A stretch of DNA of 64,000 nucleotides from Chloroflexota bacterium (lineage in GTDB: Bacteria > Chloroflexota > Anaerolineae > Anaerolineales > UBA11579). The position numbers and the translations under genes are program-made. This document shows, piece after piece, positions 1-64,000 of this stretch; positions within the stretch are counted from its first letter, which is position 1; each line of letters begins with the position of its first letter. Location of the stretch: NCBI GenBank assembly GCA_018662365.1, contig JABJGH010000022.1, positions 62,001 through 126,000 of the forward strand, given 5' to 3'. The notes under the pieces were generated by a model. That model ran no database searches. It was given only the letters and a program-made list of their open reading frames with translations, and was not told where the DNA came from.

Positions 1-694
1 GAAGTAATTTTTGCAAGTAGGAAGGATCTCCTAATTTTTTGCCATTTGTTAGTAATCCTGTGACTTGTCCATTTTTTTCTGCATGCGCTAAGAGTAAGGG
101 AAGGTCCTCTCTTAGTGTAGGCTCTCCTCCAGTGAAAAGTAAATGAGGGATACCGTTTGCCCATGATTTATCAATTATGGATATCCATTCATCGGTAGTC
201 AATTCTCTATCCACACATTTTGTGGGGCTAGAGCCACTAATGTCATCAGAATCTACAGTATAAGTAATTGCGCAATCTAATCTGTATGGCGCTGAAATTT
301 CTTCTTCAGAAGAAATGTTTCTATCGAAATCTAAAGAAATCACAGGGTCTAGATCTTGAGAAGTTAATAATGTGTCAATCCTATTTTTGAATTCCTGATA
401 ATCATTTTCAATAATTGAGGATTTGGTTTTATATCGCTTTGAAAAATGTTGGATTACTTCATAGTTAGGTAAATTATTCACTAGAAAATATGCATATTCT
501 GTGGCAGTTTCGTTCAAGTGTAGGATGGTAGAAGCATTTACCATAAGCACACCTTTTCCAGAAGATTCTACACGGAGGTGCAATCGATAATTTAAAGGAT
601 CATCTAACGGAGCCATATATGAATACATACCTGGCGGAAATGCCTGAGGTTTATTATTTGGAGTTCTTAAATTTTCTAACCAATTCTTAAACAT
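1..694 (-). CDS. PqqD-like / radical-SAM-like protein with degenerate cluster motif (3' part off the window)
   Basis: Partial gene: the frame opens at ATG 692-694 and runs to base 1 without a stop, giving about 231 residues. Residues about 30-75 resemble a PqqD-like peptide-recognition domain (VLMVNASTILHLNETATE). From about residue 135 the protein follows the radical SAM layout, with PYRLDCAITY where the first strand should be and then FTGGEPTLREDLP, the SAM-binding GGEP motif. The expected CxxxCxxC after the first strand is absent and replaced by VDSDDISGSSPTKC, so the cysteines that hold the catalytic 4Fe-4S cluster are not there. It starts 2 nt after the stop of the Cys-Ala-tail gene, with its Shine-Dalgarno inside that gene's last codons. 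By family knowledge such proteins modify peptides; here catalysis is doubtful and a recognition or scaffold role is inferred. Confidence 0.75.
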   Translation of the reverse strand, partial: MFKNWLENLRTPNNKPQAFPPGMYSYMAPLDDPLNYRLHLRVESSGKGVLMVNASTILHLNETATEYAYFLVNNLPNYEVIQHFSKRYKTKSSIIENDYQEFKNRIDTLLTSQDLDPVISLDFDRNISSEEEISAPYRLDCAITYTVDSDDISGSSPTKCVDRELTTDEWISIIDKSWANGIPHLLFTGGEPTLREDLPLLLAHAEKNGQVTGLLTNGKKLGDPSYLQKLL

Positions 695-696
695 AA

Positions 697-2364
697 TTAT
701 CTTCCTCCCCCGGCACATGCACAAGCGCAGCCCGCACAGGCACAGGCGCAAGCACATGAACTCCCTCCACCTCCACCTCCGCTTCCTCTGTAACTGCTGC
801 TAGGCTTAGGTGGAGGGTTTGTGGTCTTTGTGATGCCATTAGTGAAATCTGTAATGTTTCCGACAACTCCAGCAGAAAACCCTTGGACGCCATTGACAAC
901 CGAAGCGGCAAAATCTGAACCTGGAAGATTAGGCAATCCTGAGCCTCCAGGTGTTGGTTTCATTGTGGGGCCGGAAGGTTTTGATGGAGTGGATGGGCTT
1001 CTATATACAGGATCGTATCGGGGCCACCAGATGGGTGTAATAATTGGACGGTTTTGAAAAACCTCTTTGGTGCGATCATCATACTTCTTATCCAGCATCG
1101 TCCATTGCATCACATCATCGTAAATTTCACCACGCATTTCAGGAGTATCTGCCTTCTCAACTTGAGCCCAAGCTTTCTCCATTATGGACTTATAGTAGGT
1201 GACAGTTTCTCTTTTGCTAAAACCCTTCATTTTTCTCGTTACAGATTTAACAAGTTTTAACATTGTCTTCTGTAATTCTTTGCGTCTTGGCTTTTTTTGC
1301 TTCTCCATTGCTCCCAGGAAATCAACTTCATACGGTCGTAATTTTTGGGGAGGGGGATCAATTAAAGTCAGCTTTAATGGATCCTTGGTTTCAACCACTG
1401 CGGCTTCTTTTTTGATGCAAGCGAATAAGATCATCATTAGGATCTTGTCCATCGGTTGTTCCAACAGAATGCCCGCTTCTATCGCCGATAGACCCCGTTT
1501 AATCCCATGACCGGCTATTGATATTTTTGGTGGCAGATATTTTAGTTTCCTGCGTTTCGTGCTAATAATACTAATTACCGGGATTCCAATAATAAAAGCT
1601 GCGGCTCCAGCGCACATCAAAAAGCCAAGAAGATCTTCGGGATCTATGCCTAAACGCTGCCAAATGGTTGGAACAGTAATTGTGTCGGCAGGAACATAAG
1701 ATTTTGGAAATGATGCACCAAATAAATATTGAGTATGGCCATTGGCTCCCGGGTTTTCCCAAACATAAATAATTCTGCCTTGTTCATCTAAACCTGAAAA
1801 TGGTTCAGCAGAAAAACCGGAGGGTGCCTGGTGATATTTCGGCTCATCAGGAAGTACACCTTTGGGCAGGTGATACACGACGGTAAGATCCGTTTGTCCA
1901 CTAACAAAATCAGAATCAAACCAGGTTGGGGAAAAAACAGCGCTGGCATAATTGCCATCGTCTGAATCTTCGAAGAGGACATTTGTAATATTAGATATAA
2001 AAACAATTACAGTGCCAGTTCTTCCCGGTTGGATAGAATTACTTCCCAGCCCTACTTCAACCCCATAAGATACATAGGGAGAATAAGCAATATGTGAAAT
2101 TGGGACGCCATTAATGAATGCCGATATGTTTGATAAATTGTAATTATTATTTGGAATACCAATGTCAACAAAATCTATCGGGTCTGCAAAAGTGGCATTT
2201 GTAAAGGTTAGCTCATACGACAAACTGAGCGATCCATCAGATTCCCAATATACATGGACAATTTCAGTATCAAGGCTAAATGCATAAGTTTGCGCAGCTG
2301 CAGTTAACGGGGCAACAACAGAAAAAATGATGATTAATGCAAGTGTAAATAGTATTTTTTTCAT
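697..2364 (-). CDS. DUF2207-like membrane protein with C-terminal Cys-Ala repeat tail
   Basis: A 555-residue protein. Residues 1-25 form a signal peptide ending AAAQ. An extracytoplasmic beta-type domain covers about 26-245, one membrane helix lies at about 250-272, and a KRRK stop-transfer and a basic cytoplasmic domain (LSAIEAGILLEQPMDKIL) follow, resembling DUF2207 proteins. After about residue 440 comes a Pro/Ser/Gly linker, a Gly run, and the terminal tail SSCACACACAGCACACAGGGR, with seven cysteines almost strictly alternating with alanine. The alternating tail is what one expects of a substrate for peptide modification or metal binding rather than of a folded domain. Gene order and the 2-nt gap link it to the radical-SAM-like gene downstream. 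The exact function is unknown; the modification role is inference. Confidence 0.8.
   Translation of the reverse strand: MKKILFTLALIIIFSVVAPLTAAAQTYAFSLDTEIVHVYWESDGSLSLSYELTFTNATFADPIDFVDIGIPNNNYNLSNISAFINGVPISHIAYSPYVSYGVEVGLGSNSIQPGRTGTVIVFISNITNVLFEDSDDGNYASAVFSPTWFDSDFVSGQTDLTVVYHLPKGVLPDEPKYHQAPSGFSAEPFSGLDEQGRIIYVWENPGANGHTQYLFGASFPKSYVPADTITVPTIWQRLGIDPEDLLGFLMCAGAAAFIIGIPVISIISTKRRKLKYLPPKISIAGHGIKRGLSAIEAGILLEQPMDKILMMILFACIKKEAAVVETKDPLKLTLIDPPPQKLRPYEVDFLGAMEKQKKPRRKELQKTMLKLVKSVTRKMKGFSKRETVTYYKSIMEKAWAQVEKADTPEMRGEIYDDVMQWTMLDKKYDDRTKEVFQNRPIITPIWWPRYDPVYRSPSTPSKPSGPTMKPTPGGSGLPNLPGSDFAASVVNGVQGFSAGVVGNITDFTNGITKTTNPPPKPSSSYRGSGGGGGGSSCACACACAGCACACAGGGR
703..708 (-). promoter_or_regulatory. 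Ribosome binding site embedded in upstream gene's tail codons
   Basis: The minus strand reads GGAGGA here, 8 nt before ATG 694. The same bases encode the Gly-Gly part of the Gly-Gly-Gly-Arg end of the upstream protein, so the downstream gene is probably translationally coupled to it. Confidence 0.7.
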
Positions 2365-2404
2365 TATTTACCCGACCTCACCCATAAATTATTTTCAGGT
2401 ATGT

Positions 2405-2785
2405 TTACCATTTCGGTTCTTCAGTTAATTGATATGCGGCATCGCAATATGGGCAATTTACCATAGGTGCGCCAGCAACCATTTTTACATTGTCCATGGA
2501 TAATTGTGAACCACAATCCTGGCATTTAAACCTTTCAATATTCACATCGCCGGGGAGATCTACTTGCAAAGTGATATTTTGATCCGGGGGTGCTGTAGAT
2601 TTTTGTCCGATTTTTCCAACAAACCATAAAATTGCAAAACCAACTAAAAGTAAAATTCCCCCGGTAAGTAAAGTTCCAAATGTACTAGATTGATTTTCAG
2701 AGCTAAATGCAGCGAGAAGAAACAATACCCCAAATAGGATAACAATTGCGGCAGAAACAAAACCAATAATTTTTCCAAAGTTCAT
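2405..2785 (-). CDS. Small two-helix membrane protein with C-terminal zinc ribbon
   Basis: A 126-residue protein. Two hydrophobic helices (about 5-28 and 37-58) are followed by a short hydrophilic linker and a C-terminal ribbon with CQDC and CPYC pairs about 20 residues apart, typical of a zinc ribbon. The start is preceded by GGAGGAG. It lies 40 nt upstream of the Cys-Ala-tail gene on the same strand and is probably the first gene of that operon. No named family recognised; the ribbon may bind a partner protein or zinc at the inner face of the membrane. Confidence 0.7.
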   Translation of the reverse strand: MNFGKIIGFVSAAIVILFGVLFLLAAFSSENQSSTFGTLLTGGILLLVGFAILWFVGKIGQKSTAPPDQNITLQVDLPGDVNIERFKCQDCGSQLSMDNVKMVAGAPMVNCPYCDAAYQLTEEPKW

Positions 2786-2854
2786 AATATCTCCTCCTCT
2801 ACTAGTTTAACGGAGAATTAAGCAAATTACAAATATTTTTAGGAAATGTCAAGT

Positions 2855-2884
2855 TTAGTTGGTGCCAAACTAACATGTTATAAT
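2855..2884 (+). promoter_or_regulatory. Candidate promoter with operator-like dyad for the STAS/RsbW pair
   Basis: TATAAT at 2879-2884 is a good -10 for the gene starting at 2929. No clear -35 is seen. Instead a dyad TTAGTT ... AACTAA (about 2855-2873) sits where a -35 would be, which could be an operator for an activator or repressor. Confidence 0.4.
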
Positions 2885-2928
2885 ACCGAACTATTTTTAT
2901 CATATTCAGACACATAGGAGAGTGGATT

Positions 2929-3264
2929 GTGGCGATTACTACAACCGAGTACAAAAGATGTCATGTCGTAAAAATGGAAGGCAGGATTGATAGCTCAAAT
3001 GGGGATGAAGTTTACAAAGTATTTCAAGCATTAAATGATAAAGAAAAATACAAAATAGTATTTGATATGTCTGAGGTTGGTTTTATGTCAAGTAAAGGGT
3101 GGTGGGTTTTAATCGAGACCCAAAAGGCCTGTAAACGCTATAACCGTGGAGAATTGGTTCTAAGCGGCGTTCAAGAAAAAATATTAGCCTCATTAGATTT
3201 GGTGGGTATGAAAAATTATTTCAACTTATTTGATGATGTAGTTAGCGCTGTAGCGAGCTTTTAA
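2929..3264 (+). CDS. STAS-domain anti-sigma-factor antagonist
   Basis: A 111-residue single STAS domain protein of the SpoIIAA/RsbV type, starting at GTG with TAGGAG upstream. The phospho-acceptor region reads DMSEVGFMSSKGWW, so Ser54 or Ser55 is the likely phosphorylation site. In this family the unphosphorylated form binds the partner kinase and frees its target. The next gene, 5 nt downstream, is an RsbW-like kinase, and an RsbU-like phosphatase lies convergently beyond it, which completes a partner-switching set. No sigma factor is adjacent, so the regulated target may be elsewhere or may not be a sigma factor. Confidence 0.88.
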   Translation: MAITTTEYKRCHVVKMEGRIDSSNGDEVYKVFQALNDKEKYKIVFDMSEVGFMSSKGWWVLIETQKACKRYNRGELVLSGVQEKILASLDLVGMKNYFNLFDDVVSAVASF

Positions 3265-3269
3265 TTTAA

Positions 3270-3686
3270 ATGACCTTTAAGATATTTCCTGGGAAATACT
3301 CAAGTTTAGAGGGAATAAGTGAATTTGTAACAGCCGAAATGAAACCAATTGGATTTGACGAGAATGAAGTGTATTCTGTCCAATTGGCGGTAGATGAGGC
3401 TTGCACGAATGTAATTGAGCACTCCTATGGAGGGGAAAATATTGGGGAAATAGAAATAGATACGAATTTGGTTAAAAATGGATTTGAAATCATCATCCGA
3501 GATTATGGCAAGAAATTTGATCCATCAAAGGTTCCTGGCATTAATTCGAAAAAACCTTTGAAAGAGGTCGAATCACGAGGAGCTGGACTTTTTTTGATGA
3601 AAAAATTAATGGATGATGTTTCATTTCATTTTACAAAAAATAAAGGCACCACATTAAGAATGTTAAAAATAAAAGCAGAGTCATAA
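3270..3686 (+). CDS. RsbW-like anti-sigma factor / serine kinase (HATPase)
   Basis: A 138-residue GHKL ATPase. The N box is DEACTNVIEHSYGG (about 47-60), the G1 region IRDYGKKFDP (about 90-99) and the G2 region GAGLFLMKKLMD (about 112-123), all as in RsbW/SpoIIAB kinases. It would phosphorylate the STAS protein encoded just upstream and release or bind its target according to that state. The stop codon lies in the loop of the terminator hairpin, so the operon is these two genes. Confidence 0.88.
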   Translation: MTFKIFPGKYSSLEGISEFVTAEMKPIGFDENEVYSVQLAVDEACTNVIEHSYGGENIGEIEIDTNLVKNGFEIIIRDYGKKFDPSKVPGINSKKPLKEVESRGAGLFLMKKLMDDVSFHFTKNKGTTLRMLKIKAES

Positions 3687-3700
3687 GACTCTGCTTTTAT
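3671..3700 (+). terminator. Rho-independent terminator after the RsbW-like gene
   Basis: A 12-bp perfect stem (3671-3682 with 3687-3698) with loop ATAA contains the gene's stop codon and is followed by a T-rich run. A-rich on the other arm, it can also serve the convergent phosphatase gene. Confidence 0.85.
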
Positions 3701-3726
3701 TTTTATTAAATTGTTTCGTATAGTTT

Positions 3727-5802
3727 CTATTTTGAGGTTTCTTGTCGATTCTTGTAAAGCACCATTAATGTAATATCATCTGATTGTGGATTTTCCCCAA
3801 CAAAATTCTCTACCTTGCTCAAAATATTTGTTTGTAATTCAAACGCATTGCATTCTGAATTTTCTAATGCAGCCTCAATTAGCATATCATCTTCAAAAAA
3901 ATCACCCTGTTCATTTTGAGCCTCAGTTACCCCATCTGTGTAAAGAACTAATTTGTCGCCGGGAGAAAAGGTTACCGTTTTTCTTTTCCACCGTCTATCT
4001 TCCTCCACTCCGATTGGAATGCCGGTTCTTACTAATGGCATTGGGGGTTGGCTTACATCTGCCCTAAATAAATAGGGGGGATTATGCCCTGCATTGCAAT
4101 ACATTAATGTGCCAGCTTTTGGATCGAGAACTCCATAAAAACAAGTAATAAAGAGATTCGCCCTGGCATCAGCTAATATGCGTTCATTTGTTTCGTTGAA
4201 AACAATGTCTGGGCGGGAATGATATTCAAATGCATAAGTGCGCAACAGGGTTCGGGTCAACGCCATATAAAGCGCAGCTCCCAATCCTTTGTCAGCTACA
4301 TCCGCAATTACAATGCCTAAGCGTCCCCGAGAAAGGGGAATAAAATCGAAAAAGTCTCCTGATAATCCGCCAGCGGGCTGTAAGGTCACGGCAAGCTGCC
4401 AACCTGGGATTGTAGGAAATTGGTTGGGCAAAAAGCTTGCCTGAATTTGACCTGCAATTTGTAATTCTTGGCTAACTTTTTGGAGGGTGATCGTATTCGC
4501 GTATTCTTCAGCTTGATGTAAAGCCGACGCAATCTGATCGCTAAGCGCATGAACTGCAGGAAATAATCCTTTTAAAGAAGTCGAATCCCAAGGATGAGCC
4601 AATATCCTTAATTCTAAATATATTCCACCCATAATTTCTGTCCCCTCGAAAGCAATGATTGGGCAGCAAACTACGGCATGATGGAATTGATTTTCCTTAA
4701 CCCATGGAAGTTTTTGACTAGAAGTGAATGATTTTGCTTCATTTTGCTGATGGCACCATTCCCATATGAGTGAAAAATCCTTATCCCAGTCTTCTGGGGA
4801 TTTGTAAAGAATTCCTTCTGATTTGATTCCTATAGCCAAATTTCCGGCCGGAAACATATTAGGAATATGTTCATCGAGGATCGTCGTAAATGAGGAACCA
4901 TCGGGAGGCGAATTGAGTATTGCCCTTCCGAGTTGCTCCAATTTCTCCAGTTGCCTAGATTGCTGTCGATTGCTCTCGGCGATCCAGCTAAACCTTCGCG
5001 CAATATAGGCAACCAGCAGTAGGCCAGAGATGAAAAACATGAAAATAAATAAACCATCTCGAGTTAATAGACTTGATGCAATAATGGAAAATGGATGAGC
5101 AATCGTAGGTAGTGCTAAGGCAAAAATGAAAAAAGTGATAATTGGTCGAGTATCTGCTTCAGCAGCAAGTTGTTTTTGAGTGTTAAGGGCGAATATGAAA
5201 TAGGGTGACCAAATTAGGGCGAAAAGGAAGAAATTGATTGCAATGGCTAATAATCCTGCACCAACCAAGTTCACATTCATTATTTCAATGGGAACAGGTC
5301 CCCCGAGACCTTGATATATTTTCATCCCGATCAAATACGGAATGGTGAAACCCGCCAAATTTAATGCAAGGTTCCTATAATGGTTCCACGAGGCTGACTT
5401 ATTCTGTGGCTGGCGAAATAATAAAATAAACTCAATTATTTTTATTGCAATCATTATCCATAAAGCGCCAATTCCTAAGGTAAAAACTGCAGTCCAAACC
5501 ATCATGCTGTTTAGAGCCCCGTCTGTGGACCCATAGCGGTCAGACCGGAATTCGATGATCATGAAAAAACTTAATTTGGTGAATACTAGAATCAAAAAAG
5601 TGATTAGAAGTATTAATTTCCAATTGGATTGGAAGATGCCAAAGTCTGTCTCTAAATATAACCAGGTGAACCCCGCTAGCCATAAAATCGTGCTGTAGAC
5701 CGCGGTAAAAACATCACCGGTGGCCACCAATTGCCTCGGCAAACTTAATTTCTCAATATCCGGCCAAAAGAATTTGGCAAATTTTCTAATTGTATTTATC
5801 AT
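3727..5802 (-). CDS. Membrane-anchored RsbU/SpoIIE-type PP2C phosphatase
   Basis: A 691-residue protein. The first 270 residues contain about seven hydrophobic segments. A GAF-like sensor region (about 290-440) follows, then a SpoIIE-type PP2C domain (about 450-685). Metal-binding motifs are GDFFDFIPL and VIADVADKGLGAALYM, then LYTDGVTEAQ and the final QSDDITLMVL. The likely role is dephosphorylation of the STAS protein at 2929 in response to a membrane or cytosolic signal, restarting the partner switch. It is convergent with the STAS/RsbW pair and divergent from the response regulator at 5928. Confidence 0.88.
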   Translation of the reverse strand: MINTIRKFAKFFWPDIEKLSLPRQLVATGDVFTAVYSTILWLAGFTWLYLETDFGIFQSNWKLILLITFLILVFTKLSFFMIIEFRSDRYGSTDGALNSMMVWTAVFTLGIGALWIMIAIKIIEFILLFRQPQNKSASWNHYRNLALNLAGFTIPYLIGMKIYQGLGGPVPIEIMNVNLVGAGLLAIAINFFLFALIWSPYFIFALNTQKQLAAEADTRPIITFFIFALALPTIAHPFSIIASSLLTRDGLFIFMFFISGLLLVAYIARRFSWIAESNRQQSRQLEKLEQLGRAILNSPPDGSSFTTILDEHIPNMFPAGNLAIGIKSEGILYKSPEDWDKDFSLIWEWCHQQNEAKSFTSSQKLPWVKENQFHHAVVCCPIIAFEGTEIMGGIYLELRILAHPWDSTSLKGLFPAVHALSDQIASALHQAEEYANTITLQKVSQELQIAGQIQASFLPNQFPTIPGWQLAVTLQPAGGLSGDFFDFIPLSRGRLGIVIADVADKGLGAALYMALTRTLLRTYAFEYHSRPDIVFNETNERILADARANLFITCFYGVLDPKAGTLMYCNAGHNPPYLFRADVSQPPMPLVRTGIPIGVEEDRRWKRKTVTFSPGDKLVLYTDGVTEAQNEQGDFFEDDMLIEAALENSECNAFELQTNILSKVENFVGENPQSDDITLMVLYKNRQETSK

Positions 5803-5890
5803 AATTATTCTTGAAAGAAATCCGATTCATTAAATTATATCTTTAATCATTTAATAATGTGGGATTGCTGTTAAGAAATAATCCCTGGGC

Positions 5891-5896
5891 TATAAT
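5891..5896 (+). promoter_or_regulatory. -10 element of the response-regulator gene
   Basis: TATAAT lies 31 nt before the ATG at 5928. A -35 at normal spacing is not obvious (TTGCTG is 20 nt upstream), so activation may be needed. Confidence 0.45.
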
Positions 5897-5927
5897 ATGT
5901 GGAGAATAAATCGTTATAGAGGAATAA

Positions 5928-6578
5928 ATGATTAAAGTAATATTAGCTGATGATCATCGTGTAGTTTTGCAAGGCCTTTGTAACCTTCTTGAAAATGAAG
6001 ATGGAATAGAAGTTATCGGGCAGGCATCAAATGGACTTGAGGCAATTGAATTGTCGGAGAAATTGAAACCCGATGTTTTGGTTATGGATCTGATGATGCC
6101 AAATGTCAATGGTTTGGAAGCTGCACGGCTATTGAAACGACGAATGCCCGATATTAAAATAATTATTCTTTCGATGCATGACAGTGAACCTTATATTATT
6201 CAGGCTTTGAAATATGGGGTTTTAGGATATATTCCAAAAGAATCTAGCGCAGAAGAATTGGTGAAGGCTATTCACACTGTTAATAATGGAAAAAGGTATT
6301 TAAGTAGCGTTCTATCAAATTTGATAATTGATTCGTTTATTAATCGTGGGGAAAGTGGTGCGCTAGATCCATACGATACACTTACTGAGCGGGAAAGATT
6401 GGTCTTTCAGATGGTTGCAGAAGGGAATAGCAATGCAGATGTAGCCGAAATTGTTTCCATTAGTCAAAGGACTGTGGAAACTCATAGAGCGAACATGATG
6501 CGGAAGCTGGGACTTAACACGCAAACTGATGTCATTCGTTTTGCGATTAAAAAAGGAATCATATCTTTAGACGGATAA
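5928..6578 (+). CDS. NarL/FixJ-family response regulator
   Basis: A 216-residue protein with receiver and LuxR-type HTH. The receiver (1-120) has the acidic pair DD at 8-9, phospho-acceptor Asp54 in VMDLMMPN and a conserved Lys in YIPKESS. The C-terminal domain (about 148-210) has LTERERLVFQMVAEGNSN and ISQRTVETHRANMMRKLG, the NarL/LuxR DNA-binding signature. The start has AGAGGAATAA upstream. No histidine kinase is adjacent; it may be paired with a kinase elsewhere. A terminator follows at 6640. Confidence 0.92.
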   Translation: MIKVILADDHRVVLQGLCNLLENEDGIEVIGQASNGLEAIELSEKLKPDVLVMDLMMPNVNGLEAARLLKRRMPDIKIIILSMHDSEPYIIQALKYGVLGYIPKESSAEELVKAIHTVNNGKRYLSSVLSNLIIDSFINRGESGALDPYDTLTERERLVFQMVAEGNSNADVAEIVSISQRTVETHRANMMRKLGLNTQTDVIRFAIKKGIISLDG

Positions 6579-6925
6579 ATAGTTTCTAATTTCTGTTATT
6601 TATATTGTGCGAAAATTATATTTCATATTGTTTGTTTAGAAATTGTCTAATTTGTTTAATTTATAGACAATTTTTGTAATTTAAAGCGATTTGCACTCTG
6701 GTGGGACAGGTATCCCTTAATAGCTAGGACATCTGACACTTGATAAGCGTTTCCATTTGTTGAACTATATAAAGAGACGGTTTAACAAATACAAATCTGT
6801 AAGTTTAGATATTTAATCATCATATTAATCAAAGGATTGAAGCTGGTCTAAACGAACAATAATAAATATAGAAATAAATTTAAATCCGAAGCTTAATACT
6901 TATTCTAATGGGAAAGGAAGGAAAA
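6579..6925. other. 347-bp intergenic region upstream of the CODH/ACS operon
   Basis: No ORF of substance is seen. The left part holds the terminator of the response-regulator gene (6640-6675). The middle contains a small dyad GGGA ... TCCC (around 6703-6716). TTGATA (6740-6745) and TATATA (6766-6771) are 20 nt apart, a poor promoter match. The promoter of the large operon should be in this stretch and would give a leader of over 100 nt, but I cannot place it with confidence. Confidence 0.4.
6640..6675 (+). terminator. Terminator after the NarL-type regulator
   Basis: A 10-bp perfect inverted repeat AAATTGTCTA / TAGACAATTT (6640-6649 with 6664-6673) with a 14-nt loop is followed by a short T-run. 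The stem is AT-rich, so it is of moderate strength. Confidence 0.6.
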
Positions 6926-7318
6926 ATGGCCAAGAAGATTTATACGATTAATTTACCTGCAATGTATGCAGATCATCATGTGATTGAAGTTCGCCGATTG
7001 CTGATGGATGTTCCTGGCGTATCTGATGTTTACGCGAGCAGCGGTTTTCAGGTTGCTGAAATTGAAACTGAAGATACTGTAGAGGAAACAACACTTATTG
7101 AAATTCTAGAGAAAGCCGGATATATTGGAGAATTAGCTATTGATGGGGAAATTGAAATTACAGCTGCCGAAGCGGGGGGGAAATCAAAAATTTTCAGACA
7201 CAGCGCATTATATGAACAAACTAGTCAAGCGGTTAGTTTCACTCAAGTAGTACCAAGCGGGTCAAAAGCGCTTTGGCCTTGTCCTGGTTTGGGACCCATA
7301 ACAAGGGTTGAGGAATAA
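6926..7318 (+). CDS. HMA-fold-like small protein leading the CODH/ACS operon
   Basis: A 130-residue protein counted from ATG 6926, chosen because GGAAGGAA lies just upstream; an in-frame ATG at 6908 has no ribosome site. The first 75 residues look like a heavy-metal-associated (ferredoxin-like) fold (VPGVSDVYASSGFQVAEIE, LIEILEKAGYIG), but the usual MxCxxC metal site is replaced by LPAMYADHHV. The C-terminal half is unfamiliar and ends with a single Cys in ALWPCPGLGP. It stops 9 nt before cooS, so it is in the operon. A role in nickel delivery or in binding CODH is a guess from context. Confidence 0.6.
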   Translation: MAKKIYTINLPAMYADHHVIEVRRLLMDVPGVSDVYASSGFQVAEIETEDTVEETTLIEILEKAGYIGELAIDGEIEITAAEAGGKSKIFRHSALYEQTSQAVSFTQVVPSGSKALWPCPGLGPITRVEE

Positions 7319-7327
7319 GGAGAAGCT

Positions 7328-9337
7328 ATGCCTAAAAAACGAACCCCCCAAGAACAAAGTACTGATCCTGCAGCTCATCAAATGTTAATAAAGGCAGAGG
7401 AGCTCGGCATCTCTACAGCCTTTTCTCGTGCAGATGCTATGGCTCCTTGCAATATTGGGTCCGCCGGTATGTGTTGTAAAATTTGCGGAATGGGTCCTTG
7501 CCGCTTGGTAAAAGATGGACAAGTAGGTGTTTGTGGTGCAACCATTGATACGATCCAAGCTAGAAACCTTGTTAGAGGCATTGCAGCTGGTTCAGCCGCA
7601 CATTCAGATCATGGTCGTGATATGGCTTTTACATTAAAAGCTGTAGCTAATGGCACGGCCGAAGGATATATGATTCGCGATGTTGCTAAATTAAGAATAG
7701 TCGCTGAAAAATATGATATTCCCATTAAAGACAGATCTCCTGAAGAAATCGCTGATGAATTGGCCGACCTTTTCATTTCCCAATTTGGGCAACAACGTGG
7801 GGAAGTTGCGCCTACTCGTCTAGCCCCAGAAAAACGCCAAAAAATCTGGAGAGAACAAAATGTTATTCCTAGGGGAATTGATCGTGAAGTAGTTGAGGCA
7901 TTACATCGAACTCATATGGGAGATGACCAAGATCCAGTGCATATTTTAAATCATGCTATCCGAACTAGTCTGGCAGATGGTTGGGGTGGTTCTATGATTG
8001 CCACCGACGTTTCAGATATTCTATTTGGAACACCAGCTCCATTATTAGGATCTGCTAATCTTGGCGTGCTAAAGGACGACATGGTCAATGTGGTCGTACA
8101 TGGGCATGAACCTACACTAAGTGAAATGATAGTGGCGGCATCCCAAGATCCTGAAATAATAGAGTATGCAAAAAAAGCAGGAGCAAAAGGTGTTAATTTA
8201 GCCGGAATTTGTTGTACTGCAAATGAAATTTTAATGCGGCAAGGTGTACCGGCTGCTGGAAACTTTTTACACCAAGAATTATCCATCATGACTGGTGCCG
8301 TAGAGGCCATGGTCGTAGATGTACAGTGCATCATGCAAGCACTGGTAGGACTAGCAGAAAATTTCCACACAAAAGTTATTACCACCTCCCCCAAAGTAAA
8401 ACTTAAAGGGGCTACTCATATTGAATTTGAAGAGGGAAAAGCCCTAACTATTGCTAAAAATATTCTAAAAGAGGCCATTGATAATTATAAGAACCGTGGC
8501 GATATTACAATTCCTGAAAATCAAGAAAAACTGGTTCCTGGATTTTCTCATGAATACATTAATTATATGTTGGGAGGTAGTTATCGGAGTTCCTTCCGTC
8601 CTCTAAATGATGCAATAATGTCAGGAAGAATTCGTGGGGTAGCCGCAGTTGTTGGCTGCAATAACCCTCGTAGTCAACAAGATTATTTACACAATCATGT
8701 TACTCGTGAATTATTAAAACAAGATGTATTGATCGTTGAAACCGGATGCGGAGCCATTGCTGCTGCAAAAGTTGGATTGCTTCTTGGGGAGGCCGGGCTA
8801 GAACAAGTAGGACCTGGTTTGCGGGAAGTATGCGAAACGATTGGAATTCCACCAGTTCTCCATATGGGTTCCTGCGTAGATAATACTCGAATTCTCACCG
8901 TCCTGACTCAAATGGTGGAAGACGGGGGGTTGGGGGATGATATTAGCGATATCCCTGCGGTTGGGCTGGCTCCTGAGTGGATGAGTGAGAAAGCCTTAGC
9001 AATCGGCACTTATTGTGTTGCCTCTGGTGCATACGTTATATTCGGTGGGTCTTCTCCTATAAGTGGTATGCCAGATAAAATGGCGGATAGTGGAATTCTT
9101 TCTGAATATATTAGCAGTGGATGGGAAGAATTATATGGAGGAAAATTAGAATTTGAGCCAGATGTTGATGAATTGATACGAAAGACACTTGAGCATATTG
9201 ATAAGAAACGTGCGGCTCTTGGATTGCCAGTATATGATGCTGATCGATTTGGAAAAGGTGGCGATGACAGAATGAAAGAACTTGAAAGTCTATCGCTTGC
9301 AGAACGAAAAGTCGCCCTTTATGGCGTAGAAGGTTAG
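7328..9337 (+). CDS. cooS: Carbon monoxide dehydrogenase, Ni-containing catalytic subunit
   Basis: A 669-residue CODH (AcsA/CooS family), which interconverts CO2 and CO at a Ni-Fe-S C cluster and supplies CO to acetyl-CoA synthase. D- and B-cluster cysteines are Cys41, 49, 50, 53, 58 and 69 (CNIGSAGMCCKICGMGPC, VCG). C-cluster ligand segments are all visible: VVHGHEP, GICCTANE, VDVQCIM, VGCNNPR, ETGCGAIAA and MGSCVDNTR. Length is normal. The start has AAGGAGAAG upstream. Being followed 10 nt later by acsB, it is the CODH half of a bifunctional CODH/ACS rather than a respiratory CODH. Confidence 0.97.
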   Translation: MPKKRTPQEQSTDPAAHQMLIKAEELGISTAFSRADAMAPCNIGSAGMCCKICGMGPCRLVKDGQVGVCGATIDTIQARNLVRGIAAGSAAHSDHGRDMAFTLKAVANGTAEGYMIRDVAKLRIVAEKYDIPIKDRSPEEIADELADLFISQFGQQRGEVAPTRLAPEKRQKIWREQNVIPRGIDREVVEALHRTHMGDDQDPVHILNHAIRTSLADGWGGSMIATDVSDILFGTPAPLLGSANLGVLKDDMVNVVVHGHEPTLSEMIVAASQDPEIIEYAKKAGAKGVNLAGICCTANEILMRQGVPAAGNFLHQELSIMTGAVEAMVVDVQCIMQALVGLAENFHTKVITTSPKVKLKGATHIEFEEGKALTIAKNILKEAIDNYKNRGDITIPENQEKLVPGFSHEYINYMLGGSYRSSFRPLNDAIMSGRIRGVAAVVGCNNPRSQQDYLHNHVTRELLKQDVLIVETGCGAIAAAKVGLLLGEAGLEQVGPGLREVCETIGIPPVLHMGSCVDNTRILTVLTQMVEDGGLGDDISDIPAVGLAPEWMSEKALAIGTYCVASGAYVIFGGSSPISGMPDKMADSGILSEYISSGWEELYGGKLEFEPDVDELIRKTLEHIDKKRAALGLPVYDADRFGKGGDDRMKELESLSLAERKVALYGVEG

Positions 9338-9347
9338 GAGGAGAACA

Positions 9348-11615
9348 ATGTCCCGATATATAGCTACTAGAGCCATTCGAGGTGCAAATGCGTTAGTAAT
9401 TGAAGCAGAAACAATGCTTCATAAGGCTTTGTCTGAAAAGGGGCCTGATACTCCCGTTTCATTTCCGAATACAGCGTATTATTTACCTACTATTTATGCG
9501 ATGACAGGTCAGTCAGTTGAAACACTTGGACAACTTTCTGAATCCTTGAGTCATGCAAGAGAATTATTGCATCCCATTCCCGCTGCAAAAAACTGGACAC
9601 CTTATTTAGGTGAAACATTGGATGGCGGAATGGCCACTTTAATTGCTGCAGAGACTATTGAAGCGATTCGATATATTTATGATCTGCAGCCAGAATCCTT
9701 CCCGGGATTTGAATTGGCTGGCGGGACAAAATACGATAACCTAAATGGGGAGGGGCATTTAAATGGTGCGATTGATGATATTCAATTGCGATCTTGGGGA
9801 ATCCAATTGGTTGATGGACGTATGCCAGGGTTTGCGGCAATAGTCGGAGCTGCTAAATCAAATGAAGTTGCAGTAAAAATTGTTCGGGAATTACAAAAGA
9901 GAAATATTCTCACATTTTTATGTGGCAATGTAAATGGCAGAAGCATCATTGATCAATTACAAGAGGAAGGTGTTGAGTTAGGATATGACACTTACACGGT
10001 TCCCTTTGGAAGAGATACCCTAAGTGCGATTTATGCATTGGGGTTTGCTGCTCGATCTGCCCTTACGTTTGGTGGAATAAAGGCCGGACAAGCCCGTGAT
10101 ATTTTGATGTACAACAAAGATCGGGTTTATGCATTCGTGCTTGCTCTTGGCGAGGTAGATGATCTTAAGTATGCAGCAGCTGCAGGCGCAATTAATTTTG
10201 GTTTTCCAGTTATTGCTGATACCGTCATTCCTGAAATCTTACCCACAGGCATTACTACATATGAACATGTAATCAGTATGCCCTTTAACGAAATTCATGG
10301 GGGAGATGATCTAGAAAAAGCTGAACGTTTAGTGCAAAAATGTATTGAAGTTCGAGGTGTGAAAGTACAAATTGCAGATGTACCCGTACCTGTTCCCTAT
10401 GGTTCTGCTTTTGAAGGTGAAGTTGTCCGTAAAGCAGATATGCGAATAGAGTTTGGCGGGAAAAAATCAAGAGCATTTGAATATCTCCATATGGCTGAAC
10501 TTGATGAAGTTGTTGACGGGAAAGTTGAGATTATTGGTGCTGGATTTGAAGATATGGAACCACAAGGGGCGATGGATCTTGCTATTGTTGTGAAAGTAGC
10601 TGGAAGAGAAATGCAGGAAGATTTTGAGCCAGTTTTAGAACGACAAATTCACTATTTTGTAAACGGTGCATCTGGAATACAACATGTTGGACAAAGAGAC
10701 ATTGCTTGGATTCGTATTTCAAACAATGCGGTTGAAAAAGGGTTTGATCTAGAGCATTTCGGGAAAATTCTTCACGCTAGATTCCATTCAGATTTTGGAG
10801 CTATTGTTGACAAAGTGCAAGTAGATATTTATACCGAACCAACTTTGATTGAGGAATGGCTAGGAAAAGCTCGCGAATCCTATGATTATCGCAACAAACG
10901 CCTTGCCGATCTTACCGATGATGCAGTAGATGAGTTTTATTCTTGCACGCTTTGCCAATCCTTCGCACCTGACCATGTCTGTATTGTCAGCCCTGAAAGA
11001 TTAGGTTTATGCGGTGCCTATAACTGGCTTGACTGTAAAGCTTCTTTCAGCATTAATCCCACCGGCCCCAATCAACCTATTAAACTTGGAAAACTAGTTG
11101 ATATGGATAAAGGATACTGGGAAGGAACCAATGAGTACGCAGCTATTGGCTCTCATGGTGTAGTTCCTGAAGTTGCCATGTATTCAATTATGGAAAATCC
11201 AATGACTGCTTGTGGATGTTTTGAATGCATTGTGATGCTAATTCCTGAAACAAATGGCGTAATGATAGTGAATCGTGAGGATACTAGTATGACTCCCGCT
11301 GGAATGACTTTTAGCACATTAGCAGGCATGGCTGGTGGTGGAATGCAAACCCCCGGTGTTATGGGCGTAGGAAAATATTATTTGGTTAGCCCAAAATTTA
11401 TCTCTGCGGATGGTGGATTCAAGCGAGTTGTCTGGATGAGCAGTGTTCTTAAGGAGACAATGGCCGATGAATTTAGGATCGTTGCGGAACGCGAGGGCGA
11501 TCCAGATCTGATTGATCGAATTGCGGATGAAAATGATGTAGGTACAGTAGACGAATTGCTTGCTTGGCTTGAAGAGCATAATCATCCTGCACTTATTATG
11601 GAGTCCATGTTTTAA
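9348..11615 (+). CDS. acsB: Acetyl-CoA synthase (CODH/ACS alpha subunit)
   Basis: A 755-residue full-length bacterial-type ACS, condensing CO, CoA and the methyl group from the corrinoid protein. It has the N-terminal CODH-contact domain that the shorter archaeal CdhC lacks. A-cluster ligands are Cys533, 536, 545 and 555 for the cubane and Cys622-Gly-Cys624 for the distal nickel. Their spacing equals that of the Moorella enzyme (506/509/518/528/595/597) with a constant offset of 27. AGGAGGAG precedes the start. It is the second enzyme of the operon. Confidence 0.97.
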   Translation: MSRYIATRAIRGANALVIEAETMLHKALSEKGPDTPVSFPNTAYYLPTIYAMTGQSVETLGQLSESLSHARELLHPIPAAKNWTPYLGETLDGGMATLIAAETIEAIRYIYDLQPESFPGFELAGGTKYDNLNGEGHLNGAIDDIQLRSWGIQLVDGRMPGFAAIVGAAKSNEVAVKIVRELQKRNILTFLCGNVNGRSIIDQLQEEGVELGYDTYTVPFGRDTLSAIYALGFAARSALTFGGIKAGQARDILMYNKDRVYAFVLALGEVDDLKYAAAAGAINFGFPVIADTVIPEILPTGITTYEHVISMPFNEIHGGDDLEKAERLVQKCIEVRGVKVQIADVPVPVPYGSAFEGEVVRKADMRIEFGGKKSRAFEYLHMAELDEVVDGKVEIIGAGFEDMEPQGAMDLAIVVKVAGREMQEDFEPVLERQIHYFVNGASGIQHVGQRDIAWIRISNNAVEKGFDLEHFGKILHARFHSDFGAIVDKVQVDIYTEPTLIEEWLGKARESYDYRNKRLADLTDDAVDEFYSCTLCQSFAPDHVCIVSPERLGLCGAYNWLDCKASFSINPTGPNQPIKLGKLVDMDKGYWEGTNEYAAIGSHGVVPEVAMYSIMENPMTACGCFECIVMLIPETNGVMIVNREDTSMTPAGMTFSTLAGMAGGGMQTPGVMGVGKYYLVSPKFISADGGFKRVVWMSSVLKETMADEFRIVAEREGDPDLIDRIADENDVGTVDELLAWLEEHNHPALIMESMF

Positions 11616-11646
11616 GAAAAATTGATGGAAATGATTAAGGTGTTCA

Positions 11647-12177
11647 ATGAAAAATGAATCGATAAACTCACCTAAACTTATCCGTGATTTGATGACCGTG
11701 GGCGTTTTTACATGCCCGCCCGATTCTCCTATTCCCGAACTTGTTCGCAAAATGATTGAAAAAGATATTGAGACGACGGTAGTACAACAATCTGATGGAC
11801 AGGCAATTGGAATAGTTTCTAAAGAGGAACTCGTCAAAGCCTACAGTTCTGGAGATTATTTAGAAAAATCTGCTGAAGAAATAATGAGTCCTGGATTACC
11901 TCAACTTCCCCCGGATATTCCTATATCAGCTGCAGCTCAGATTATGCAGGATAATGGAAACCGGGTGATTTTTTTGATGCATAATGCAGGAGGAATTTCA
12001 TACCCTGCTGCTATCATTTCATATGACCATATCTTAAGGCATATGGCAATGGAATCGGAAGAAGATATTGAGGATCTTGGCATTCAGGCAAAGCGAAAAG
12101 CTCCATTGGATGTATTTTTAGAAAGACGGGATGAAGCGAAAAGAAATAATTTATCCACATTAATGGATGAAGAATAA
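11647..12177 (+). CDS. CBS-domain pair protein inside the acs operon
   Basis: A 176-residue protein with two CBS motifs: about 10-75 (LMTVGVFTCPPDSPIPELVRKM, then GIVSKEEL) and about 78-140 (IMSPGLPQLPPDIPISAAAQIM). A charged tail follows. CBS pairs bind adenine nucleotides or SAM in other proteins. It sits between acsB and acsD, 31 and 27 nt from its neighbours and with its own AAGG site, so it is cotranscribed. A regulatory role linking CODH/ACS to AMP/ATP level is inference; no catalytic domain is attached. Confidence 0.85.
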   Translation: MKNESINSPKLIRDLMTVGVFTCPPDSPIPELVRKMIEKDIETTVVQQSDGQAIGIVSKEELVKAYSSGDYLEKSAEEIMSPGLPQLPPDIPISAAAQIMQDNGNRVIFLMHNAGGISYPAAIISYDHILRHMAMESEEDIEDLGIQAKRKAPLDVFLERRDEAKRNNLSTLMDEE

Positions 12178-12204
12178 ATATAAAATTAATTTAGGAGACA
12201 ACTA

Positions 12205-13179
12205 ATGTCCATTGAAATACCCAAGGATTCTTGGCCCGGAGAAGTAAGAACGATTACCATCGGGGCAACTGCAGAAGAAGGCGGTACTCGTACTTCGACA
12301 GTGACGGTGGGGGGTGAGAAAACGCTTCCCTTTATGCATTTTGAATCTCCAATGCCCTATCGCCCTGTTGTAGCGATTGAAATAAAAGATCGTAAACCTG
12401 ATGACTGGTCTCAATTGCTCAATGAAACTTGGGGAGAGGTGATGGAAAACCCTGGTTTATGGGCAAAAGCGGCTGAGGAGGTGGGTGCCGAGATAATTCA
12501 ATTGTCACTGAGTTTAACGGATAAGGATGGCAATCGAAATACTGCGGAAGCAGCGGTTTCTGCGGTTAAAAATATTTTAGAAAATACCGGTTTACCCATA
12601 ATGGTATATGGTCCTGGCCAAGCAGAAATTGACAATGAATTAATTGTGCCTATATCGGATGCCACCAAAGGTGAAAGAGTAGTCCTTGGTATTTGTGAAG
12701 ATAAAAATTATCGAACAATAGTTGCATCAGCCTTGGCTAATGATCATTTAGTCACAGCTCGTGCACCGATGGATGTAAATCTTTCAAAACAGTTAAATAT
12801 CCTTATTCAGGATATGGGTTTGTCCCTCGATAGAGTTTTAATGGACCCAACTACTGGAGCTCTTGGATATGGGATTGAATATGGGTTCTCAGTAATGGAG
12901 AGGCTTCGATTGGCTGCACTGCAAGGTGATGCAATGACACAATTGCCCATGGCAGTGACTGTAGGCTTTGAAGCCTGGAAGACAAAGGAAGCAAAAGTGG
13001 GCGTCGATGTACCCAAAACATGGGGAGATTGGCTTGAAAGAAGTATTACTTGGGAAACATTAACTGCAATTTCATTGATTGAAACAGGTGCTGATATCGT
13101 TTCCTTGCGCCACCCTGAAAGTGTTAAAAGGGTACGAGCCGCTATCGAAGAATTAATCGCTGTTCCTGCGATTGCTTAA
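12205..13179 (+). CDS. acsD: Corrinoid iron-sulfur protein, small subunit
   Basis: A 324-residue TIM-barrel subunit of the corrinoid iron-sulfur protein (AcsD/CdhD), which carries methyl from methyl-THF to ACS. Recognisable segments are the start MSIEIPKDSWPGEVR, GGEKTLPFMHFE, AEIIQLSLSLTDKDG and the conserved LMDPTTGALGYGIEYGFS. Length matches the family. Strong TTAGGAGA upstream. Followed by its partner acsC 20 nt later. Confidence 0.95.
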   Translation: MSIEIPKDSWPGEVRTITIGATAEEGGTRTSTVTVGGEKTLPFMHFESPMPYRPVVAIEIKDRKPDDWSQLLNETWGEVMENPGLWAKAAEEVGAEIIQLSLSLTDKDGNRNTAEAAVSAVKNILENTGLPIMVYGPGQAEIDNELIVPISDATKGERVVLGICEDKNYRTIVASALANDHLVTARAPMDVNLSKQLNILIQDMGLSLDRVLMDPTTGALGYGIEYGFSVMERLRLAALQGDAMTQLPMAVTVGFEAWKTKEAKVGVDVPKTWGDWLERSITWETLTAISLIETGADIVSLRHPESVKRVRAAIEELIAVPAIA

Positions 13180-13199
13180 TTGGACATTGGAGAATAAAA

Positions 13200-14540
13200 A
13201 TGGCTCTTTCTGGAATTGAAATTTATAAATTATTACCTAAAACGAATTGTAAAGATTGTGAATTTCCAACATGTCTTGCTTTCGCGATGAAATTGGCTAC
13301 AAAACAAGTAGAACTTTCTGCCTGTCCACATGTATCGGAAGAATCCCAATCGCTACTAGCTGCATCTTCAGAACCTCCTATCAGATTGGTATCATTGAAA
13401 TCTGATGGATATGAAGTGAAAGCTGGGAATGAAGTGGTTTTGTTTCGCCATGAAAAAACATTTTACAACATGCCAGGTTTGTTCATTCGGGTTACTGATG
13501 AGATGACATCAGAACAAATTCAAAAGAAACTTAAGCCGGCTGAAGAATATTTAGTCAATTATGTGGGAATTGATTTGGCGGTGGACGGATATGCAATTGA
13601 ATCTACCTCCAACGATCCAACCAAGTTTAAATCTGCAGTTGAATCTGTTCGAAGCGTGAGTAAAAAACCCATTGTGTTAATTTGCAAAGACCCTAAGGTA
13701 ATACGGGCGGGACTTGATGTTCTTGAAGGTGAGTCTCCCCTTATTTATGCGGCGGATGAGTCAAATTGGGAAGAAATGGGAGAAATTGCAAAAAATGCAA
13801 ATGCGCCATTAGTAGTTTCTTCACCAAATATTGACAGCATTGCAGAAATTACCGAGAAGTTAAAAGATTTCGGTGTGTTAAATCTAGTCTTGGACCCCGC
13901 AAATAGGGATCTAAGTACTTCTTTAATGCAATTTACACAAATAAGACGATTGGCTATTAAAAAAGATTTTCGTCCGCTAGGTTATCCAGTAATTGCATTT
14001 CCTTGTCATGCTCCATCACCCGAAACTGAATCTATTCAAGCTGCTCAAGCAATAACCAAATATGCTGGTTTTATAGTTTTAGAAACTTTTTCACCTGAAG
14101 CTCTTTACGCTTTGTTAGTATTACGCCAAAACATTTATACCGATCCTCAGAAACCGATTCAGGTTCAACCAGGGATATACGAAATTAACGATCCAAAACC
14201 AGAAGACCCCGTATTGGTCACGACTAATTTCAGTATCACATATTTTAGTGTGGCAAACGAAGTTGAAGGATCTGGTCAACCTGCTTGGTTGCTTGTCTCT
14301 GAAGCCGAGGGAATGAGTGTATTGACTGCTTGGGCTGCAGGAAACTTCGATGCTGAAAGAATTGCGAAAGATGTAAAAAGGTTCGAAATTGCAGATAAGG
14401 TGACGAATAAACAAATCGTCCTTCCCGGACATGTTTCTGTATTATCCGGCGAATTAGAAGAAGAACTCCCAGATTGGGATGTTCGAGTTGGACCTCGTGA
14501 AGCAGTAGATTTGCCAGCATTTCTAAAGCAAGCTCTATAA
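13200..14540 (+). CDS. acsC: Corrinoid iron-sulfur protein, large subunit
   Basis: A 446-residue large subunit. The N-terminal domain binds a low-potential 4Fe-4S cluster through Cys17, 20, 25 and 42 (NCKDCEFPTC ... SACPH), the CX2CX4CX16C pattern of the family. A TIM-barrel core (about 90-320) and a C-terminal cobamide-binding domain (about 330-446) follow. The cluster reductively reactivates cob(II)amide, assisted by the activator encoded 20 nt downstream. Confidence 0.95.
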   Translation: MALSGIEIYKLLPKTNCKDCEFPTCLAFAMKLATKQVELSACPHVSEESQSLLAASSEPPIRLVSLKSDGYEVKAGNEVVLFRHEKTFYNMPGLFIRVTDEMTSEQIQKKLKPAEEYLVNYVGIDLAVDGYAIESTSNDPTKFKSAVESVRSVSKKPIVLICKDPKVIRAGLDVLEGESPLIYAADESNWEEMGEIAKNANAPLVVSSPNIDSIAEITEKLKDFGVLNLVLDPANRDLSTSLMQFTQIRRLAIKKDFRPLGYPVIAFPCHAPSPETESIQAAQAITKYAGFIVLETFSPEALYALLVLRQNIYTDPQKPIQVQPGIYEINDPKPEDPVLVTTNFSITYFSVANEVEGSGQPAWLLVSEAEGMSVLTAWAAGNFDAERIAKDVKRFEIADKVTNKQIVLPGHVSVLSGELEEELPDWDVRVGPREAVDLPAFLKQAL

Positions 14541-14560
14541 AGGGTTTTTAAAGATTAGGT

Positions 14561-16504
14561 ATGGCAAAACATAAAATATTTTTTGAAAATATTTCTGAAC
14601 CCATTAGTGTTTCTACCGGGACTACCCTGGTTGATGCTGCACAATCTGCGGGAGTAGACATACAACAACCCTGTGGGGGCCAGGGGCGTTGTGGGAGATG
14701 TGTTGCCAAAATCACCTCAGGGCATGTTCGTCGTAGGAGTTCATTAAGGTTGACAAATGAGGATATAGAGGAAGGTTATACCTTAGCCTGCCAGTCAGTC
14801 ATTGAATCAGATGTTTCAGTATACGTACCTGAGCAGGAAAAAATCGAGCGCAGGTTAGTTACTGATTTAATCGCAAAAAATGTACTTGTGCCAGAAAATT
14901 ACGATGGCTTAATTCATCAATCGATCAAAAGAATGAACTTGGATATATCGCCTCCAACGCTGGAAGATCAAACAGATGATTGGGGCCGACTTCAAAGAGT
15001 ACTTCGTAAAGAATTTCAAATTGAAAACATTAATATTTCCTTAGAGCTATTAGTGAAATTGGGAAATGTACTTCGTGAAAGTGATTGGAAAGTGCACGTA
15101 ATTCTTGATATAGAAATAAATGAATCTGGCCTTCATCCGAGACTTATTGACATTCTGCCTGGGCATATTTCTGGAAATGAACCACTATGGGGAATAGCTA
15201 TTGACATTGGTACTACAACCGTTTCTGTATGGCTAACTGATCTAATTTCTGGAGAGGTCAAAGCACAAGTAGCTGAATATAATCAGCAAATAACCCGTGG
15301 CGAAGATGTAATTTCTCGTATTATATATGCCAATAAAAACAATAATAAAATCGAAATGGCAGATTTGGTTATTGATAAAACGATTAATCTTCTAATTGAA
15401 ACTGCATGCAAGAGGATGCAAATAAAATCATCAGAGATTTATAAAGCAACGATTTCTGGGAACAGCACGATGATCCACTTATTATTGAAAATCCCCACCG
15501 CTAGCATCAGACTTTCGCCATTTGTAACTGCAATTAATGAAATCCCATTGTTTACTGCTGAAGATATTGGGATAGACATCAATCCGGGGGGAACTATTGA
15601 TTGTTTACCCGGTGTTGCTAGTTATGTGGGAGCAGATATTACCGCTGGAGTTCTATCATCAAAGGTTAATGAGACCGATAAAACAACTCTTTTTATGGAT
15701 GTCGGCACAAATGGAGAAATTGTATTAGGTTCAAAAGATTGGCTCGTCACTTGTGCATGTTCTGCAGGCCCTGCTTTTGAAGGTGCCGGAGTAATAGATG
15801 GAATGAGAGCAACGAAGGGCGCAATAGAAGAGGTTTGGATTAGCAATGATAGTTTTGAGCCTAATCTCCGAGTAATTGGAAATACAAAACCCAAAGGGAT
15901 TTGCGGAAGCGGTTTGATATCTCTTCTTTCTGAGCTCTTTCTTGTAGGCTTAGTCGATAAAGCGGGAAATATAAAAATAAATCTTCCTATTGATCGTGTT
16001 CGAGAGGGTGAACACGGGGCTGAATATGTTGTTGTGTGGGGAGAAGATTCTGCCACCGGGGCTGACATTGCGATCAACAAAGTGGATATTGATAACTTGT
16101 TGCGCGCAAAGGCCGCAATTTATGCAGGATTTAGTGTATTGGCAGAAAAGGTTGGTGTTCCTCTAGAAACCGTCGAGCAGGTACTCATTGGCGGTTCATT
16201 TGGCCAGTACATCAACGTAGAGAAGGCCATTCAAATTGGGCTTTTGCCCGATTTGAAATGGGAACAATTTCATTTTCTTGGGAATACCTCTGTCCAGGGG
16301 GCTTATAAATCATTGCTAGATTGGAGAACCCGAGAGAAAGTAACGGAAATTGCCTCAAAAATGACGTATATAGAATTATCCGCAGATAATAAATTTTATG
16401 ATGCTTTTATGTCGGCAATGTTTTTACCTCATACCGACTTAAGTAAATTTCCTTCTGTAGAGATCGCAGTAAATGAGAATTTATTGAAAACTGATTTGGA
16501 GTAA
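14561..16504 (+). CDS. Reductive activator of corrinoid protein (RACo-like, 2Fe-2S + ASKHA)
   Basis: A 647-residue protein. An N-terminal plant-type 2Fe-2S ferredoxin domain has Cys38, 44, 47 and 77 (CGGQGRCGRC ... LACQ). A linker and middle domain lead into an ASKHA actin-like ATPase domain from about residue 208 (GIAIDIGTTTVSVWLTDL), with DVGTNGEIVLG and the late GGSFGQYINVEKA. RACo proteins use ATP to drive electron transfer to inactive cob(II)amide of the corrinoid protein. Position directly after acsC supports that role. Confidence 0.92.
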   Translation: MAKHKIFFENISEPISVSTGTTLVDAAQSAGVDIQQPCGGQGRCGRCVAKITSGHVRRRSSLRLTNEDIEEGYTLACQSVIESDVSVYVPEQEKIERRLVTDLIAKNVLVPENYDGLIHQSIKRMNLDISPPTLEDQTDDWGRLQRVLRKEFQIENINISLELLVKLGNVLRESDWKVHVILDIEINESGLHPRLIDILPGHISGNEPLWGIAIDIGTTTVSVWLTDLISGEVKAQVAEYNQQITRGEDVISRIIYANKNNNKIEMADLVIDKTINLLIETACKRMQIKSSEIYKATISGNSTMIHLLLKIPTASIRLSPFVTAINEIPLFTAEDIGIDINPGGTIDCLPGVASYVGADITAGVLSSKVNETDKTTLFMDVGTNGEIVLGSKDWLVTCACSAGPAFEGAGVIDGMRATKGAIEEVWISNDSFEPNLRVIGNTKPKGICGSGLISLLSELFLVGLVDKAGNIKINLPIDRVREGEHGAEYVVVWGEDSATGADIAINKVDIDNLLRAKAAIYAGFSVLAEKVGVPLETVEQVLIGGSFGQYINVEKAIQIGLLPDLKWEQFHFLGNTSVQGAYKSLLDWRTREKVTEIASKMTYIELSADNKFYDAFMSAMFLPHTDLSKFPSVEIAVNENLLKTDLE

Positions 16505-16516
16505 GAGGAGAGAGTT

Positions 16517-17440
16517 ATGTATATTATCGGAGAGAACATTCATATCATTTCACCAAAAGTAAAAGTCGCATTAAAAGAAAGAAATAAGAATTTCTTTCAA
16601 GAATCAGCGATTAAACAAGTGGAAGCTGGAGCAAGTGCAATTGACTTAAATATGGGTCCGCGGAAAAAGGATTGGGAAGAAGTATTTCCTTGGATCGTCA
16701 AAGCAGTTGAGGAAGTAGTAGATGTCCCACTTGTTATTGATACAACTAACGTAAATGGCATGGAAGCGGCTTTAAAAGCCGCAACCAAGGCCCAACCCAT
16801 TTTGAATTCTACATCTGCAGAAGCGGAAAGATTAGAAAAAGTACCTTTGTTAGCAAAAAAATATGGAGCCAGGTTAATTGCGCTCACAATGGAAAAAAGC
16901 GGAATACCTGTAGGTGCAGACGAAAGAGTAGGTATTGCCTTAGAAAAGTTAATCCCTAGGTTATTAGAACTAGACTACAACATGCAGGACCTAATTATTG
17001 ATCCATTAGTACTGACCGTATCCGGGTGCCAAGAGTTCTGTCCAGAATTAATTGAGGCTGTGAGAACACTCCAATATGCATGGGATCCTCCCCCTGGGAT
17101 TTCAGTTGGTTTATCTAATGTTTCTAATGCAGTACCAAATGAAAACCGACCTTTGATCAACCAAGTATATTGCGCAATGCTAATGGGTGCTGGTTTGAAC
17201 ATGATGATCGCCGATCCATTTGATAAGGGGCTTCGCGAAACAATTCGCGTAATTGAAGACCGAGACGAAACAACTGACGTTGGGAAGCTTTATATAAAGA
17301 TTTCAGATCGGGTTGCTGCCATGGAAGAGCCAAGCATTGATGATGTAAACATGTCTGATCCTAAGCAAGCTGAGATTTGGAAGACGGTGCAAATATTATT
17401 GAATAAAGTAATTTATGCTGATTCATACCTTCAACAATAG
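16517..17440 (+). CDS. acsE: Methyl-THF:corrinoid iron-sulfur protein methyltransferase
   Basis: A 307-residue pterin-binding TIM-barrel protein that moves the methyl group from methyl-THF to Co(I) of AcsCD. Diagnostic segments are IGENIHIIS, the DLNMGP loop, LVIDTTNVNGMEAAL, DPLVLTVSGCQEFCPE and ISVGLSNVSNAVPNENR (pterin contact). It is about 40 residues longer at the C-terminus than the Moorella enzyme. GAGGAGAG upstream fixes the start. Confidence 0.95.
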   Translation: MYIIGENIHIISPKVKVALKERNKNFFQESAIKQVEAGASAIDLNMGPRKKDWEEVFPWIVKAVEEVVDVPLVIDTTNVNGMEAALKAATKAQPILNSTSAEAERLEKVPLLAKKYGARLIALTMEKSGIPVGADERVGIALEKLIPRLLELDYNMQDLIIDPLVLTVSGCQEFCPELIEAVRTLQYAWDPPPGISVGLSNVSNAVPNENRPLINQVYCAMLMGAGLNMMIADPFDKGLRETIRVIEDRDETTDVGKLYIKISDRVAAMEEPSIDDVNMSDPKQAEIWKTVQILLNKVIYADSYLQQ

Positions 17441-17502
17441 GGTATATGATCGCTTTTTGATAATAATTAACTATTAGATACAAAAAATTAGTGGAGCTCT
17501 AA

Positions 17503-18951
17503 ATGCCTATATTTACACCTGGAAGACGCTGGCAGCCTCCTTTTATGCCTTTCAAAAAGGAAAAATCGTCTAAAAGAGTCATGGCCCAGGTTGAGAAAAT
17601 GATTAAAGGCCCTCTCTTTGGATGCAGGATGTGTGGGAATTGCCTTTTACAAGAAACTGCGTTCATTTGCCCTATGGAATGCCCTAAAGGTGCAAGAAAT
17701 GGCCCTTGCGGGGGCTCGACCCAAGAATATTGTTATGTGGATGAAACACGACCATGTATTTGGTATAGCATATATGAAAGGGCCACAAAAATGGGGCGAG
17801 AAGAAATGCTTTTGGAAGTTCTTCCTCCATTGGATTGGGACAAAGTAGGCACAGAAACTTGGGGAGAAGTGATTGAAAAGACCAGAGAAGTAGGCACAGT
17901 TAAAGTCATCTCTGGGTTACTTTCGAAAGATAAAAAAAAGAAGAATGATATTCAAGAAATTGTCTTCGATCCCATTAGACAACCAGATTGGTGGCAGGGG
18001 GATTCGGAATACCATGCCCCTGCTTATGAAGAGCCAATTTCGCAACTTGAAGCCCAATTAAGAATGGGTGAATTTGTTGTCACTTCTGAAGTCGCTCCCC
18101 CCATGAGTACCGCTACCAAAATATTGAAAAGAAATATTGAAATGATCGAGCCTTATGTTGCGGCAATTAATTTTACGGATTGCCCCTCCGCAACTCCTCG
18201 AATGTCTAGTATTGCCTGTTCTAAAATATCCTATGATCTGGGTGCCGAACCAGTAATGCAAATTGCTGCGCGTGATCGCACAAGGACTGGACTGCAATCC
18301 GAGGTAATTGGTGCAAGCGCATTGGGTATGAAAAATATTTTATGCCTTTCTGGTGATAATGCGCGGATGGGACCAGCCCCAATTGGAAGCACTGATATTT
18401 TGGATATCGATTCAATTCAAATGCTTTGGATATTACGACGAATGCGAGATGAAGGAAAATATTTGGATGGACGTAAGATAAAGTTTCCTCCACAGATTTT
18501 CCTTGGTGCTGCTGGCTCACCATTTGCCTCTAAACCCTCCTTTCAAGCAATTCGTGAGCATAAAAAGATCAATGCAGGTGCTCAATTCTTCCAAACTAAT
18601 TTAGTATATGACCCTGATGGATTAGATATCTGGTTGAACGAATTAGCCAAGCGAAATATTCTCGATAAGGTTTACATTTTAATTGGGGTTACGCCTCTCA
18701 AAAGCCTTAAAGTTGCTCAGTATATGCATAATGAGGTTCCCGGAGTATTTATTCCAAAAAGCTTGTTGAATAGAATGGAAGATGCTGGTGAAGATGCTGC
18801 AGAAGAAGGGGTTCAAATAGCATTAGAATTAATTGAATCAATAAAAGAAAAACAAGGTGTAAACGGTATTCATCTCATGGCTGTTGGATGGGAAAAAATC
18901 GTTCCTCGAATAATTACCGAAGCAGGGCTCGCCCCGAAAAATATTAACTAA
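17503..18951 (+). CDS. Fused MetV-MetF methylenetetrahydrofolate reductase
   Basis: A 482-residue protein. Residues 1-100 are MetV-like, with eight cysteines (Cys41, 44, 47, 56, 60, 69, 77, 85) in CRMCGNC, ICPMECPKG, GPCGG and RPCIWY, the pattern of the MetV / MTHFR C-terminal-type domain. After a linker, about 190-475 is a MetF TIM barrel (FVVTSEVAPP, NFTDCPSATPRMSS, LCLSGDNARMGP). It would reduce methylene-THF to methyl-THF, feeding AcsE encoded just upstream. In Moorella these are separate proteins in a larger complex; no RnfC2 or Hdr gene is present here, so the electron donor is unclear. Confidence 0.88.
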   Translation: MPIFTPGRRWQPPFMPFKKEKSSKRVMAQVEKMIKGPLFGCRMCGNCLLQETAFICPMECPKGARNGPCGGSTQEYCYVDETRPCIWYSIYERATKMGREEMLLEVLPPLDWDKVGTETWGEVIEKTREVGTVKVISGLLSKDKKKKNDIQEIVFDPIRQPDWWQGDSEYHAPAYEEPISQLEAQLRMGEFVVTSEVAPPMSTATKILKRNIEMIEPYVAAINFTDCPSATPRMSSIACSKISYDLGAEPVMQIAARDRTRTGLQSEVIGASALGMKNILCLSGDNARMGPAPIGSTDILDIDSIQMLWILRRMRDEGKYLDGRKIKFPPQIFLGAAGSPFASKPSFQAIREHKKINAGAQFFQTNLVYDPDGLDIWLNELAKRNILDKVYILIGVTPLKSLKVAQYMHNEVPGVFIPKSLLNRMEDAGEDAAEEGVQIALELIESIKEKQGVNGIHLMAVGWEKIVPRIITEAGLAPKNIN

Positions 18952-18978
18952 GTTATATCTAATTTTAAGGTAATGTAA

Positions 18979-19761
18979 ATGAAAATTGCAGTCAGCGGAA
19001 AAGGTGGAGTTGGAAAAACAACCATAACGGCCTTAATTGCCCAAGCATTTGCAGATAGCGGCAAGGATGTATTAGCTGTGGATGCCGACCCATCTCCCTG
19101 TTTGGCAGACGCATTATGTTTTCCTAGTGAATTAAAAGATTCACTTCACCCAATTGCTGAAATGGAAGACCTTATTTATGAGAGAACGGGAGCCAAACCA
19201 GGGGCTTCTGGTGGATTCTTCTCCCTCAACCCCCGTGTGGATGATATTCCAGATAAATTTTCGGTTAAACACCGAGGGGTCCGATTGCTAGAAATGGGTT
19301 CTGTCGAATTTGGTGGGGGAGGTTGTATTTGTCCAGAAGGGGCAATGGTAAAAACTTTATTTACTCATTTGTTATTTAGAAAAGATGAAGTATTACTGTT
19401 GGACATGTACGCTGGGGTAGAACATTTAGGCAGGGCAACTGTAGATTTTGTAGATGCTATGTTGATCGTAGTTGAACCTACTAATCGAAGTTTAAATACG
19501 TCAACCCAAATCATAAAATTAGCGACCGATATCGGATTAAACAAAATATATTTGGTTGCCAATAAAATCAGGAATGAAGGGGACGTCGAGTTTATTGAAA
19601 AATTTAAACCGGATATTCCACTTTTAGCCAATTTCAATTCTAGCCAAAAAGTGAATGAGGCAGACCATTTAAACGTAGCGGTTTATGATCATGTGAAGGA
19701 ACTGAAAGAAGAAGCAATGTTAACAGTAAAAAGACTTTATGATTTATCAAATATTGACTAG
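18979..19761 (+). CDS. cooC: CooC-family nickel-insertion ATPase (first copy)
   Basis: A 260-residue MinD/CooC-type P-loop ATPase. It has a deviant Walker A GKGGVGKTT (7-15), DADPSPCLADAL and a Cys116-x-Cys118 motif (GGGGCICPEG) that in CooC binds Ni or Zn at a dimer interface. It follows metVF by 27 nt and is followed by a second, divergent CooC. One copy probably serves CODH and the other ACS (AcsF role), but sequence alone does not assign them. Confidence 0.9.
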   Translation: MKIAVSGKGGVGKTTITALIAQAFADSGKDVLAVDADPSPCLADALCFPSELKDSLHPIAEMEDLIYERTGAKPGASGGFFSLNPRVDDIPDKFSVKHRGVRLLEMGSVEFGGGGCICPEGAMVKTLFTHLLFRKDEVLLLDMYAGVEHLGRATVDFVDAMLIVVEPTNRSLNTSTQIIKLATDIGLNKIYLVANKIRNEGDVEFIEKFKPDIPLLANFNSSQKVNEADHLNVAVYDHVKELKEEAMLTVKRLYDLSNID

Positions 19762-19791
19762 AAAAATAAACGTCACCTGGAGCATAAAAAC

Positions 19792-20580
19792 ATGGTAACT
19801 ACAATCGCATTGGCTGGAAAGGGAGGGGTAGGGAAAACCACAATTTCAGCTATGGTAATAAAATATCTCATAAAAACCCAGCCGGGATCAATATTGGCAA
19901 TAGATGCTGACCCTAGTGCTAACCTTAATATGGTCTTAGGTTTGGGATTGGATTGGACGATTGGGGACATTAGAGAGGATATGCTTCATAAAGTGAAGCA
20001 GTCGATCACTGCCGGTGGTGCTGCCATGGGGGCTTTGCCTGGGGGGATGAGCAAACAAGATTATCTTAATTATGAAGTTCATTCTGCTGTCGAAGAAGGA
20101 AATCGATTTGACTTAATTGCAATGGGCCAACCTGAAGGACCAGGATGTTATTGTGCTGTTAACCATACTCTCCGAAATGTCATTGACGATATTAGCACCG
20201 GATATAAATACATCGTAATTGATAATGAAGCAGGAATGGAGCATTTAAGTAGGCGCACTACTCGAAACGTCGAACATTTATTAGTTGTATCAGATCCTAC
20301 GCAAAGAGGGTTAGTTGCAGCCGAGCGAATTGCCGACTTAAGAAGAACTCTTGATATTGATGTGGAAAACGCATATATAATTTTGAATAGAGTACCAGGG
20401 GAAGTTCCTTCTGCTGTAAAAAATAAAATAGATGAATTAGATTTGACTTATCTGGGTAGTGTACCTGCCAACACCGAGCTAACAGAAATGGAATTCGAAG
20501 GTGAGGCCGTAGTTGAAGTATCCGATGATAACCCTGTGTATTTAGCAATTTCTGAGATGATGGAAAATATAATCAGTTGA
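19792..20580 (+). CDS. cooC: CooC-family nickel-insertion ATPase (second copy)
   Basis: A 262-residue paralogue of the preceding gene. Walker A is GKGGVGKTT (9-17), followed by AIDADPSANLNMVLG and Cys119-Tyr-Cys121 in PEGPGCYCAVNH. It also has NEAGMEHLSRRTTRN, typical of CooC/AcsF. TGGAG precedes the start. The two copies differ strongly in sequence, which argues for distinct clients rather than a recent duplication. Confidence 0.9.
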   Translation: MVTTIALAGKGGVGKTTISAMVIKYLIKTQPGSILAIDADPSANLNMVLGLGLDWTIGDIREDMLHKVKQSITAGGAAMGALPGGMSKQDYLNYEVHSAVEEGNRFDLIAMGQPEGPGCYCAVNHTLRNVIDDISTGYKYIVIDNEAGMEHLSRRTTRNVEHLLVVSDPTQRGLVAAERIADLRRTLDIDVENAYIILNRVPGEVPSAVKNKIDELDLTYLGSVPANTELTEMEFEGEAVVEVSDDNPVYLAISEMMENIIS

Positions 20581-20596
20581 CAATATATTGGAACCT

Positions 20597-21262
20597 ATGC
20601 CAGATCATATAAAAGTATCCGAAAATATACTCTCATTTAATGATGAAATTGCTAAAATCAATAGAAAGTTGTTGGATGAGTATAAATTATTTTCTATAAA
20701 TATAATGGCTTCTCCTGGGGCAGGTAAAACAAGCGCCATATTAAAAACTTTCGAACAAATAACTGGAAAATTTAAGTTGGGAATGGTGGATGGTGATCTT
20801 GCTTCATCGATTGACGCCGATAAAGCTAACCAATCTGGAATTTCAGCTGTCCAAATAAATACAGGAGGAGGATGCCATCTAGATGCCAAGATGGTAAATG
20901 ACGCACTCAAGAAATTGCCATTAGGGGCATTGGATGCTTTAGTGGTTGAAAATGTAGGGAACCTTGTTTGTCCCGCAAATTTTGATCTGGGAACTGACAA
21001 AAACATTTTGATTGCGAGTATACCGGAAGGGGATGATAAGCCTTATAAGTATCCGGGTATTTATCGGGGAGTCGATGCCCTAATTATTAACAAAGTTGAC
21101 CTTTTGCCTTATATTGAGTTTGATTTAAATTATTTCAAAAAAGGTGTGGAGATATTAAATCCCGGATTGGTAACGTTTCCAATTTCTTGTGTTTCAGGAG
21201 AAGGGATAGCAGATTGGGTAAAATGGTTTACCGAACATATTTTTGCAAAAAAGGGCACATGA
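20597..21262 (+). CDS. HypB-like nickel GTPase in the CODH/ACS operon
   Basis: A 221-residue SIMIBI GTPase counted from ATG 20597 (a TTG at 20588 is also possible). The P-loop is SPGAGKTS (39-46), and NKVDLLPY gives guanine specificity. The metal site of the HypB G domain is present as Cys93-His94 and Cys125 (GGCHLDA, NLVCPA), with the same 32-residue spacing as in E. coli HypB. It lacks HypB's N-terminal nickel motif and His stretch. There is no hydrogenase in the window, so a nickel supply role for CooS/AcsB is the simplest reading. Last gene before the terminator. Confidence 0.85.
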   Translation: MPDHIKVSENILSFNDEIAKINRKLLDEYKLFSINIMASPGAGKTSAILKTFEQITGKFKLGMVDGDLASSIDADKANQSGISAVQINTGGGCHLDAKMVNDALKKLPLGALDALVVENVGNLVCPANFDLGTDKNILIASIPEGDDKPYKYPGIYRGVDALIINKVDLLPYIEFDLNYFKKGVEILNPGLVTFPISCVSGEGIADWVKWFTEHIFAKKGT

Positions 21263-21294
21263 AATCTGTTATATATTGTTGAATTATATAAAAT

Positions 21295-21330
21295 AAAAAC
21301 CTGGAAAAAATGAATTTTTTCCAGGTTTTT
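21295..21330. terminator. Strong bidirectional terminator ending the acs operon
   Basis: A 16-bp perfect stem (21295-21310 with 21315-21330), loop TGAA, with A-run on one side and T-run on the other. It ends the plus-strand acs operon and can also stop transcription leaving tRNA-Asp on the minus strand. Confidence 0.9.
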
Positions 21331-21367
21331 ATTTTGGCAGTTCAGTTTCCACCAGCGTATTTCTGAG

Positions 21368-21443
21368 CGGTCCCGACGGGATTTGAACCCGCGATCTCCG
21401 CCTTGACAGGGCGGCATGTTAAACCAAGCTACACCACAGGACC
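21368..21443 (-). tRNA. tRNA-Asp (GTC)
   Basis: On the minus strand a 76-nt cloverleaf folds cleanly. The 7-bp acceptor has one G-U pair. The anticodon stem CCGCC/GGCGG encloses loop CTGTCAA with anticodon GTC. The T arm is GCGGG TTCAAAT CCCGT, with one G-U pair. Discriminator G; the CCA end is not encoded. Confidence 0.95.
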
Positions 21444-21453
21444 AACAAAAAAT

Positions 21454-21482
21454 AGTTTACCACGCTCACCAAATCAAGTCAA
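21454..21482 (-). promoter_or_regulatory. Promoter of tRNA-Asp
   Basis: On the minus strand TTGACT and TAAACT are separated by exactly 17 nt, ending 10 nt before the mature tRNA. Confidence 0.8.
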
Positions 21483-21572
21483 GAATTTATAATAATTCTT
21501 ATATTATTTTATCAATCAATCCACTTGTCCTAGACGGTCGTGATGGTTATACTTGAAGCCACTGAGGACTTT

Positions 21573-23795
21573 ATGCCAATCAAAAAATTAATTAAATCAT
21601 TGCCGGAATTATATTCTCCAAAGGATATTGAACTAATTAATCATGCCTATGATGTCGCAGAGAAAGCACATCGTCCACAAAAGCGAGTCTCCGGTGAGCC
21701 ATACATTAATCATTGCCTTGCGGTTGCTACAATATTGTCCGACTTAAAGGTTCCTCCGGTAGTGGTTGCAGCAGGGTTACTTCACGATACTGTAGAAGAT
21801 ACACCGATTTCAATAGAAGATCTCACAAAAGAATTTGGGGAAGAAATTGCTAATTTAGTAGATGGGGTTACTAAGCTCACCCAGTTACCTCGTGTGTCGC
21901 AAACTGAAGAATTAATTGAAGGACCGGATGGAAAATCAGGAGGTTCTAAAAATGGACCTAAATCTGAGCGGGCAAATCGGCGGGTTACTGACCGAAGAGC
22001 TGATCTCACAACTGAAAACCTAAGGAAAACATTTTTGGCAATGGGGGAAGATATTCGTGTTGTTTTGATTAAACTTGCCGACAGGTTACATAATATGCGA
22101 ACCTTGGGCCATATGCCTGAGCATAAGAGAAAAAGGATAGCAAAGGAAACATTAGATATTTTCGCTCCCCTTGCCAGCAGGCTTGGGATATGGCAAATTA
22201 AATGGGAATTAGAAGATATCGCATTTAGATATTCTGACCCTGATACATATAAGGAAATTGCCAAAAACTTAGACGAAAGAAGAACTGATCGGGAAAGTCA
22301 AGTTGAAGATATTGTGGAGAAGCTAAACGCTCTCATGATCCAAAATGGGCTAGAAGTTGAGGTAAATGGCCGACCTAAACATATCTATTCGATATATAAA
22401 AAAATGAATCGGAAAGATGTTTCCTTTGATCTTGTTCGAGATATTAGAGCGGTTAGAATTGTTGTTGAAGATGTCCCAGCCTGTTACAGCGTTCTTGGAA
22501 TTATTCATTCGCAATGGCGTCCCTTGCCGGGGGAATTTGATGACTATATTGCTGGACCTAAAGATAATTTTTACCAATCATTGCACACAGCTGTAATTTA
22601 TGAAGACGGTAAAACCTTAGAGGTTCAGATTCGATCCAAAGAAATGCATGAAAATGCTGAATATGGAATTGCGGCTCATTGGCGTTATAAAGAAGGGTCT
22701 CAACGTGATGAAATGTATGAGAGAAGGATTGTGTATTTACGCCAACTCATGGATTGGATGCAAGAAGTTGAGGATGCAGGAGAATATGTTGACAGTATGA
22801 AAACTGACGTATTCGGGGATCGTGTTTATGCTTTCACTCCAAATGGGGATATTATCGATTTGCCTGCTGGTTCGACACCACTTGATTTTGCCTATCACGT
22901 ACATACTGAAGTCGGCCATCGTTGCCGCGGCGCTAAAATCAACGGGAAGCTTGTCCCCCTTGATTATGTGTTAAAAACTGGAGATCAAGTTGAGATACTA
23001 ACGGCAAAACGCGGGGGTCCCAGTAGGGATTGGTTAAATAATAATCTCAGACTTTTAAATACTAATCGGGGAAGATCAAAGGTTAGACAGTGGTTTAGAT
23101 GGCAAGATCGAGAAGAAAATATCCAATCTGGTAAAGCCCAATTTGAGCGAGAAATAAGAAGATTAAATATTAGCAACGTTAACATCGGGGAAATTGCAAG
23201 TGATTTCAACTTAAAGACAGCAGACGATGTTTATCTTGCTCTCGGAATTGGTGATATTGGGGTCACACGAATTGTTCATCATATTGCTGATACCGATGAG
23301 ACTGATGAAAGTTTTGAGGATTTTCTTGGTGAAGAAGATTTAGTTACGTATGGCGAGGATTCAGTTAAAGTTCTTGGTTTAAAGGGGCTTTTGACGACTA
23401 TGGCTAAATGCTGTAAGCCAGCTCCTGGGGATGATATCATCGGATACATTACACGGGGTCGCGGTGCTACAATTCACAGAGTGGATTGTCCGAACGTTTT
23501 GAGAATAAAAGATCGAGAACGGTTGGCAAGGGTTTCATGGGGCGAGCCAAAATCTACATATCCAGTATCGGTTAGAATTAAAGCCTATGATCGGGACGGT
23601 TTAATGCGGGACGTTTCCACCGTCATTGCAAATGAGGGGATTAATATGCGGCAGGTAAAGGTAGACGTAAATAAAAGTCAAGCAGTATTTGATATCATAT
23701 TGGAAGTTGGAAATATTAATCAATTAAGCCGGGTGCTTACCGTATTAGAAAATTTACCCAACATTATGGAAGCGCAAAGGATAAATCCGGGCTAA
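21573..23795 (+). CDS. relA: Bifunctional (p)ppGpp synthetase/hydrolase
   Basis: A 740-residue RelA/SpoT homologue. An HD hydrolase domain (about 25-190) has an intact HDTVEDT. A synthetase domain (about 230-345) has RPKHIYSIYKKM, RDIRAVRIVV and AGPKDNFYQSLHT. A TGS domain follows (TPNGDIIDLPAGSTPLDFAYHVH), then a zinc-finger/RIS region (KCCKPAPGDDIIGYITRGRG) and a C-terminal ACT domain. The start at 21573 has GAGG upstream; an earlier frame start at 21540 lacks a ribosome site. Both activities are likely, making it the stringent-response enzyme. Confidence 0.95.
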   Translation: MPIKKLIKSLPELYSPKDIELINHAYDVAEKAHRPQKRVSGEPYINHCLAVATILSDLKVPPVVVAAGLLHDTVEDTPISIEDLTKEFGEEIANLVDGVTKLTQLPRVSQTEELIEGPDGKSGGSKNGPKSERANRRVTDRRADLTTENLRKTFLAMGEDIRVVLIKLADRLHNMRTLGHMPEHKRKRIAKETLDIFAPLASRLGIWQIKWELEDIAFRYSDPDTYKEIAKNLDERRTDRESQVEDIVEKLNALMIQNGLEVEVNGRPKHIYSIYKKMNRKDVSFDLVRDIRAVRIVVEDVPACYSVLGIIHSQWRPLPGEFDDYIAGPKDNFYQSLHTAVIYEDGKTLEVQIRSKEMHENAEYGIAAHWRYKEGSQRDEMYERRIVYLRQLMDWMQEVEDAGEYVDSMKTDVFGDRVYAFTPNGDIIDLPAGSTPLDFAYHVHTEVGHRCRGAKINGKLVPLDYVLKTGDQVEILTAKRGGPSRDWLNNNLRLLNTNRGRSKVRQWFRWQDREENIQSGKAQFEREIRRLNISNVNIGEIASDFNLKTADDVYLALGIGDIGVTRIVHHIADTDETDESFEDFLGEEDLVTYGEDSVKVLGLKGLLTTMAKCCKPAPGDDIIGYITRGRGATIHRVDCPNVLRIKDRERLARVSWGEPKSTYPVSVRIKAYDRDGLMRDVSTVIANEGINMRQVKVDVNKSQAVFDIILEVGNINQLSRVLTVLENLPNIMEAQRINPG

Positions 23796-23804
23796 TAGGT
23801 AATT

Positions 23805-25031
23805 ATGTTAAGTGTTACTGATGCAAAAATTAAAATAATAGAAGAATTAAAAATTGTTGAATATGAGACGATATCTCTAGACGATGCGTTAGGTCGCGTC
23901 CTTGCAAAACCGTTAAAAGCCTCTGTTGATTCGCCTTCATTCTCAAATTCAAGCATGGATGGATTTGCAGTAATTTCAGCTAATTTATCAGGTGCTTCAA
24001 AAGAATTTCCCATCGAACTTGAAATAATAGGCGTCGTTCCAGCCGGAGCAAAACCAGATCAAAAAATTTCCTTCGGTCAAACTATGAAAATAATGACTGG
24101 GGCAATGATTCCTGATGGGGCAGATTCTGTTATTCCTGTGGAGAATTCAAATTTAAATTTCCATGAATCAAATACTGAAGAAGAAAAAAGCGTAGAAATA
24201 TATAAGGATAACCTCCCAGGTGATTATATTCGGTTGAAAGGCGAGGATTTCAAAAATGGAAAAGTTCTGCTAAATAGTCAAACTATTCTTAGGCCACAGG
24301 ATCTAAGTATTTTTGCAATGATGGGAATAAACCTAGTGGAAGTTTTTTCAAGGGTGAAAATTGGTATTTTTTCAACTGGTGATGAACTTTTAGCCATTGA
24401 ACAACAATTAGAAGATGGAAAAATTCGTGAAACTAATTCCTATTCATTAAAATCACAAATTTTTAATAGTGGAGCTGAAGTAGTTGATTTTGGAATTGTT
24501 GAAGATAATGAAACTGAAATTCGCTCACTGATGGATCAGGCTATTAATTACGGTGTAAATATGATTGTTTCCTCTGCCGGGGTAAGTGCTGGGGAATTCG
24601 ATTACGTAAGAAAAGTCGTTGAGGAAAATGGGGAATTGAGCTTTTGGAAAGTAAATATGCGCCCCGGGAAACCATTGGCTTTTGGTAGTTATAAGGGGAT
24701 TCCGTTTTTCGGTTTACCTGGTAACCCAGTATCTGCATTTGTCGGCTATGAAGTATTTATTAGTCATGCAATTGATTTTATGGGTGGAAAAAATATTAAT
24801 TCTGGAAAGAGAAGAAAAGTTGCCCTTTCGGAAGATGTTCATTCGGATGGTAGAGAAAGTTATTTACGGGCATTTATAGATTTTAATTCGGATAACTTAA
24901 AGGCAAATCTTGTTGAGCATCAAGGCTCTGGCAATATTTTTTCCTTGGTAAAGGCTAATTCTCTAATAATTATTCCCGCAGGAATTAAACATTTAGAAAA
25001 AGGCGAATTAGTTGAGTATTTAGAAATTTAA
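23805..25031 (+). CDS. moeA: Molybdopterin molybdotransferase
   Basis: A 408-residue MoeA. It shows SPSFSNSSMDGFAV, MTGAMIPDGADSVIPVEN, IGIFSTGDELL, SSAGVSAGEFDYVRKVV and the conserved GLPGNPVSAFVGYE. It inserts molybdate (or tungstate) into adenylylated molybdopterin. The start is 9 nt after the relA homologue stop. It serves the Mo/W enzymes in the window (formate dehydrogenase at 32926, aldehyde oxidoreductase at 60514). Confidence 0.95.
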   Translation: MLSVTDAKIKIIEELKIVEYETISLDDALGRVLAKPLKASVDSPSFSNSSMDGFAVISANLSGASKEFPIELEIIGVVPAGAKPDQKISFGQTMKIMTGAMIPDGADSVIPVENSNLNFHESNTEEEKSVEIYKDNLPGDYIRLKGEDFKNGKVLLNSQTILRPQDLSIFAMMGINLVEVFSRVKIGIFSTGDELLAIEQQLEDGKIRETNSYSLKSQIFNSGAEVVDFGIVEDNETEIRSLMDQAINYGVNMIVSSAGVSAGEFDYVRKVVEENGELSFWKVNMRPGKPLAFGSYKGIPFFGLPGNPVSAFVGYEVFISHAIDFMGGKNINSGKRRKVALSEDVHSDGRESYLRAFIDFNSDNLKANLVEHQGSGNIFSLVKANSLIIIPAGIKHLEKGELVEYLEI

Positions 25032-25051
25032 ATAATTAGGAGACATTCATA

Positions 25052-25477
25052 ATGAATGATAAAACGCTAAAGAATATATCTATAGGATTGACTATCATAG
25101 GACTTCTTGATTCTTTGTATTTGAGTTGGCTAAAATTAGCAAAAGACGAAATCATTTGCTTAGGTGGCTGTGATATTGTGAATTCTAGTAAATATGCTGA
25201 GATTTTAGGAATACCAGTAGCGCTAATTGGTGCACTAGCGTATTTGGCAATATTATTTTTCTTAATTAATAAAATCGAATTTGTATTTTTCAAAGAAAAC
25301 TCAACAATAATTGTTTTTATTTTTTCATTAATTGGAGTAATCTATTCATTATATTTGACTTATTTAGAATTATATATAATTCACGCTATTTGCCCATTTT
25401 GTGTTATTTCTGCTATAGTTCTTGTACTGCTTTTGGTGACAACTATTTTTAGATTGAAACTTGAATTTGAGGAATAA
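25052..25477 (+). CDS. VKOR-family membrane thiol oxidase
   Basis: A 141-residue four-helix membrane protein. The loop cysteines are Cys36 and Cys40 (ICLGGCDIVNSSKYAEILGI) and the active-site pair is Cys114-Pro-Phe-Cys117 in HAICPFC. VKOR proteins use quinone to reoxidise a disulfide-forming partner in the envelope. No thioredoxin-like partner is fused or adjacent. AGGAGA upstream of ATG. Confidence 0.9.
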   Translation: MNDKTLKNISIGLTIIGLLDSLYLSWLKLAKDEIICLGGCDIVNSSKYAEILGIPVALIGALAYLAILFFLINKIEFVFFKENSTIIVFIFSLIGVIYSLYLTYLELYIIHAICPFCVISAIVLVLLLVTTIFRLKLEFEE

Positions 25478-25502
25478 AAACATATTTTAAAAGGATATTC
25501 CT

Positions 25503-25733
25503 ATGCCTCGTATTCGTTGTTCTTATGAAGATTGCGTGTTTATTGTAAAAGGCTTTTGTACATCGGCCACCATTGAATTAGATCCTGAAGATGGCTGTTT
25601 GACTTATTCAGAGGACCCATTAGAGATGGCTCGTGCTGAATTCGATGAAGATGAAGTTGAGGCAGAAAGTTGGGAAGAAGAAGGGTTCCAGGAATTGGAT
25701 ACGAAAGATTTTGATGAAGATGAGGATTATTAA
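25503..25733 (+). CDS. Small acidic protein with four N-terminal cysteines
   Basis: A 76-residue protein. The N-terminal half carries four Cys (Cys6, 11, 19, 32: RCSYEDC, GFCTSA, DGCLTY), reminiscent of small DUF1540-like zinc-binding proteins. The C-terminal half is very acidic (DEDEVEAESWEEEGF ... DEDEDY). It is preceded by AAAGGA and follows the VKOR gene by 25 nt. Function unknown; the cysteines could bind a metal ion or form disulfides. Confidence 0.65.
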   Translation: MPRIRCSYEDCVFIVKGFCTSATIELDPEDGCLTYSEDPLEMARAEFDEDEVEAESWEEEGFQELDTKDFDEDEDY

Positions 25734-25798
25734 ATAGGTAACTAATCCTCAAGTTGAAAATATGTTATTTTAAAAAAGTATAAAGGAATATTTTTTGA

Positions 25799-27961
25799 AT
25801 GGAATCACCTCAAACCGATAAGATCAATGAAGCTGTTAGATTGATAAAGGGACACAATTTAGATTCTGCGCGAAAAGTATTAACCGAAATCCTTAATTCA
25901 AATGCTAATAGTGATAAAGCGTGGTATTTGCTCAGTTTCACTTTACCATCTAAAGAAAGACAAATTTATGCTTTAAATCAGTCCATTAAAATTAATCCAT
26001 CAAACAAAAAAGCAATTGGCCTGTTATCTGAGCTTGAGGGGAAAAAATCAAACAGGGAGATAGATAAAAAACCTATTAAACCAATTAAAAAGAACGAAGA
26101 ATCGCAAAAAACAATAAAATCTGTAATCAGTAAGCCTACCCAAAATGTTGATAATGAGAATCTAAATAAAGAAATCAATCAGTTAAGAGATATTTCCAAA
26201 TACGATGAGTCTTTCCAAAATGAGGTGGAGATATCCTCGTCTTTAGGGGCTACTGAATCAGAAAGTTTAGAACAAAATAGCGGAGATTTATTAAGTGCTC
26301 GGTTGCCTATAGAAAATGGAGAAATTGATAAAAAAGAAGAAAACCAGAAAATAGTATACGATGGGGATGATGGTATATCAGAAATTCGAAACGAAGCCAT
26401 TCATTTTTCTGATGATAGAGAAACAGATATAGATATTAAAAAGTCAAAACGAAGAGTAAGAAAGTTAAATAAAAAATTACCAATAAACAAATTGAGGTCT
26501 AACAGACGCTTGGTATTGATAATTTTGATACTCATTTTTGGCAGTGGAGCCTATTATTTATACTCAAATGGATTGTTAAATACCGATACGGGGGATCAGA
26601 TAATTGCTTTGGCAACTGATTTGTTTTTGCCAACTGAAACTCCAACGATTACCAAGACTTCAATTCCCTCAACAAAAACTATAGTTCCATCAATTACTCC
26701 AACCAAAACCACCGTGCCAATCTCTATGCCAGCGAATACTCCTATTCCAATTGCAACTATGACTGCAGAACCCATGTTGCTTGCCGTTCAAGATAAAATA
26801 ATTGAAATTCAAGAGCAAGTAGGAACAATTAGCGGGCTAAATAATCTGAGTGAAGTTAATACTTATTTAGTTTCAAATCAATATATAGAAAATGTCCTAA
26901 ATGGTGAATTTAATTCAGTTGAGTTTATTGAAACTTCCCAAATTGAATCGGACCTTTTAGAATACATTGGAATTAACAGCAACAACTACGATTTATCTGT
27001 TCATATAAAAAATAAATGGGTTGAACCACGCGGTGGGTTATATATTCCGACAACAAAATCCATCTTTTTTTCGGGTTTAAACTTTGAGGCTGTTGAACAG
27101 TACATTTATGTTCAAGAATATTCCCAACATTTGATTGACCATAATTATGGGATTCCTTTTATTGGGGCCTATCCCCATTGTCTTGATTTGGGACAAGATT
27201 GTCAGTCTATGCAAGCTCTAATTAAGGGGGAAGCCATATTAATGGCAAATTTATGGGCAGAAAATTATTTGTCCATTGAGGAACGAGCTTCTCTGGATAA
27301 TTTATTTCCACAAATTTATTTCCTCCCGGCTGGTTTACCTCCGGCATTTTCATCACTAGATCTAGAATTCAATACAATTTATGGGGAAGAATTTGTTTCA
27401 GCCTTATACGAATTCGGGGGTTTTCCAGCAGTTCATCAGGCATACAATGAACCTCCTGTAACCACGGAACAAATAATGCATCCAGAAAAATATTTTGATA
27501 AAGAAAGTCCTCTGGATGTTGAAATAAACTCATATGACGGATTAATTGATGATAATTGGAAAATAACAAAAAAAAGTGAACTTGGTGAGTGGGGGACATA
27601 CTTGCTTTTAGGGCACGGAAATGATCCAAATGGGCAGCTTGGGGAAGCAAAAGCTTTTCTTGCAGCTGCCGGTTGGGGAGGGGATCAGGTTCAATATTTA
27701 AAGAATAAAATTACTGGGGGAGAAATGGCTGCTGTTTATTGGGTCATGGATTCAGTGCAGGATGGGAATGAACTGTTTGATGCGGTTACTGACTATCTTG
27801 AGAAATCTGGCGGAGAATATTCTTTATTAGAAAATGGAATTCAGTGTTGGAAAACGATTAAATATTCCTGTTTATACGGGGATGGAGAAGATGTTGTGTT
27901 AGTATTTTCTTCAAGTCTAGGGGATTCGATATCAATAATAAATGGACAAATTGGCGAATAA
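25799..27961 (+). CDS. TPR-containing membrane protein with degenerate metallopeptidase-like domain
   Basis: A 720-residue protein. An N-terminal TPR-like region (about 5-80) is followed by a long charged linker, one membrane helix (about 240-260), a Thr/Pro-rich linker (PTETPTITKTSIPS ...) and an extracytoplasmic domain (about 320-715). The domain contains YVQEYSQHLID and later LIKGEAILMANL. In related Chloroflexota proteins I expect HEYxHxLQD there, so both His ligands of an HExxH zinc site appear changed to Gln. The first six residues suggest a type II topology with the TPR in the cytoplasm. The function is unknown; a non-catalytic binding role is inferred. Confidence 0.65.
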   Translation: MESPQTDKINEAVRLIKGHNLDSARKVLTEILNSNANSDKAWYLLSFTLPSKERQIYALNQSIKINPSNKKAIGLLSELEGKKSNREIDKKPIKPIKKNEESQKTIKSVISKPTQNVDNENLNKEINQLRDISKYDESFQNEVEISSSLGATESESLEQNSGDLLSARLPIENGEIDKKEENQKIVYDGDDGISEIRNEAIHFSDDRETDIDIKKSKRRVRKLNKKLPINKLRSNRRLVLIILILIFGSGAYYLYSNGLLNTDTGDQIIALATDLFLPTETPTITKTSIPSTKTIVPSITPTKTTVPISMPANTPIPIATMTAEPMLLAVQDKIIEIQEQVGTISGLNNLSEVNTYLVSNQYIENVLNGEFNSVEFIETSQIESDLLEYIGINSNNYDLSVHIKNKWVEPRGGLYIPTTKSIFFSGLNFEAVEQYIYVQEYSQHLIDHNYGIPFIGAYPHCLDLGQDCQSMQALIKGEAILMANLWAENYLSIEERASLDNLFPQIYFLPAGLPPAFSSLDLEFNTIYGEEFVSALYEFGGFPAVHQAYNEPPVTTEQIMHPEKYFDKESPLDVEINSYDGLIDDNWKITKKSELGEWGTYLLLGHGNDPNGQLGEAKAFLAAAGWGGDQVQYLKNKITGGEMAAVYWVMDSVQDGNELFDAVTDYLEKSGGEYSLLENGIQCWKTIKYSCLYGDGEDVVLVFSSSLGDSISIINGQIGE

Positions 27962-27973
27962 AATCACCACAAG

Positions 27974-28002
27974 TTGACAAAAAGCAGTTGCCATAGTAAA
28001 CT
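27974..28002 (+). promoter_or_regulatory. Promoter of the CAT-anticodon tRNA
   Basis: TTGACA (27974-27979) and TAAACT (27997-28002) are separated by 17 nt and end 18 nt before the tRNA. It uses the same -10 as the tRNA-Asp promoter. Confidence 0.8.
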
Positions 28003-28020
28003 TTTGCGGTTTCAAAAAAT

Positions 28021-28093
28021 GGCGAGGTAGCTCAATCGGCAGAGCAGTGGACTCATAAGTCATTGGTTGACGGTTCAAGTCCGTCTCTCGCCA
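28021..28093 (+). tRNA. tRNA-Met (CAT), elongator or tRNA-Ile2
   Basis: A 73-nt cloverleaf. The acceptor GGCGAGG/TCTCGCC has one G-U, the D stem is GCTC/GAGC and the T arm GACGG TTCAAGT CCGTC is perfect. The anticodon loop is CTCATAA with anticodon CAT; discriminator A, no encoded CCA. The anticodon stem GTGGA/GTCAT is weak, with two G-U pairs and an A-G mismatch next to the loop. The sequence does not show whether C34 is lysidine-modified (Ile2) or not (Met). Confidence 0.85.
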
Positions 28094-28102
28094 CTAGATG
28101 GA

Positions 28103-28137
28103 AACGTGATGAATTAAATTTCATCACGTTTTTTTTT
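28103..28137 (+). terminator. Terminator after the CAT tRNA
   Basis: An 11-bp perfect stem (28103-28113 with 28120-28130) with a 6-nt loop is followed by a run of nine T. Confidence 0.92.
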
Positions 28138-28189
28138 ATGCAAAAACATAAGATAAAATATACTTACGAAAAGGAGAAAAAAACCAGGA

Positions 28190-30301
28190 ATGGATAAATC
28201 TATCGAGAAATTTTTTAAACCAAAAGGCATCGTTCTTGTTGGAGCATCAAAAAATCCTAATAAATTAGGATATGGACTTGCCAAGAATTTAGTAGAAAGT
28301 GAATTTCCTGGGGAAGTTTTTTTTGTAAATACTTCAGGTGGAGAATTATTAGGAAAAAAAGTTTACGAGTCAATTCAGGAGTTACCGGGAAAGGTTGATC
28401 TGGCTGTTTTATTGATTTCTTCAGAATTTGCATATGAGACACTAAAGGAATGCAAAGATAAAGGAATATATTCAGTAATAATTTCTTCTGGGGGATTTAA
28501 AGAGGTTGGAAATGATGGGGCTTTATTAGAAAAAAAATGTATTGATTTCGCAAATGAAAATGAAATGGCCCTAATGGGGCCTAACTGCATTGGATTAATT
28601 GATACACATTATCCGATCAATACAACTTTTTTGCAAGAATCTGAATTAGAAAAAGGTAGCATTGGTTTTATTTCTCATTCGGGTGCTATTTGTGCTGCAA
28701 TGTTAAATTGGTCCCAAGGACAAGGATTTGGTTTTTCAAAATTAGTTAGCCTTGGAAATCAGGCGGATGTTAATGAAACCGATGTGTTGGATTTCGTCGG
28801 CAATGATCTGAATAGCAACGTAATTTCTATGTATTTGGAGGGCGTTTCAGATGGCAGACAATTTGTGAGTACCGGAAAAAAAATTACTCCAACTAAGCCC
28901 GTTATTGCCTTAAAGGTTGGTCGTTCTAAAAGCGGGCAAAAGGCAGTGGCTTCACATACCGGAGCACTAGCTGGCGAGGATATTGCTTTTGATGCTGCTT
29001 TCAGAAGAGCCGGAATATTAAGAGCGAAAACAATAGAAGGAATGTTTGAATCTGCGAAAACCTTGGCATATTGTCAGATTCCTACAGGGAAAAAGGTCGC
29101 AATATTAACGAATGCAGGCGGACCAGGAGTTACCGCAACGGACGCTCTTGAATTAAATAAATTAGAAATTAGCAATCTTGATGAAAAAACCAAAGAGAAA
29201 TTAAATAATATTCTGCCCGACTCAGCAAGTGTGGAAAACCCGGTTGATATGCTCGCTTCCGCTTCTCCGGAGGATTACAGTTTAGCATTGTCAGCCATCT
29301 ATGCTGACGAAAATGTTGACATGGTGATGGTGATCTTGCCGCCTCCGCCAATGTTTCCTGCTGAGAATATTGTAGAAGCTATTGCGCCTATAATAAAAGC
29401 AAATTCATTTAAACCTTCTGTCGTAATTCCGATGGGCGATAGTCAAATACAGGAAGCAGTAAAGAAATTGCGAGAATTTAAAATTCCTGAATTTAGATTT
29501 CCAGAAAACGCCGCAAATTCTTTAGGCTCTTTACACAAATATTCAAAAGTTGTTCAAAGACAAAATGCGAATGAAATCGTTAGGAAAGATATCAATCAGG
29601 ACAAGGTAAAAAAGATATTGAGCCGATCGGATATTTCGAAAGACGATTTTATGTCTGAAGAGCTAGCACATAAAATTTTGGAGGCCTACAAGATACCAGT
29701 ATTAAAAATGGAATTAGCAGAAAATCCCAACGATGCCAGGTTGATCGCTGAAAAAATCGGATTTCCAGTAGCATTAAAAATTTCCTCAACGGATATACAG
29801 CACAAATCCGACATTGGTGGAGTATTGTTAAACCTTAAATCAAAGGAAGACGTTGATATAGGTTTTAAAAAATTAGTTAGCAATGCTCAAGAAAAATTTC
29901 CAAAAGCGTCAATTGCTGGTGTTCACATTCAAAAAATGGCAACAAGCGGACAAGAAGTGATAATCGGGGCAATTCAAGATCCACAATTTGGACCTCTAGT
30001 AATGTTTGGTTCTGGGGGTACAGAGGTTGAAGGCTTAGAAGATATAAAATTTTCACTCGCTCCCTTAACCCAGGAAGATATTGATTATATGCTTTTAGAA
30101 ACTTGGGCCGGAAAAAAACTAGATGGATATCGAAATATTCAACCTGCCGATAGAACTTCCTTGGAAGATGCGCTCATAAGACTTGCGCAATTAGTAAGTG
30201 ACTTTCCAGAAATTTCCGAAATAGAAATTAATCCATTAAATGTATTGGAAGGTTCAAATGGGGTTATTGCAGTCGATGTAAGGATCAAAATGTCAGGTTA
30301 A
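28190..30301 (+). CDS. Acetate-CoA ligase (ADP-forming), fused alpha-beta
   Basis: A 703-residue ACD. Order: CoA-binding Rossmann domain (about 8-130, IVLVGASKNPNKLGYG), succinyl-CoA-synthetase-alpha-like domains (about 155-470), then a C-terminal ATP-grasp beta part (about 485-700, ALKISSTDIQHKSDIGGV). The phospho-His is His256 in VASHTGALAGED. It converts an acyl-CoA plus ADP and phosphate into acid, CoA and ATP. With the CODH/ACS operon nearby this is a plausible acetate-forming, ATP-yielding last step in place of Pta-AckA. AAAAGGAG upstream. Substrate range is not readable from sequence. Confidence 0.92.
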   Translation: MDKSIEKFFKPKGIVLVGASKNPNKLGYGLAKNLVESEFPGEVFFVNTSGGELLGKKVYESIQELPGKVDLAVLLISSEFAYETLKECKDKGIYSVIISSGGFKEVGNDGALLEKKCIDFANENEMALMGPNCIGLIDTHYPINTTFLQESELEKGSIGFISHSGAICAAMLNWSQGQGFGFSKLVSLGNQADVNETDVLDFVGNDLNSNVISMYLEGVSDGRQFVSTGKKITPTKPVIALKVGRSKSGQKAVASHTGALAGEDIAFDAAFRRAGILRAKTIEGMFESAKTLAYCQIPTGKKVAILTNAGGPGVTATDALELNKLEISNLDEKTKEKLNNILPDSASVENPVDMLASASPEDYSLALSAIYADENVDMVMVILPPPPMFPAENIVEAIAPIIKANSFKPSVVIPMGDSQIQEAVKKLREFKIPEFRFPENAANSLGSLHKYSKVVQRQNANEIVRKDINQDKVKKILSRSDISKDDFMSEELAHKILEAYKIPVLKMELAENPNDARLIAEKIGFPVALKISSTDIQHKSDIGGVLLNLKSKEDVDIGFKKLVSNAQEKFPKASIAGVHIQKMATSGQEVIIGAIQDPQFGPLVMFGSGGTEVEGLEDIKFSLAPLTQEDIDYMLLETWAGKKLDGYRNIQPADRTSLEDALIRLAQLVSDFPEISEIEINPLNVLEGSNGVIAVDVRIKMSG

Positions 30302-30312
30302 ATCTGATTATC

Positions 30313-30340
30313 TTGACAATATATATTTTCCTCGTATAAT
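30313..30340 (+). promoter_or_regulatory. Promoter of the formate dehydrogenase operon
   Basis: TTGACA (30313-30318) and TATAAT (30335-30340) with a 16-nt spacer. The predicted transcript start is near 30347, leaving a leader of about 235 nt before the first gene. Confidence 0.75.
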
Positions 30341-30346
30341 TAAATT

Positions 30347-30582
30347 GATGAACGTCAGGGTGCCCCCCTCACCTTGGCGTTTATCATTTAAGATGAAATG
30401 GGTGGAATTTTATAGGTTATATGTCCTAAATTTTACATGTCGCATGTCCCCTGACTTTATAAAAAAATAATTGGATAATTTGAGTATGAATTATTTGGCT
30501 TTTTTGCTAATTGATTCTCTTTCATTTGATAAATTCTATAGTAGTATTTTTAATGAAATCGCCTTTCTGCAGGAGTTTGAAG
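30347..30582 (+). promoter_or_regulatory. Structured 5' leader of the formate dehydrogenase operon
   Basis: A 12-bp hairpin (30351-30362 with 30370-30381, loop CCCCCCT, two G-U pairs) opens the leader. Its 5' arm contains GTCAGGG (30354-30360), which is also perfectly complementary to CCCTGAC at 30449-30455. The two pairings exclude each other, as in riboswitches and attenuators. An AT-rich stretch with A7 follows the distal element. No known riboswitch class was recognised. Confidence 0.5.
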
Positions 30583-31032
30583 ATGCAAATTGATCTTGAA
30601 AGTGTATTTAGTGGATACTCGGGAAAAAGGGAAGAGATTATTCCAATTCTTCAGGATGCTCAGGAAAAGCTAAATTACTTACCAAAAGAGGCAATGAGAA
30701 AAATTGCCAAATTTGTGAGGGTTCCAGAAAGCAGTGTTTATGCGATTGCTACTTTTTATGCTCAATTCAGATTCAAACCAATGGGGAAGAATCATGTAAT
30801 GGTATGCCGAGGCACGGCGTGTCACGTGAATGGTGCCACAAGAGTTTTAGAGGAAGTGGAAGAGCAATTAGGGATATCTGAGGGGGAGACAAGGGAAGAT
30901 ATGGAATATTCCCTAGAAACTGTTGCCTGTATCGGAGCCTGCAGTTTAGCTCCTTGTATGATGATCAACAAGGATGTTGAGGCAAAAATAAACAAGAAGA
31001 AAGTTGCCAAAATTTTTTCTCAAGGCAATTAA
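30583..31032 (+). CDS. NuoE-like 2Fe-2S subunit of formate dehydrogenase
   Basis: A 149-residue thioredoxin-fold 2Fe-2S protein of the NuoE/HydC type, counted from ATG 30583, which has AGGAG upstream; an earlier in-frame ATG at 30511 would lie in the structured leader. Cluster ligands are in VCRGTACHVNGA and VACIGACSLAPC. It is followed 2 nt later by a NuoF-like gene and then fdhA. It passes electrons between the FMN subunit and the complex. Confidence 0.92.
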   Translation: MQIDLESVFSGYSGKREEIIPILQDAQEKLNYLPKEAMRKIAKFVRVPESSVYAIATFYAQFRFKPMGKNHVMVCRGTACHVNGATRVLEEVEEQLGISEGETREDMEYSLETVACIGACSLAPCMMINKDVEAKINKKKVAKIFSQGN

Positions 31033-31034
31033 TT

Positions 31035-32921
31035 ATGCAAGTAAAACTAGATGCCTTAATTGAAAAATCAAAAATTGAATGGGCAAATTTATACAGCTCA
31101 AAAAAAACTGTAATATTGGTAGGCACTGCAACATGTGGCAGATCTGCAGGAGCACTTGATACTATTAACGCAATTGAAAACTTCACTAATAGTAATGGTA
31201 TTGAATGTGAAATAATCGAAGTGGGTTGCATCGGGCTTTGCTATGCGGAACCCCTGGTAGTTATCTATTCTGAAGATAAACCCGGAGTCTGTTACGGGGA
31301 AGTGGATGAGAAAAAAGTAAAAACTATTCTAAAAGCCCATCTCATCGATCACAATCCTATGCAAAAGTATTCGTTAGGTACATTTGGTGACGAAAAGGTT
31401 GAAGGATTTCCAGTACTATTTAATGAGCCAGTTTTAAAGTATCAAGTTAGAAGGGCATTGGCAAAATGCGGAATAATTGACCCCACTAAATTGGAACATT
31501 ATTTATCTTTTGGGGGATACGAAGGTCTAAAGAATGCCTTTGAAATCGGTCCAGAGAAAGTAATAGAAACTGTAAAGGATTCTGGATTACGGGGGAGGGG
31601 TGGTGCTGGTTTCCCGACCTGGAGGAAATGGCAATTTTGCCACGACTCTGATAGCGACCAAAAATACTTAATTTGTAACGCCGATGAGGGAGACCCCGGG
31701 GCATTTATGAATCGAGCTTTATTGGAAGGGGATCCCCATGCATTGTTGGAGGGGATGATTATTTCTGGTTATGCATTGGGAGCGAGTACAGGTTATATAT
31801 ATTGTCGAGCTGAATATCCTCTTGCCCTTGAGCGGCTACATCTGTCCATCGAGCAGGCTAAAGACATTGGTTTGCTAGGTTCAAATATTCTTGACAGTGG
31901 ATTTGACTTTAATATAAAAATCAAGGAGGGGGCTGGAGCATTTGTGTGTGGGGAAGAGACAGCATTAATTGCCTCAATCGAAGGATACCGCGGCATGCCA
32001 AGGCCTCGACCGCCATTTCCTGCTGTTAAAGGATTATGGGGGAAACCAACAATTATCAATAACGTTGAATCTCTTGCATGTGTTTCTTTAATATTAAAAA
32101 ATGGTGCTGAGTGGTTTTCAGAAGTGGGAACCGAAAGCAGTACTGGTACGAAGACAATCGCCCTGGTTGGAAAAATTAAAAATACTGGTTTGGTCGAGGT
32201 ACCCCTTGGAACCACTCTAGAAGATCTGGTTTTCAAAGTTGGTGGAGGAATTCCAAATGGAAAGAAATTCAAAGCTGTTCAGACGGGGGGACCTTCGGGC
32301 GGTTGTGTACCCTTGGAATTGTTAAATACTCCGGTGGATTATGATTCCCTGAATTCTGTAGGAACAATCATGGGCTCTGGTGGCGTAGTTGTCATGGATG
32401 AAGATACCTGCATGGTTGACTTTGCAAGATTTTTCCTAGATTTTGCTGAAAAAGAGTCCTGTGGGAAATGTGTTCCTTGCCGACTTGGCACTAAACAAAT
32501 GTTAGATATTCTCGAAGATATTGTGAATGGCAAGGGCAAGATCGAAGATATCAAACTTTTAGAAGATCTTTCAGAAGGGATAATTTCTGGTTCTTTATGT
32601 GGATTGGGGCAAACTGCTCCTAACCCAGTAAAAACTACATTGAAATATTTCCGAGAAGAATATGAAGCCCATATCATTGATAAGAAATGCCCTTCTAAGG
32701 TTTGTAAGGAATTAATTCATTATTGGATAGACCCCGAATTATGTGTAGGGTGTAGGGTTTGCTTAGGCTCATGCCCAGGAGGAGCCATTACTGGAGACGT
32801 GAAAGTTGTCCATGTAATCAATGATAATCTTTGTACAAAATGTGGAATGTGTTATGAGGTATGTCCCCCGAAAATTGATGCGATAGAAATTATCCCAGGT
32901 TCTTCTGTGAGAGTGGTGTAA
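31035..32921 (+). CDS. NuoF-like NAD(P)H-binding FMN subunit of formate dehydrogenase
   Basis: A 628-residue protein of HydB/NuoF type. An N-terminal thioredoxin-like 2Fe-2S domain has Cys34, 65 and 69. The NADH/FMN domain has GLRGRGGAGFPTWRKW and NADEGDPGAF; the SLBB region is next, then a 4Fe-4S cluster (SCGKCVPCRLGT, later LCGLGQ). The C-terminus adds two 4Fe-4S ferredoxin motifs (CVGCRVCLGSCP, CTKCGMCYEVCP). This extra ferredoxin tail is typical of soluble multi-subunit hydrogenases and formate dehydrogenases that can bifurcate between NAD(P) and ferredoxin. Confidence 0.94.
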   Translation: MQVKLDALIEKSKIEWANLYSSKKTVILVGTATCGRSAGALDTINAIENFTNSNGIECEIIEVGCIGLCYAEPLVVIYSEDKPGVCYGEVDEKKVKTILKAHLIDHNPMQKYSLGTFGDEKVEGFPVLFNEPVLKYQVRRALAKCGIIDPTKLEHYLSFGGYEGLKNAFEIGPEKVIETVKDSGLRGRGGAGFPTWRKWQFCHDSDSDQKYLICNADEGDPGAFMNRALLEGDPHALLEGMIISGYALGASTGYIYCRAEYPLALERLHLSIEQAKDIGLLGSNILDSGFDFNIKIKEGAGAFVCGEETALIASIEGYRGMPRPRPPFPAVKGLWGKPTIINNVESLACVSLILKNGAEWFSEVGTESSTGTKTIALVGKIKNTGLVEVPLGTTLEDLVFKVGGGIPNGKKFKAVQTGGPSGGCVPLELLNTPVDYDSLNSVGTIMGSGGVVVMDEDTCMVDFARFFLDFAEKESCGKCVPCRLGTKQMLDILEDIVNGKGKIEDIKLLEDLSEGIISGSLCGLGQTAPNPVKTTLKYFREEYEAHIIDKKCPSKVCKELIHYWIDPELCVGCRVCLGSCPGGAITGDVKVVHVINDNLCTKCGMCYEVCPPKIDAIEIIPGSSVRVV

Positions 32922-32925
32922 AGAT

Positions 32926-35727
32926 ATGGTAAACAAAATCAGCTTCACTATCGATGGTCAAGAAATATTTGCAACAGAAGGCATGAGCGTACTTGACGCT
33001 GCACTTGAAAATAATATCTATATACCAAATTTGTGTCACCATCCTGATCTAAAACCTGTTGGAGTTTGCCGCCTTTGTGGAATAGAAAATGAAGGCAGGA
33101 TGCAAATGGCATGTATTACACCTGTCGCAAATGATTTAAAGATTCTCACAAATACCCCTCAGGTAGTTGAATCTCGTAAAATTTCACTTGAATTGTTGAT
33201 CGCAAACCATAATATGGAATGTCTCTCTTGTGCCCGGGGAAATGATTGTGAATTATTAAAAATCTCATCGTTTGTTGGGGTAGATCAGTTGCGCATAAAC
33301 CAAATGAGAAAGCCTTTGGTATTAGCACCTATTGACAATTCCAACCCGTTCTTTTTATTTGACCCAAATAAATGTGTCCTTTGTGGTATTTGTGTGCGAA
33401 CCTGCGAAGAAATTCAGGGCAGGCAAGCTATCGATTTTATCAATCGTGGATATGGCACAACAATTGGTCCGTTTGGGGGTGAATCTTTCAAAGATTCCAT
33501 TTGCGAATCTTGCGGTGAATGCGTTGTTAGATGTCCAGTTGGGGCATTGGCGGTAAAAAATTATCGGGAACCTTCCTATGAAGTTGAATCTGTTTGCTCA
33601 TATTGTGGCGTAGGATGCGGATTGATATTAGGTGTTCAGGGAAATGAAATTGTAAATGTCCGTGGGAATCGGGATGCAAAAACAAATAATGGTGAACTAT
33701 GTGTAAAGGGAAGGTTCGGATATAAATTTGTTGATCACCCCGACCGGCTTACTCAACCAAAAGTCCGTCAGTATTTATTAGAGAACGATGGCGTTCGGAT
33801 TGATAAGGCAGATAGGGGCGAGTGGGTGGATGTTGACTGGGAAACTGCTATTGATGTGGTATCAAAAAAATTCTCGACTATTAAAAAAGAATCGGGTTCC
33901 GACGCCATTGGGGTTTTGGCCTCGGCTAAATGCACGAATGAGGAAAATTATTTATTTCAAAAATTTGCTCGACAAATTATTGGCACGCACAGTGTAGATC
34001 ACTGTGCCCGTCTTTGACATAGTTCTACCGTCGCCGGTCTGGCGGCATCCTTTGGTTCTGGGGCAATGACAAACCCGATGAAAGACATCGAAGAAAATTC
34101 AAACGCCATTTTTATCATTGGGTCTAACACCTCCGAACAACACCCAGTTTTTGGATATAAAATTAGACGAGCCGTTATGCAAAGGGGGGTTAAATTAATT
34201 GTTGCAGATCCAAGGCGAATTAGTATCACTGATTTCGCAACCCTGCATTTGCAACATAAACCCGGAACCGACATTGCGTTAGTCAATGGAATTGCCCATA
34301 TTATTCTTGAAAATAATTGGGAAGATGAACAGTTCATTGCAGAACGCTGTGAAGAATTTGAAGATTATGCGGAAAGCTTGAATAAATATACACCTGAATT
34401 CGTATCGAAAATCACGGAAGTAAGCATTACAGACTTAAAAGAAGCTGCAGAGATTTTAGCAAAAAACAGCCCTATGGCGGTTTTATGGGCAATGGGAATC
34501 ACTCAGCATACTACTGGTGTGATGAATGTATTCAGTCTTGCTAACCTGCAAATGCTTTTGGGAAATATGGGTAAACCTGGTGGAGGATGTAATCCTCTCC
34601 GTGGTCAAAATAATGTGCAAGGTGCTTGCGATATGGGAGCTCTTGTCAACGTATTTCCCGGGTACCAAAAGGTAGTTGACGAAAAAGTTCGAGAAAAATT
34701 CAATTCAGCTTGGAAGCTTGGCAATAGTAATGGAAAAAATGGGGATTCGCTATTTGGGGAGTTGCCCGGGAAAACTGTAACTGAAATGACTTCGGGAGCA
34801 CTTTCGGGCGACGTCCGCGGGTTATATATCATCGGAGAAAATCCGGTAATGTCAGATCCAGATAGCAATCATGTTCGAAAAGCATTTACGGAATGCGAAT
34901 TCATGGTCCTTCAGGAAATCTTTCCCTCGGAAACATCTAAATTTGCAGATGTATTATTGCCTAGCGTAACCTTTGCTGAAAAAACAGGTTCCTTTACAAA
35001 TACCGAAAGGAGAATTCAACCAATATCGCCTGCTATAAAGGGAAAAGGGAATGCTTTGCCCGATTGGAAAATCACCTCAATGCTCGCTAATAAAATAATT
35101 GACATAGAGGGTAAAAATATTTCCGGTTTGCATTCGGGGTGGAATTATGAATCTCCAAACGAGATAATGGAAGAAATTTCTAGCCTAGCACCAATTTATG
35201 GTGGTGTTAATTATTCACGAATTAGGTCAGACGAAGAATTACACTGGCCTATTCTAAGCGAAGAACATCCAGGAACTCCCATATTACATGTTGGTGAATT
35301 TTCAAGAGGCAAAGGTAAGTTCCACCTTTGCGAGCAAATTGACGCAGAAGAAATGCCCACGGAGGATTATCCTCTGATCTTGACTACAGGTCGAGTCCTT
35401 TACCATTGGCATGGGGCCGAAATGACTAGACGAGTTCAAGGCTTAGTAGATATTTATCCTGAATCCTTGGTGGAAATTAATCCTGCTGATGCTGAAAAAC
35501 TGGGTATTTTAGAAAATGACAAAATAAAAGTTACTTCACGCAGGGGAGAAATGATTGCAAAAGCATTTGTTACAGATCGCGTTTCTGCGGGTGTAATTTT
35601 CGGAAACTTTCATTACCCCGGGGAGCAAAATGTGAACAATTTAACTATTGCTGCATTAGATCCAACTGCCAAAATTCCTGAGTTTAAAGTTTGTGCAATT
35701 AAGGTAGAAAAGATTTCTTTGGACTAG
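32926..35727 (+). CDS. fdhA: Selenocysteine-containing formate dehydrogenase catalytic subunit (UGA at 34015-34017)
   Basis: One 933-residue protein read through an in-frame TGA (codon 364). Upstream of it: a 2Fe-2S domain (Cys37, 48, 51, 63), a His-ligated cluster motif (NHNMECLSCARGNDC), two 4Fe-4S motifs (CVLCGICVRTC, CESCGECVVRC) and the molybdopterin-type 4Fe-4S motif CSYCGVGC. The TGA falls exactly at the Mo/W ligand, in HCARL-U-HSSTVAGL. Downstream is the remaining bis-MGD fold and a C-terminal MoCo-binding domain (ILTTGRVLYHWHG). A SECIS hairpin follows the TGA. The enzyme interconverts CO2 and formate, with electrons passing to the NuoE/NuoF-like partners. Confidence 0.95.
34015..34046 (+). 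promoter_or_regulatory. Bacterial SECIS element with its UGA codon
   Basis: TGA 34015-34017, then 18 nt to an apical loop GGTCT (34036-34040) closed by a 6-bp stem GTCGCC/GGCGGC (30-35 with 41-46). The loop and its 18-nt distance are the same as I recall for E. coli fdhF. It would bind SelB and recode UGA as selenocysteine. Confidence 0.92.
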
Positions 35728-35740
35728 CAAATAAAACACC

Positions 35741-35773
35741 AAACGAGACCTTATCAATAAGGTCTCGTTTTTT
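35741..35773 (+). terminator. Terminator after fdhA
   Basis: A 13-bp perfect stem (35741-35753 with 35758-35770), loop TCAA, followed by a T-run. Confidence 0.92.
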
Positions 35774-35779
35774 ATTAAA

Positions 35780-35808
35780 TTGAACTGGGATTTATGCTAG
35801 GTTATAAT
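35780..35808 (+). promoter_or_regulatory. Promoter of mobA, giving a leaderless mRNA
   Basis: TTGAAC (35780-35785), 17-nt spacer, TATAAT (35803-35808). The expected transcription start, about 7 nt on, coincides with the ATG at 35815. Confidence 0.75.
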
Positions 35809-35814
35809 TTCTTC

Positions 35815-36414
35815 ATGGAAAAATTTTCAGTTGTAATTCAGGCTGGTGGGAATTCCACCAGAATGGGGGAAGATAAAGCCCTAGTTAAATTTATGAATAC
35901 AACCCTTATTGAATATATTCTTTCTCAAATTCAGGGCATTGGCGAAGAGACGATAATCATTTCTAATAAACCTGAAAACTATAATTATTTAGGATACAAA
36001 GTCTTTAGCGATATTTTAAATGGTGTCGGGGCGTTAGGGGGCATCTATACTGCCATTCACTATGCAAGTCAGCCAAAATGCCTGCTATTGGCCTGTGATA
36101 TGCCTTTTATTAGCATCCCTTTATTGAATTATATGTTGTCTGTGGATCAGAATGCTGACATAATCATTCCCCGATTGAAAAATAAATCTTTTTCTGAACC
36201 ATTTAGGGCTTTATATTCAAAAAATTGCCTCCCTTCGATTAAAGAGGCGATTGAACGTGGAAATAAAAGGGTTATTTCATTTTTTGAGCAAGTAAACACA
36301 AAATACGTGGAGTATGATGAAATAATTAAAATTGACCCAAAATTAAGATCTTTTACGAACATTAATACTCCTGAAGATCTGTTGGAAGCTGAGAAAATAG
36401 CTATAAAAATTTGA
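35815..36414 (+). CDS. mobA: Molybdenum cofactor guanylyltransferase
   Basis: A 199-residue nucleotidyltransferase. The GTP-binding start is VVIQAGGNSTRMGEDKALVKF, followed by GVGALGGIYTAIHYA, LLACDMPFIS and the final FTNINTPEDL. It attaches GMP to molybdopterin, producing the bis-MGD form that formate dehydrogenase needs. The ATG at 35815 is chosen because the -10 element overlaps an earlier in-frame ATG (35794) and no Shine-Dalgarno is seen, consistent with leaderless translation. Confidence 0.92.
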   Translation: MEKFSVVIQAGGNSTRMGEDKALVKFMNTTLIEYILSQIQGIGEETIIISNKPENYNYLGYKVFSDILNGVGALGGIYTAIHYASQPKCLLLACDMPFISIPLLNYMLSVDQNADIIIPRLKNKSFSEPFRALYSKNCLPSIKEAIERGNKRVISFFEQVNTKYVEYDEIIKIDPKLRSFTNINTPEDLLEAEKIAIKI

Positions 36415-36497
36415 TATTCCTACAAAGATACTCCAAAATGATTTTACACATGTTACACTAATCCTTATTAATTGAAATGCGTTAAGGAATTGATTTC

Positions 36498-38906
36498 ATG
36501 CCCCAAAAGGACAAAATAATTAGCGAGCTTAAACTAAATCCGAAAACCATCATAGATGATTATCGAATGGCATTTAAAAGCAGACAAGCAAGCATTATCG
36601 GACGAAGAGAAGTTTTGAGTGGAAAAGCTAAATTTGGAATATTTGGAGATGGAAAAGAAGTTGCTCAATTAGCTATGGCCAAATCGTTTCAAAAAGGGGA
36701 TTTTAGGTCTGGATACTATCGGGATCAAACCTTCATGTTTGCTATTGGGGAGCATAAAATTTCAGAGTTTTTTGCTCAATTGTATGCAGATCCAAATATT
36801 AAAAATGAGCCTGCTACTGCTGGACGTTCCATGAACGCTCATTTTGCAACCAGAAGTCTAAATGAAGATGGCACTTGGAAAAATCTGATGGAGATAAAAA
36901 ATTCTTCTGCAGATATCTCACCAACCGGTTCTCAAATGCCCCGGCTGGTTGGGCTAGCGTATGCATCAAAATTGTATAGAGAATTAGAGGATTTAAAAGA
37001 ATTTGTAGAATTTTCTGATAACGGAAATGAAGTTGCTTTTGGAACTATTGGAAACGCAAGTTGCGCAGAAGGAATATTTTGGGAAGCGATAAATGCGCTT
37101 AGCGTACTTCGTGCACCGGCTGTTGTATCAATATGGGATGATGGATACGGCATATCTGTTTCGAATCAATATCAATTTTCTAGAGATTTATCAGAACTTC
37201 TCTCTGGTTTTCAGAGAGAAGAAGGAACGGATAGCGGATTTGATCTGTATCGAGTACCTGCCTGGGATTACCCTGCGCTAATCGAAGCTTACAAAAAGGC
37301 TGCGGATACAGCAAGAAAAGAACATGTACCCTCAATTATTCACGTGGTTGAAGTAACTCAACCCCAGGGCCATTCCACCTCAGGAAGTCATGAACGTTAT
37401 AAATCAGCAGAAAGATTGAATTGGGAAAAAGAATATGACTGTATCAAAAAATTTAGACGTTGGATTTTAGAAAATGAGTATATTTCTGAAAATGAGCTCA
37501 TTGAATTTGAGAAAATTGATATTGAGCTAGTTGAAGATATAAGGATAAAGGCATATAACGATTTTAAAGACCCCATCTTAAAAGAAATTGCCGATTTTTC
37601 TGATTTGCTTGATGAAATTTCAACTGATTCCTTATATGCAGATAAATTGGTACAGATTAAAGATAAAATTGCCAGAAAAGCAGGTGTTCTTAGACAAGAC
37701 ATTTTGGTTTCTGCCCAAGACGCCTTGATCATTCTTCGCGAGGAAGAAATTCCAGCAAAAAACAAACTAATTGCTTGGATTAATGGACAAAATGAGGTCT
37801 ATCAGAGGAATGTGAGTTCACATTTGCATAGCAATTCAGAATTATCCACCGAGAATGTCAAAGAAGTGAAGGCTATATATTCAGCTGAATCTCCCATGCT
37901 TAATGGTTTTCAGATAATGAATCGTGTGTTTGATACATTTCTGGAAAGGGATTCTCGCGTATTGGCTTTCGGTGAAGATGTAGGATTTTTAGGTGGAGTT
38001 AACCAGGGTTTTGCTGGATTACAACTCAAGTATGGGGAGCTCCGAGTTGCAGATACAGGGATTCGGGAAGCAACGATTATGGGACAAGCAATTGGGCTTG
38101 CTCTGCGAGGATTTAGACCCATCGCAGAGATTCAATATTTAGATTATTTGCTATATGCACTTCAAATAATGGCTGATGATCTAGCGACATTACTTTGGAG
38201 AACCAAAGGTGGACAAAAGGCGCCAGTTATCGTGAGAACCCGTGGACATCGCCTTGAAGGGATTTGGCATTCAGGGTCGTCAATGGGGGGCATTTTAAAC
38301 TTAGTGAGAGGTATGCATTTATTAGTTCCCAGAAATATGGTTCAAGCTGCAGGGTTTTACAATACCTTATTGAAATCTGATGAACCAGGAATAGTCGTTG
38401 AAGTTCTTAACGGATACCGATTAAAAGAAAGGTTGCCCGATAATTTCGCTGATTATTCTGTCCCTGTGGGTATTCCAGAAATTATCCGGAGTGGATCTGA
38501 CATCACAATCGTCACATACGGTGCTTTGGTGCGCATAGCCAAAGATGCTGCGGAAAAACTTGAAAAAGTGGATATTAGTGTAGAGCTTATAGATATTCAG
38601 TCTTTATTGCCCTTTGATGTTGAACATAGAATTGTGGAATCCTTGAAAAAAACAAATAGCATTTTATTTCTTGACGAGGACGTACCCGGAGGAGCTTCAG
38701 CATATATGATGCAAGAGGTTATAGAAAAGCAAAATGGGTATAAATATTTAGATTCTCCTCCTGCAACTTTATCAGCTAAACCCCATAGACCTGCATATGG
38801 TTCTGATGGTGGGTATTGGTCAAAACCAAATTCTGAAACAATTTTTGAAAAAGTTTATGAAATGATGCATGAAACTGATCCCCAAGAATACCCAATATTT
38901 TTTTAG
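36498..38906 (+). CDS. 2-oxoacid dehydrogenase E1, fused alpha and beta subunits
   Basis: An 802-residue TPP enzyme. The alpha part (about 1-350) has RSGYYRDQTFMFAIG and the TPP motif GNASCAEGIFWEAINAL ... DDGYGIS. The beta part (about 470-800) has RVLAFGEDVGFLGGVNQG, DTGIREATIMGQAIGLALRG, and VVEVLNGYRLKE. The layout is that of branched-chain or pyruvate dehydrogenase E1 in one chain. No E2 or E3 gene is near, so the acceptor complex is elsewhere or absent. AAGGAATTG upstream. Confidence 0.88.
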   Translation: MPQKDKIISELKLNPKTIIDDYRMAFKSRQASIIGRREVLSGKAKFGIFGDGKEVAQLAMAKSFQKGDFRSGYYRDQTFMFAIGEHKISEFFAQLYADPNIKNEPATAGRSMNAHFATRSLNEDGTWKNLMEIKNSSADISPTGSQMPRLVGLAYASKLYRELEDLKEFVEFSDNGNEVAFGTIGNASCAEGIFWEAINALSVLRAPAVVSIWDDGYGISVSNQYQFSRDLSELLSGFQREEGTDSGFDLYRVPAWDYPALIEAYKKAADTARKEHVPSIIHVVEVTQPQGHSTSGSHERYKSAERLNWEKEYDCIKKFRRWILENEYISENELIEFEKIDIELVEDIRIKAYNDFKDPILKEIADFSDLLDEISTDSLYADKLVQIKDKIARKAGVLRQDILVSAQDALIILREEEIPAKNKLIAWINGQNEVYQRNVSSHLHSNSELSTENVKEVKAIYSAESPMLNGFQIMNRVFDTFLERDSRVLAFGEDVGFLGGVNQGFAGLQLKYGELRVADTGIREATIMGQAIGLALRGFRPIAEIQYLDYLLYALQIMADDLATLLWRTKGGQKAPVIVRTRGHRLEGIWHSGSSMGGILNLVRGMHLLVPRNMVQAAGFYNTLLKSDEPGIVVEVLNGYRLKERLPDNFADYSVPVGIPEIIRSGSDITIVTYGALVRIAKDAAEKLEKVDISVELIDIQSLLPFDVEHRIVESLKKTNSILFLDEDVPGGASAYMMQEVIEKQNGYKYLDSPPATLSAKPHRPAYGSDGGYWSKPNSETIFEKVYEMMHETDPQEYPIFF

Positions 38907-38918
38907 GAGGAAATTTAC

Positions 38919-39527
38919 GTGATGGAAATAATCACTGGCGCTTTGATTGTTGGACTAGGATATATGTTTGGTTCGTTGACATTTTCAATTTGGATTACAA
39001 AATATTTAAAGAATGTAGATGTGCGAGATTCTGGTTCAAAGCATGCTACAACAACAAATACAATTCGACAAGCTGGGTTCTTTGCTGGTTCAATCGTTTT
39101 GGTATTGGATATTCTTAAAGGTTTTATTCCCACTTATCTCGCAATTACCTTTGGTCCGGATTGGTCAATCCCTCTAACGGCTACTTTTGCCGTAATAGGT
39201 CATTGTTGGCCCATTTTCGCAGAATTCCGTGGAGGAATGGGTTTGGCAACTGCTGGTGGTGCATTAATCGCAATAATGCCAATTTCATTTTTGGTTGCTT
39301 TAGCTGTATTAATCGTCCTTACTTTAGTCATAAAGCATAGTGCTCGGGCTGCCATGGTTTTTGGATTCTTGCTTCCTTTTATCCTGTATATCTTAAATGG
39401 GACCCCCAACAAAATTTATTTAGGTATTGGAATGGGAGTAGTATTGATATTTAGGTTTTATAGTGATTACAATAGAAAATATCGGGAGTTGTGGCTTGAC
39501 AGAGACGTAGAAGACGGAAAAGTTTAA
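38919..39527 (+). CDS. PlsY-like membrane acyltransferase with altered motifs
   Basis: A 202-residue protein with about five membrane helices and the PlsY layout: DSGSKHATTTNTIRQAG in place of GSGNxGATNxxRxxG, VLDILKGFIP, GHCWPIFAEFRGGMGLAT in place of GHxxPVFxxFKGGKGVAT. PlsY transfers acyl from acyl phosphate to glycerol-3-phosphate. Several phosphate-binding positions, including the Lys of GGKG, differ, so substrate or activity may have changed. AGGAGG precedes the GTG start at 38919 (ATG at 38922 possible). The stop shares TTAA with the convergent SDR. Confidence 0.8.
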   Translation: MMEIITGALIVGLGYMFGSLTFSIWITKYLKNVDVRDSGSKHATTTNTIRQAGFFAGSIVLVLDILKGFIPTYLAITFGPDWSIPLTATFAVIGHCWPIFAEFRGGMGLATAGGALIAIMPISFLVALAVLIVLTLVIKHSARAAMVFGFLLPFILYILNGTPNKIYLGIGMGVVLIFRFYSDYNRKYRELWLDRDVEDGKV

Positions 39528-40237
39528 GGGGAAGGGCCAAACCATTCAATTTCAATCACCTGACCTGTTATATAGCGTGACTCTTCCGACCCAAAAAATA
39601 TTGTCGCGCCAACACAGTCCTCAGACTTTAAAATTCGAGATTTGTCCTCATCCACATTTTCCCTCATAGGAGTATCAACCTTTCCTGGGGCGATTGCATT
39701 GACCCGAATATTATCTGGTTTACCTTCTTCCGCCGCAGTCTTGGTAAAACCTATTTGTCCCCATTTGCTTGAAGAGTAAGATGCATACATCGGATACGCC
39801 CTTGTACCAGACAGGGATGAAACATTAATAATGCTTCCGCCGCCATTTGATTTCATTGATTTCCAAACATGTTTCGTAAAAAGAAAATTTGATGTTAAGT
39901 TGACCTCTAGCATTCGATTCCAATTATTTAATCTAGTTCCCCAAATCGGGCGGAAGCCCCCTAAACCCGCATTATTTACCAAGATATCTACATTTTTAAA
40001 TTCACTTAATGCGTAATCGATTGAATTTTTAACCTGATCTTCTTTTGAGACATCGCAAACAAAAATTGAAGATTTTTGACCTAGTAGGGTAATTTCCCTA
40101 GCTGTTTCTTCGAGTTCTTTTTCTGTTCTAGATATTAATAGGAGGTCTGCCCCTTCTTTTGCATATTCGATAGAAATTGCTTTTCCTATCCCTCTTCCCG
40201 CTCCCGTCACAATGGCAATTTTGTTTTTTAATCTCAC
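39524..40237 (-). CDS. Short-chain dehydrogenase/reductase
   Basis: A 237-residue classical SDR. Cofactor motif TGAGRGIGKA (11-20), NNAG (about 85-88), catalytic Ser in NVSSLSG and YSSSK (Tyr-x3-Lys), then the PGKVDTPM loop. Substrate not predictable; FabG-like alcohols or sugars are typical. It ends on the same TTAA as the plsY-like gene and starts 30 nt downstream of the sigma-54 activator gene. Confidence 0.9.
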   Translation of the reverse strand: MRLKNKIAIVTGAGRGIGKAISIEYAKEGADLLLISRTEKELEETAREITLLGQKSSIFVCDVSKEDQVKNSIDYALSEFKNVDILVNNAGLGGFRPIWGTRLNNWNRMLEVNLTSNFLFTKHVWKSMKSNGGGSIINVSSLSGTRAYPMYASYSSSKWGQIGFTKTAAEEGKPDNIRVNAIAPGKVDTPMRENVDEDKSRILKSEDCVGATIFFGSEESRYITGQVIEIEWFGPSP

Positions 40238-40266
40238 TAAATACCTCAGATAATTATAATTAAATA

Positions 40267-41460
40267 TTATTTCTTCTTTTTCTTTTTTGGAGAGGCGTTG
40301 ATAATTTCGGGGGGAAGGTGTTCTAATCCTATAGCCTCTTCATCACAAAATATCATTGCTCTTTCAATTACATTTTTTAATTCCCTAATATTTCCTGGCC
40401 AGTCATAATTGGCCAATGTTTCCAAGGTCTTTGGGGTGGCTTCTAAAATATTGACCCCCATATTAAGATTAAAATCTTTGATAAAAAAGCCAACTAACTC
40501 AGGAATATCCTGCTTTCTTTCTTTTAGGGTGGGGAGGTGCAAATCAACAACTTTGAGCCGGAAATATAGATCATCCCTAAATTCTCCATCCGCAATTTTT
40601 TCTTTTAGATTTTTGTTGGAAGCAGCCAATACCTGTACATCGACATTGATAAGCTTTGTGCCGCCCATTCGCCTGAAAGCTCGTTCTTCCAACGCTCGCA
40701 ATAATTTTGCTTGCATTTCTGGATGCATTGAAGAAATTTCATCTAAAAATAAAATTCCTCCATCGGCAGTTTCAATGAGTCCTGGCTTTCTTTTATCTGC
40801 GCTGGTAAAAGCACCTGCTTCATAACCAAAAAGCTCCGATTCTACTACCGTGCTCTGAATAGCGGCACAGTTGAATGCAATAAAAGGTTTATCAGATCGA
40901 TTGCCCATTTGATGGATCGCTTTAGCCAAAACCTCTTTTCCGGTTCCGGTTTCCCCAGTAATTAATACTGAAGCGGCTGCTTGTGCTGCCCTTTCGGCTT
41001 GAGAATAAACTGTTTCCATTTCAGCGCTTTTTCCCAGAATAAATTGGTGATTTTCTCGGTCACGTTGCCGAAGATGGGCAAGTTCCCTGCGCATATTTAG
41101 GATGTCCCCCGCCCTTAAGATTGAAGCCTCTAATTCGTCAATTTGAATTGGTTTTTGTAGGAAATCATGAGCGCCATTTTTCATTGCCTTAACTGCCATT
41201 TCTATATCCCCATGACCGGTCACCAAGATAATGGGAGGCCGAGGGTTTATATGAGCAGTTTCTTCAAGTAGTGTAGGACCATTTCCATCTGGAAGCATAA
41301 CATCAAGCAATATGATATCTGCGTTTCCGAGATCAATTTGTTTTCGGGCACTCTTTAATGTATCAGCTTCAATGGTATTAAAACCTTTAGCACCGAGTAT
41401 GTCCCTTATATTTTCACGGGCATGTTTTTCGTCTTCAACAATTAAAATGGTTAGACTCAT
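40267..41460 (-). CDS. NtrC-type sigma-54 activator lacking a DNA-binding domain
   Basis: A 397-residue protein. The receiver (1-120) has phospho-acceptor Asp53 in LLDVMLPDG. The AAA+ domain (about 140-375) has GETGTGKE, GAFTSA in place of the usual GAFTGA, GGILFLDEI and RALEERAFRRMGG. It then ends after LPPEIINASP with six lysines; the Fis-type HTH expected at about 400-450 is absent. Only 29 nt separate it from the next gene, so no broken HTH remains. Such activators (FlgR of Helicobacter, the chlamydial AtoC-like protein) work from solution on sigma-54 holoenzyme. It is third in an operon with rpoN and a kinase. Confidence 0.92.
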   Translation of the reverse strand: MSLTILIVEDEKHARENIRDILGAKGFNTIEADTLKSARKQIDLGNADIILLDVMLPDGNGPTLLEETAHINPRPPIILVTGHGDIEMAVKAMKNGAHDFLQKPIQIDELEASILRAGDILNMRRELAHLRQRDRENHQFILGKSAEMETVYSQAERAAQAAASVLITGETGTGKEVLAKAIHQMGNRSDKPFIAFNCAAIQSTVVESELFGYEAGAFTSADKRKPGLIETADGGILFLDEISSMHPEMQAKLLRALEERAFRRMGGTKLINVDVQVLAASNKNLKEKIADGEFRDDLYFRLKVVDLHLPTLKERKQDIPELVGFFIKDFNLNMGVNILEATPKTLETLANYDWPGNIRELKNVIERAMIFCDEEAIGLEHLPPEIINASPKKKKKK

Positions 41461-41492
41461 GCTTTTGTTATCATCCTTTTATTATTCTTTCC

Positions 41493-43433
41493 CTAAAGTG
41501 TGGGTAATTTTATGTTAAAAATTGTTCCGCCTGGAAAGCTCTTTAGTGATATCTCGCCGTTATGGGAAGAAATAATTCTTTTGGAAACTGCAAGCCCCAA
41601 TCCGGTGCCATCATTATTTGTTGTAAAAAATGGCTTGAATATTTTTTCTTGGATTTCTGCCGGAATACCAGGTCCGTTATCTGATATATCAATATTAAGT
41701 TGTTTTGTTATACCTTTACTTTCAAGCGGTTCAACCTTGATTACGAGTACGCCATTTGCTTGGTCCCGCATTGCTCTAGCAGCATTTCCAATAAGATTGG
41801 TGAATACCTGCTCTAGAGCATTTTCATCCGCATTTATTTTTGGCAGAGAATTAGGAATTATTAATCTCGATTCGATGTTTTCACGTTCAAGGCGATTTTG
41901 CCAACTATCCGTCAATTTTTCCAAAAATACCTTAAAATTTATTGGAATAAGTTTGTGCTCCGTTGTTTTTGAGTAGGACAATATCTTATTTATTAAAACG
42001 GTTAATCGCTCGCAATCATGCTTCATTCTTCCAATTTGCTTTTGAATATCTTCATCATCGGGGAATTTAATTTCCATCAATTGTAAACTGGTGCTTATAT
42101 TATTTATAGGATTGCGAACTTCATGTGCAAATGTGGCTGTAAGTTCACCAAGCATTGCTTGTTCTTTCAAGCGATTTGACTCGACTTGAATTTCTTCTTG
42201 TTTGCTTCTATCTGAAATTAAAATAGCAAGTATATTTTTGTCTTCAGAAACAATTGGGATCGCCCTGATGTGAAGCAATATGGATAACCCATCTCTCCGC
42301 CTGATTCGAACATTGCCAAAATCGTTGATCAAAGATTCTGACAAAGTTATTTCTTGGATATTAGTAATTATGGTGTCCATTCCTATTAATATGTCTTTCA
42401 GGTTTTGTCCAATTACTTCAGTATTTGAGTAACCAAGGCTTTCTTCGGCAATAGAATTAAAATTTATAATTTCAAGCTTATCCGTTACCAAGATGAGACC
42501 ATCGCTGATCACATTTTCAATTTTTTGTCCGATATTTACCGAAGGAGGGGCGGTTTTTATTTCAACAGAATTTCTTATCGAAGTTGTAATTGATTTATAG
42601 GAAACATAGGTATTTACGAGTAAATTTAGTTGATCTTTAATATCTGCGGGGGGATCATTTTGGTCATCAATGATAAGTAAAATCCCCTTCATTGGGTCCT
42701 TCCCTAAAAGAGGGATTGAAGCAATAAAAGATGATTTTCCTTGTGGAATTTCTAGGGAATCAGAAATTTTGATATTTTTTTCCCATATATGAAAATTAGC
42801 TAAATGCTGAATATCAAATTGGTTCAATGTTTTAGGTAAAAAATCTTCGTTGCCGTGGGAACTTTGCAAAACCAATTTGTTCTGCGTAGGAACTGGAAAA
42901 TATATTCCCAAATATTTTGCGCCAGTCAGAAGGGAGCCTGCCTGAAGTAATAATGATTCTGTGGATTTTTTTTCTGGATTTAATCCAATTTTAGATAAAA
43001 TCTGAATAGCTTGCCATTTTTGCTTATTAAAATCGCTAGCAGATTCTAGTTTATCCAGGTTGTCATCTTTTTCGAATGTGAGTAATGGCCACTGATTTTG
43101 CCGGCCCAAAGGTTTTAAATTAATATTGACTTTTACTTGCATACCACTATGGTGTACCAAAGTGGTGTTTTTTGTTTGATTATTGATGACCAGGTTTTTG
43201 ATATCTTTTTTTTCAATAAATGGAAAAATACTTCTTAGTGGCAGGCTTTCAAGCTCGTCGATTTCGTATGAAACCATTATTCTTGCAATTTCATTCGACA
43301 AGAGGATCGAATTAAAATCCGAGCTAATTAGCAAAGTTGGCTGAGGAAGAAACTCAATAATATCCTCAAGTTCATTCCTGCCGGGGGTCTTTTTTAGTAT
43401 TTTTGAGATGTCTGGTAAACGGGAGGTTTTCAT
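41493..43433 (-). CDS. PAS/GAF sensor histidine kinase partnered with the sigma-54 activator
   Basis: A 646-residue cytoplasmic kinase without membrane helices. An N-terminal PAS-like region (about 20-120), a GAF-like region (about 140-285), a second PAS (about 305-420, ENVISDGLILVTDKLEIINFNS), HisKA with the H box FAHEVRNPINNIS (about 435-447) and a C-terminal HATPase (NADENALEQVFTNLIGNA, DNGPGIP, GTGLGLAVSKRI). Located between rpoN and the activator with 6- and 32-nt gaps, so it is the evident partner. A soluble signal is likely. Confidence 0.93.
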   Translation of the reverse strand: MKTSRLPDISKILKKTPGRNELEDIIEFLPQPTLLISSDFNSILLSNEIARIMVSYEIDELESLPLRSIFPFIEKKDIKNLVINNQTKNTTLVHHSGMQVKVNINLKPLGRQNQWPLLTFEKDDNLDKLESASDFNKQKWQAIQILSKIGLNPEKKSTESLLLQAGSLLTGAKYLGIYFPVPTQNKLVLQSSHGNEDFLPKTLNQFDIQHLANFHIWEKNIKISDSLEIPQGKSSFIASIPLLGKDPMKGILLIIDDQNDPPADIKDQLNLLVNTYVSYKSITTSIRNSVEIKTAPPSVNIGQKIENVISDGLILVTDKLEIINFNSIAEESLGYSNTEVIGQNLKDILIGMDTIITNIQEITLSESLINDFGNVRIRRRDGLSILLHIRAIPIVSEDKNILAILISDRSKQEEIQVESNRLKEQAMLGELTATFAHEVRNPINNISTSLQLMEIKFPDDEDIQKQIGRMKHDCERLTVLINKILSYSKTTEHKLIPINFKVFLEKLTDSWQNRLERENIESRLIIPNSLPKINADENALEQVFTNLIGNAARAMRDQANGVLVIKVEPLESKGITKQLNIDISDNGPGIPAEIQEKIFKPFFTTNNDGTGLGLAVSKRIISSHNGEISLKSFPGGTIFNIKLPTL

Positions 43434-43439
43434 AATTTA

Positions 43440-44843
43440 TTATTGGGAATTGCGCAAATGAGCGGGCAAAATGCCTTCAACCGAGCGATATTTGGCAACC
43501 GTTCTCCTTGCAATGTCATATCCATATTCAGATAATAGCTTAACTAGTTTTGTATCGCTTAAGGGTTTTTCCTCATTAGCAATTATTTCTTTCAAAGCGG
43601 TTCTAATATGTAAGCTTCGATCAAAAAATATTGAAATTGGCACGATCTTTCCAGAGGGAAGTTGTGCAGATTTACTTGATACTGCGCGGGAGATTGTGGA
43701 TTCATGTACACCAATTTCTTTTGCCAATTTTGCGCGAGTTATTGGTTTAATGTAGGCATCTCCTTTTAATATGTAATCTCTTTGAAGAACAGAAAGTTTT
43801 TGCATAAGTTGAACCAAGGTATGGTTCCTTTGGATCAAGCATTTTATTAATAAATTTGCCTTTTCAATTGCTTCTTTCCATTCACCAGATTTGTTTTCAG
43901 GTGCTTCGGCCATTGCTTTTTTAAAAGCAGGATTGAGTTTTAGTGTGCCTCGAATCGGCCACATAACCTCAACAATAAATTGTGGGTCATTTGGATCACC
44001 CTGGATATTGATGATTACATCTGGATTTTTATACCGCTGAAGGGTTGGATTCTCTTGGTGTCGAACATTTCCCCAGAAGGCTCTGCCCGGATATGGATTT
44101 AAATTACTGCTAATGAATGAGCTAATCTTTTCAATTCTCTGAATAGTTACACCTAATTTTTTTGAGAGTAATTCATATTGATTTTTACTTAAATTATCCA
44201 ACCCGATATCGATCACTTTATAAGTTAGGGGGTCGATAAATTGTCCATCGTCTATCATATCCAGTTGTGTTAAAAGGGCTGCTTTTGGCGAACTGCACCC
44301 AACGCCGATTGGGTCACTTTTGTTAATCAACTCCATAACTTTTTCAACCTTGCTCAGGGAGACATGATGGTATCTTGCTACTTCTACATTTGAAGTTGTC
44401 GAAAGTCCATCTTCATCAAGGCTGGAGAGTATATGAGCTGCAAGAGCTCGCTCGTCTATTTCTAGTTCGGTTGCGATTTGCCGAAGAACATAGGTAGGGA
44501 GGTCTTCTTGTTGACTTGTAAATTCATCATCAGAGATAATGTCATTTGAGTTGCGTGAAGATGAGATATCTTCACGAGAAGAAACGAAAACTACCGGATC
44601 TTCATTGCTGGCAGAATGACTGCAATTTGGGCAGTAAGAATTATTCTTAATTATTCTTTGACAGGTAGGGCAATGATTGGTTTCATTTAGGTCTAGTGCC
44701 GGGTTTGTGGCCAATTCACCTTGAATTTTTTCAAGGAGTTCTTGATTATTTAGTGCCAACAAGGTCATTGTTTGAGCAAGGTGAGCAGTAGTCAGTGCTT
44801 TGTGGCTGGTATTTTGTCGGGGTACAAACCTTTGATTTACCAT
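43440..44843 (-). CDS. rpoN: RNA polymerase sigma-54 factor with inserted zinc ribbon
   Basis: A 467-residue sigma-54. Region I (Gln/Leu-rich, about 10-50) is followed by a CxxC-x9-CxxC ribbon (Cys58, 61, 71, 74), which most RpoN proteins lack. The core-binding and HTH regions follow, and the C-terminal RpoN box reads ARRTVAKYRSVEGI. It recognises -24/-12 promoters and needs an AAA+ activator. It is the first gene of a three-gene operon with a histidine kinase and an activator. Confidence 0.94.
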   Translation of the reverse strand: MVNQRFVPRQNTSHKALTTAHLAQTMTLLALNNQELLEKIQGELATNPALDLNETNHCPTCQRIIKNNSYCPNCSHSASNEDPVVFVSSREDISSSRNSNDIISDDEFTSQQEDLPTYVLRQIATELEIDERALAAHILSSLDEDGLSTTSNVEVARYHHVSLSKVEKVMELINKSDPIGVGCSSPKAALLTQLDMIDDGQFIDPLTYKVIDIGLDNLSKNQYELLSKKLGVTIQRIEKISSFISSNLNPYPGRAFWGNVRHQENPTLQRYKNPDVIINIQGDPNDPQFIVEVMWPIRGTLKLNPAFKKAMAEAPENKSGEWKEAIEKANLLIKCLIQRNHTLVQLMQKLSVLQRDYILKGDAYIKPITRAKLAKEIGVHESTISRAVSSKSAQLPSGKIVPISIFFDRSLHIRTALKEIIANEEKPLSDTKLVKLLSEYGYDIARRTVAKYRSVEGILPAHLRNSQ

Positions 44844-45072
44844 TGTTTTATTACCTCATCTCTATAATACTGGTATTTCCATTTACTGCAAGAAATATGC
44901 CATACGAGTTTATCGACTAATTTATTTTTCTGTAAATAAAAAAGGGGGATAATTAAAAACGGATATAGAGTTTATTTTTTGGAATATACTATTATTGATA
45001 AAATAAATAACGGATAAAGGGATTATTGTTTTGTTCAATAAAATTTATAAAAATAAGGATACTTTAAGAAAT

Positions 45073-45981
45073 ATGAAGATTGCGCATAGCCGTCTAGGGA
45101 AAAATCTCCACACATTTTTTTCAATGCTAATCTTTGCTCTAATATTTTCTTCTTGTGACAATAACTCAATAGAAAATGTGGAGAGGTTTGATGGGCGAAA
45201 CGCATTTGATTTTGTTTCACAACAGCTATCTTTTGGTCCAAGAGTTCCGGGGTCTATTGGGCATGAATTAACAATTGAACTAATTGAGGCAACATTAATT
45301 AGTAATGGTTGGGAAACGGAGAACAAAAGTGAAGATTTTAATGGGTATGAAGTAAATAATGTAATTGGAAAGAAGGGGGAAGGTAAACCGTGGATTATGA
45401 TTGGAGCGCATTATGATACAAGGATTTTTGCTGATCAAGAATCCCTGATTGTCAATCAAGGATATCCTGTTCCTGGCGCTAATGATGGGGGATCGGGAGT
45501 AGGAATTTTATTGGAATTAGCACGTGTTATTCCTGAATTTCCTGCTCAAGAAATATGGCTTGTATTCTTTGACCAGGAAGACAATGGAAATATCAATGGT
45601 CAAGATTGGATAATTGGATCGACCATATTCGTGGAGCAGTTAGAAGATTTTCCTGATAAAGTTGTTATTCTTGATATGGTAGGCGATGATGACCTCAATA
45701 TATTTTTTGAAAAAAGTTCAGACAGTGAGTTATCCAATGAAATTTGGGGGATTGCAGGCGAATTGGGATATTCTGAATATTTTATTTCAGAATATAGGTT
45801 TAATATGATTGATGATCATACCCCGTTTATTCAAAAAGGGATTTCAGCAATAGATATTATTGATTTTGATTATCCTTATTGGCATACCACTGAAGATACC
45901 TTAGATAAAATATCTGCGGATAGTTTAGAGATAGTTGGCAGTACAATTTTAGAATGGATTCTAAGGAATCAAGATAGGTAA
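45073..45981 (+). CDS. M28-family lipoprotein metallopeptidase / glutaminyl-cyclase-like
   Basis: A 302-residue protein counted from ATG 45073; a TTG start at 45031 cannot be excluded. The signal peptide ends in a lipobox FSSC. Zinc-ligand segments are all present: GAHYDTR (His, first site), GANDGGSG (bridging Asp), FDQEDNG (Glu), ILDMVGDDD (Asp) and YWHTTEDT (His). It should be a membrane-anchored aminopeptidase or glutaminyl cyclase of the M28 fold acting outside the membrane. Upstream of hflX, in the same direction. Confidence 0.85.
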   Translation: MKIAHSRLGKNLHTFFSMLIFALIFSSCDNNSIENVERFDGRNAFDFVSQQLSFGPRVPGSIGHELTIELIEATLISNGWETENKSEDFNGYEVNNVIGKKGEGKPWIMIGAHYDTRIFADQESLIVNQGYPVPGANDGGSGVGILLELARVIPEFPAQEIWLVFFDQEDNGNINGQDWIIGSTIFVEQLEDFPDKVVILDMVGDDDLNIFFEKSSDSELSNEIWGIAGELGYSEYFISEYRFNMIDDHTPFIQKGISAIDIIDFDYPYWHTTEDTLDKISADSLEIVGSTILEWILRNQDR

Positions 45982-46030
45982 GTTCGTTTTTTCTAATCAA
46001 CATTTGTATGAGATCATATAATATAATCCC

Positions 46031-47368
46031 ATGATGGCTAAGAAAAAAAGTTTTTCAACTATACCCAAATCAGAACGCACCTTAATGGTTGGTGTAAACA
46101 TTCGAGGAATTCCTAGGGATTTATCTCTAGATGATTCTCTAAACGAATTAGAGCTTTTGGCCGAAACTGCTGGGCTTTATGTTACTGGGCAAATTGAACA
46201 AAATTTGGTCAAACCAAATCCAAAAACCCTTATTGGTTCTGGGAAAGTGGAAGAAATCAAAACCCTTTTGACTGAATTAGAAACCAATGTAGTGTTGTTT
46301 GATGATGAACTCAGCCCGCGACATCAAAGAGAATTGGAGAAAGAATTTGGCGAAGAGATTCGTGTTTTAGATAGAACTGCTTTAATTTTAGATATTTTTG
46401 CTCAACATGCAGAAACACATGAGGGATCACTCCAGGTTGAATTAGCCCAGTATGAATATAGGCTGCCCCGTCTTACCCGAGCATGGACCCATTTGGCTCG
46501 ACAAGCAGGTGGTGCAGGTGGATCTAAAAGCGGGAGCGTTGGTTTAAGGGGACCTGGAGAGAAACAATTAGAAGTTGACCGACGTGATATTCATCGCCGA
46601 ATTGATCATTTAAAAATAGAAATTGAGAAAGTTCGGGAACATAGAAGCAGGCACCGAGACAGAAGAAAAAAATCACGCATTCCGTTAATCGCCCTCGTTG
46701 GGTATACAAATTCCGGGAAATCTACTTTACTAAATCGTTTAGCGGAATCTGATATATATGCAGCCGATCAGTTATTTGCCACGCTTGATCCAACAACTAG
46801 ACGTGTAGATTTGCCAGGAGGAACTAAGGCGCTAATTTCTGACACAGTCGGATTTATTCAAAAACTCCCAACTATGCTAATTGCTGCCTTCCGGGCTACA
46901 TTAGAAGAAATTACTGAAGCAGAATTGCTGGTACACGTTGTGGATAGCTCCCACCCAAATGCTAACGAGCAAGCTAAGTCGGTTTTGAAAACTCTTGAAG
47001 ATATAGATGCAGATAAGATTCCAGTTTTAACCGTATATAATAAAATAGATAAATTTTTGGATTCAAACTTTGCTAATCCAGAAATCACTGAAATTGATTC
47101 AATTGCAATATCTGCATTGACTGGGGAAGGAATTGAAGAATTATTGAATTTAATGCATTCTAAATTATTTGAATCTTATTCTTCTGTAAAAATTGACTTG
47201 CCTTACAAAGAAGGCGCATTAATTGCATTATTCCATGAACATGGTCAAATAGAATTAATTGAGCAAAAACGCGAGGGGGTCATGATCCATGGAAAAATAC
47301 CTGTCAGATATGTTGCTAGATATCAAAATTATTTCATCGAGGTAGAAGGTGAAACCAATCAAGATTAA
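46031..47368 (+). CDS. hflX: Ribosome-associated GTPase
   Basis: A 445-residue HflX. The N-terminal domain has [15 protein letters not shown] and [16 protein letters not shown], the linker [15 protein letters not shown] and [15 protein letters not shown]. The G domain has [19 protein letters not shown] and NKID. HflX splits stalled ribosomes. TATAAT elements at 46017-46022 and 46022-46027 lie only 3-8 nt before the two adjacent ATGs (46031, 46034) and no Shine-Dalgarno is seen, suggesting a leaderless start. Its stop shares TTAA with the convergent deacetylase. Confidence 0.93.
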
Positions 47369-48165
47369 TTTTTAGTTTCCATTTCTTTTTGTTTTTTGTG
47401 TTTCTGTTCATCCAGGATATAAGGATTTCCGTTTGAGATTTTCCAATCCTCATCCGTCACAAGTGTGATCAACTTAAATCCCTCAGCATATTTCATTTCT
47501 TTGCCCTTTCCTATTTCCGCAGTCCAATCCCTCATCCTTTCTTCTGGGTCCCATCCGATCATTTGACTTTTATGCGCTCTTAAGGCCTTTAGTTTCAAAT
47601 CAAAGGTAGAGTCGATATTGATAAATGTATCTGCATTTTGCCAGCTACTTATAAAAACTTTTCTTGGTTTATGCGCTAAAAAACCTTCATCTTTTTCGAT
47701 TTCTTCAAATAAGTTAGGTTGACCAGATGCTGGAAAGACGGCGTCTATGGCAACAGTAGCAGCCGCACGATGATCAGGATGATTAATATAACTGTCGCTT
47801 ACTAGGATTACGGTAGGATCTCCACATATAACAACTTCTGGCTGAAACCGTCTTATTTCTCTAACTAATTTTTTTCGTAATTCCAAAGAGGGTTCCAGTA
47901 ATCCATCAGGCTCATGTAAAAATATTATTTCGTCTGCCCCAACAATATTTGCGGCATTTCTAGATTCCAATTCTCTAATTTCGATTACTTTTTCTTTTGG
48001 AATTTTAGGATCTGCAATACCCGAGTCTCCACTCGTTATTAAGATGTAGGAAACCTTAGTGCCTTCCTTTACCCATTTAGCAAGTGTTCCAGCACAGCTA
48101 AATTCTATATCATCGGGATGGGCAAAAATTGCCATTGCACGCTCAGGTACATAAAAATCACTCAT
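47365..48165 (-). CDS. PIG-L/LmbE-family deacetylase
   Basis: A 266-residue protein from ATG 48165, chosen because GGAG lies 10 nt before it (an earlier TTG frame start overlaps the ribosome site). Metal-binding motif [13 protein letters not shown] near the N-terminus, and the later His in [15 protein letters not shown]. Such zinc enzymes remove N-acetyl from GlcNAc-type sugars or conjugates. It is the last gene of a ten-gene minus-strand run and follows rpiA. Confidence 0.88.
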
Positions 48166-48194
48166 CAATAAATTCTCCAATTTATAAGTTTAAT

Positions 48195-48890
48195 TTATTT
48201 TTGTAAATGGTTAATGCCTTCCGCCCCGGATACAATAACATCATTGGCTAGATTAATAAACAGTCCATTTGCCACAATGCCTGTTCGTTGATTCAATTGA
48301 TTCTCTAACTTCTCGGGATGACTTATCTCACCAAATGCCACATCTAAAATGTAGTTGTTCTGATCTGTGAGAAAAGGGGATCCAGTAGTATTTAATCTTA
48401 AGTTTGCAATTCCCCCCAAATTTTGCAAGAAAGAATGATGGGTTTTCCAGCCATGCTGTAAAACTTCAATGGGTACATGCCATTTTTCCCCTAAGTTAAC
48501 TGATATTTTGCTTTCATCCACGACAATTATTTCTCTGTCCGTAATTTGAGCGACCATTTTCTCCCTTAGGAGAGCGCCACCGCCGCCTTTTATCAGGTTT
48601 AATTTGGAATCTACCTCATCAGCACCATCAATTGTAATGTCAATTGATGTGTGCAAGTTTATATCTGAGACTTGAATCCCTGATTCTTCAGCTACTTTTT
48701 CTACGTTTAATGAACATGGAATACCTTTGATATTTACTAATTCCCCATTTTTTATTTTATTTCCAATTTCAATAATTGCATAAACTGCAGTGCTACCTTC
48801 TCCGAGGCCCACAACCATGCCTGATTTGATAAATTCAACTGCCTTTTCGGCGGCCATTTTTTTCATTTGGGTAATATTTTTCTCAGTCAT
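48195..48890 (-). CDS. rpiA: Ribose-5-phosphate isomerase A
   Basis: A 231-residue RpiA. Conserved segments: GMVVGLGEGSTAVYAI, DITIDGADEVD (catalytic Asp), LIKGGGGALLREKMVA (catalytic Glu and Lys) and VDESKISVNLG. Interconverts ribose-5-phosphate and ribulose-5-phosphate. Its start is 3 nt after the pgi stop, so the two are translationally close. Confidence 0.95.
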   Translation of the reverse strand: MTEKNITQMKKMAAEKAVEFIKSGMVVGLGEGSTAVYAIIEIGNKIKNGELVNIKGIPCSLNVEKVAEESGIQVSDINLHTSIDITIDGADEVDSKLNLIKGGGGALLREKMVAQITDREIIVVDESKISVNLGEKWHVPIEVLQHGWKTHHSFLQNLGGIANLRLNTTGSPFLTDQNNYILDVAFGEISHPEKLENQLNQRTGIVANGLFINLANDVIVSGAEGINHLQK

Positions 48891-48893
48891 TTC

Positions 48894-50537
48894 CTAAATT
48901 TTCCTCGCCCATTCTTCCAACTCTGCGATGTCCTTTTCCATTATTTGGAATGAAATCACTTTTCTTCCCAAAGATAATAATGCTTTAGCATCGCCAATTG
49001 CCTGAGATAATTTAAGCTGGTTAAATGTCAAAGTGAATTCTTCATCTTCAAAATTATCTGGAATTTTTATATCGGTTTTTGGCATTGTGATTATTTGAAT
49101 ATATAAACCTTTGCCTGCATCCCCTTTATGCAATTGACCTGTTGAATGTAAATATCTTGGACCATAACCTAGTGTGGTACCAACATTATATTTATTTGAA
49201 AGGGCGTACCTGAAATTCTCTAATATTTTTGTTGTATTAAATCTTGAAGGGATATAAGCCTGAATAGATATATAATCATTTTTTTGAATTTTGGACAAAA
49301 AATTTGTTAACTCATCAACTTGGTAGAGGGCTGAGGTACTTGTTGGTAAAAAGCCATTTTCCTTGAAGTCAGAAACGATTTGACGGGCTATTATTTTGGC
49401 TTTTTCTACATCTGGTTGATCAAAGGGTTGCACATTAATCAGATGTCCAGCCACTGCCGTAGCAAATTCCCAAAGATAAAATTGTGCACCAAGTTCATAG
49501 TGATCTTCTATTTCTATGTTCAGGGTTGGGATAGTTGAGGCGGGAAACGCTTCGTTTATTGGTTTATCTCCAATATTGCCCTCGTGTAGAATTATTGCTA
49601 TATGATCTGAGGGGAGTGAACTAACCTGGTTACTAGATGTTTCTACGATTGGCAATATCCCAGAACCTGACTTGCCCGTGCTTTCAGCGATCAATTGTTC
49701 GCCCCAATTTCCAAATGACCTTAATTTCGGAGAAAAATCTAAAATTAGTTTGTCTTTGCCACTGTTATGCGATTCCCCTAAAAAAGATGCTAGCACCAAT
49801 CCGGGGTTGGATTGGTCCGAATTTTCTAATAATACCTTTTTCATTTCCTGCGCTGAGGCTAGTAGTTTGTGAATATCAACGCCAATAAGCGCTGCGGGTA
49901 CTAAGCCAAAAAAGGATAAAGCAGAATACCTTCCACCGATATTTGGATTGTTGATAAATATTTTTCGAAAATTATATTTTTGAGCAGTTTTTTCTAAATG
50001 ACTTCCAGGATCTGTGATTGCAATAAAATGCTCACCAGGATCTTTTGTTTCGGAATTATTTTTAATAACTGAATAAAAGTATTTCAATAGAGAAAGAGTT
50101 TCTACTGTGCTTCCTGATTTTGAAGCGGCAATGAATAAAGTTTCTTTTAAATTTAAGCTATTTTCTAATTTGCTAATTGATGTGGAATCTGTTGTATCTA
50201 AAATTGATAACTGCAAAAAACCTTTTTTCGAATTAAACGTTTTTATAAATACCTCTGGAGCGAGGCTTGAACCCCCCATGCCTAGAAGAACTACATGTTT
50301 GAATTTATTTTTAATTATGTCAGCAATAAAGGTGTTAATTGAATCTATTTCCGAGAGCATATCATCTGGTGTATCTAGCCATCCCAACCTATTAGAAATT
50401 TCTTCTGGATTTGGGCTCCATACAGTATGATCTTTTTCAAATACGCGTTCAATTATTTTTTCTGACAGTAAAGAATCTATTGATGATTGAATTGAGGCGT
50501 CTAGTTTTTCATCATGAATTTTCGTGGCGATTTCCAT
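48894..50537 (-). CDS. pgi: Glucose-6-phosphate isomerase (type normally fused to transaldolase)
   Basis: A 547-residue protein. SIS-type segments LLGMGGSSLAPEVF, DTTDSTSISKLE, FIAASKSGSTVETLSL and GGRYSALSFFGLVPAALIG match the PGI half of transaldolase/PGI bifunctional proteins rather than classic Pgi. No transaldolase domain is attached; the protein begins directly with the isomerase part. Start 3 nt after the preceding gene. Together with rpiA it gives a small sugar-phosphate set. Confidence 0.88.
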   Translation of the reverse strand: MEIATKIHDEKLDASIQSSIDSLLSEKIIERVFEKDHTVWSPNPEEISNRLGWLDTPDDMLSEIDSINTFIADIIKNKFKHVVLLGMGGSSLAPEVFIKTFNSKKGFLQLSILDTTDSTSISKLENSLNLKETLFIAASKSGSTVETLSLLKYFYSVIKNNSETKDPGEHFIAITDPGSHLEKTAQKYNFRKIFINNPNIGGRYSALSFFGLVPAALIGVDIHKLLASAQEMKKVLLENSDQSNPGLVLASFLGESHNSGKDKLILDFSPKLRSFGNWGEQLIAESTGKSGSGILPIVETSSNQVSSLPSDHIAIILHEGNIGDKPINEAFPASTIPTLNIEIEDHYELGAQFYLWEFATAVAGHLINVQPFDQPDVEKAKIIARQIVSDFKENGFLPTSTSALYQVDELTNFLSKIQKNDYISIQAYIPSRFNTTKILENFRYALSNKYNVGTTLGYGPRYLHSTGQLHKGDAGKGLYIQIITMPKTDIKIPDNFEDEEFTLTFNQLKLSQAIGDAKALLSLGRKVISFQIMEKDIAELEEWARKI

Positions 50538-50540
50538 TAA

Positions 50541-51248
50541 TTAGTGATCCTGTAAATTTGAAATCTCATAAATATATGACCTTCCAGACTTTCCTGTATT
50601 TTTTATAAGGTTCATTTTCCTTAAAGCGTAGCACATTTTCTGGGCTTGTTTTTTTGAGATATCGTTATTAAGTGCAAGATCGCTGGAAGTAAATTTTTTT
50701 GGGATTCCTTTTGCAATTAAATTTTGATAATCATCTATTGTGGTAAAAAAAATACTATTGGTTACTCGTATAATTTTCTGGTCCACTTTGCTCCATTTTT
50801 TTCTTCGCCAACTTCCCTTGCCATCATTTTTCCAGAATTCATTTACATCCAAAATAAGAACATGCAGTTGAATTTCAGGTTTGATAATTACTTCCGGAAT
50901 GAAAATTAATTGACTAAAAATATCCTCAATCTTTCCACGCTTCGGGGATTTCCTTTTTGAGATCTCAACTCCCGTCTCATCCAACCTGATAATCCATTTG
51001 TTTTCAATTATTGGGTAAATCAATTCAATTTGATTTGATTTACTTAGAGAATTGAGCTTATTTTTTATTGACCCGAAATTTCCGGTTTGAATTTCAATAA
51101 GTTTTGAATCACGAATGATATCTATTACATAGCCTTCATAAGGAACTTCAAATAAATCGCCCTCTTGGGCATACCAATCTTTTATTCCGGAATGCAAAGA
51201 TTTTTCTTTCAGCACCCCAATCTGCGGGGAAATTGTTGTATCACTCAT
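50541..51248 (-). CDS. Unknown protein, possible PD-(D/E)XK-like nuclease fold plus winged helix
   Basis: A 235-residue protein. The N-terminal part has HSGIKDWYAQEG, then GYVIDIIRDSKLIEIQTGNF, a pattern (Asp ... Glu-x-Gln on adjacent strands) that resembles the active site of PD-(D/E)XK nucleases with Gln in place of Lys. A C-terminal winged-helix-like region (about 185-230, FTSSDLALNNDISKKQAQKMCYALRK) could bind DNA. It is between dinB and pgi and tightly packed to pgi. I do not recognise a named family; the nuclease assignment is inference. Confidence 0.5.
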   Translation of the reverse strand: MSDTTISPQIGVLKEKSLHSGIKDWYAQEGDLFEVPYEGYVIDIIRDSKLIEIQTGNFGSIKNKLNSLSKSNQIELIYPIIENKWIIRLDETGVEISKRKSPKRGKIEDIFSQLIFIPEVIIKPEIQLHVLILDVNEFWKNDGKGSWRRKKWSKVDQKIIRVTNSIFFTTIDDYQNLIAKGIPKKFTSSDLALNNDISKKQAQKMCYALRKMNLIKNTGKSGRSYIYEISNLQDH

Positions 51249-51289
51249 TTTATTATTATATTTTTCTCTGGCACGAAGCGTGAATAGAA

Positions 51290-52492
51290 TTATCGATTTT
51301 TAGACCCTTTGAAAATTTTTTCCTTACCCAATTTCCTGTTGATATCTGTGATTGCTTTTTGTATTTTTGCTTGCCTAAGGTTATTGGGAGAATCCCATAG
51401 GCTCAATTGTTTCGTTGGTTGGTCAAAATTTGAAATCCCCACCCCGATCAAACGTATCGGTCTTTTTTTATTCCAATTTTCCGCCAATAATGATTTTGCG
51501 TTTGAATAAATTATCTTAGGATCATTGGTAGGAAATTCAATTGTTTTTTGTCGAGTAATCGTTGAAAAATCGGTCCAACGAAGTTTTATTTTTATCGTAG
51601 CGCCTTTTTTTTCTGAAGATTTCAAAGATTTCCCAATTTTATCGGATTGTTTTTTTATAATCGATAATATTTTTTTTTCATCTGAAATATCTTCAAAAAA
51701 TGTGCTTTCTTGACTTACAGACTTTGATCTCCTTTTTGTATTGATTTTTCTGTTATCAATTCCTTGTGATTTTAATGAGATGGAGTACCCGCTTTGACCA
51801 AATCTGTTCACTAGATCAGTTAAGGGCCAATCCGAAATGTCCCCAATCGTATAAATACCCAATTCCTCCAGCCTTGCGGCAGTTTTCGGCCCAACCCCCA
51901 TAAGCATATCTACTGGCAGGGGATGAAGAAATTCCCTTTCAGCACCTTCTTCCACGATTTTGATGCTCATAGGGTAAGAGTTGGTTTTTGTAGATGCTTT
52001 TCCAAAGTCATTGGCAATTTTTGCAACTAATTTATTAGAAGCTACGCCAATCGAGCAGGGGAGCCCAGTTTTATTTAATATTTCGGATTGAAGGTCTTTT
52101 GCTTTTTTCAATATCGAATCGGAAGAGTTCTTGTTGACCTCAATGTAGGCTTCATCTATTGACATTTGCTCCACATGATCTGAAAAACCGTTAAGTATTT
52201 CCATTACTTGCTTGGAGCGTTTTCCGTATTCATTTCTAGTTGAAGAAACAACAATCAATCCCGGGCAGAGTTGAGTAGCCCTTGCCATCGGCATAGCAGA
52301 CCTTACCCCAAATCGTCGAGCCGCATATGACGCTGAAGTAACGACACCTCGGTTAGATTTTCCTCCAACGACAAATGGTTTACCTTCAAGCTCAGGCTTA
52401 ATTAATACTTCGACTGCGCAGAAAAAAGCATCTAAATCCAAATGAAAAATGGATTTTAGTGCTTGATTATTTTCTGTGACTATATTCAACAA
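51290..52492 (-). CDS. dinB: Translesion DNA polymerase IV
   Basis: A 400-residue Y-family polymerase. Catalytic residues are in FHLDLDAFFCAVE and SIDEAYIEV, and the HhH region is LMGVGPKTAARLEELGIYTIGD. The likely start is a TTG at 52492 (or the adjacent TTG 52489), because GGGAGAG lies just upstream; the longer frame start at 52540 has no ribosome site. The gene therefore overlaps the end of xdhC by about 26 nt, which suggests coupled translation. Confidence 0.9.
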   Translation of the reverse strand: MLNIVTENNQALKSIFHLDLDAFFCAVEVLIKPELEGKPFVVGGKSNRGVVTSASYAARRFGVRSAMPMARATQLCPGLIVVSSTRNEYGKRSKQVMEILNGFSDHVEQMSIDEAYIEVNKNSSDSILKKAKDLQSEILNKTGLPCSIGVASNKLVAKIANDFGKASTKTNSYPMSIKIVEEGAEREFLHPLPVDMLMGVGPKTAARLEELGIYTIGDISDWPLTDLVNRFGQSGYSISLKSQGIDNRKINTKRRSKSVSQESTFFEDISDEKKILSIIKKQSDKIGKSLKSSEKKGATIKIKLRWTDFSTITRQKTIEFPTNDPKIIYSNAKSLLAENWNKKRPIRLIGVGISNFDQPTKQLSLWDSPNNLRQAKIQKAITDINRKLGKEKIFKGSKNR

Positions 52493-53411
52493 TCTCTCCC
52501 AAAATCGAAACGGCAATTTCTTCCGGTGTATTTGCGCCAATTTTTAATCCGGCCGGCCCCTTTATTCTTTCAATTTGGGAAGGCCTTATGCCTTTTATTT
52601 GCAATCTTTCAATCCTTTCTTTGTGAGTTTTTTTACTCCCTAAGGCACCGATATAAAAACAGTTGCTGTCTAGAGCGGACAATAATGCAGGATCGTCAAT
52701 TTTTGGATCATGAGAAAGGGTTACGATTGCTGTGGTCTTTGAAATTCCAATATCTTTGAGGACCTCATCAGGCCAGGCATTGATAATTTTCACGTCCTGG
52801 AAACGAGTTTTAGCTGAAAATGCTTTCCTTGGGTCGATTACAATAACATCGAGGCCTATAGATAATGCCAACGAGGATAGGTGCTGGGCTATTTGGGCTC
52901 CACCTATTAGAATAATCTTTAAGGGTGGAGAAATAGAATTTTTGAATATTAGACGGTTGTTAGCATGCTTTGACAGGCCAATCTTCTCGGGAGGGGAAGG
53001 CAATATATTTATTTTTCCTTGCGAAGATTTTTCATCTATAACTGAGGAATAGGATATTTCAGTTTTAGTCAGCAATGAATCGATTACCAGGTAAAAAGCA
53101 TCAGTAAAATATTGAGAATAAATTTTTATATTTCCGCCGCAAGCTAGGCCGAAATCCCATGCATCGTGATTAGAAACCCCATATTCAAGCAGTTTGCTTG
53201 ATTTCTCCGAAATAACTTTCTGAGATTCGCTAATAACTGCAGATTCTACGCATCCACCACTAACTGATCCGGCAAATTCTCCTAGATCGTTAATCGCCAT
53301 CATCGCCCCCACTTTTCTTGGAGCGGACCCCCAGGTTTCAACTACAGTTGCAATCGCAAATGGTACTTCCTTCTCGCGCCATTTCTGAATCGTTTCCAAT
53401 ATATCGTACAT
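52467..53411 (-). CDS. XdhC/CoxI-family protein
   Basis: A 314-residue protein. The N-terminal XdhC/CoxI domain has TVVETWGSAPRKVGAMMAI and GSVSGGCVESAV. The C-terminal Rossmann domain has ILIGGAQIAQHLSSLA and IGALGSKKTHKER. In known systems it helps sulfurate and insert the molybdenum cofactor of xanthine dehydrogenase-type enzymes. No such enzyme is in this window. It begins 1 nt after the stop of the cytochrome-b5-like gene. Confidence 0.9.
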   Translation of the reverse strand: MYDILETIQKWREKEVPFAIATVVETWGSAPRKVGAMMAINDLGEFAGSVSGGCVESAVISESQKVISEKSSKLLEYGVSNHDAWDFGLACGGNIKIYSQYFTDAFYLVIDSLLTKTEISYSSVIDEKSSQGKINILPSPPEKIGLSKHANNRLIFKNSISPPLKIILIGGAQIAQHLSSLALSIGLDVIVIDPRKAFSAKTRFQDVKIINAWPDEVLKDIGISKTTAIVTLSHDPKIDDPALLSALDSNCFYIGALGSKKTHKERIERLQIKGIRPSQIERIKGPAGLKIGANTPEEIAVSILGEIVEYSHRK

Positions 53412-53412
53412 G

Positions 53413-53655
53413 CTATTTATCCTCTAAAATACCTATGACCTTGACACAGGGATGTTTGAATACTTCTTTATTATGGGGAGCGTTAGCGAGTTCATCGCTT
53501 AGGTCTTGACCGCCAAAATGCAAGCATTCATGTAAGCCAGTTCGCCACTTTGGACAATCAGTAACATCGTAAACAATCCCATCATTGGCAATATATATTT
53601 TTTGTTCGAAATCGCCATCAAAGCCCTGTAATGTTGATAGATTAAATTTTTTCAT
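53413..53655 (-). CDS. Cytochrome-b5-like heme/steroid-binding domain protein
   Basis: An 80-residue protein consisting of one domain of the cytochrome-b5-like fold (IANDGIVYDVTDCPKW, HFGGQDLSDELANAPHNKEVFKHPCVKVIGIL). The axial histidines HPGG and H of true b5 are only partly matched (LHFGGQD, APHNK). Such small proteins are common next to redox enzymes; heme binding is not certain. It is packed against xdhC and downstream of plsC. Confidence 0.75.
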   Translation of the reverse strand: MKKFNLSTLQGFDGDFEQKIYIANDGIVYDVTDCPKWRTGLHECLHFGGQDLSDELANAPHNKEVFKHPCVKVIGILEDK

Positions 53656-53675
53656 AAGGTTTAATCGAAATAATA

Positions 53676-54356
53676 TTAATCCGAGGCACTAGCCATAATC
53701 TCGTTTACCCTCGGATATTCCCTATAATGGCCTCTGTTTGCTTCAGGCAAAATAGCAGCTATTTGGCACATGATCTCATCAGTTGATTTTTTTAAGAATT
53801 CTTCTTTATTCTTTTTTGGATATAATCCTAATTGATAGGGTTTTCCAATTGTTACAGTAATATCAATCTTTTTCCATGGAAATTTTTCCTTAAAATTCGA
53901 ATCTTCAGTGCCCACAGTAGAGACGGGGAGGATCCAGGCGTTTGATTTGGCTGCAATGTATGCTGCACCTGACTTTCCTTCAATCAACTCACCTTCGGGG
54001 CTTCTGGTCCCTTCAGGAGCAATAATAAATAGTCCATTGTTCTTAATCCTTCCTAGAACCTCTTTCATAGCCCGAATATCCGGGTTGAACCGATCCAAAA
54101 AAATAAAATCCATATGCTTTACCCCAAACCGATAAATGGGGTAGCCTTGATATTTTTTTGCGACTACTACAATTAAATTAGGGTGTTTTATGAACTCTTT
54201 GATAGAAAGGATCATCAACCCATCTAGGTTTCCAACATGGTTTGCAGTTAACACCACCGGTTTGTCATAGGGAATATTTTCAGCGCCGATCACTCTTTTT
54301 CTAGTAAATAATGCAAATCCAAGTTTTACAACTTGGATCAAGAAAAAACGAATCAT
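53676..54356 (-). CDS. plsC: 1-acyl-sn-glycerol-3-phosphate acyltransferase family
   Basis: A 226-residue protein with one N-terminal membrane-associated segment. The catalytic motif is NHVGNLDG (His-x4-Asp), and the second is FIIAPEGTRSPEGEL. It makes phosphatidic acid from lysophosphatidic acid or related lipids. Start 3 nt after the TerC-family gene's stop. Confidence 0.9.
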   Translation of the reverse strand: MIRFFLIQVVKLGFALFTRKRVIGAENIPYDKPVVLTANHVGNLDGLMILSIKEFIKHPNLIVVVAKKYQGYPIYRFGVKHMDFIFLDRFNPDIRAMKEVLGRIKNNGLFIIAPEGTRSPEGELIEGKSGAAYIAAKSNAWILPVSTVGTEDSNFKEKFPWKKIDITVTIGKPYQLGLYPKKNKEEFLKKSTDEIMCQIAAILPEANRGHYREYPRVNEIMASASD

Positions 54357-54359
54357 GAA

Positions 54360-55121
54360 TTACCCCTTATCTTGTTCAGGGGTGGGGGAGTAGGGAGTGC
54401 GAAGATCAACAGGTTTTGTTTTTTTATTTCTTGCCCGAATGTTTAGGTACTCAACAAAAACAGAGAATCCCATAGAGAAGTATATGTACCCCTTGGGTAT
54501 ATGGAGTTCTATTCCCTCAGCAATTAAAGAAAGTCCAATCATCAACAAGAAACTCAAAGCAAGAATTTTTATAGAAGGATGATCAGAAACAAAATCAGAT
54601 AGTGAATTTATGGAGAGCATCATGATAATAACGGAGACAACCACCGCAACAATCATTACCCAAACTTCATTCGCCATCCCAACCGCAGTAATAACTGAGT
54701 CTAAAGAGAAAACAATATCTAATAGCAAAATCTGGGTAATCACACTAATAAATGTACTCTGGACTTTTGCGGAGGATTTGCCGCTTTCCCCTTCAAGATT
54801 ATGATGTATTTCATTGGTGCTTTTTGCTAATAAGAATAAGCCACCCAGAATTAATATGATATCCCGTCCAGAGATTTCAAAATCAAATAAAACAAATAGG
54901 GTATCTGTAAGAGAGACTAACCAGGATAAAGACAACAATAACAGGATCCTTGTTCCCATAGCTAAACCCAGGCCATATTGCCGTGCCTTAATTCTTTGCT
55001 TTTCAGGTAATTTGTCTGCAAGTATTGTTATAAAAACGATATTGTCGATCCCTAAAACGATCTCCAATGCTACCAGCGTCAATAAAGACAACCATATTTG
55101 CGGGTCTGTAATCCAATCCAT
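54360..55121 (-). CDS. TerC-family integral membrane protein
   Basis: A 253-residue protein with about seven helices. It has the TerC layout: LEIVLGIDNIVFITILADKLP and LLDIVFSLDSVITAVGMA, both containing the acidic residue pairs found in this family, which has been linked to manganese export and to tellurium resistance. The C-terminus is hydrophilic. It is 3 nt upstream of plsC. Confidence 0.9.
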   Translation of the reverse strand: MDWITDPQIWLSLLTLVALEIVLGIDNIVFITILADKLPEKQRIKARQYGLGLAMGTRILLLLSLSWLVSLTDTLFVLFDFEISGRDIILILGGLFLLAKSTNEIHHNLEGESGKSSAKVQSTFISVITQILLLDIVFSLDSVITAVGMANEVWVMIVAVVVSVIIMMLSINSLSDFVSDHPSIKILALSFLLMIGLSLIAEGIELHIPKGYIYFSMGFSVFVEYLNIRARNKKTKPVDLRTPYSPTPEQDKG

Positions 55122-55169
55122 TCTGTGAAGCCTCCAAAAATAAAGTGTATGTAACGCTATAAGAATATT

Positions 55170-55937
55170 TTAATTGAATAATTCAAATATTCCCAAAAGT
55201 TTTAGTGAAGAGATAGTCACAATTAGGATTAACAGCCTTCTAATCCAAATGGTTCCTTTCTCAACTGCGATCTTTGTGCCAACCCAAGCGCCTAGCATGT
55301 TCCCAATTGCCAGGATAAAGCCTGCTTTAAAATTTACCTGTCCCTGAACAATAAATATCCAGAACGTGAGTGACGTAGACATTAAAACAATACCAACCTT
55401 AACGGCATTAGCGTGGATCAAATTATAACCTGCACCAAGAACTAAACCAGATAATAGAAATATTCCAACTCCAGCTTGAATAAACCCTCCATATATACCG
55501 ATCAAGAAAAATAGAAGATATTGGGATATGGTCGGTTTATTTTCCAATAGAGTAATTTCCCCAATAAGCCATTTTTTAGGGCGCAATAAAATGATAAACA
55601 ACATAAATACCATGATGTAGCCAAATGCTGACCGAAATAAATCCGGAGAAATGATTGTGGCTAAATAGGATCCAATGGCCCATCCAATAATTGAGGGTAT
55701 TCCAAATTGTCGAAGTCCATTCCGATCAAGCATTTTCTTCTCAGAGAATCCCCGAATTCCAACAATGTTTTGAAGCAATATTGCAATTCGGTTAGTGCCA
55801 TTAGCTACTTGGAGAGGAAGGCCAAGCAGCTCTAAGATTGGCAGGGTAATTAGAGAGCCGCTGCCGGCAAGGGTATTGATAATCCCAGCAATAAAACCTG
55901 CAACAACAATTAGAAAGTAGATAGGGTCAAACGGCAT
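55170..55937 (-). CDS. TauE/SafE-family membrane transporter
   Basis: A 255-residue protein with about eight helices. Family segments: GFIAGIINTLAGSGSLITLPIL near the N-terminus and GIYGGFIQAGVGIFLLSG in the middle. Homologues export sulfite or sulfoacetate-type anions; substrate not predictable. First gene of the minus-strand run that ends at the LmbE-family gene. Confidence 0.88.
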   Translation of the reverse strand: MPFDPIYFLIVVAGFIAGIINTLAGSGSLITLPILELLGLPLQVANGTNRIAILLQNIVGIRGFSEKKMLDRNGLRQFGIPSIIGWAIGSYLATIISPDLFRSAFGYIMVFMLFIILLRPKKWLIGEITLLENKPTISQYLLFFLIGIYGGFIQAGVGIFLLSGLVLGAGYNLIHANAVKVGIVLMSTSLTFWIFIVQGQVNFKAGFILAIGNMLGAWVGTKIAVEKGTIWIRRLLILIVTISSLKLLGIFELFN

Positions 55938-56067
55938 ATGGGTACTCCAAAGGAATGCTATCAGAAAAATTAGATTGCTTATCAGCAGTGTTGATTGAAT
56001 TACAAACTAGTTTATTGCGCATAGCCATATTAATAAATATAATAAAAATTTTACTACACAAATCAAA

Positions 56068-57042
56068 CTACTCTTCAAAAATTTTGTGGTAACCCTTATC
56101 TAACTCATCATCGTTCAAATGCGCATATCTTTGAGTAACTTGTATGTTTTTATGTCGGGCAAGTTCTTGGGCTAATTTTAAATTACCTCCGGATCCAATT
56201 AATACATTCGTTACAAAATAGTGCCTAAACGAATGGGGGGTGATTGTACCGGCATGATTTTCCCCAAGGATTTCTTTTACCCGGCGGTTTATGATATTTC
56301 TCCCAGTAGATGGAGAGATACTCAATATTTTCTCCCCAGCGCCTTTATCGTGTCTTGAAAAGATGGGTAAGGTGGGTAAAGGCTTTCCTGATTTTCCGTC
56401 ATTGCTAGACCGTAGAGATAAATAAGATTTTATGGAGCGAAATGATCTAGAAGAAAATCTTACGATAGCCTGTGAATCTCCTTTACCAATAATGAGCGCT
56501 TTAAATTCATTCCAGTCTAAATCTCCTCGTCTGAGGTTGCACATTTCATGAACTCTCATCCCAGTATCAGCTAAGGTTATGATAAATGCAGCGTCTCTGA
56601 AATTTATTAACTGATCTTTTTCACTCTCATACGATAAATTAACAAAATCAGAGGCATATTCAATAACTTTTTCGATATTTTCTTTTGGAAATTGGGGAAG
56701 TCTTTGTCCTAAACGGCGGGAACGAGACTTAATTAGCATCTGAAGCCTTTGCAAATTGATTGAAGCCAATTCCTCTGCCAAAAGATATTGATAAAACCCT
56801 TTCACTGCAATAAGGTAAAGTTGCTCTGTAGCAGCTGAAAATTGCTTGAGATAGGTCGCCATTTTACCTATTAGGTCCTCATTGATACTTTTTATTTCAA
56901 ATTTATCCGGATCAATGCCCTGGCCTTCCATTACAGAGGAGAATACCTTTATAGCTTTAGAATAGGCAATATATGTATTTTCGCTTCGAGAAAGCGAAAT
57001 CATTTCGAGATATCTGTCAAAGGCATTTCTAATGGTGATCAT
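56068..57042 (-). CDS. Tyrosine recombinase, XerC/D-like
   Basis: A 324-residue protein. An N-terminal SAM-like core-binding domain (about 5-100) precedes the catalytic domain. Catalytic residues are visible: Arg in ADTGMRVHEM, Lys in IGKGDSQAIV, HSFRH (His-x2-Arg), His in LARHKNIQ and Tyr in QRYAHL. Lengths fit Xer-type recombinases. No integrated element, excisionase or attachment repeat is recognisable beside it, so it could be the chromosomal Xer or a relic of an integrase. Confidence 0.9.
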   Translation of the reverse strand: MITIRNAFDRYLEMISLSRSENTYIAYSKAIKVFSSVMEGQGIDPDKFEIKSINEDLIGKMATYLKQFSAATEQLYLIAVKGFYQYLLAEELASINLQRLQMLIKSRSRRLGQRLPQFPKENIEKVIEYASDFVNLSYESEKDQLINFRDAAFIITLADTGMRVHEMCNLRRGDLDWNEFKALIIGKGDSQAIVRFSSRSFRSIKSYLSLRSSNDGKSGKPLPTLPIFSRHDKGAGEKILSISPSTGRNIINRRVKEILGENHAGTITPHSFRHYFVTNVLIGSGGNLKLAQELARHKNIQVTQRYAHLNDDELDKGYHKIFEE

Positions 57043-57255
57043 GAAATATATTCTATATGTTATTTACTAAAATGTAGGATTTCTAAAGTAGCAATTTATG
57101 ATCTAAACGACTTGAATAGGGGGGGCAGAACATATGTTTCGTTATTGTAACATCAAATAAATTAACAATATTGGTATCAGAAAATTTAAATGACGGCATT
57201 TAGTAATACGAAAAATGAAACTCAAAGTTTACGATCAGGAAGGGGTAAAGAGACA

Positions 57256-57332
57256 AAGTATATGCTTGCGGTAATAATACTTATCGATACCTTGAGTTTT
57301 GTATGAAGTAATATCCTCCCCTGCATATACTT
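57256..57332. repeat. 10-bp inverted repeat in the gap between recombinase and SH3 lipoprotein genes
   Basis: AAGTATATGC (57256-57265) and GCATATACTT (57323-57332) are perfectly complementary and 57 nt apart. The right copy lies directly after the stop of the SH3 lipoprotein gene. It could be a transcription-termination or protein-binding structure; it has no T-run. The remainder of the 292-bp gap 57043-57334 shows nothing else recognisable. Confidence 0.45.
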
Positions 57333-57334
57333 AT

Positions 57335-58213
57335 CTATGGTTGTGGTGTTTCGGTCGGTTGGTGAAGTGGCCATACAAAGTTGAACCAATCTGTATATCC
57401 ATGCTTTTCTGCTCCCAACACTCTTACGTAAGATTGTGTTTCACAGCCTGGCTCGTCAATTACAGAAGAATATTCGTACCAGGCCCCTTTCAAGATTTCG
57501 ACAATTTCTCCTCCCTGACACACCCACGCTTCAATTACGTATGGTGCTTGGTTTGTAAGATCAAAATCGTCTCTTGCGATCATTTGCAGTACATTCCAAG
57601 AAAGATTGACCACATTTTCGTTTCTAATTGCCGTAACCCCACTCATTTGATAAAATCCTGGCATGTAGGTTCTTGGGAGCACAGAATGGATTTTTACAGG
57701 GGCTATTGACATAACCTCGCCATTTATATCCATATAATCGGATTTGACCCAACATGCATTTGTGCCCCCGATAGCTCGGATCAATAGCCAGGTCCCACTC
57801 CTGTTTCGTCCAAATATTTCTAAGTAGTCGCCTTCAAAAACTCCGTACTTAAATAAGTACATCGCACCAGGACCATAATTACAGGATAAAGCGCCGACAT
57901 TCACCGCCCCATTTAATATAGCATAAGTAGGAGTGATAGTAGGCTGAGGAGTTGAGGTGGGTGATTTGATACTAGTAGGTATCGGGGTACTTGTTTGAGA
58001 ATCCAATTGAGTAGAAGTTGCAGCCTGAGTAGGGTTTTGGACTAATGTCGGATTATATACCACTGTAGATGATGAAGTTTTCTCTATCACAGGGCCAACA
58101 TAATTATTATCATCCATTGCAAGATCCAGCAAAGAAGTATCGAAATTACAACCGCTGATAATGATAATTATTAGAATAACTATTGAGGAAATTCTTTTCA
58201 GAAAATATTGCAT
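57335..58213 (-). CDS. SH3-domain lipoprotein
   Basis: A 292-residue protein from ATG 58213, where a signal peptide with lipobox IISGC begins; an earlier TTG frame start would spoil the signal. After a Thr/Ser/Pro linker (PTSIKSPTSTPQPTITPT), an SH3b-type domain (about 125-180, VGALSCNYGPGAMYLFKYGV, GDYLEIFGRNRSGTWLLIRA) is followed by a C-terminal domain with several Cys and Trp residues. It is a surface protein of unknown ligand, a type common in Anaerolineae. Confidence 0.75.
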   Translation of the reverse strand: MQYFLKRISSIVILIIIIISGCNFDTSLLDLAMDDNNYVGPVIEKTSSSTVVYNPTLVQNPTQAATSTQLDSQTSTPIPTSIKSPTSTPQPTITPTYAILNGAVNVGALSCNYGPGAMYLFKYGVFEGDYLEIFGRNRSGTWLLIRAIGGTNACWVKSDYMDINGEVMSIAPVKIHSVLPRTYMPGFYQMSGVTAIRNENVVNLSWNVLQMIARDDFDLTNQAPYVIEAWVCQGGEIVEILKGAWYEYSSVIDEPGCETQSYVRVLGAEKHGYTDWFNFVWPLHQPTETPQP

Positions 58214-58326
58214 TTCGAGTTGATTAAACCACAAATTTTGAATAAACAATAAGAAAAATATAATTCTCCCATACCTTTACATCGACTTCCTTGTCTCGTA
58301 AGTTTCAAGATGTTATTATAATTTTT

Positions 58327-59466
58327 ATGGAAACGAGGATATCAAAATTACAGAAAAATATCAATAATTCAGAAATAGAAGCAGATATAAAAAAGACTTC
58401 TATTCCCCTTTTTCTGATAAAAAGGATATTGTCAGGTATCTTATCCTTGGTAATTATTACTTTCCTAATAAATTCGATCACATTTCTTTCCCCCCCACGT
58501 GAACGTGCTTTATTGATATTTGGGTCTCCCCCAATGTATCTTTCTGAGACAGAGGTTGAAACTTCACTCACTCAAATAATAGAAGATTACGGGTTTGACA
58601 AACCTCTTTTTGAACAGTACAAGATTTGGGTAGTTGGCGTATTCTCCGGGAATCTTGGCTTGGGCAATATTTTTGGCGAAGAAGTTATAGTAATTATAAA
58701 ATCTCGAATTCCTATAACTTTAGAATTACTTATCTATTCGATATTATTTTATATTCCCATTGGTATATTATTCGGAGCAATATCTGGTTGGCGCGAGAAT
58801 AAACCCATTGACATCATTAGCCGCTTCACAAGTTATGTTAGTTTTTCGATCCCCCCATTTATATTAAGCATAATTTTCATTTCAATATTTTATGTAACCC
58901 TAGGGTGGTTTATGCCGGGCCGAATAGGAATTTCCGAGGGGATGCTGATAAGGGAAGAAACATTTGTCCATTACACCAGATTTTTAAGTATCGATGGCTT
59001 CTTAAACAACAAACCAGAAGTTAGCATTGATGCGATTAGACGACTCGTAATGCCAGCTGTGGCGTTATCCTTTTCATTTCTTGGAACTCTTCTATTAGTC
59101 ACCAGAAAATCTATGATAGCTGAGATCAAAAAGGATTATATTACAAGCGCTTATGCAAGAGGGTTGACAAATACCAAGGTTTTATTCAACCATGCTCTGA
59201 AGAATGCAATATTACCCAGCATTACAGCAAGTTCATTGATGATTACCTCAATGCTCACCGAGCTATACATTATTGAGAGAGTTTTCAATCGACATGGTCT
59301 TTCGGAATTAATGTTTATGTCCATGATCCCACCAGTAAATATCGGGGTTGCTTTAGGGTTTGCCTTGTACAATTTTCTGTTTGTTTATTTAGTAATGTTT
59401 ATCTTTGACATTCTTACAATCCTCATTTCCCCTAATTTTAGTTTGATTAACGGAGAATCAAAATGA
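58327..59466 (+). CDS. DppB-type ABC transporter permease
   Basis: A 379-residue protein from ATG 58327; a TTG start at 58291 is in frame but TATAAT at 58317-58322 would lie inside it. About six helices; the permease signature is AEIKKDYITSAYARGLTNTKVLFNHALKNAILPSI (EAA-type loop). It is a peptide/nickel-type permease. Its partner follows with a 4-nt overlap. No solute-binding protein or ATPase is next to the pair. Confidence 0.88.
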   Translation: METRISKLQKNINNSEIEADIKKTSIPLFLIKRILSGILSLVIITFLINSITFLSPPRERALLIFGSPPMYLSETEVETSLTQIIEDYGFDKPLFEQYKIWVVGVFSGNLGLGNIFGEEVIVIIKSRIPITLELLIYSILFYIPIGILFGAISGWRENKPIDIISRFTSYVSFSIPPFILSIIFISIFYVTLGWFMPGRIGISEGMLIREETFVHYTRFLSIDGFLNNKPEVSIDAIRRLVMPAVALSFSFLGTLLLVTRKSMIAEIKKDYITSAYARGLTNTKVLFNHALKNAILPSITASSLMITSMLTELYIIERVFNRHGLSELMFMSMIPPVNIGVALGFALYNFLFVYLVMFIFDILTILISPNFSLINGESK

Positions 59467-60383
59467 TTCGGTCGATAATTAGATACCCCGATAAAGGAAA
59501 ATTATTGTTAGCGTTGTTTTTGATAATTATGTTTTTTGCAATTGCCTTGGCTGCACCATTACTCTCAGAACAGGAAGATCCTACGCAACCAAGCTATTTT
59601 AAAATTGTGGGAAAACCCTATGATGTTAATCCATACCCACCTACCCCCGAAGTCCCACTTGGCACCACCCCAAGGCAATATGATATTTTCCATACTTTAG
59701 TTTGGGGCACCCGTTCTGCATTGAGTTTTGGATTAACAATCACATTTATATCCGCTTTCTTTGGAATCCTTTTAGGAGCACTTAGTGGATTTACCCAGGG
59801 AAAAATTGGGGATCTAATCATTAGAATATCGGATACGTTTATAAGTTTTCCCACTATCGCTGGCGTTGTGCTGATCAATTCTTTTTATGCGAGTCAGACT
59901 GCTAATTTAGGAGCGACTCCAGATATCATGCATCCAATCATTAATTTTATGATTGAAAGAAATATACATCCCGTTACTCTTGCCCTTATTGCTTTTTCTT
60001 GGATGCCATACGTAAAATTAACTCACACTTCGGTAATACAACAAATGGAGCAAGAATATATTCAAGCAGCGAAATCTATCGGTGCTTCCAAATTGCGAAT
60101 CATAATTACTCACATCCTTCCAAATATTTATTCTCCCATTTTAGTCATTGCAGCTAAATCGATTGGTGGACTAGTTATTTTAGATGCAGGTTTAACTTAT
60201 ATTGGTATTAGTGGCGCAACCGAATGGGGTTCTCTTTTAGTAATTTCTCGCGATTGGATCGTTGGTTCTCTTGCGATCACCTATTGGTGGGTGTTTTTCC
60301 CGCCTGTTATTACAATCATTTTATTTGGACTTGCGTGGAATTTTTTCGGAGATCAGCTTACTTCCCTTCTAAACCCGCGTTAA
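59463..60383 (+). CDS. DppC-type ABC transporter permease
   Basis: A 306-residue permease with about six helices. The N-terminal region of the DppC type (PLLSEQEDPTQPSY) and the loop EQEYIQAAKSIGASKLRIIITHILPNI give family and type. It overlaps the preceding gene by 4 nt (ATGA). The ATPases must be encoded elsewhere. Substrate class is peptides, nickel or related solutes, not determinable here. Confidence 0.9.
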   Translation: MIRSIIRYPDKGKLLLALFLIIMFFAIALAAPLLSEQEDPTQPSYFKIVGKPYDVNPYPPTPEVPLGTTPRQYDIFHTLVWGTRSALSFGLTITFISAFFGILLGALSGFTQGKIGDLIIRISDTFISFPTIAGVVLINSFYASQTANLGATPDIMHPIINFMIERNIHPVTLALIAFSWMPYVKLTHTSVIQQMEQEYIQAAKSIGASKLRIIITHILPNIYSPILVIAAKSIGGLVILDAGLTYIGISGATEWGSLLVISRDWIVGSLAITYWWVFFPPVITIILFGLAWNFFGDQLTSLLNPR

Positions 60384-60513
60384 TGTAAATATTTTAACGT
60401 AATATATAAAGATTTATGACTATGCGCAACTTACATTTTAATTTAATAAGTTCATTTTCTTATAATCAATTATAATCGGGTCGAAAATACTACATCATAA
60501 AAGGATCAAGAAA

Positions 60514-62664
60514 ATGGAAAACGACTATTCTATATTGAAAGAATTTGATTACCCCCCCCAAGAAGTAAGCCGGGGTTACACCGATCGCACATTATATGTA
60601 AATCTGTCCTCAAGGGAAATTATTAGTAAATCCGTGTCACAGGCAATGAAAGATATTTTTATTGGCGGACGCGGTTTCGGTTTACGTTTACTTTGGGATG
60701 GTATCACCAGTAAAACTAAATGGGATGACCCAGAAAATGAAATTGTAATTTCATCTGGTCCAATTGGAGGAATAACTCAATATCCTGGTACTGGAAAATC
60801 GATCGTCGTCTCGGTCTCCCCCACTACTGAGATGGTCGTAGACAGTAATGTTGGTGGATATTATGGACCCTATTTAAAATTTGCCGGATGGGATGCGATA
60901 GAAATTCAGGGAAAAGCTAACCAAGAAGTAATTATTTTTGTAGATGGTTCTACCAATAAAGTACAGATTATTGAAGCCCCAATGGATACGACTAACACTC
61001 ACGTATTGACCAAAGAATTGCTTAAACTTTTCGCAGAACCTGGAAAGGAAAATTGTGTTTCTTCAGTCACGGCTGGACAAGGGGCAGATAATACATTGAT
61101 CGGATGTCTTAATGTAAGTTATTTTGATGTTCCACGACAAACCGTGAAGGTAAAACAAGCCGGAAGAGGTGGTACAGGAACCGTATTTAGGAATAAAAAC
61201 ATAAAGGCATTGGTAGTAAAAATCCCAAAAATGGGTGGAAAATTAAATAACCCCGCCGATCAGTCTATTTTGAATGTTACCGGAAAGAAAATAAATATCG
61301 AAATGAAAGAAAATGACCCAATTCAAAACAGCATGAAAACAAAGGGTACCAATGTCCTCGTGGAAATTATGGATTACCATGATCTTCTCCCAGTGCATAA
61401 CTTTAAATTTGGGGCACACCCTGACTCCGAAAAGATCGCAAGTACAGTTTGGGAGGGGATATTTGACCTGAGCGCTCCGGATGGTTGCTGGTATGGATGC
61501 ACAATGGCCTGCGCTCATACTGTAAAAAAATACACAGTGCAAACTGGCCCATACAAAGATCAAGAAGTAATGGTAGATGGACCAGAATATGAAACAACCG
61601 CAGGAGTTGGTTCCAACCTTGGATTCTTCGATCCTCTAAAAATCCTTGAATTTAATTTTTATTGTGACACATATGGCATGGACATAATTTCCTTTGGCAC
61701 CTTAACTGGTTTCATAATGGAATGTTATGAAAATGGAATCTTAGATGCCACTAAAACTGGCGGCTTAGAATTGGAATGGGGGAACTTTAAAGCCACCACT
61801 GATCTCCTCCATCAAATGGCAAATGGAAAAGGCTTTGGGAAAACAGCCGGTTTGGGTATTCGAAAAATGAAAAAGATCTTCGCAGATGATTATGGAGCCG
61901 ACCCCAACTTCCTTCAAGATATCGGCATGGAAGCAAAAGGAATGGAATACTCTGAATATGTAACAAAAGAATCTCTCGCGCAACAGGGAGGGTTTGGATT
62001 AGCTAACAAAGGTGCCCAGCATGACGAAGCTTGGCTAATTTTCATGGATATGGTTTCAAATTTAATTCCAACTTTCGAAGAAAAGGCCGAAGCATTGCAT
62101 TATTTTCCAATGTTTAGAACTTGGTTTGGGTTGAATGGATTATGTAAATTACCCTGGAACGATGTAGAGCCCACAAATAATCGCACGAAATATGATGGGA
62201 TTGACGCAGCGAAGGTTCCAGAACATGTTGAGAACTATATTAAATTATTTACCGGGGTTACCGGCAGAGATGATGTCAAAACTGGCGAAGACTTGATCCT
62301 GATGTCCGAAGCAGTTTACAATTTCCAGAGAGTATTTAATTTGAGAATGGGTTTCGGTACAAGGGAATTCGACAAGATCCCTTATCGATCATCAGGTCCA
62401 GTGACCTCTGAAGAATATGAATCAAGGCAAGAACGATACGACAAACAACTCGTCGAACTTGCAGGTTACGATATTGAAGGAAAATCTACGATTGATAAAG
62501 TGAAAGAACTAAGAACTTATCGCGAGGATCAATACGAGAAACTTTCTGATGCGGTTTATAAAAGACGTGGCTGGACAGAAAATGGAATTCCCAAACTTGA
62601 AACCTTAGAAAGGTTAAAGATTGACTTTCCTGACGTGGTTGAAATTGTGAAATCAGCCCTTTAA
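60514..62664 (+). CDS. Tungsten-type aldehyde:ferredoxin oxidoreductase
   Basis: A 716-residue AOR-family protein. The N-terminal domain has LYVNLSSREI, GGRGFGLRLLWDGI and SGPIGG. The cluster-binding set is Cys325, 329, 333 (CWYGCTMAC) and Cys544 (NGLCKLPW), adjacent to the bis-pterin site. Such enzymes oxidise aldehydes to acids with ferredoxin, using tungsten. With MoeA and MobA in the window the cofactor supply is plausible. AAAAGGATC upstream of the ATG. Confidence 0.92.
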   Translation: MENDYSILKEFDYPPQEVSRGYTDRTLYVNLSSREIISKSVSQAMKDIFIGGRGFGLRLLWDGITSKTKWDDPENEIVISSGPIGGITQYPGTGKSIVVSVSPTTEMVVDSNVGGYYGPYLKFAGWDAIEIQGKANQEVIIFVDGSTNKVQIIEAPMDTTNTHVLTKELLKLFAEPGKENCVSSVTAGQGADNTLIGCLNVSYFDVPRQTVKVKQAGRGGTGTVFRNKNIKALVVKIPKMGGKLNNPADQSILNVTGKKINIEMKENDPIQNSMKTKGTNVLVEIMDYHDLLPVHNFKFGAHPDSEKIASTVWEGIFDLSAPDGCWYGCTMACAHTVKKYTVQTGPYKDQEVMVDGPEYETTAGVGSNLGFFDPLKILEFNFYCDTYGMDIISFGTLTGFIMECYENGILDATKTGGLELEWGNFKATTDLLHQMANGKGFGKTAGLGIRKMKKIFADDYGADPNFLQDIGMEAKGMEYSEYVTKESLAQQGGFGLANKGAQHDEAWLIFMDMVSNLIPTFEEKAEALHYFPMFRTWFGLNGLCKLPWNDVEPTNNRTKYDGIDAAKVPEHVENYIKLFTGVTGRDDVKTGEDLILMSEAVYNFQRVFNLRMGFGTREFDKIPYRSSGPVTSEEYESRQERYDKQLVELAGYDIEGKSTIDKVKELRTYREDQYEKLSDAVYKRRGWTENGIPKLETLERLKIDFPDVVEIVKSAL

Positions 62665-62671
62665 ATTTTTT

Positions 62672-62705
62672 AAAAAGGTCACTTGAATAACAAGTGGCCT
62701 TTTTT
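62672..62705 (+). terminator. Terminator after the aldehyde oxidoreductase
   Basis: A 14-bp stem (62672-62685 with 62691-62704; one T-G pair) and loop AATAA, followed by T. It lies between the oxidoreductase and kynureninase genes. Confidence 0.85.
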
Positions 62706-62721
62706 CAACAAAAAGAGAAAA

Positions 62722-63975
62722 ATGAAAAAATACGCAGAAGAACTTGACGCAAGCGACCCCCTATCAAGGTTTAGAAAAAAATTCTTCATCGATGACCCAG
62801 AGTTAATATATCTCGATGGCAATTCATTGGGAAGATTACCGTTGGATTCCATTACTTCTGCAAAAAACCTTGTAGAAAAGGAATGGGGTGTGGATTTGAT
62901 AAGGGGTTGGGGAAAAGGCTGGTTAAATTCCCCCGAAAAAATCTCTGAGAAATTAGCAAAAGTAATCGGTGCTCAGCCAGAAGAAGTAATTATTGCAGAT
63001 TCCACATCGATTAACTTATTTAAACTAGTGTTATCCGCGCTCAAATTTCAATCTTCAAAAAGAGAAATAATTACGGATGATCTAAACTTTCCCTCAGACC
63101 TTTATGTTCTCGAGGCTGTTGTTAAGGTTGTTGAAATGGACCATGAAATAAAAATTATTAATTCTGAAGATGGCATCATGGGCCCCGAGAAAAAAATAAT
63201 TTCAAATATCACAGATAAAACTGCATTGGTTACATTGTCACACACGACATTTAAAAGCGGATACACTTACGATCTAATTAAAATTACCCAAGCTGCCCAC
63301 CAGAAAGGAGCCTTGACGATTTTTGACCTCAGCCATTCGGTTGGGTCAATGCCAATTCATTTAAATAAGGATAATGTGGATATGGCAGTGGGATGCACTT
63401 ATAAATACTTAAACGGTGGACCTGGCGCTCCAGCATTTATTTATATTCGAAAAGACCTGATGGAAAAATTAATCAATCATATTTATGGATGGATGGGCAA
63501 AAAGGATATGTTTGATTTTTCGTTAGAATATGATCCTGACCCAACCATTCGCCAATTTTTAACAGGCACAATTCCTGTCTTATCCACCCTACTAATAGAG
63601 AACGGCGTCAATCTTATTTTAGAGGCAGGCATTGACAATTTACGACAAAAATCTATTAAGCAGACAGATTATTTGATAAACTTGTGGAACGATGAATTAA
63701 AAAAAATCGGATTTTCAATGAATTCCCCAATTGAAACGAGCAGAAGAGGATCCCATATTTCTTTAGGACATGAGGAAGGATGGCGGATCGACCAGGCATT
63801 AATCAACGACATGAAGGTTATTCCGGATTTCAGAACTCCCAATCTTTTGAGATTAGGGATCGCCCCCCTTTATACCTCCTACGTAGATATTTATAAAGCC
63901 ATTCAAAGAATAAAAGAAGTCGTTGAGCAAGGTATTTACAAAAAATATTCAAAAGAAAAATTAAAAGTAACTTAG
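62722..63975 (+). CDS. kynU: Kynureninase
   Basis: A 417-residue PLP enzyme, from ATG 62722 because an earlier in-frame start (62683) falls inside the terminator stem. Conserved segments: LDGNSLGRLP, RGWGKGWLNSPEKI, TSINLFKLVLSAL, FDLSHSVGSMPIHL and the Schiff-base Lys in GCTYKYLNGGPGAPAFIY. It hydrolyses kynurenine or 3-hydroxykynurenine to anthranilate. No other kynurenine-pathway gene lies in the window. AAAGAG upstream. Confidence 0.92.
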   Translation: MKKYAEELDASDPLSRFRKKFFIDDPELIYLDGNSLGRLPLDSITSAKNLVEKEWGVDLIRGWGKGWLNSPEKISEKLAKVIGAQPEEVIIADSTSINLFKLVLSALKFQSSKREIITDDLNFPSDLYVLEAVVKVVEMDHEIKIINSEDGIMGPEKKIISNITDKTALVTLSHTTFKSGYTYDLIKITQAAHQKGALTIFDLSHSVGSMPIHLNKDNVDMAVGCTYKYLNGGPGAPAFIYIRKDLMEKLINHIYGWMGKKDMFDFSLEYDPDPTIRQFLTGTIPVLSTLLIENGVNLILEAGIDNLRQKSIKQTDYLINLWNDELKKIGFSMNSPIETSRRGSHISLGHEEGWRIDQALINDMKVIPDFRTPNLLRLGIAPLYTSYVDIYKAIQRIKEVVEQGIYKKYSKEKLKVT

Positions 63976-64000
63976 GAATTGTCTCTCCTTGAAATTATGC

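Follow-up and report, generated by a model that had tools for sequence, protein, structure and literature searches.

The left end of the window, by which we mean the whole 64,000-nucleotide stretch of DNA analysed here, carries zn126, the gene for a tail protein and the gene for rSAM-B, all on the minus strand (Table 1). The C terminus of the 555-residue tail protein, SSCACACACAGCACACAGGGR, contains seven Cys residues. In a longer view, its open reading frame finishes in ...SSYRGSGGGGGGSSCACACACAGCACACAGGGR, in which the seven Cys alternate with Ala, one Gly stands at the centre and GGGR comes last. The original prediction of a seven-Cys Cys-Ala tail with a GGGR end was correct in both sequence and place: the tail codons, stop excluded, occupy 700-756, and a Gly/Ser run lies just upstream.

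Table 1 Features of the tail-protein locus and of its distant homologues (window positions unless a locus name is given)
Feature	Position	Strand	Extent	Basis or remark
rSAM-B, degenerate radical SAM/SPASM paralogue	1..694	(-)	395 aa	C-terminal part beyond the window; whole gene L006:11507-12694
Tail protein gene	697..2364	(-)	555 aa	ORF and translation
GGGR C terminus	700..711	(-)		Bases GGAGGAAGA; possible Shine-Dalgarno for rSAM-B in the source genome
Invariant last 17 residues, CACACAGCACACAGGGR	700..750	(-)	17 residues	26 aligned proteins and 47 DNA versions
Seven-Cys core, (CA)4-G-(CA)3	712..756	(-)	Residues 537-551	
Variable Ser/Gly spacer	757..801	(-)	Residues 522-536	Alignment
Conserved pre-tail segment, PGSDFAASVV...FTNGITKTTNPPPK	805..924	(-)	Residues 481-520	Alignment conservation
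Single transmembrane helix	1561..1632	(-)	Residues ~245-268	Hydropathy and charge
Exoplasmic beta domain	1660..2289	(-)	Residues ~26-235	Structure model and Foldseek
zn126, small membrane protein with C-terminal zinc ribbon and conserved YQxxExPKW end	2405..2785	(-)		Precedes the tail gene across the order
ACHS/ACVHD-repeat membrane proteins, each adjoining a PqqD/rSAM/SPASM gene	L138:4804-6645; L151:10090-11808; L137:4049-5794		~12 Cys	

From its N terminus, the tail protein comprises a signal peptide, the exoplasmic beta domain, one transmembrane helix, a cytosolic half, the conserved pre-tail segment, a Ser-Gly spacer and the Cys-Ala tail. The K/R-rich sequence STKRRKLK directly follows the transmembrane helix, which, by the positive-inside rule, assigns the C-terminal half and the tail to the cytosol. 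The protein is predicted on these grounds to be a type I membrane protein that holds its Cys-Ala tail on the cytosolic side. In Foldseek searches, the beta domain resembled those found N-terminally in M1 aminopeptidases and ribophorin I, in a region of the model that is of moderate confidence (pLDDT mostly 54-85). The structure models were poor overall (mean pLDDT 48 and 46), and the hairpin predicted for the tail, with pLDDT <30, carries no weight as evidence. The pre-tail segment is a candidate recognition sequence; helices appear in it in the structure model with low confidence only. The beta domain also occurs without the tail in a lipoprotein-like ORF of the source genome (L008). In a kinase fusion (L139:7445-10144), it follows a protein kinase and precedes an apparent formylglycine-enzyme-type domain, the domains having been assigned by eye.

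Direct family tests of the tail protein were performed against Pfam, NCBIfam and the PDB. No Pfam or NCBIfam family matched, PF09972 giving nothing at E<=1, and a direct family assignment was rejected, the only match besides being a chance-level one in the PDB. TIGR04222, which has a cut-off of 43 bits, was matched neither by the window protein nor by anything else in its genome.

Conservation of the tail sets it apart from the rest of the protein. The last 17 residues are invariant in 26/26 aligned homologues, which share 44-63% identity with the window protein; mean column identity over the same 26-row alignment is 57%, and the longest invariant run outside the tail is 4 residues. Moreover, 47 distinct DNA versions encode these identical 17 residues, and on average their codons differ at 9.8 of the 17 positions, all synonymously. 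By this comparison of codons and residues, the 17 invariant residues are under selection at the protein level, and the tail is far beyond chance or simple low complexity. The first arm of the tail has 3, 4 or 5 CA units depending on the genome and the second arm always has 3; the full motif closes 37 of the tail-protein copies extracted. Within the order, the Cys-Ala tail was seen on the tail-protein family only. That the tail might be a mobile module found generally on other proteins was rejected: matches read outside the order were chance frames and not ORF ends, save in genome G034, and a reversed-pattern control for the motif gave a few matches too. A search of viral contigs for the tail motif and a search of plasmids for homologues of the tail-protein body each found none.

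A DNA-level origin of the tail, as a slippery repeat or as a ribosome-binding site translated by coincidence into GGGR, was also considered. In the window's family, the bases GGAGGA stand just ahead of the rSAM-B start, and the GGGR coding bases overlap or just precede the next gene's start, for which they can also act as ribosome-binding site; at window positions 700-711, the GGGR bases form such a Shine-Dalgarno-like GGAGGA. However, the codons of the 47 DNA versions vary widely, which argues against a nucleotide artefact, and GGGR is written GGC GGC GGC CGC in cases with a distance of 15-60 nt to the next start, which argues against a ribosome-binding site. Outside the window's family, the tail gene and the next start are 3-146 nt apart and the GGGR codons are often GGC GGC GGC CGC, so a ribosome-binding overlay does not explain why GGGR is conserved. 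The Shine-Dalgarno or DNA-repeat account, which we regard as hardly credible, was rejected on codon usage and spacing. In many relatives, the stop codon of the tail gene and the start codon of the next gene overlap, as TAATG or TGATG.

The gene directly downstream of the tail gene encodes rSAM-B, which matches the Radical_SAM family of Pfam. The Cx3Cx2C motif and the SPASM cysteines are absent from all ~36 aligned copies; despite the lost clusters, rSAM-B is conserved, with 61% mean column identity. From its sequence, rSAM-B is catalytically degenerate. The original prediction had pointed to this neighbour as a PqqD/radical-SAM-like protein; a radical-SAM-like gene does adjoin the tail gene, but it is a degenerate paralogue without cluster cysteines, and the true enzyme lies outside the window. 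This enzyme, rSAM-A, is encoded at L006:8807-10432 (contig C64:58807-60432), ~1.6-3.2 kb past the left edge of the window, which starts at C64:62001.

The cluster motifs of rSAM-A are complete. Its Cx3Cx2C motif (C148-C152-C155) is invariant in the rSAM-A alignment, as is its SPASM motif CX9-15GX4C...CX2CX5CX3C, present as C371-X12-G384-X4-C389 and C426-X2-C429-X5-C435-X3-C439. The Pfam scores are 98.7 bits for Radical_SAM and 50.4 bits for SPASM. Judged by these motifs, rSAM-A is a true radical SAM/SPASM enzyme with intact cluster motifs. It and rSAM-B are full-length paralogues (hhalign E 7.4e-91, 31% identity). The PqqD/RRE family (PF05402) scores sub-threshold in both, and an N-terminal part with an HLNxTA motif aligns between them. 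The closest solved structure to rSAM-A is the sactisynthase SkfB (E 6.8e-28), followed by PqqE; scores almost as high are reached by PqqE and other SPASM enzymes, so the similarity to SkfB does not fix the reaction of rSAM-A. Among the NCBIfam matches listed, both rSAM-A and rSAM-B fall far under every maturase cut-off, the best scores of rSAM-A being 120.9 against a cut-off of 500 and 120.1 against 381. In the window's family, rSAM-A also has a Gly/Cys-rich insertion, GGGCSGCSGSCGTG, after the SPASM domain near the C terminus, which is absent from the rSAM-A of other families.

Co-occurrence of these genes was assessed in 36 genomes of the same order, all Chloroflexota, as raw counts uncorrected for shared ancestry. 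The tail motif, the tail protein, rSAM-A and rSAM-B occur together in 27/36 genomes; the three proteins are all missing from 8/36, and the remaining genome (G119) has rSAM-B only. No full orthologue without the conserved tail was found, the tail being kept in 27/27 genomes of the order, and every tail-bearing genome of the order has both rSAM-A and rSAM-B, so that the tail and its PqqD/radical-SAM-like partners stood up on both counts. The negative genomes are scattered over several genera, including genera with positives, which suggests repeated joint loss or transfer of the system. Genome G034, from another class and with 8% contamination, encodes a tail protein with the same tail together with rSAM-A, with no adjoining rSAM-B. 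At three loci, this one (C318 of G034), L004 and L005, rSAM-A directly adjoins the tail gene and rSAM-B was not found nearby; the core of the system is thus the tail protein and rSAM-A.

Gene order supports the same grouping. In 20/20 loci from other families of the order, zn126, the tail gene, rSAM-A and rSAM-B follow one another on one strand; most of these loci have a class I methyltransferase further downstream, and the operon includes a signal peptidase gene in some genomes. In the window's family, rSAM-A is found in a convergent unit with mem334 or elsewhere in the genome (G006, G018, G021). The membrane protein mem334 (L006:10432-11436) adjoins rSAM-A in the window's family only and is like the cytosolic half of the tail protein, without a Cys tail. 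Elsewhere in the window (7328-9337, plus strand), the catalytic subunit of an anaerobic CO dehydrogenase is encoded (TIGR01702, 615 bits versus 478), which is consistent with an anaerobe.

Distant homologues of the tail protein carry a different Cys repeat. Searches with the family profile found one in genome G405 and another at a second locus of G034, and a search with the repeat pattern found one in G159; these were the three genomes with the ACHS pattern among 400 of the phylum. Their C termini are long ACHS-type repeats (ACHSACHSACVHDACHSACV...), and each adjoins a radical SAM/SPASM enzyme. The two such enzymes tested exceed the PF05402 (PqqD) cut-off of 23.4, with scores of 26.5 and 38.0. 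Homology of the ACHS-type proteins to the window family spans residues 2-430 (hhalign E 2e-25). The homologue at L137 scores 25.5 bits against PF09972 (DUF2207; cut-off 24.4) and 22.8 against TIGR04222 (cut-off 43). The earlier label 'DUF2207-like' therefore fits the window protein only by way of this homologue and a profile-profile match, the window protein having no such match of its own. Relatives found in the phylum with the TIGR04222 profile mostly have Gly-rich tails without Cys; these Cys-less relatives have no rSAM-A-like enzyme within 1.5 kb on either side, whereas the two with Cys repeats have one. The ACHS-repeat proteins and their PqqD/rSAM/SPASM neighbours would represent a sister system and lend independent support to the pairing of Cys tail and enzyme.

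Several known systems offer points of comparison. Like the sactipeptide maturases SkfB, StsB, AlbA and TrnC/TrnD, rSAM-A has the radical SAM/SPASM fold and motifs and a Cys-rich putative substrate. Unlike them, it scores far under the NCBIfam cut-offs of those listed, and its putative substrate is a 555-residue membrane protein, not a small secreted peptide. TrnC and TrnD, which form a complex in which only the radical activity of TrnC is essential, provide a precedent for a two-enzyme radical SAM partnership (PMC12093266); here the partner, rSAM-B, has lost all cluster cysteines. QhpD forms thioethers within a protein, a quinohemoprotein subunit, and in thuricin CD Ala is known to serve as the acceptor of a thioether (PMC5682303). 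The proposed action of rSAM-A on Cys residues of a protein substrate is like that of QhpD; the QhpD substrate is different, without CA repeats, and its acceptors are Asp and Glu. The ACGX system (TIGR04340) also has a radical SAM/SPASM enzyme, and this family is matched by rSAM-A at 75.8 bits and by the ACHS-type enzymes at 87.7 and 97.4, all far below its cut-off of 400. As a conserved radical SAM/SPASM-like protein, rSAM-B recalls TIGR04347 of haloarchaea, a family named pseudo-SAM/SPASM, but it scores 45.5 against a cut-off of 525.

Taken with this comparative evidence, the genes probably form a dedicated protein-modification system in which rSAM-A modifies the cytosolic Cys-Ala tail and rSAM-B acts as its partner. 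The similarity to SkfB as the closest solved relative, the precedent of Ala as an acceptor and that of QhpD together favour the action of rSAM-A on the CA tail. The invariance of the tail, its co-occurrence and linkage with the enzyme, the motifs kept in rSAM-A and lost in rSAM-B, and the recurrence in distant homologues are observed; which protein is the substrate, how it is changed, what rSAM-B does and what purpose the product serves we infer as follows. As a putative PqqD/RRE-radical SAM/SPASM protein, rSAM-A would bind the tail protein, probably through the conserved segment ahead of the Ser/Gly spacer, and modify the (CA)n-G-(CA)3-GGGR core. The likeliest reaction would join the sulfur of Cys to Ala or Gly backbone carbons as thioethers, which might pair the two CA arms around the central Gly. 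rSAM-B would serve as a non-catalytic partner in substrate handling or dimerization, and the downstream methyltransferase may contribute or be unrelated. The finished tail may bind metal or form a rigid interaction knob. The original proposal of a peptide-modification system thus gains strong comparative evidence for a Cys tail tied to a PqqD/radical-SAM system, although the neighbour that it named is not the enzyme and it did not include rSAM-A, the operon or the related systems with different Cys repeats. Several points count against modification of the tail: some genomes of the window's family encode rSAM-A on the other strand or at a separate locus, rSAM-A has a second partner there in mem334, the RRE assignment of rSAM-A and rSAM-B falls short of the Pfam cut-off, and zn126, whose C terminus is conserved as well, could be the substrate.

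A metal-binding tail and zn126 as the substrate are the main rivals. In the first, which we consider unlikely, the tail would be an unmodified, thiol-rich metal-binding or redox tail on the cytosolic face, akin to metallothionein, and rSAM-A would act elsewhere. Seven closely spaced Cys residues are good soft-metal ligands and the gene of a zinc-ribbon protein, zn126, adjoins the tail gene, but the strict co-occurrence and linkage of the tail with rSAM-A and rSAM-B would be left unexplained, as would the presence of a PqqD/rSAM enzyme beside a quite different Cys repeat, and the strict CA alternation and invariant GGGR end exceed the needs of metal binding. In the second, rSAM-A would modify the YQxxExPKW end of zn126, or another protein of the operon, for example by a Lys-Trp crosslink, and the Cys tail would be accessory. 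Lys-Trp crosslinks are made by other SPASM enzymes, the NCBIfam matches include WgkB, and nearly all of the 37 extracted zn126 copies share this conserved end, possibly a modification or interaction site. However, zn126 was not found at the G034, G159 and L137 loci, which keep a Cys-tail protein and a radical SAM enzyme, and we judge this reading improbable.

A role of the tail in sorting or processing, as a C-terminal signal for a protease or transport system with GGGR as its key end, is very improbable. The very end of the protein is indeed invariant in position and sequence, but no second hydrophobic segment precedes the tail, unlike in known C-terminal sorting signals, and no conserved protease is present in the operon, the signal peptidase gene occurring in some genomes only.

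The nearest known kind of system is that of the TIGR04222 (near_uncomplex) membrane proteins with Cys-rich tails, which are frequently linked to MNIO enzymes and have been proposed as MNIO substrates (PMC12452194). The tail protein resembles them as a membrane protein with a low-complexity Gly/Ser/Cys C-terminal tail and as a protein-sized proposed substrate for modification. It differs in having a radical SAM/SPASM enzyme as its partner and a signal peptide, and in a tail that is predicted to be cytosolic, not periplasmic, and is invariant, not loose, in sequence. This shared architecture, in a related membrane protein, raises the prospect that an MNIO (DUF692) enzyme modifies the tail here as well (PMC12452194); genes for MNIO (PF05114) are absent, however, from the source genome and from 20/23 tail-bearing genomes searched, and MNIO as the modifying enzyme, which we hold to be almost inconceivable, was rejected. 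Literature searches on the pairing of tail and enzyme, on ACGX and on cases in Chloroflexi returned nothing specific. The description of the combination as undescribed thus holds in that no curated family takes in these proteins at its cut-off and no paper on the pairing was found, and is tempered by the nearness of the TIGR04222/MNIO kind.

What appears to be new here, as read from the sequences, is a radical SAM/SPASM system apparently dedicated to a Cys repeat tail borne by a protein. Most known radical SAM maturases act on small secreted peptides, and a few on enzymes. If the proposal is true, it would widen the range of substrate architectures to a RiPP-like core carried as a fusion by a large membrane protein. 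The system would also offer a natural inactive radical SAM partner for study and a clear biochemical test of the fate of (Cys-Ala)n repeats. One protein scaffold unites two types of Cys repeat, suggesting that different tail-modifying enzymes have more than once been paired with membrane proteins of the DUF2207/TIGR04222 type. A membrane protein shared by most sampled members of the order seems to have a maturase of its own for its cytosolic tail, which points to a cellular function. Our fuller picture is tentative: this may be a vertically kept maturation system of a Chloroflexota order, with the ACHS proteins as a sister class, in which a radical SAM/SPASM enzyme and its dead partner would make the cytosolic tail into a polycyclic thioether with a cellular, not an antibiotic, role.

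Follow-up and report, generated by a model that had tools for sequence, protein, structure and literature searches.

What is a small protein built of two CBS domains doing in the middle of an acs operon? The operon lies in the window, by which we mean the whole 64,000-nucleotide stretch of a Chloroflexota contig that was analyzed. At the core of the Wood-Ljungdahl pathway stands CODH/ACS, whose acetyl-CoA synthase is an ancient CO2-fixing enzyme, and to our knowledge the direct adjustment of CODH/ACS in the cell is poorly understood. The earlier note on this DNA had reported a two-CBS open reading frame (ORF) between acsB and acsD. Its coordinates are exact, and both neighbors were verified with Pfam and NCBIfam (Table 1). 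The three genes share one strand, with acsB ending 31 bp upstream of the CBS-pair ORF and acsD starting 27 bp downstream of it. No promoter-like or terminator-like sites were found within positions 11400–12400. The acsE-like gene is followed by a gene for methylene-THF reductase and by two cooC-like ones; in this part the scan covered only 18979–19761, and the gene names within 19792–21262 are those we presume to apply. At the other end, window positions 6908–7318, upstream of cooS, encode a 136-aa protein with a sub-threshold HMA match (21.2 versus 24.8 bits). Its HMA-like part contains no Cys and its single Cys is located in the tail. A counterpart of this protein precedes cooS in most loci of the all-species scan described below.

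Table 1. Features of the acs operon and of the CBS-pair protein (positions in the window)
Feature	Position	Strand	Evidence
cooS/acsA, CO dehydrogenase; precedes acsB	7328..9337	+	Pfam, NCBIfam
acsB, acetyl-CoA synthase	9348..11615	+	Pfam; NCBIfam NF040764 above cut-off
CBS-pair protein (Bateman module + conserved C-terminal tail), 176 aa	11647..12177	+	ATG start, ORF + Pfam + model
CBS domain 1, residues 12-67; C23, E42, G55, E61	11680..11847	+	Pfam (G000:C64:73680-73847), conservation
CBS domain 2; P85, D90, H112, Y119-A122, H128	11875..12045	+	G000:C64:73875-74045, alignment to 2ef7, conservation
Conserved tail, residues about 139-176; DLGI-x-A-x-R motif, predicted helix 153-174	12061..12174	+	Alignment, model
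acsD, corrinoid protein small subunit	12205..13179	+	Pfam; NCBIfam NF003376 above cut-off
acsC, corrinoid protein large subunit	13200..14540	+	Pfam, NCBIfam
acsV-like corrinoid activation protein	14561..16504	+	Pfam full RACo domains; under NCBIfam AcsV cut-off
acsE-like methyltransferase	16517..17440	+	Pfam, NCBIfam

The window protein matches PF00571 in two stretches, with a score of 63.6 bits (cut-off 24) and an E-value of 2.1e-17. Pfam gives no second domain type beside CBS, in keeping with the earlier claim that a catalytic domain is lacking, and NCBIfam yields only sub-threshold matches, the best being PrdR with 30.9 of 795 bits. For comparison across the family, 82 of the 84 collected CBS ORFs were put in the alignment (L091 and L145, copies of L053 and L060, were omitted). 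All 91 aligned members have a CBS match at E 0.01 or better. The other domain seen is a weak DUF1127 likeness of the tail, at E 0.01 or better in 19 of the 91 (best 2.1e-5); the score in one member scanned is 22.6 bits against a cut-off of 23.3, and the window protein shows no DUF1127 match. Pfam found no DNA-binding domain in the window protein or in the 91 aligned members. The AlphaFold (AF2) model (pLDDT 89.9, pTM 0.76) is a plain Bateman module with a C-terminal helix. Solved Bateman structures match it over residues 7–139 with Z up to 16.9, including MJ0100 bound to SAM/MTA (Z 16.5) and AcuB in complex with adenine nucleotides (Z 15.9). The best matches in both fold and sequence are the stand-alone archaeal or bacterial CBS-pair proteins PH0107 (2yzi), ST2348 (2ef7) and ATU1752 (3fhm), and some sequence matches are archaeal CBS proteins that are ribosome-bound according to the title of entry 9zni. 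The Foldseek and VIA lists consist mostly of generic Bateman folds tied within about 1–2 Z, and therefore no specific ligand can be deduced from them.

Among 61 genomes including the window's own, mostly of the same family or order, 22 carry acsB. A long-form CBS gene stands between acsB and acsD in 10 of these 22 (G000, which is the window's own genome, G001, G006, G007, G008, G014, G028, G033, G042 and G046), and a short divergent one takes the same place in G025, G045 and G052. In G039 a short-form gene lies directly before acsD at a contig start, and acsB ends another contig. Four relatives without the CBS gene (G003, G030, G043 and G055) carry an AcsB-AcsD fusion instead; G049, G040 and G053 have acsB with neither the CBS gene nor the fusion, and the acs locus of G027 is interrupted by a contig end. 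Seven acsB-bearing relatives are thus without the gene, which is dispensable to the pathway. The family gene was found in none of the 39 acsB-less relatives, where the best CBS match has an E-value of 2.2e-13 versus 3.2e-51 or better for the long form. In a phylum sample of 400 Chloroflexota, 48 genomes carry acsB. Eight of the 400 contain a strong match (E 3.2e-67 or better), and all eight have acsB; none of the 352 acsB-less genomes has one, the next best match being at E 2.2e-23. G419 carries part of a CBS gene 3' of acsB, close to where its contig ends. The acsB context was read in 22 of the 48 genomes. Here acsD immediately follows acsB in G246, G138, G086 (first locus), G177, G323, G231, G248, G146 and G170, no acsD follows acsB in G077 and the second G086 locus, and contig ends truncate the contexts of G062 and G238. 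Outside the clade of the CBS gene, the gene is absent from most acsB genomes whose context was read. One genome of another class (G070) holds a more ordinary CBS-pair gene with 27% identity between acsB and acsD (L152:4763-5179), which may have been recruited to this position independently.

A scan of one genome per species, covering 84,980 bacterial and archaeal species, extends this picture. A single-protein query of genome contigs gave no match, while a 14-row alignment query did, and the best 80 of 100 confirmed loci were obtained. These 80 were selected through the CBS gene, so they show its position and not its frequency among acs operons; several belong to genomes also present in the relatives or phylum sets (11 identical AcsB rows). 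All of the best 80 lie within acs operons. The order acsB-CBS-acsD is present in 74; in three, two CBS genes stand 3' of a fused acsB-acsD, in two the CBS gene precedes acsD with no acsB found upstream, and in one (L138) two CBS genes follow a partial acsD at a contig start. The titles name Chloroflexota or its subgroups in 79 cases and Chromatiales in one (L132), whose contig is likely misbinned because its AcsB groups with Chloroflexota rows. The gap between the CBS gene and acsD has a median of 42 bp and is at most 200 bp in 72 of 76 loci, and that between acsB and the CBS gene has a median of 82 bp and is at most 200 bp in 55 of 77.

Random positions of the gene in related genomes would have contradicted the earlier note, and this is not what was observed. 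In the relatives, phylum and all-species sets alike the gene is confined to the acs operon, and its place between acsB and acsD is not a chance insertion. It is also under purifying selection: NG86 dN/dS is 0.027–0.156 in 11 of 13 close pairs, those with computable dS. We consider it very unlikely that a general CBS protein merely landed in the operon in a single ancestor and now has an unrelated or trans-acting role, such as responding to energy charge for other enzymes or acting on ribosomes. CBS proteins are indeed common, with 21 CBS matches in this genome, and the ribosome-bound archaeal proteins (9zni) are among the sequence matches, but among the 61 and 400 genomes strong matches never occur without acs, and the position is stable over a broad set of families. 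Since the gene is non-catalytic, kept in place over many families, absent without the operon and under purifying selection, it most likely serves the acs operon. A role for CODH/ACS or the corrinoid protein is well founded, because the gene is locked to the operon and encodes no catalytic domain.

What the protein might bind can be approached from its conserved residues. R13, G55, A97 and G116 are invariant in the 91 aligned sequences. C23 is kept in 90, H112 in 87, Y119 in 86 and P120 in 90. Beyond residue 138 the tail conserves D143, G145, R150, P153 and R161. The short-form genes lack the tail after residue 138; they keep C23 and H112 and do not keep H128. The canonical CBS nucleotide motif is G-h-h-S/T-x-x-D, and alignment to the solved structure 2ef7 places its Asp at E61 in CBS1 and at H128 in CBS2. 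As a family, the proteins conform to this motif in neither CBS domain (n = 91). In CBS1, position 58 is Gly in 39, Ser in 36 and Thr in 16, and position 61 is Glu in 76 and Asp in 8. In CBS2, position 122 is Ala in 85 and Gly in 5, and position 128 is His in 82 and Asp in 1. Many genuine CBS proteins lack the motif, so the deviation speaks to the ligand and not to the fold. With Glu (76/91) and His (82/91) replacing the canonical Asp, plain adenylate sensing is less certain than was assumed in the earlier note, which had suggested AMP/ATP or SAM as a possible ligand. Judged from the fold, an adenosyl compound would be the most likely ligand, but the altered motif argues for a non-standard one. 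Elsewhere in the same genome, Asp occupies the motif position in 13 of 18 readable CBS domains (counted by eye), and none of those read has His at the place of H128 or Cys at that of C23. C23, H112, the CBS2 His replacing the usual Asp and the conserved tail form a signature of the family's own.

Another possibility is that C23, H112 and H128 bind metal or become oxidized. The protein would then respond to metals or to redox state and help to assemble or protect the A-cluster or the corrinoid. Their conservation, the absence of Cys at the first and His at the third place from the other CBS domains read in the genome, and the Ni and Fe-S enzymes encoded by the operon are consistent with such a factor, as is a structural match to HRPI (1xkf, Z 13.6), a CBS protein with bound zinc. 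The zinc ligands of HRPI are Cys and His. Only C23 would presumably fit an Hrp1-like zinc site in the CBS-pair protein, which we keep as a lead. H128 is not retained in the short form, however, and where CBS genes occur in tandem (four loci, L097, L136, L138 and L151) the second copy has Pro for H112; its tail differs too. We regard this explanation as quite unlikely.

The relatives that fuse AcsB to AcsD make a pure scaffold the main rival. In 4 of the 22 acsB-bearing relatives a single AcsB-AcsD protein of about 1215–1229 aa is encoded, and its joint, exactly where the CBS gene would stand, is a Pro/Ala-rich linker plus a short amphipathic, helix-like stretch. Such a linker recalls the swinging-arm linkers of 2-oxoacid dehydrogenase E2. 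CBS domains within the linker had been expected and would have counted as direct evidence from fusion, but reading it by eye showed none. Counted by locus, fusions through a Pro/Ala-rich linker occur in L058, L059, L061, L063, L097, L136 and L151, and probably in L155. The CBS-pair protein could accordingly be a structural tether, a non-covalent bridge that keeps AcsB beside the corrinoid protein for efficient methyl handover, an end that relatives would reach through the long flexible AcsB-AcsD linker. The AcsB tree (88 sequences, FastTree; built without 7 ORFs that were long or carried inteins and without 11 identical rows) puts the four fusion rows in one clade with support 99. Together with G049 and the 70 long-form CBS rows they make one group with 100% support, and the short-form rows are a separate group (99%). 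G049 resembles a gene loss, as it is nested within the long-form group. A tree on the first 500 AcsB residues has poorer resolution, and there the four fusion rows split apart, which weakens the case for a tether. So do G049, G040 and G053, which have neither gene nor fusion, and L097, L136 and L151, where the fusion occurs together with two CBS genes; L138 is similar, with the same linker end on its partial acsD. Because L097, L136 and L151 carry both, we reject the idea that CBS gene and fusion strictly exclude each other, and the fusion is no simple substitute for the CBS gene. A tether and nothing more is in our judgment unlikely.

Other features were observed at the acs loci. In eight (L084, L097, L116, L134, L136, L143, L151 and L155) an intein-like insert lies directly before a Cys of the AcsB CGCFEC motif, and L136 and L151 have a second one before a Cys of CQSFAPDHVC; the Cys residues of both motifs are, we assume, A-cluster cysteines. 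Pfam finds Intein_splicing and LAGLIDADG_3 in L151, and the short insert of L134 matches Intein_splicing weakly. Between acsB and the CBS gene, L055 carries a ferritin-like gene (PF00210; 10001-10477, minus strand), and L054 has a near-identical ORF in the same interval (8324-8860). The ORFs between acsB and the CBS gene were rejected as further CBS copies, the one scanned being ferritin-like and the others looking unrelated by eye. In L083 (7735-10971), a single ORF of 1078 aa matches both AcsC and AcsV and may join the corrinoid protein to its activator.

Rates of change were compared in the 24 loci that retain all ten genes, after eight loci had been excluded beforehand. The CBS gene changes faster than the adjacent enzyme genes, with a median pairwise difference of 0.33 versus 0.16–0.30 for acsB, acsD, acsC, acsV and acsE. 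Its interspecies distances correlate best with those of AcsE (0.90) and AcsD (0.89), a weak signal from 24 non-independent loci, and we do not rely on this mirror-tree preference as evidence.

We favor, at slightly under even odds (about 0.45), the reading that the CBS-pair protein serves the acetyl-CoA synthase system as a dedicated subunit with a regulatory (adaptor) role. The gene would be co-transcribed with acsB and acsD. The product is predicted to fold as a two-CBS Bateman module; going by this fold class it is probably a dimer, and it would bind a small ligand. Its conserved C-terminal tail would most likely make the contact with AcsB, with the corrinoid protein AcsCD, or with both. 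The corrinoid-protein side is indicated by the short gap to acsD, which is interrupted less frequently than the longer one to acsB, and likewise by the CBS genes adjoining acsC in the fusion loci. Ligand binding could alter the contact and so step up or slow down the passage of methyl groups from AcsE via AcsCD to AcsB. The absence of the gene from seven acsB-bearing relatives and the departures at both canonical Asp positions count against this reading. Given the Bateman fold, the conserved tail and the precedent of AcuB, a ligand-responsive adaptor on AcsB-AcsCD is the simplest model. More specific, and on the doubtful side, is the proposal of a Bateman allosteric subunit whose rebuilt pocket (C23, H112 and H128) would respond to some non-standard ligand from the Wood-Ljungdahl pathway and act as a gate on methyl transfer between AcsB and the corrinoid protein. 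Candidate ligands may then include donors of adenosyl or methyl groups, metals, and thiol or CoA compounds. If true, this would be a regulator acting directly on CODH/ACS.

In the available portions of the literature searched (including PMC6390638, PMC5736913 and PMC11887813), we recognized no description of a CBS gene in an acs operon or of an AcsB-AcsD fusion. The search likewise brought up nothing that we recognized on inteins in acetyl-CoA synthase, and no directly acting CODH/ACS regulator of the allosteric-subunit kind. Neither the Bateman fold nor the notion of Bateman regulators linked to an operon is new, and the search found no paper on the CBS family of the acs operon. A conserved non-enzymatic gene in the acs operon of many Chloroflexota families provides a defined protein for testing direct regulation or scaffolding. 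The natural alternatives, namely loss, AcsB-AcsD fusion, and fusion with two CBS genes, are ready-made comparisons.

Several known systems resemble the CBS-pair protein in part. The stand-alone proteins 2yzi, 2ef7 and 3fhm have no tie to acs operons that we know of, and the residue alignment shows that 2ef7 still has Asp in the nucleotide motif, in contrast to E61 and H128 in the CBS-pair family. Hypoxic response protein 1 (Rv2626c, 1xkf/1y5h) is likewise a two-CBS protein, with zinc in the crystal according to its title and a weak sequence match (5.5e-6); we know of no link between it and acs. Like the protein studied here, AcuB of B. subtilis and G. stearothermophilus is small, non-catalytic and of the Bateman type, its gene lies next to those of a system that forms acetyl-CoA, and its fold matches with Z 15.9 over 125 residues. 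As described in the available portions of PMC13121692 and PMC13039410, AcuB, which the acu operon encodes, responds to AMP or Ap4A and acts through AcuC to control acetyl-CoA synthetase. AcuB consists of a Bateman module plus an ACT domain, whereas the CBS-pair protein has no ACT domain in Pfam and a different tail, about 38 residues past CBS2. The operons differ as well, with AcuA/AcuC in one and cooS, acsB, acsD, acsC, acsV and acsE in the other, and CODH/ACS is unrelated. The CBS pair of MJ0100, which binds SAM and MTA, shares only 19% identity and is part of a larger protein (chain residues 386–509). It has the same Bateman fold (Z 16.5, 2.2 Å over 124 residues), and a methyl-group ligand of this kind would suit a methyl-transfer operon.
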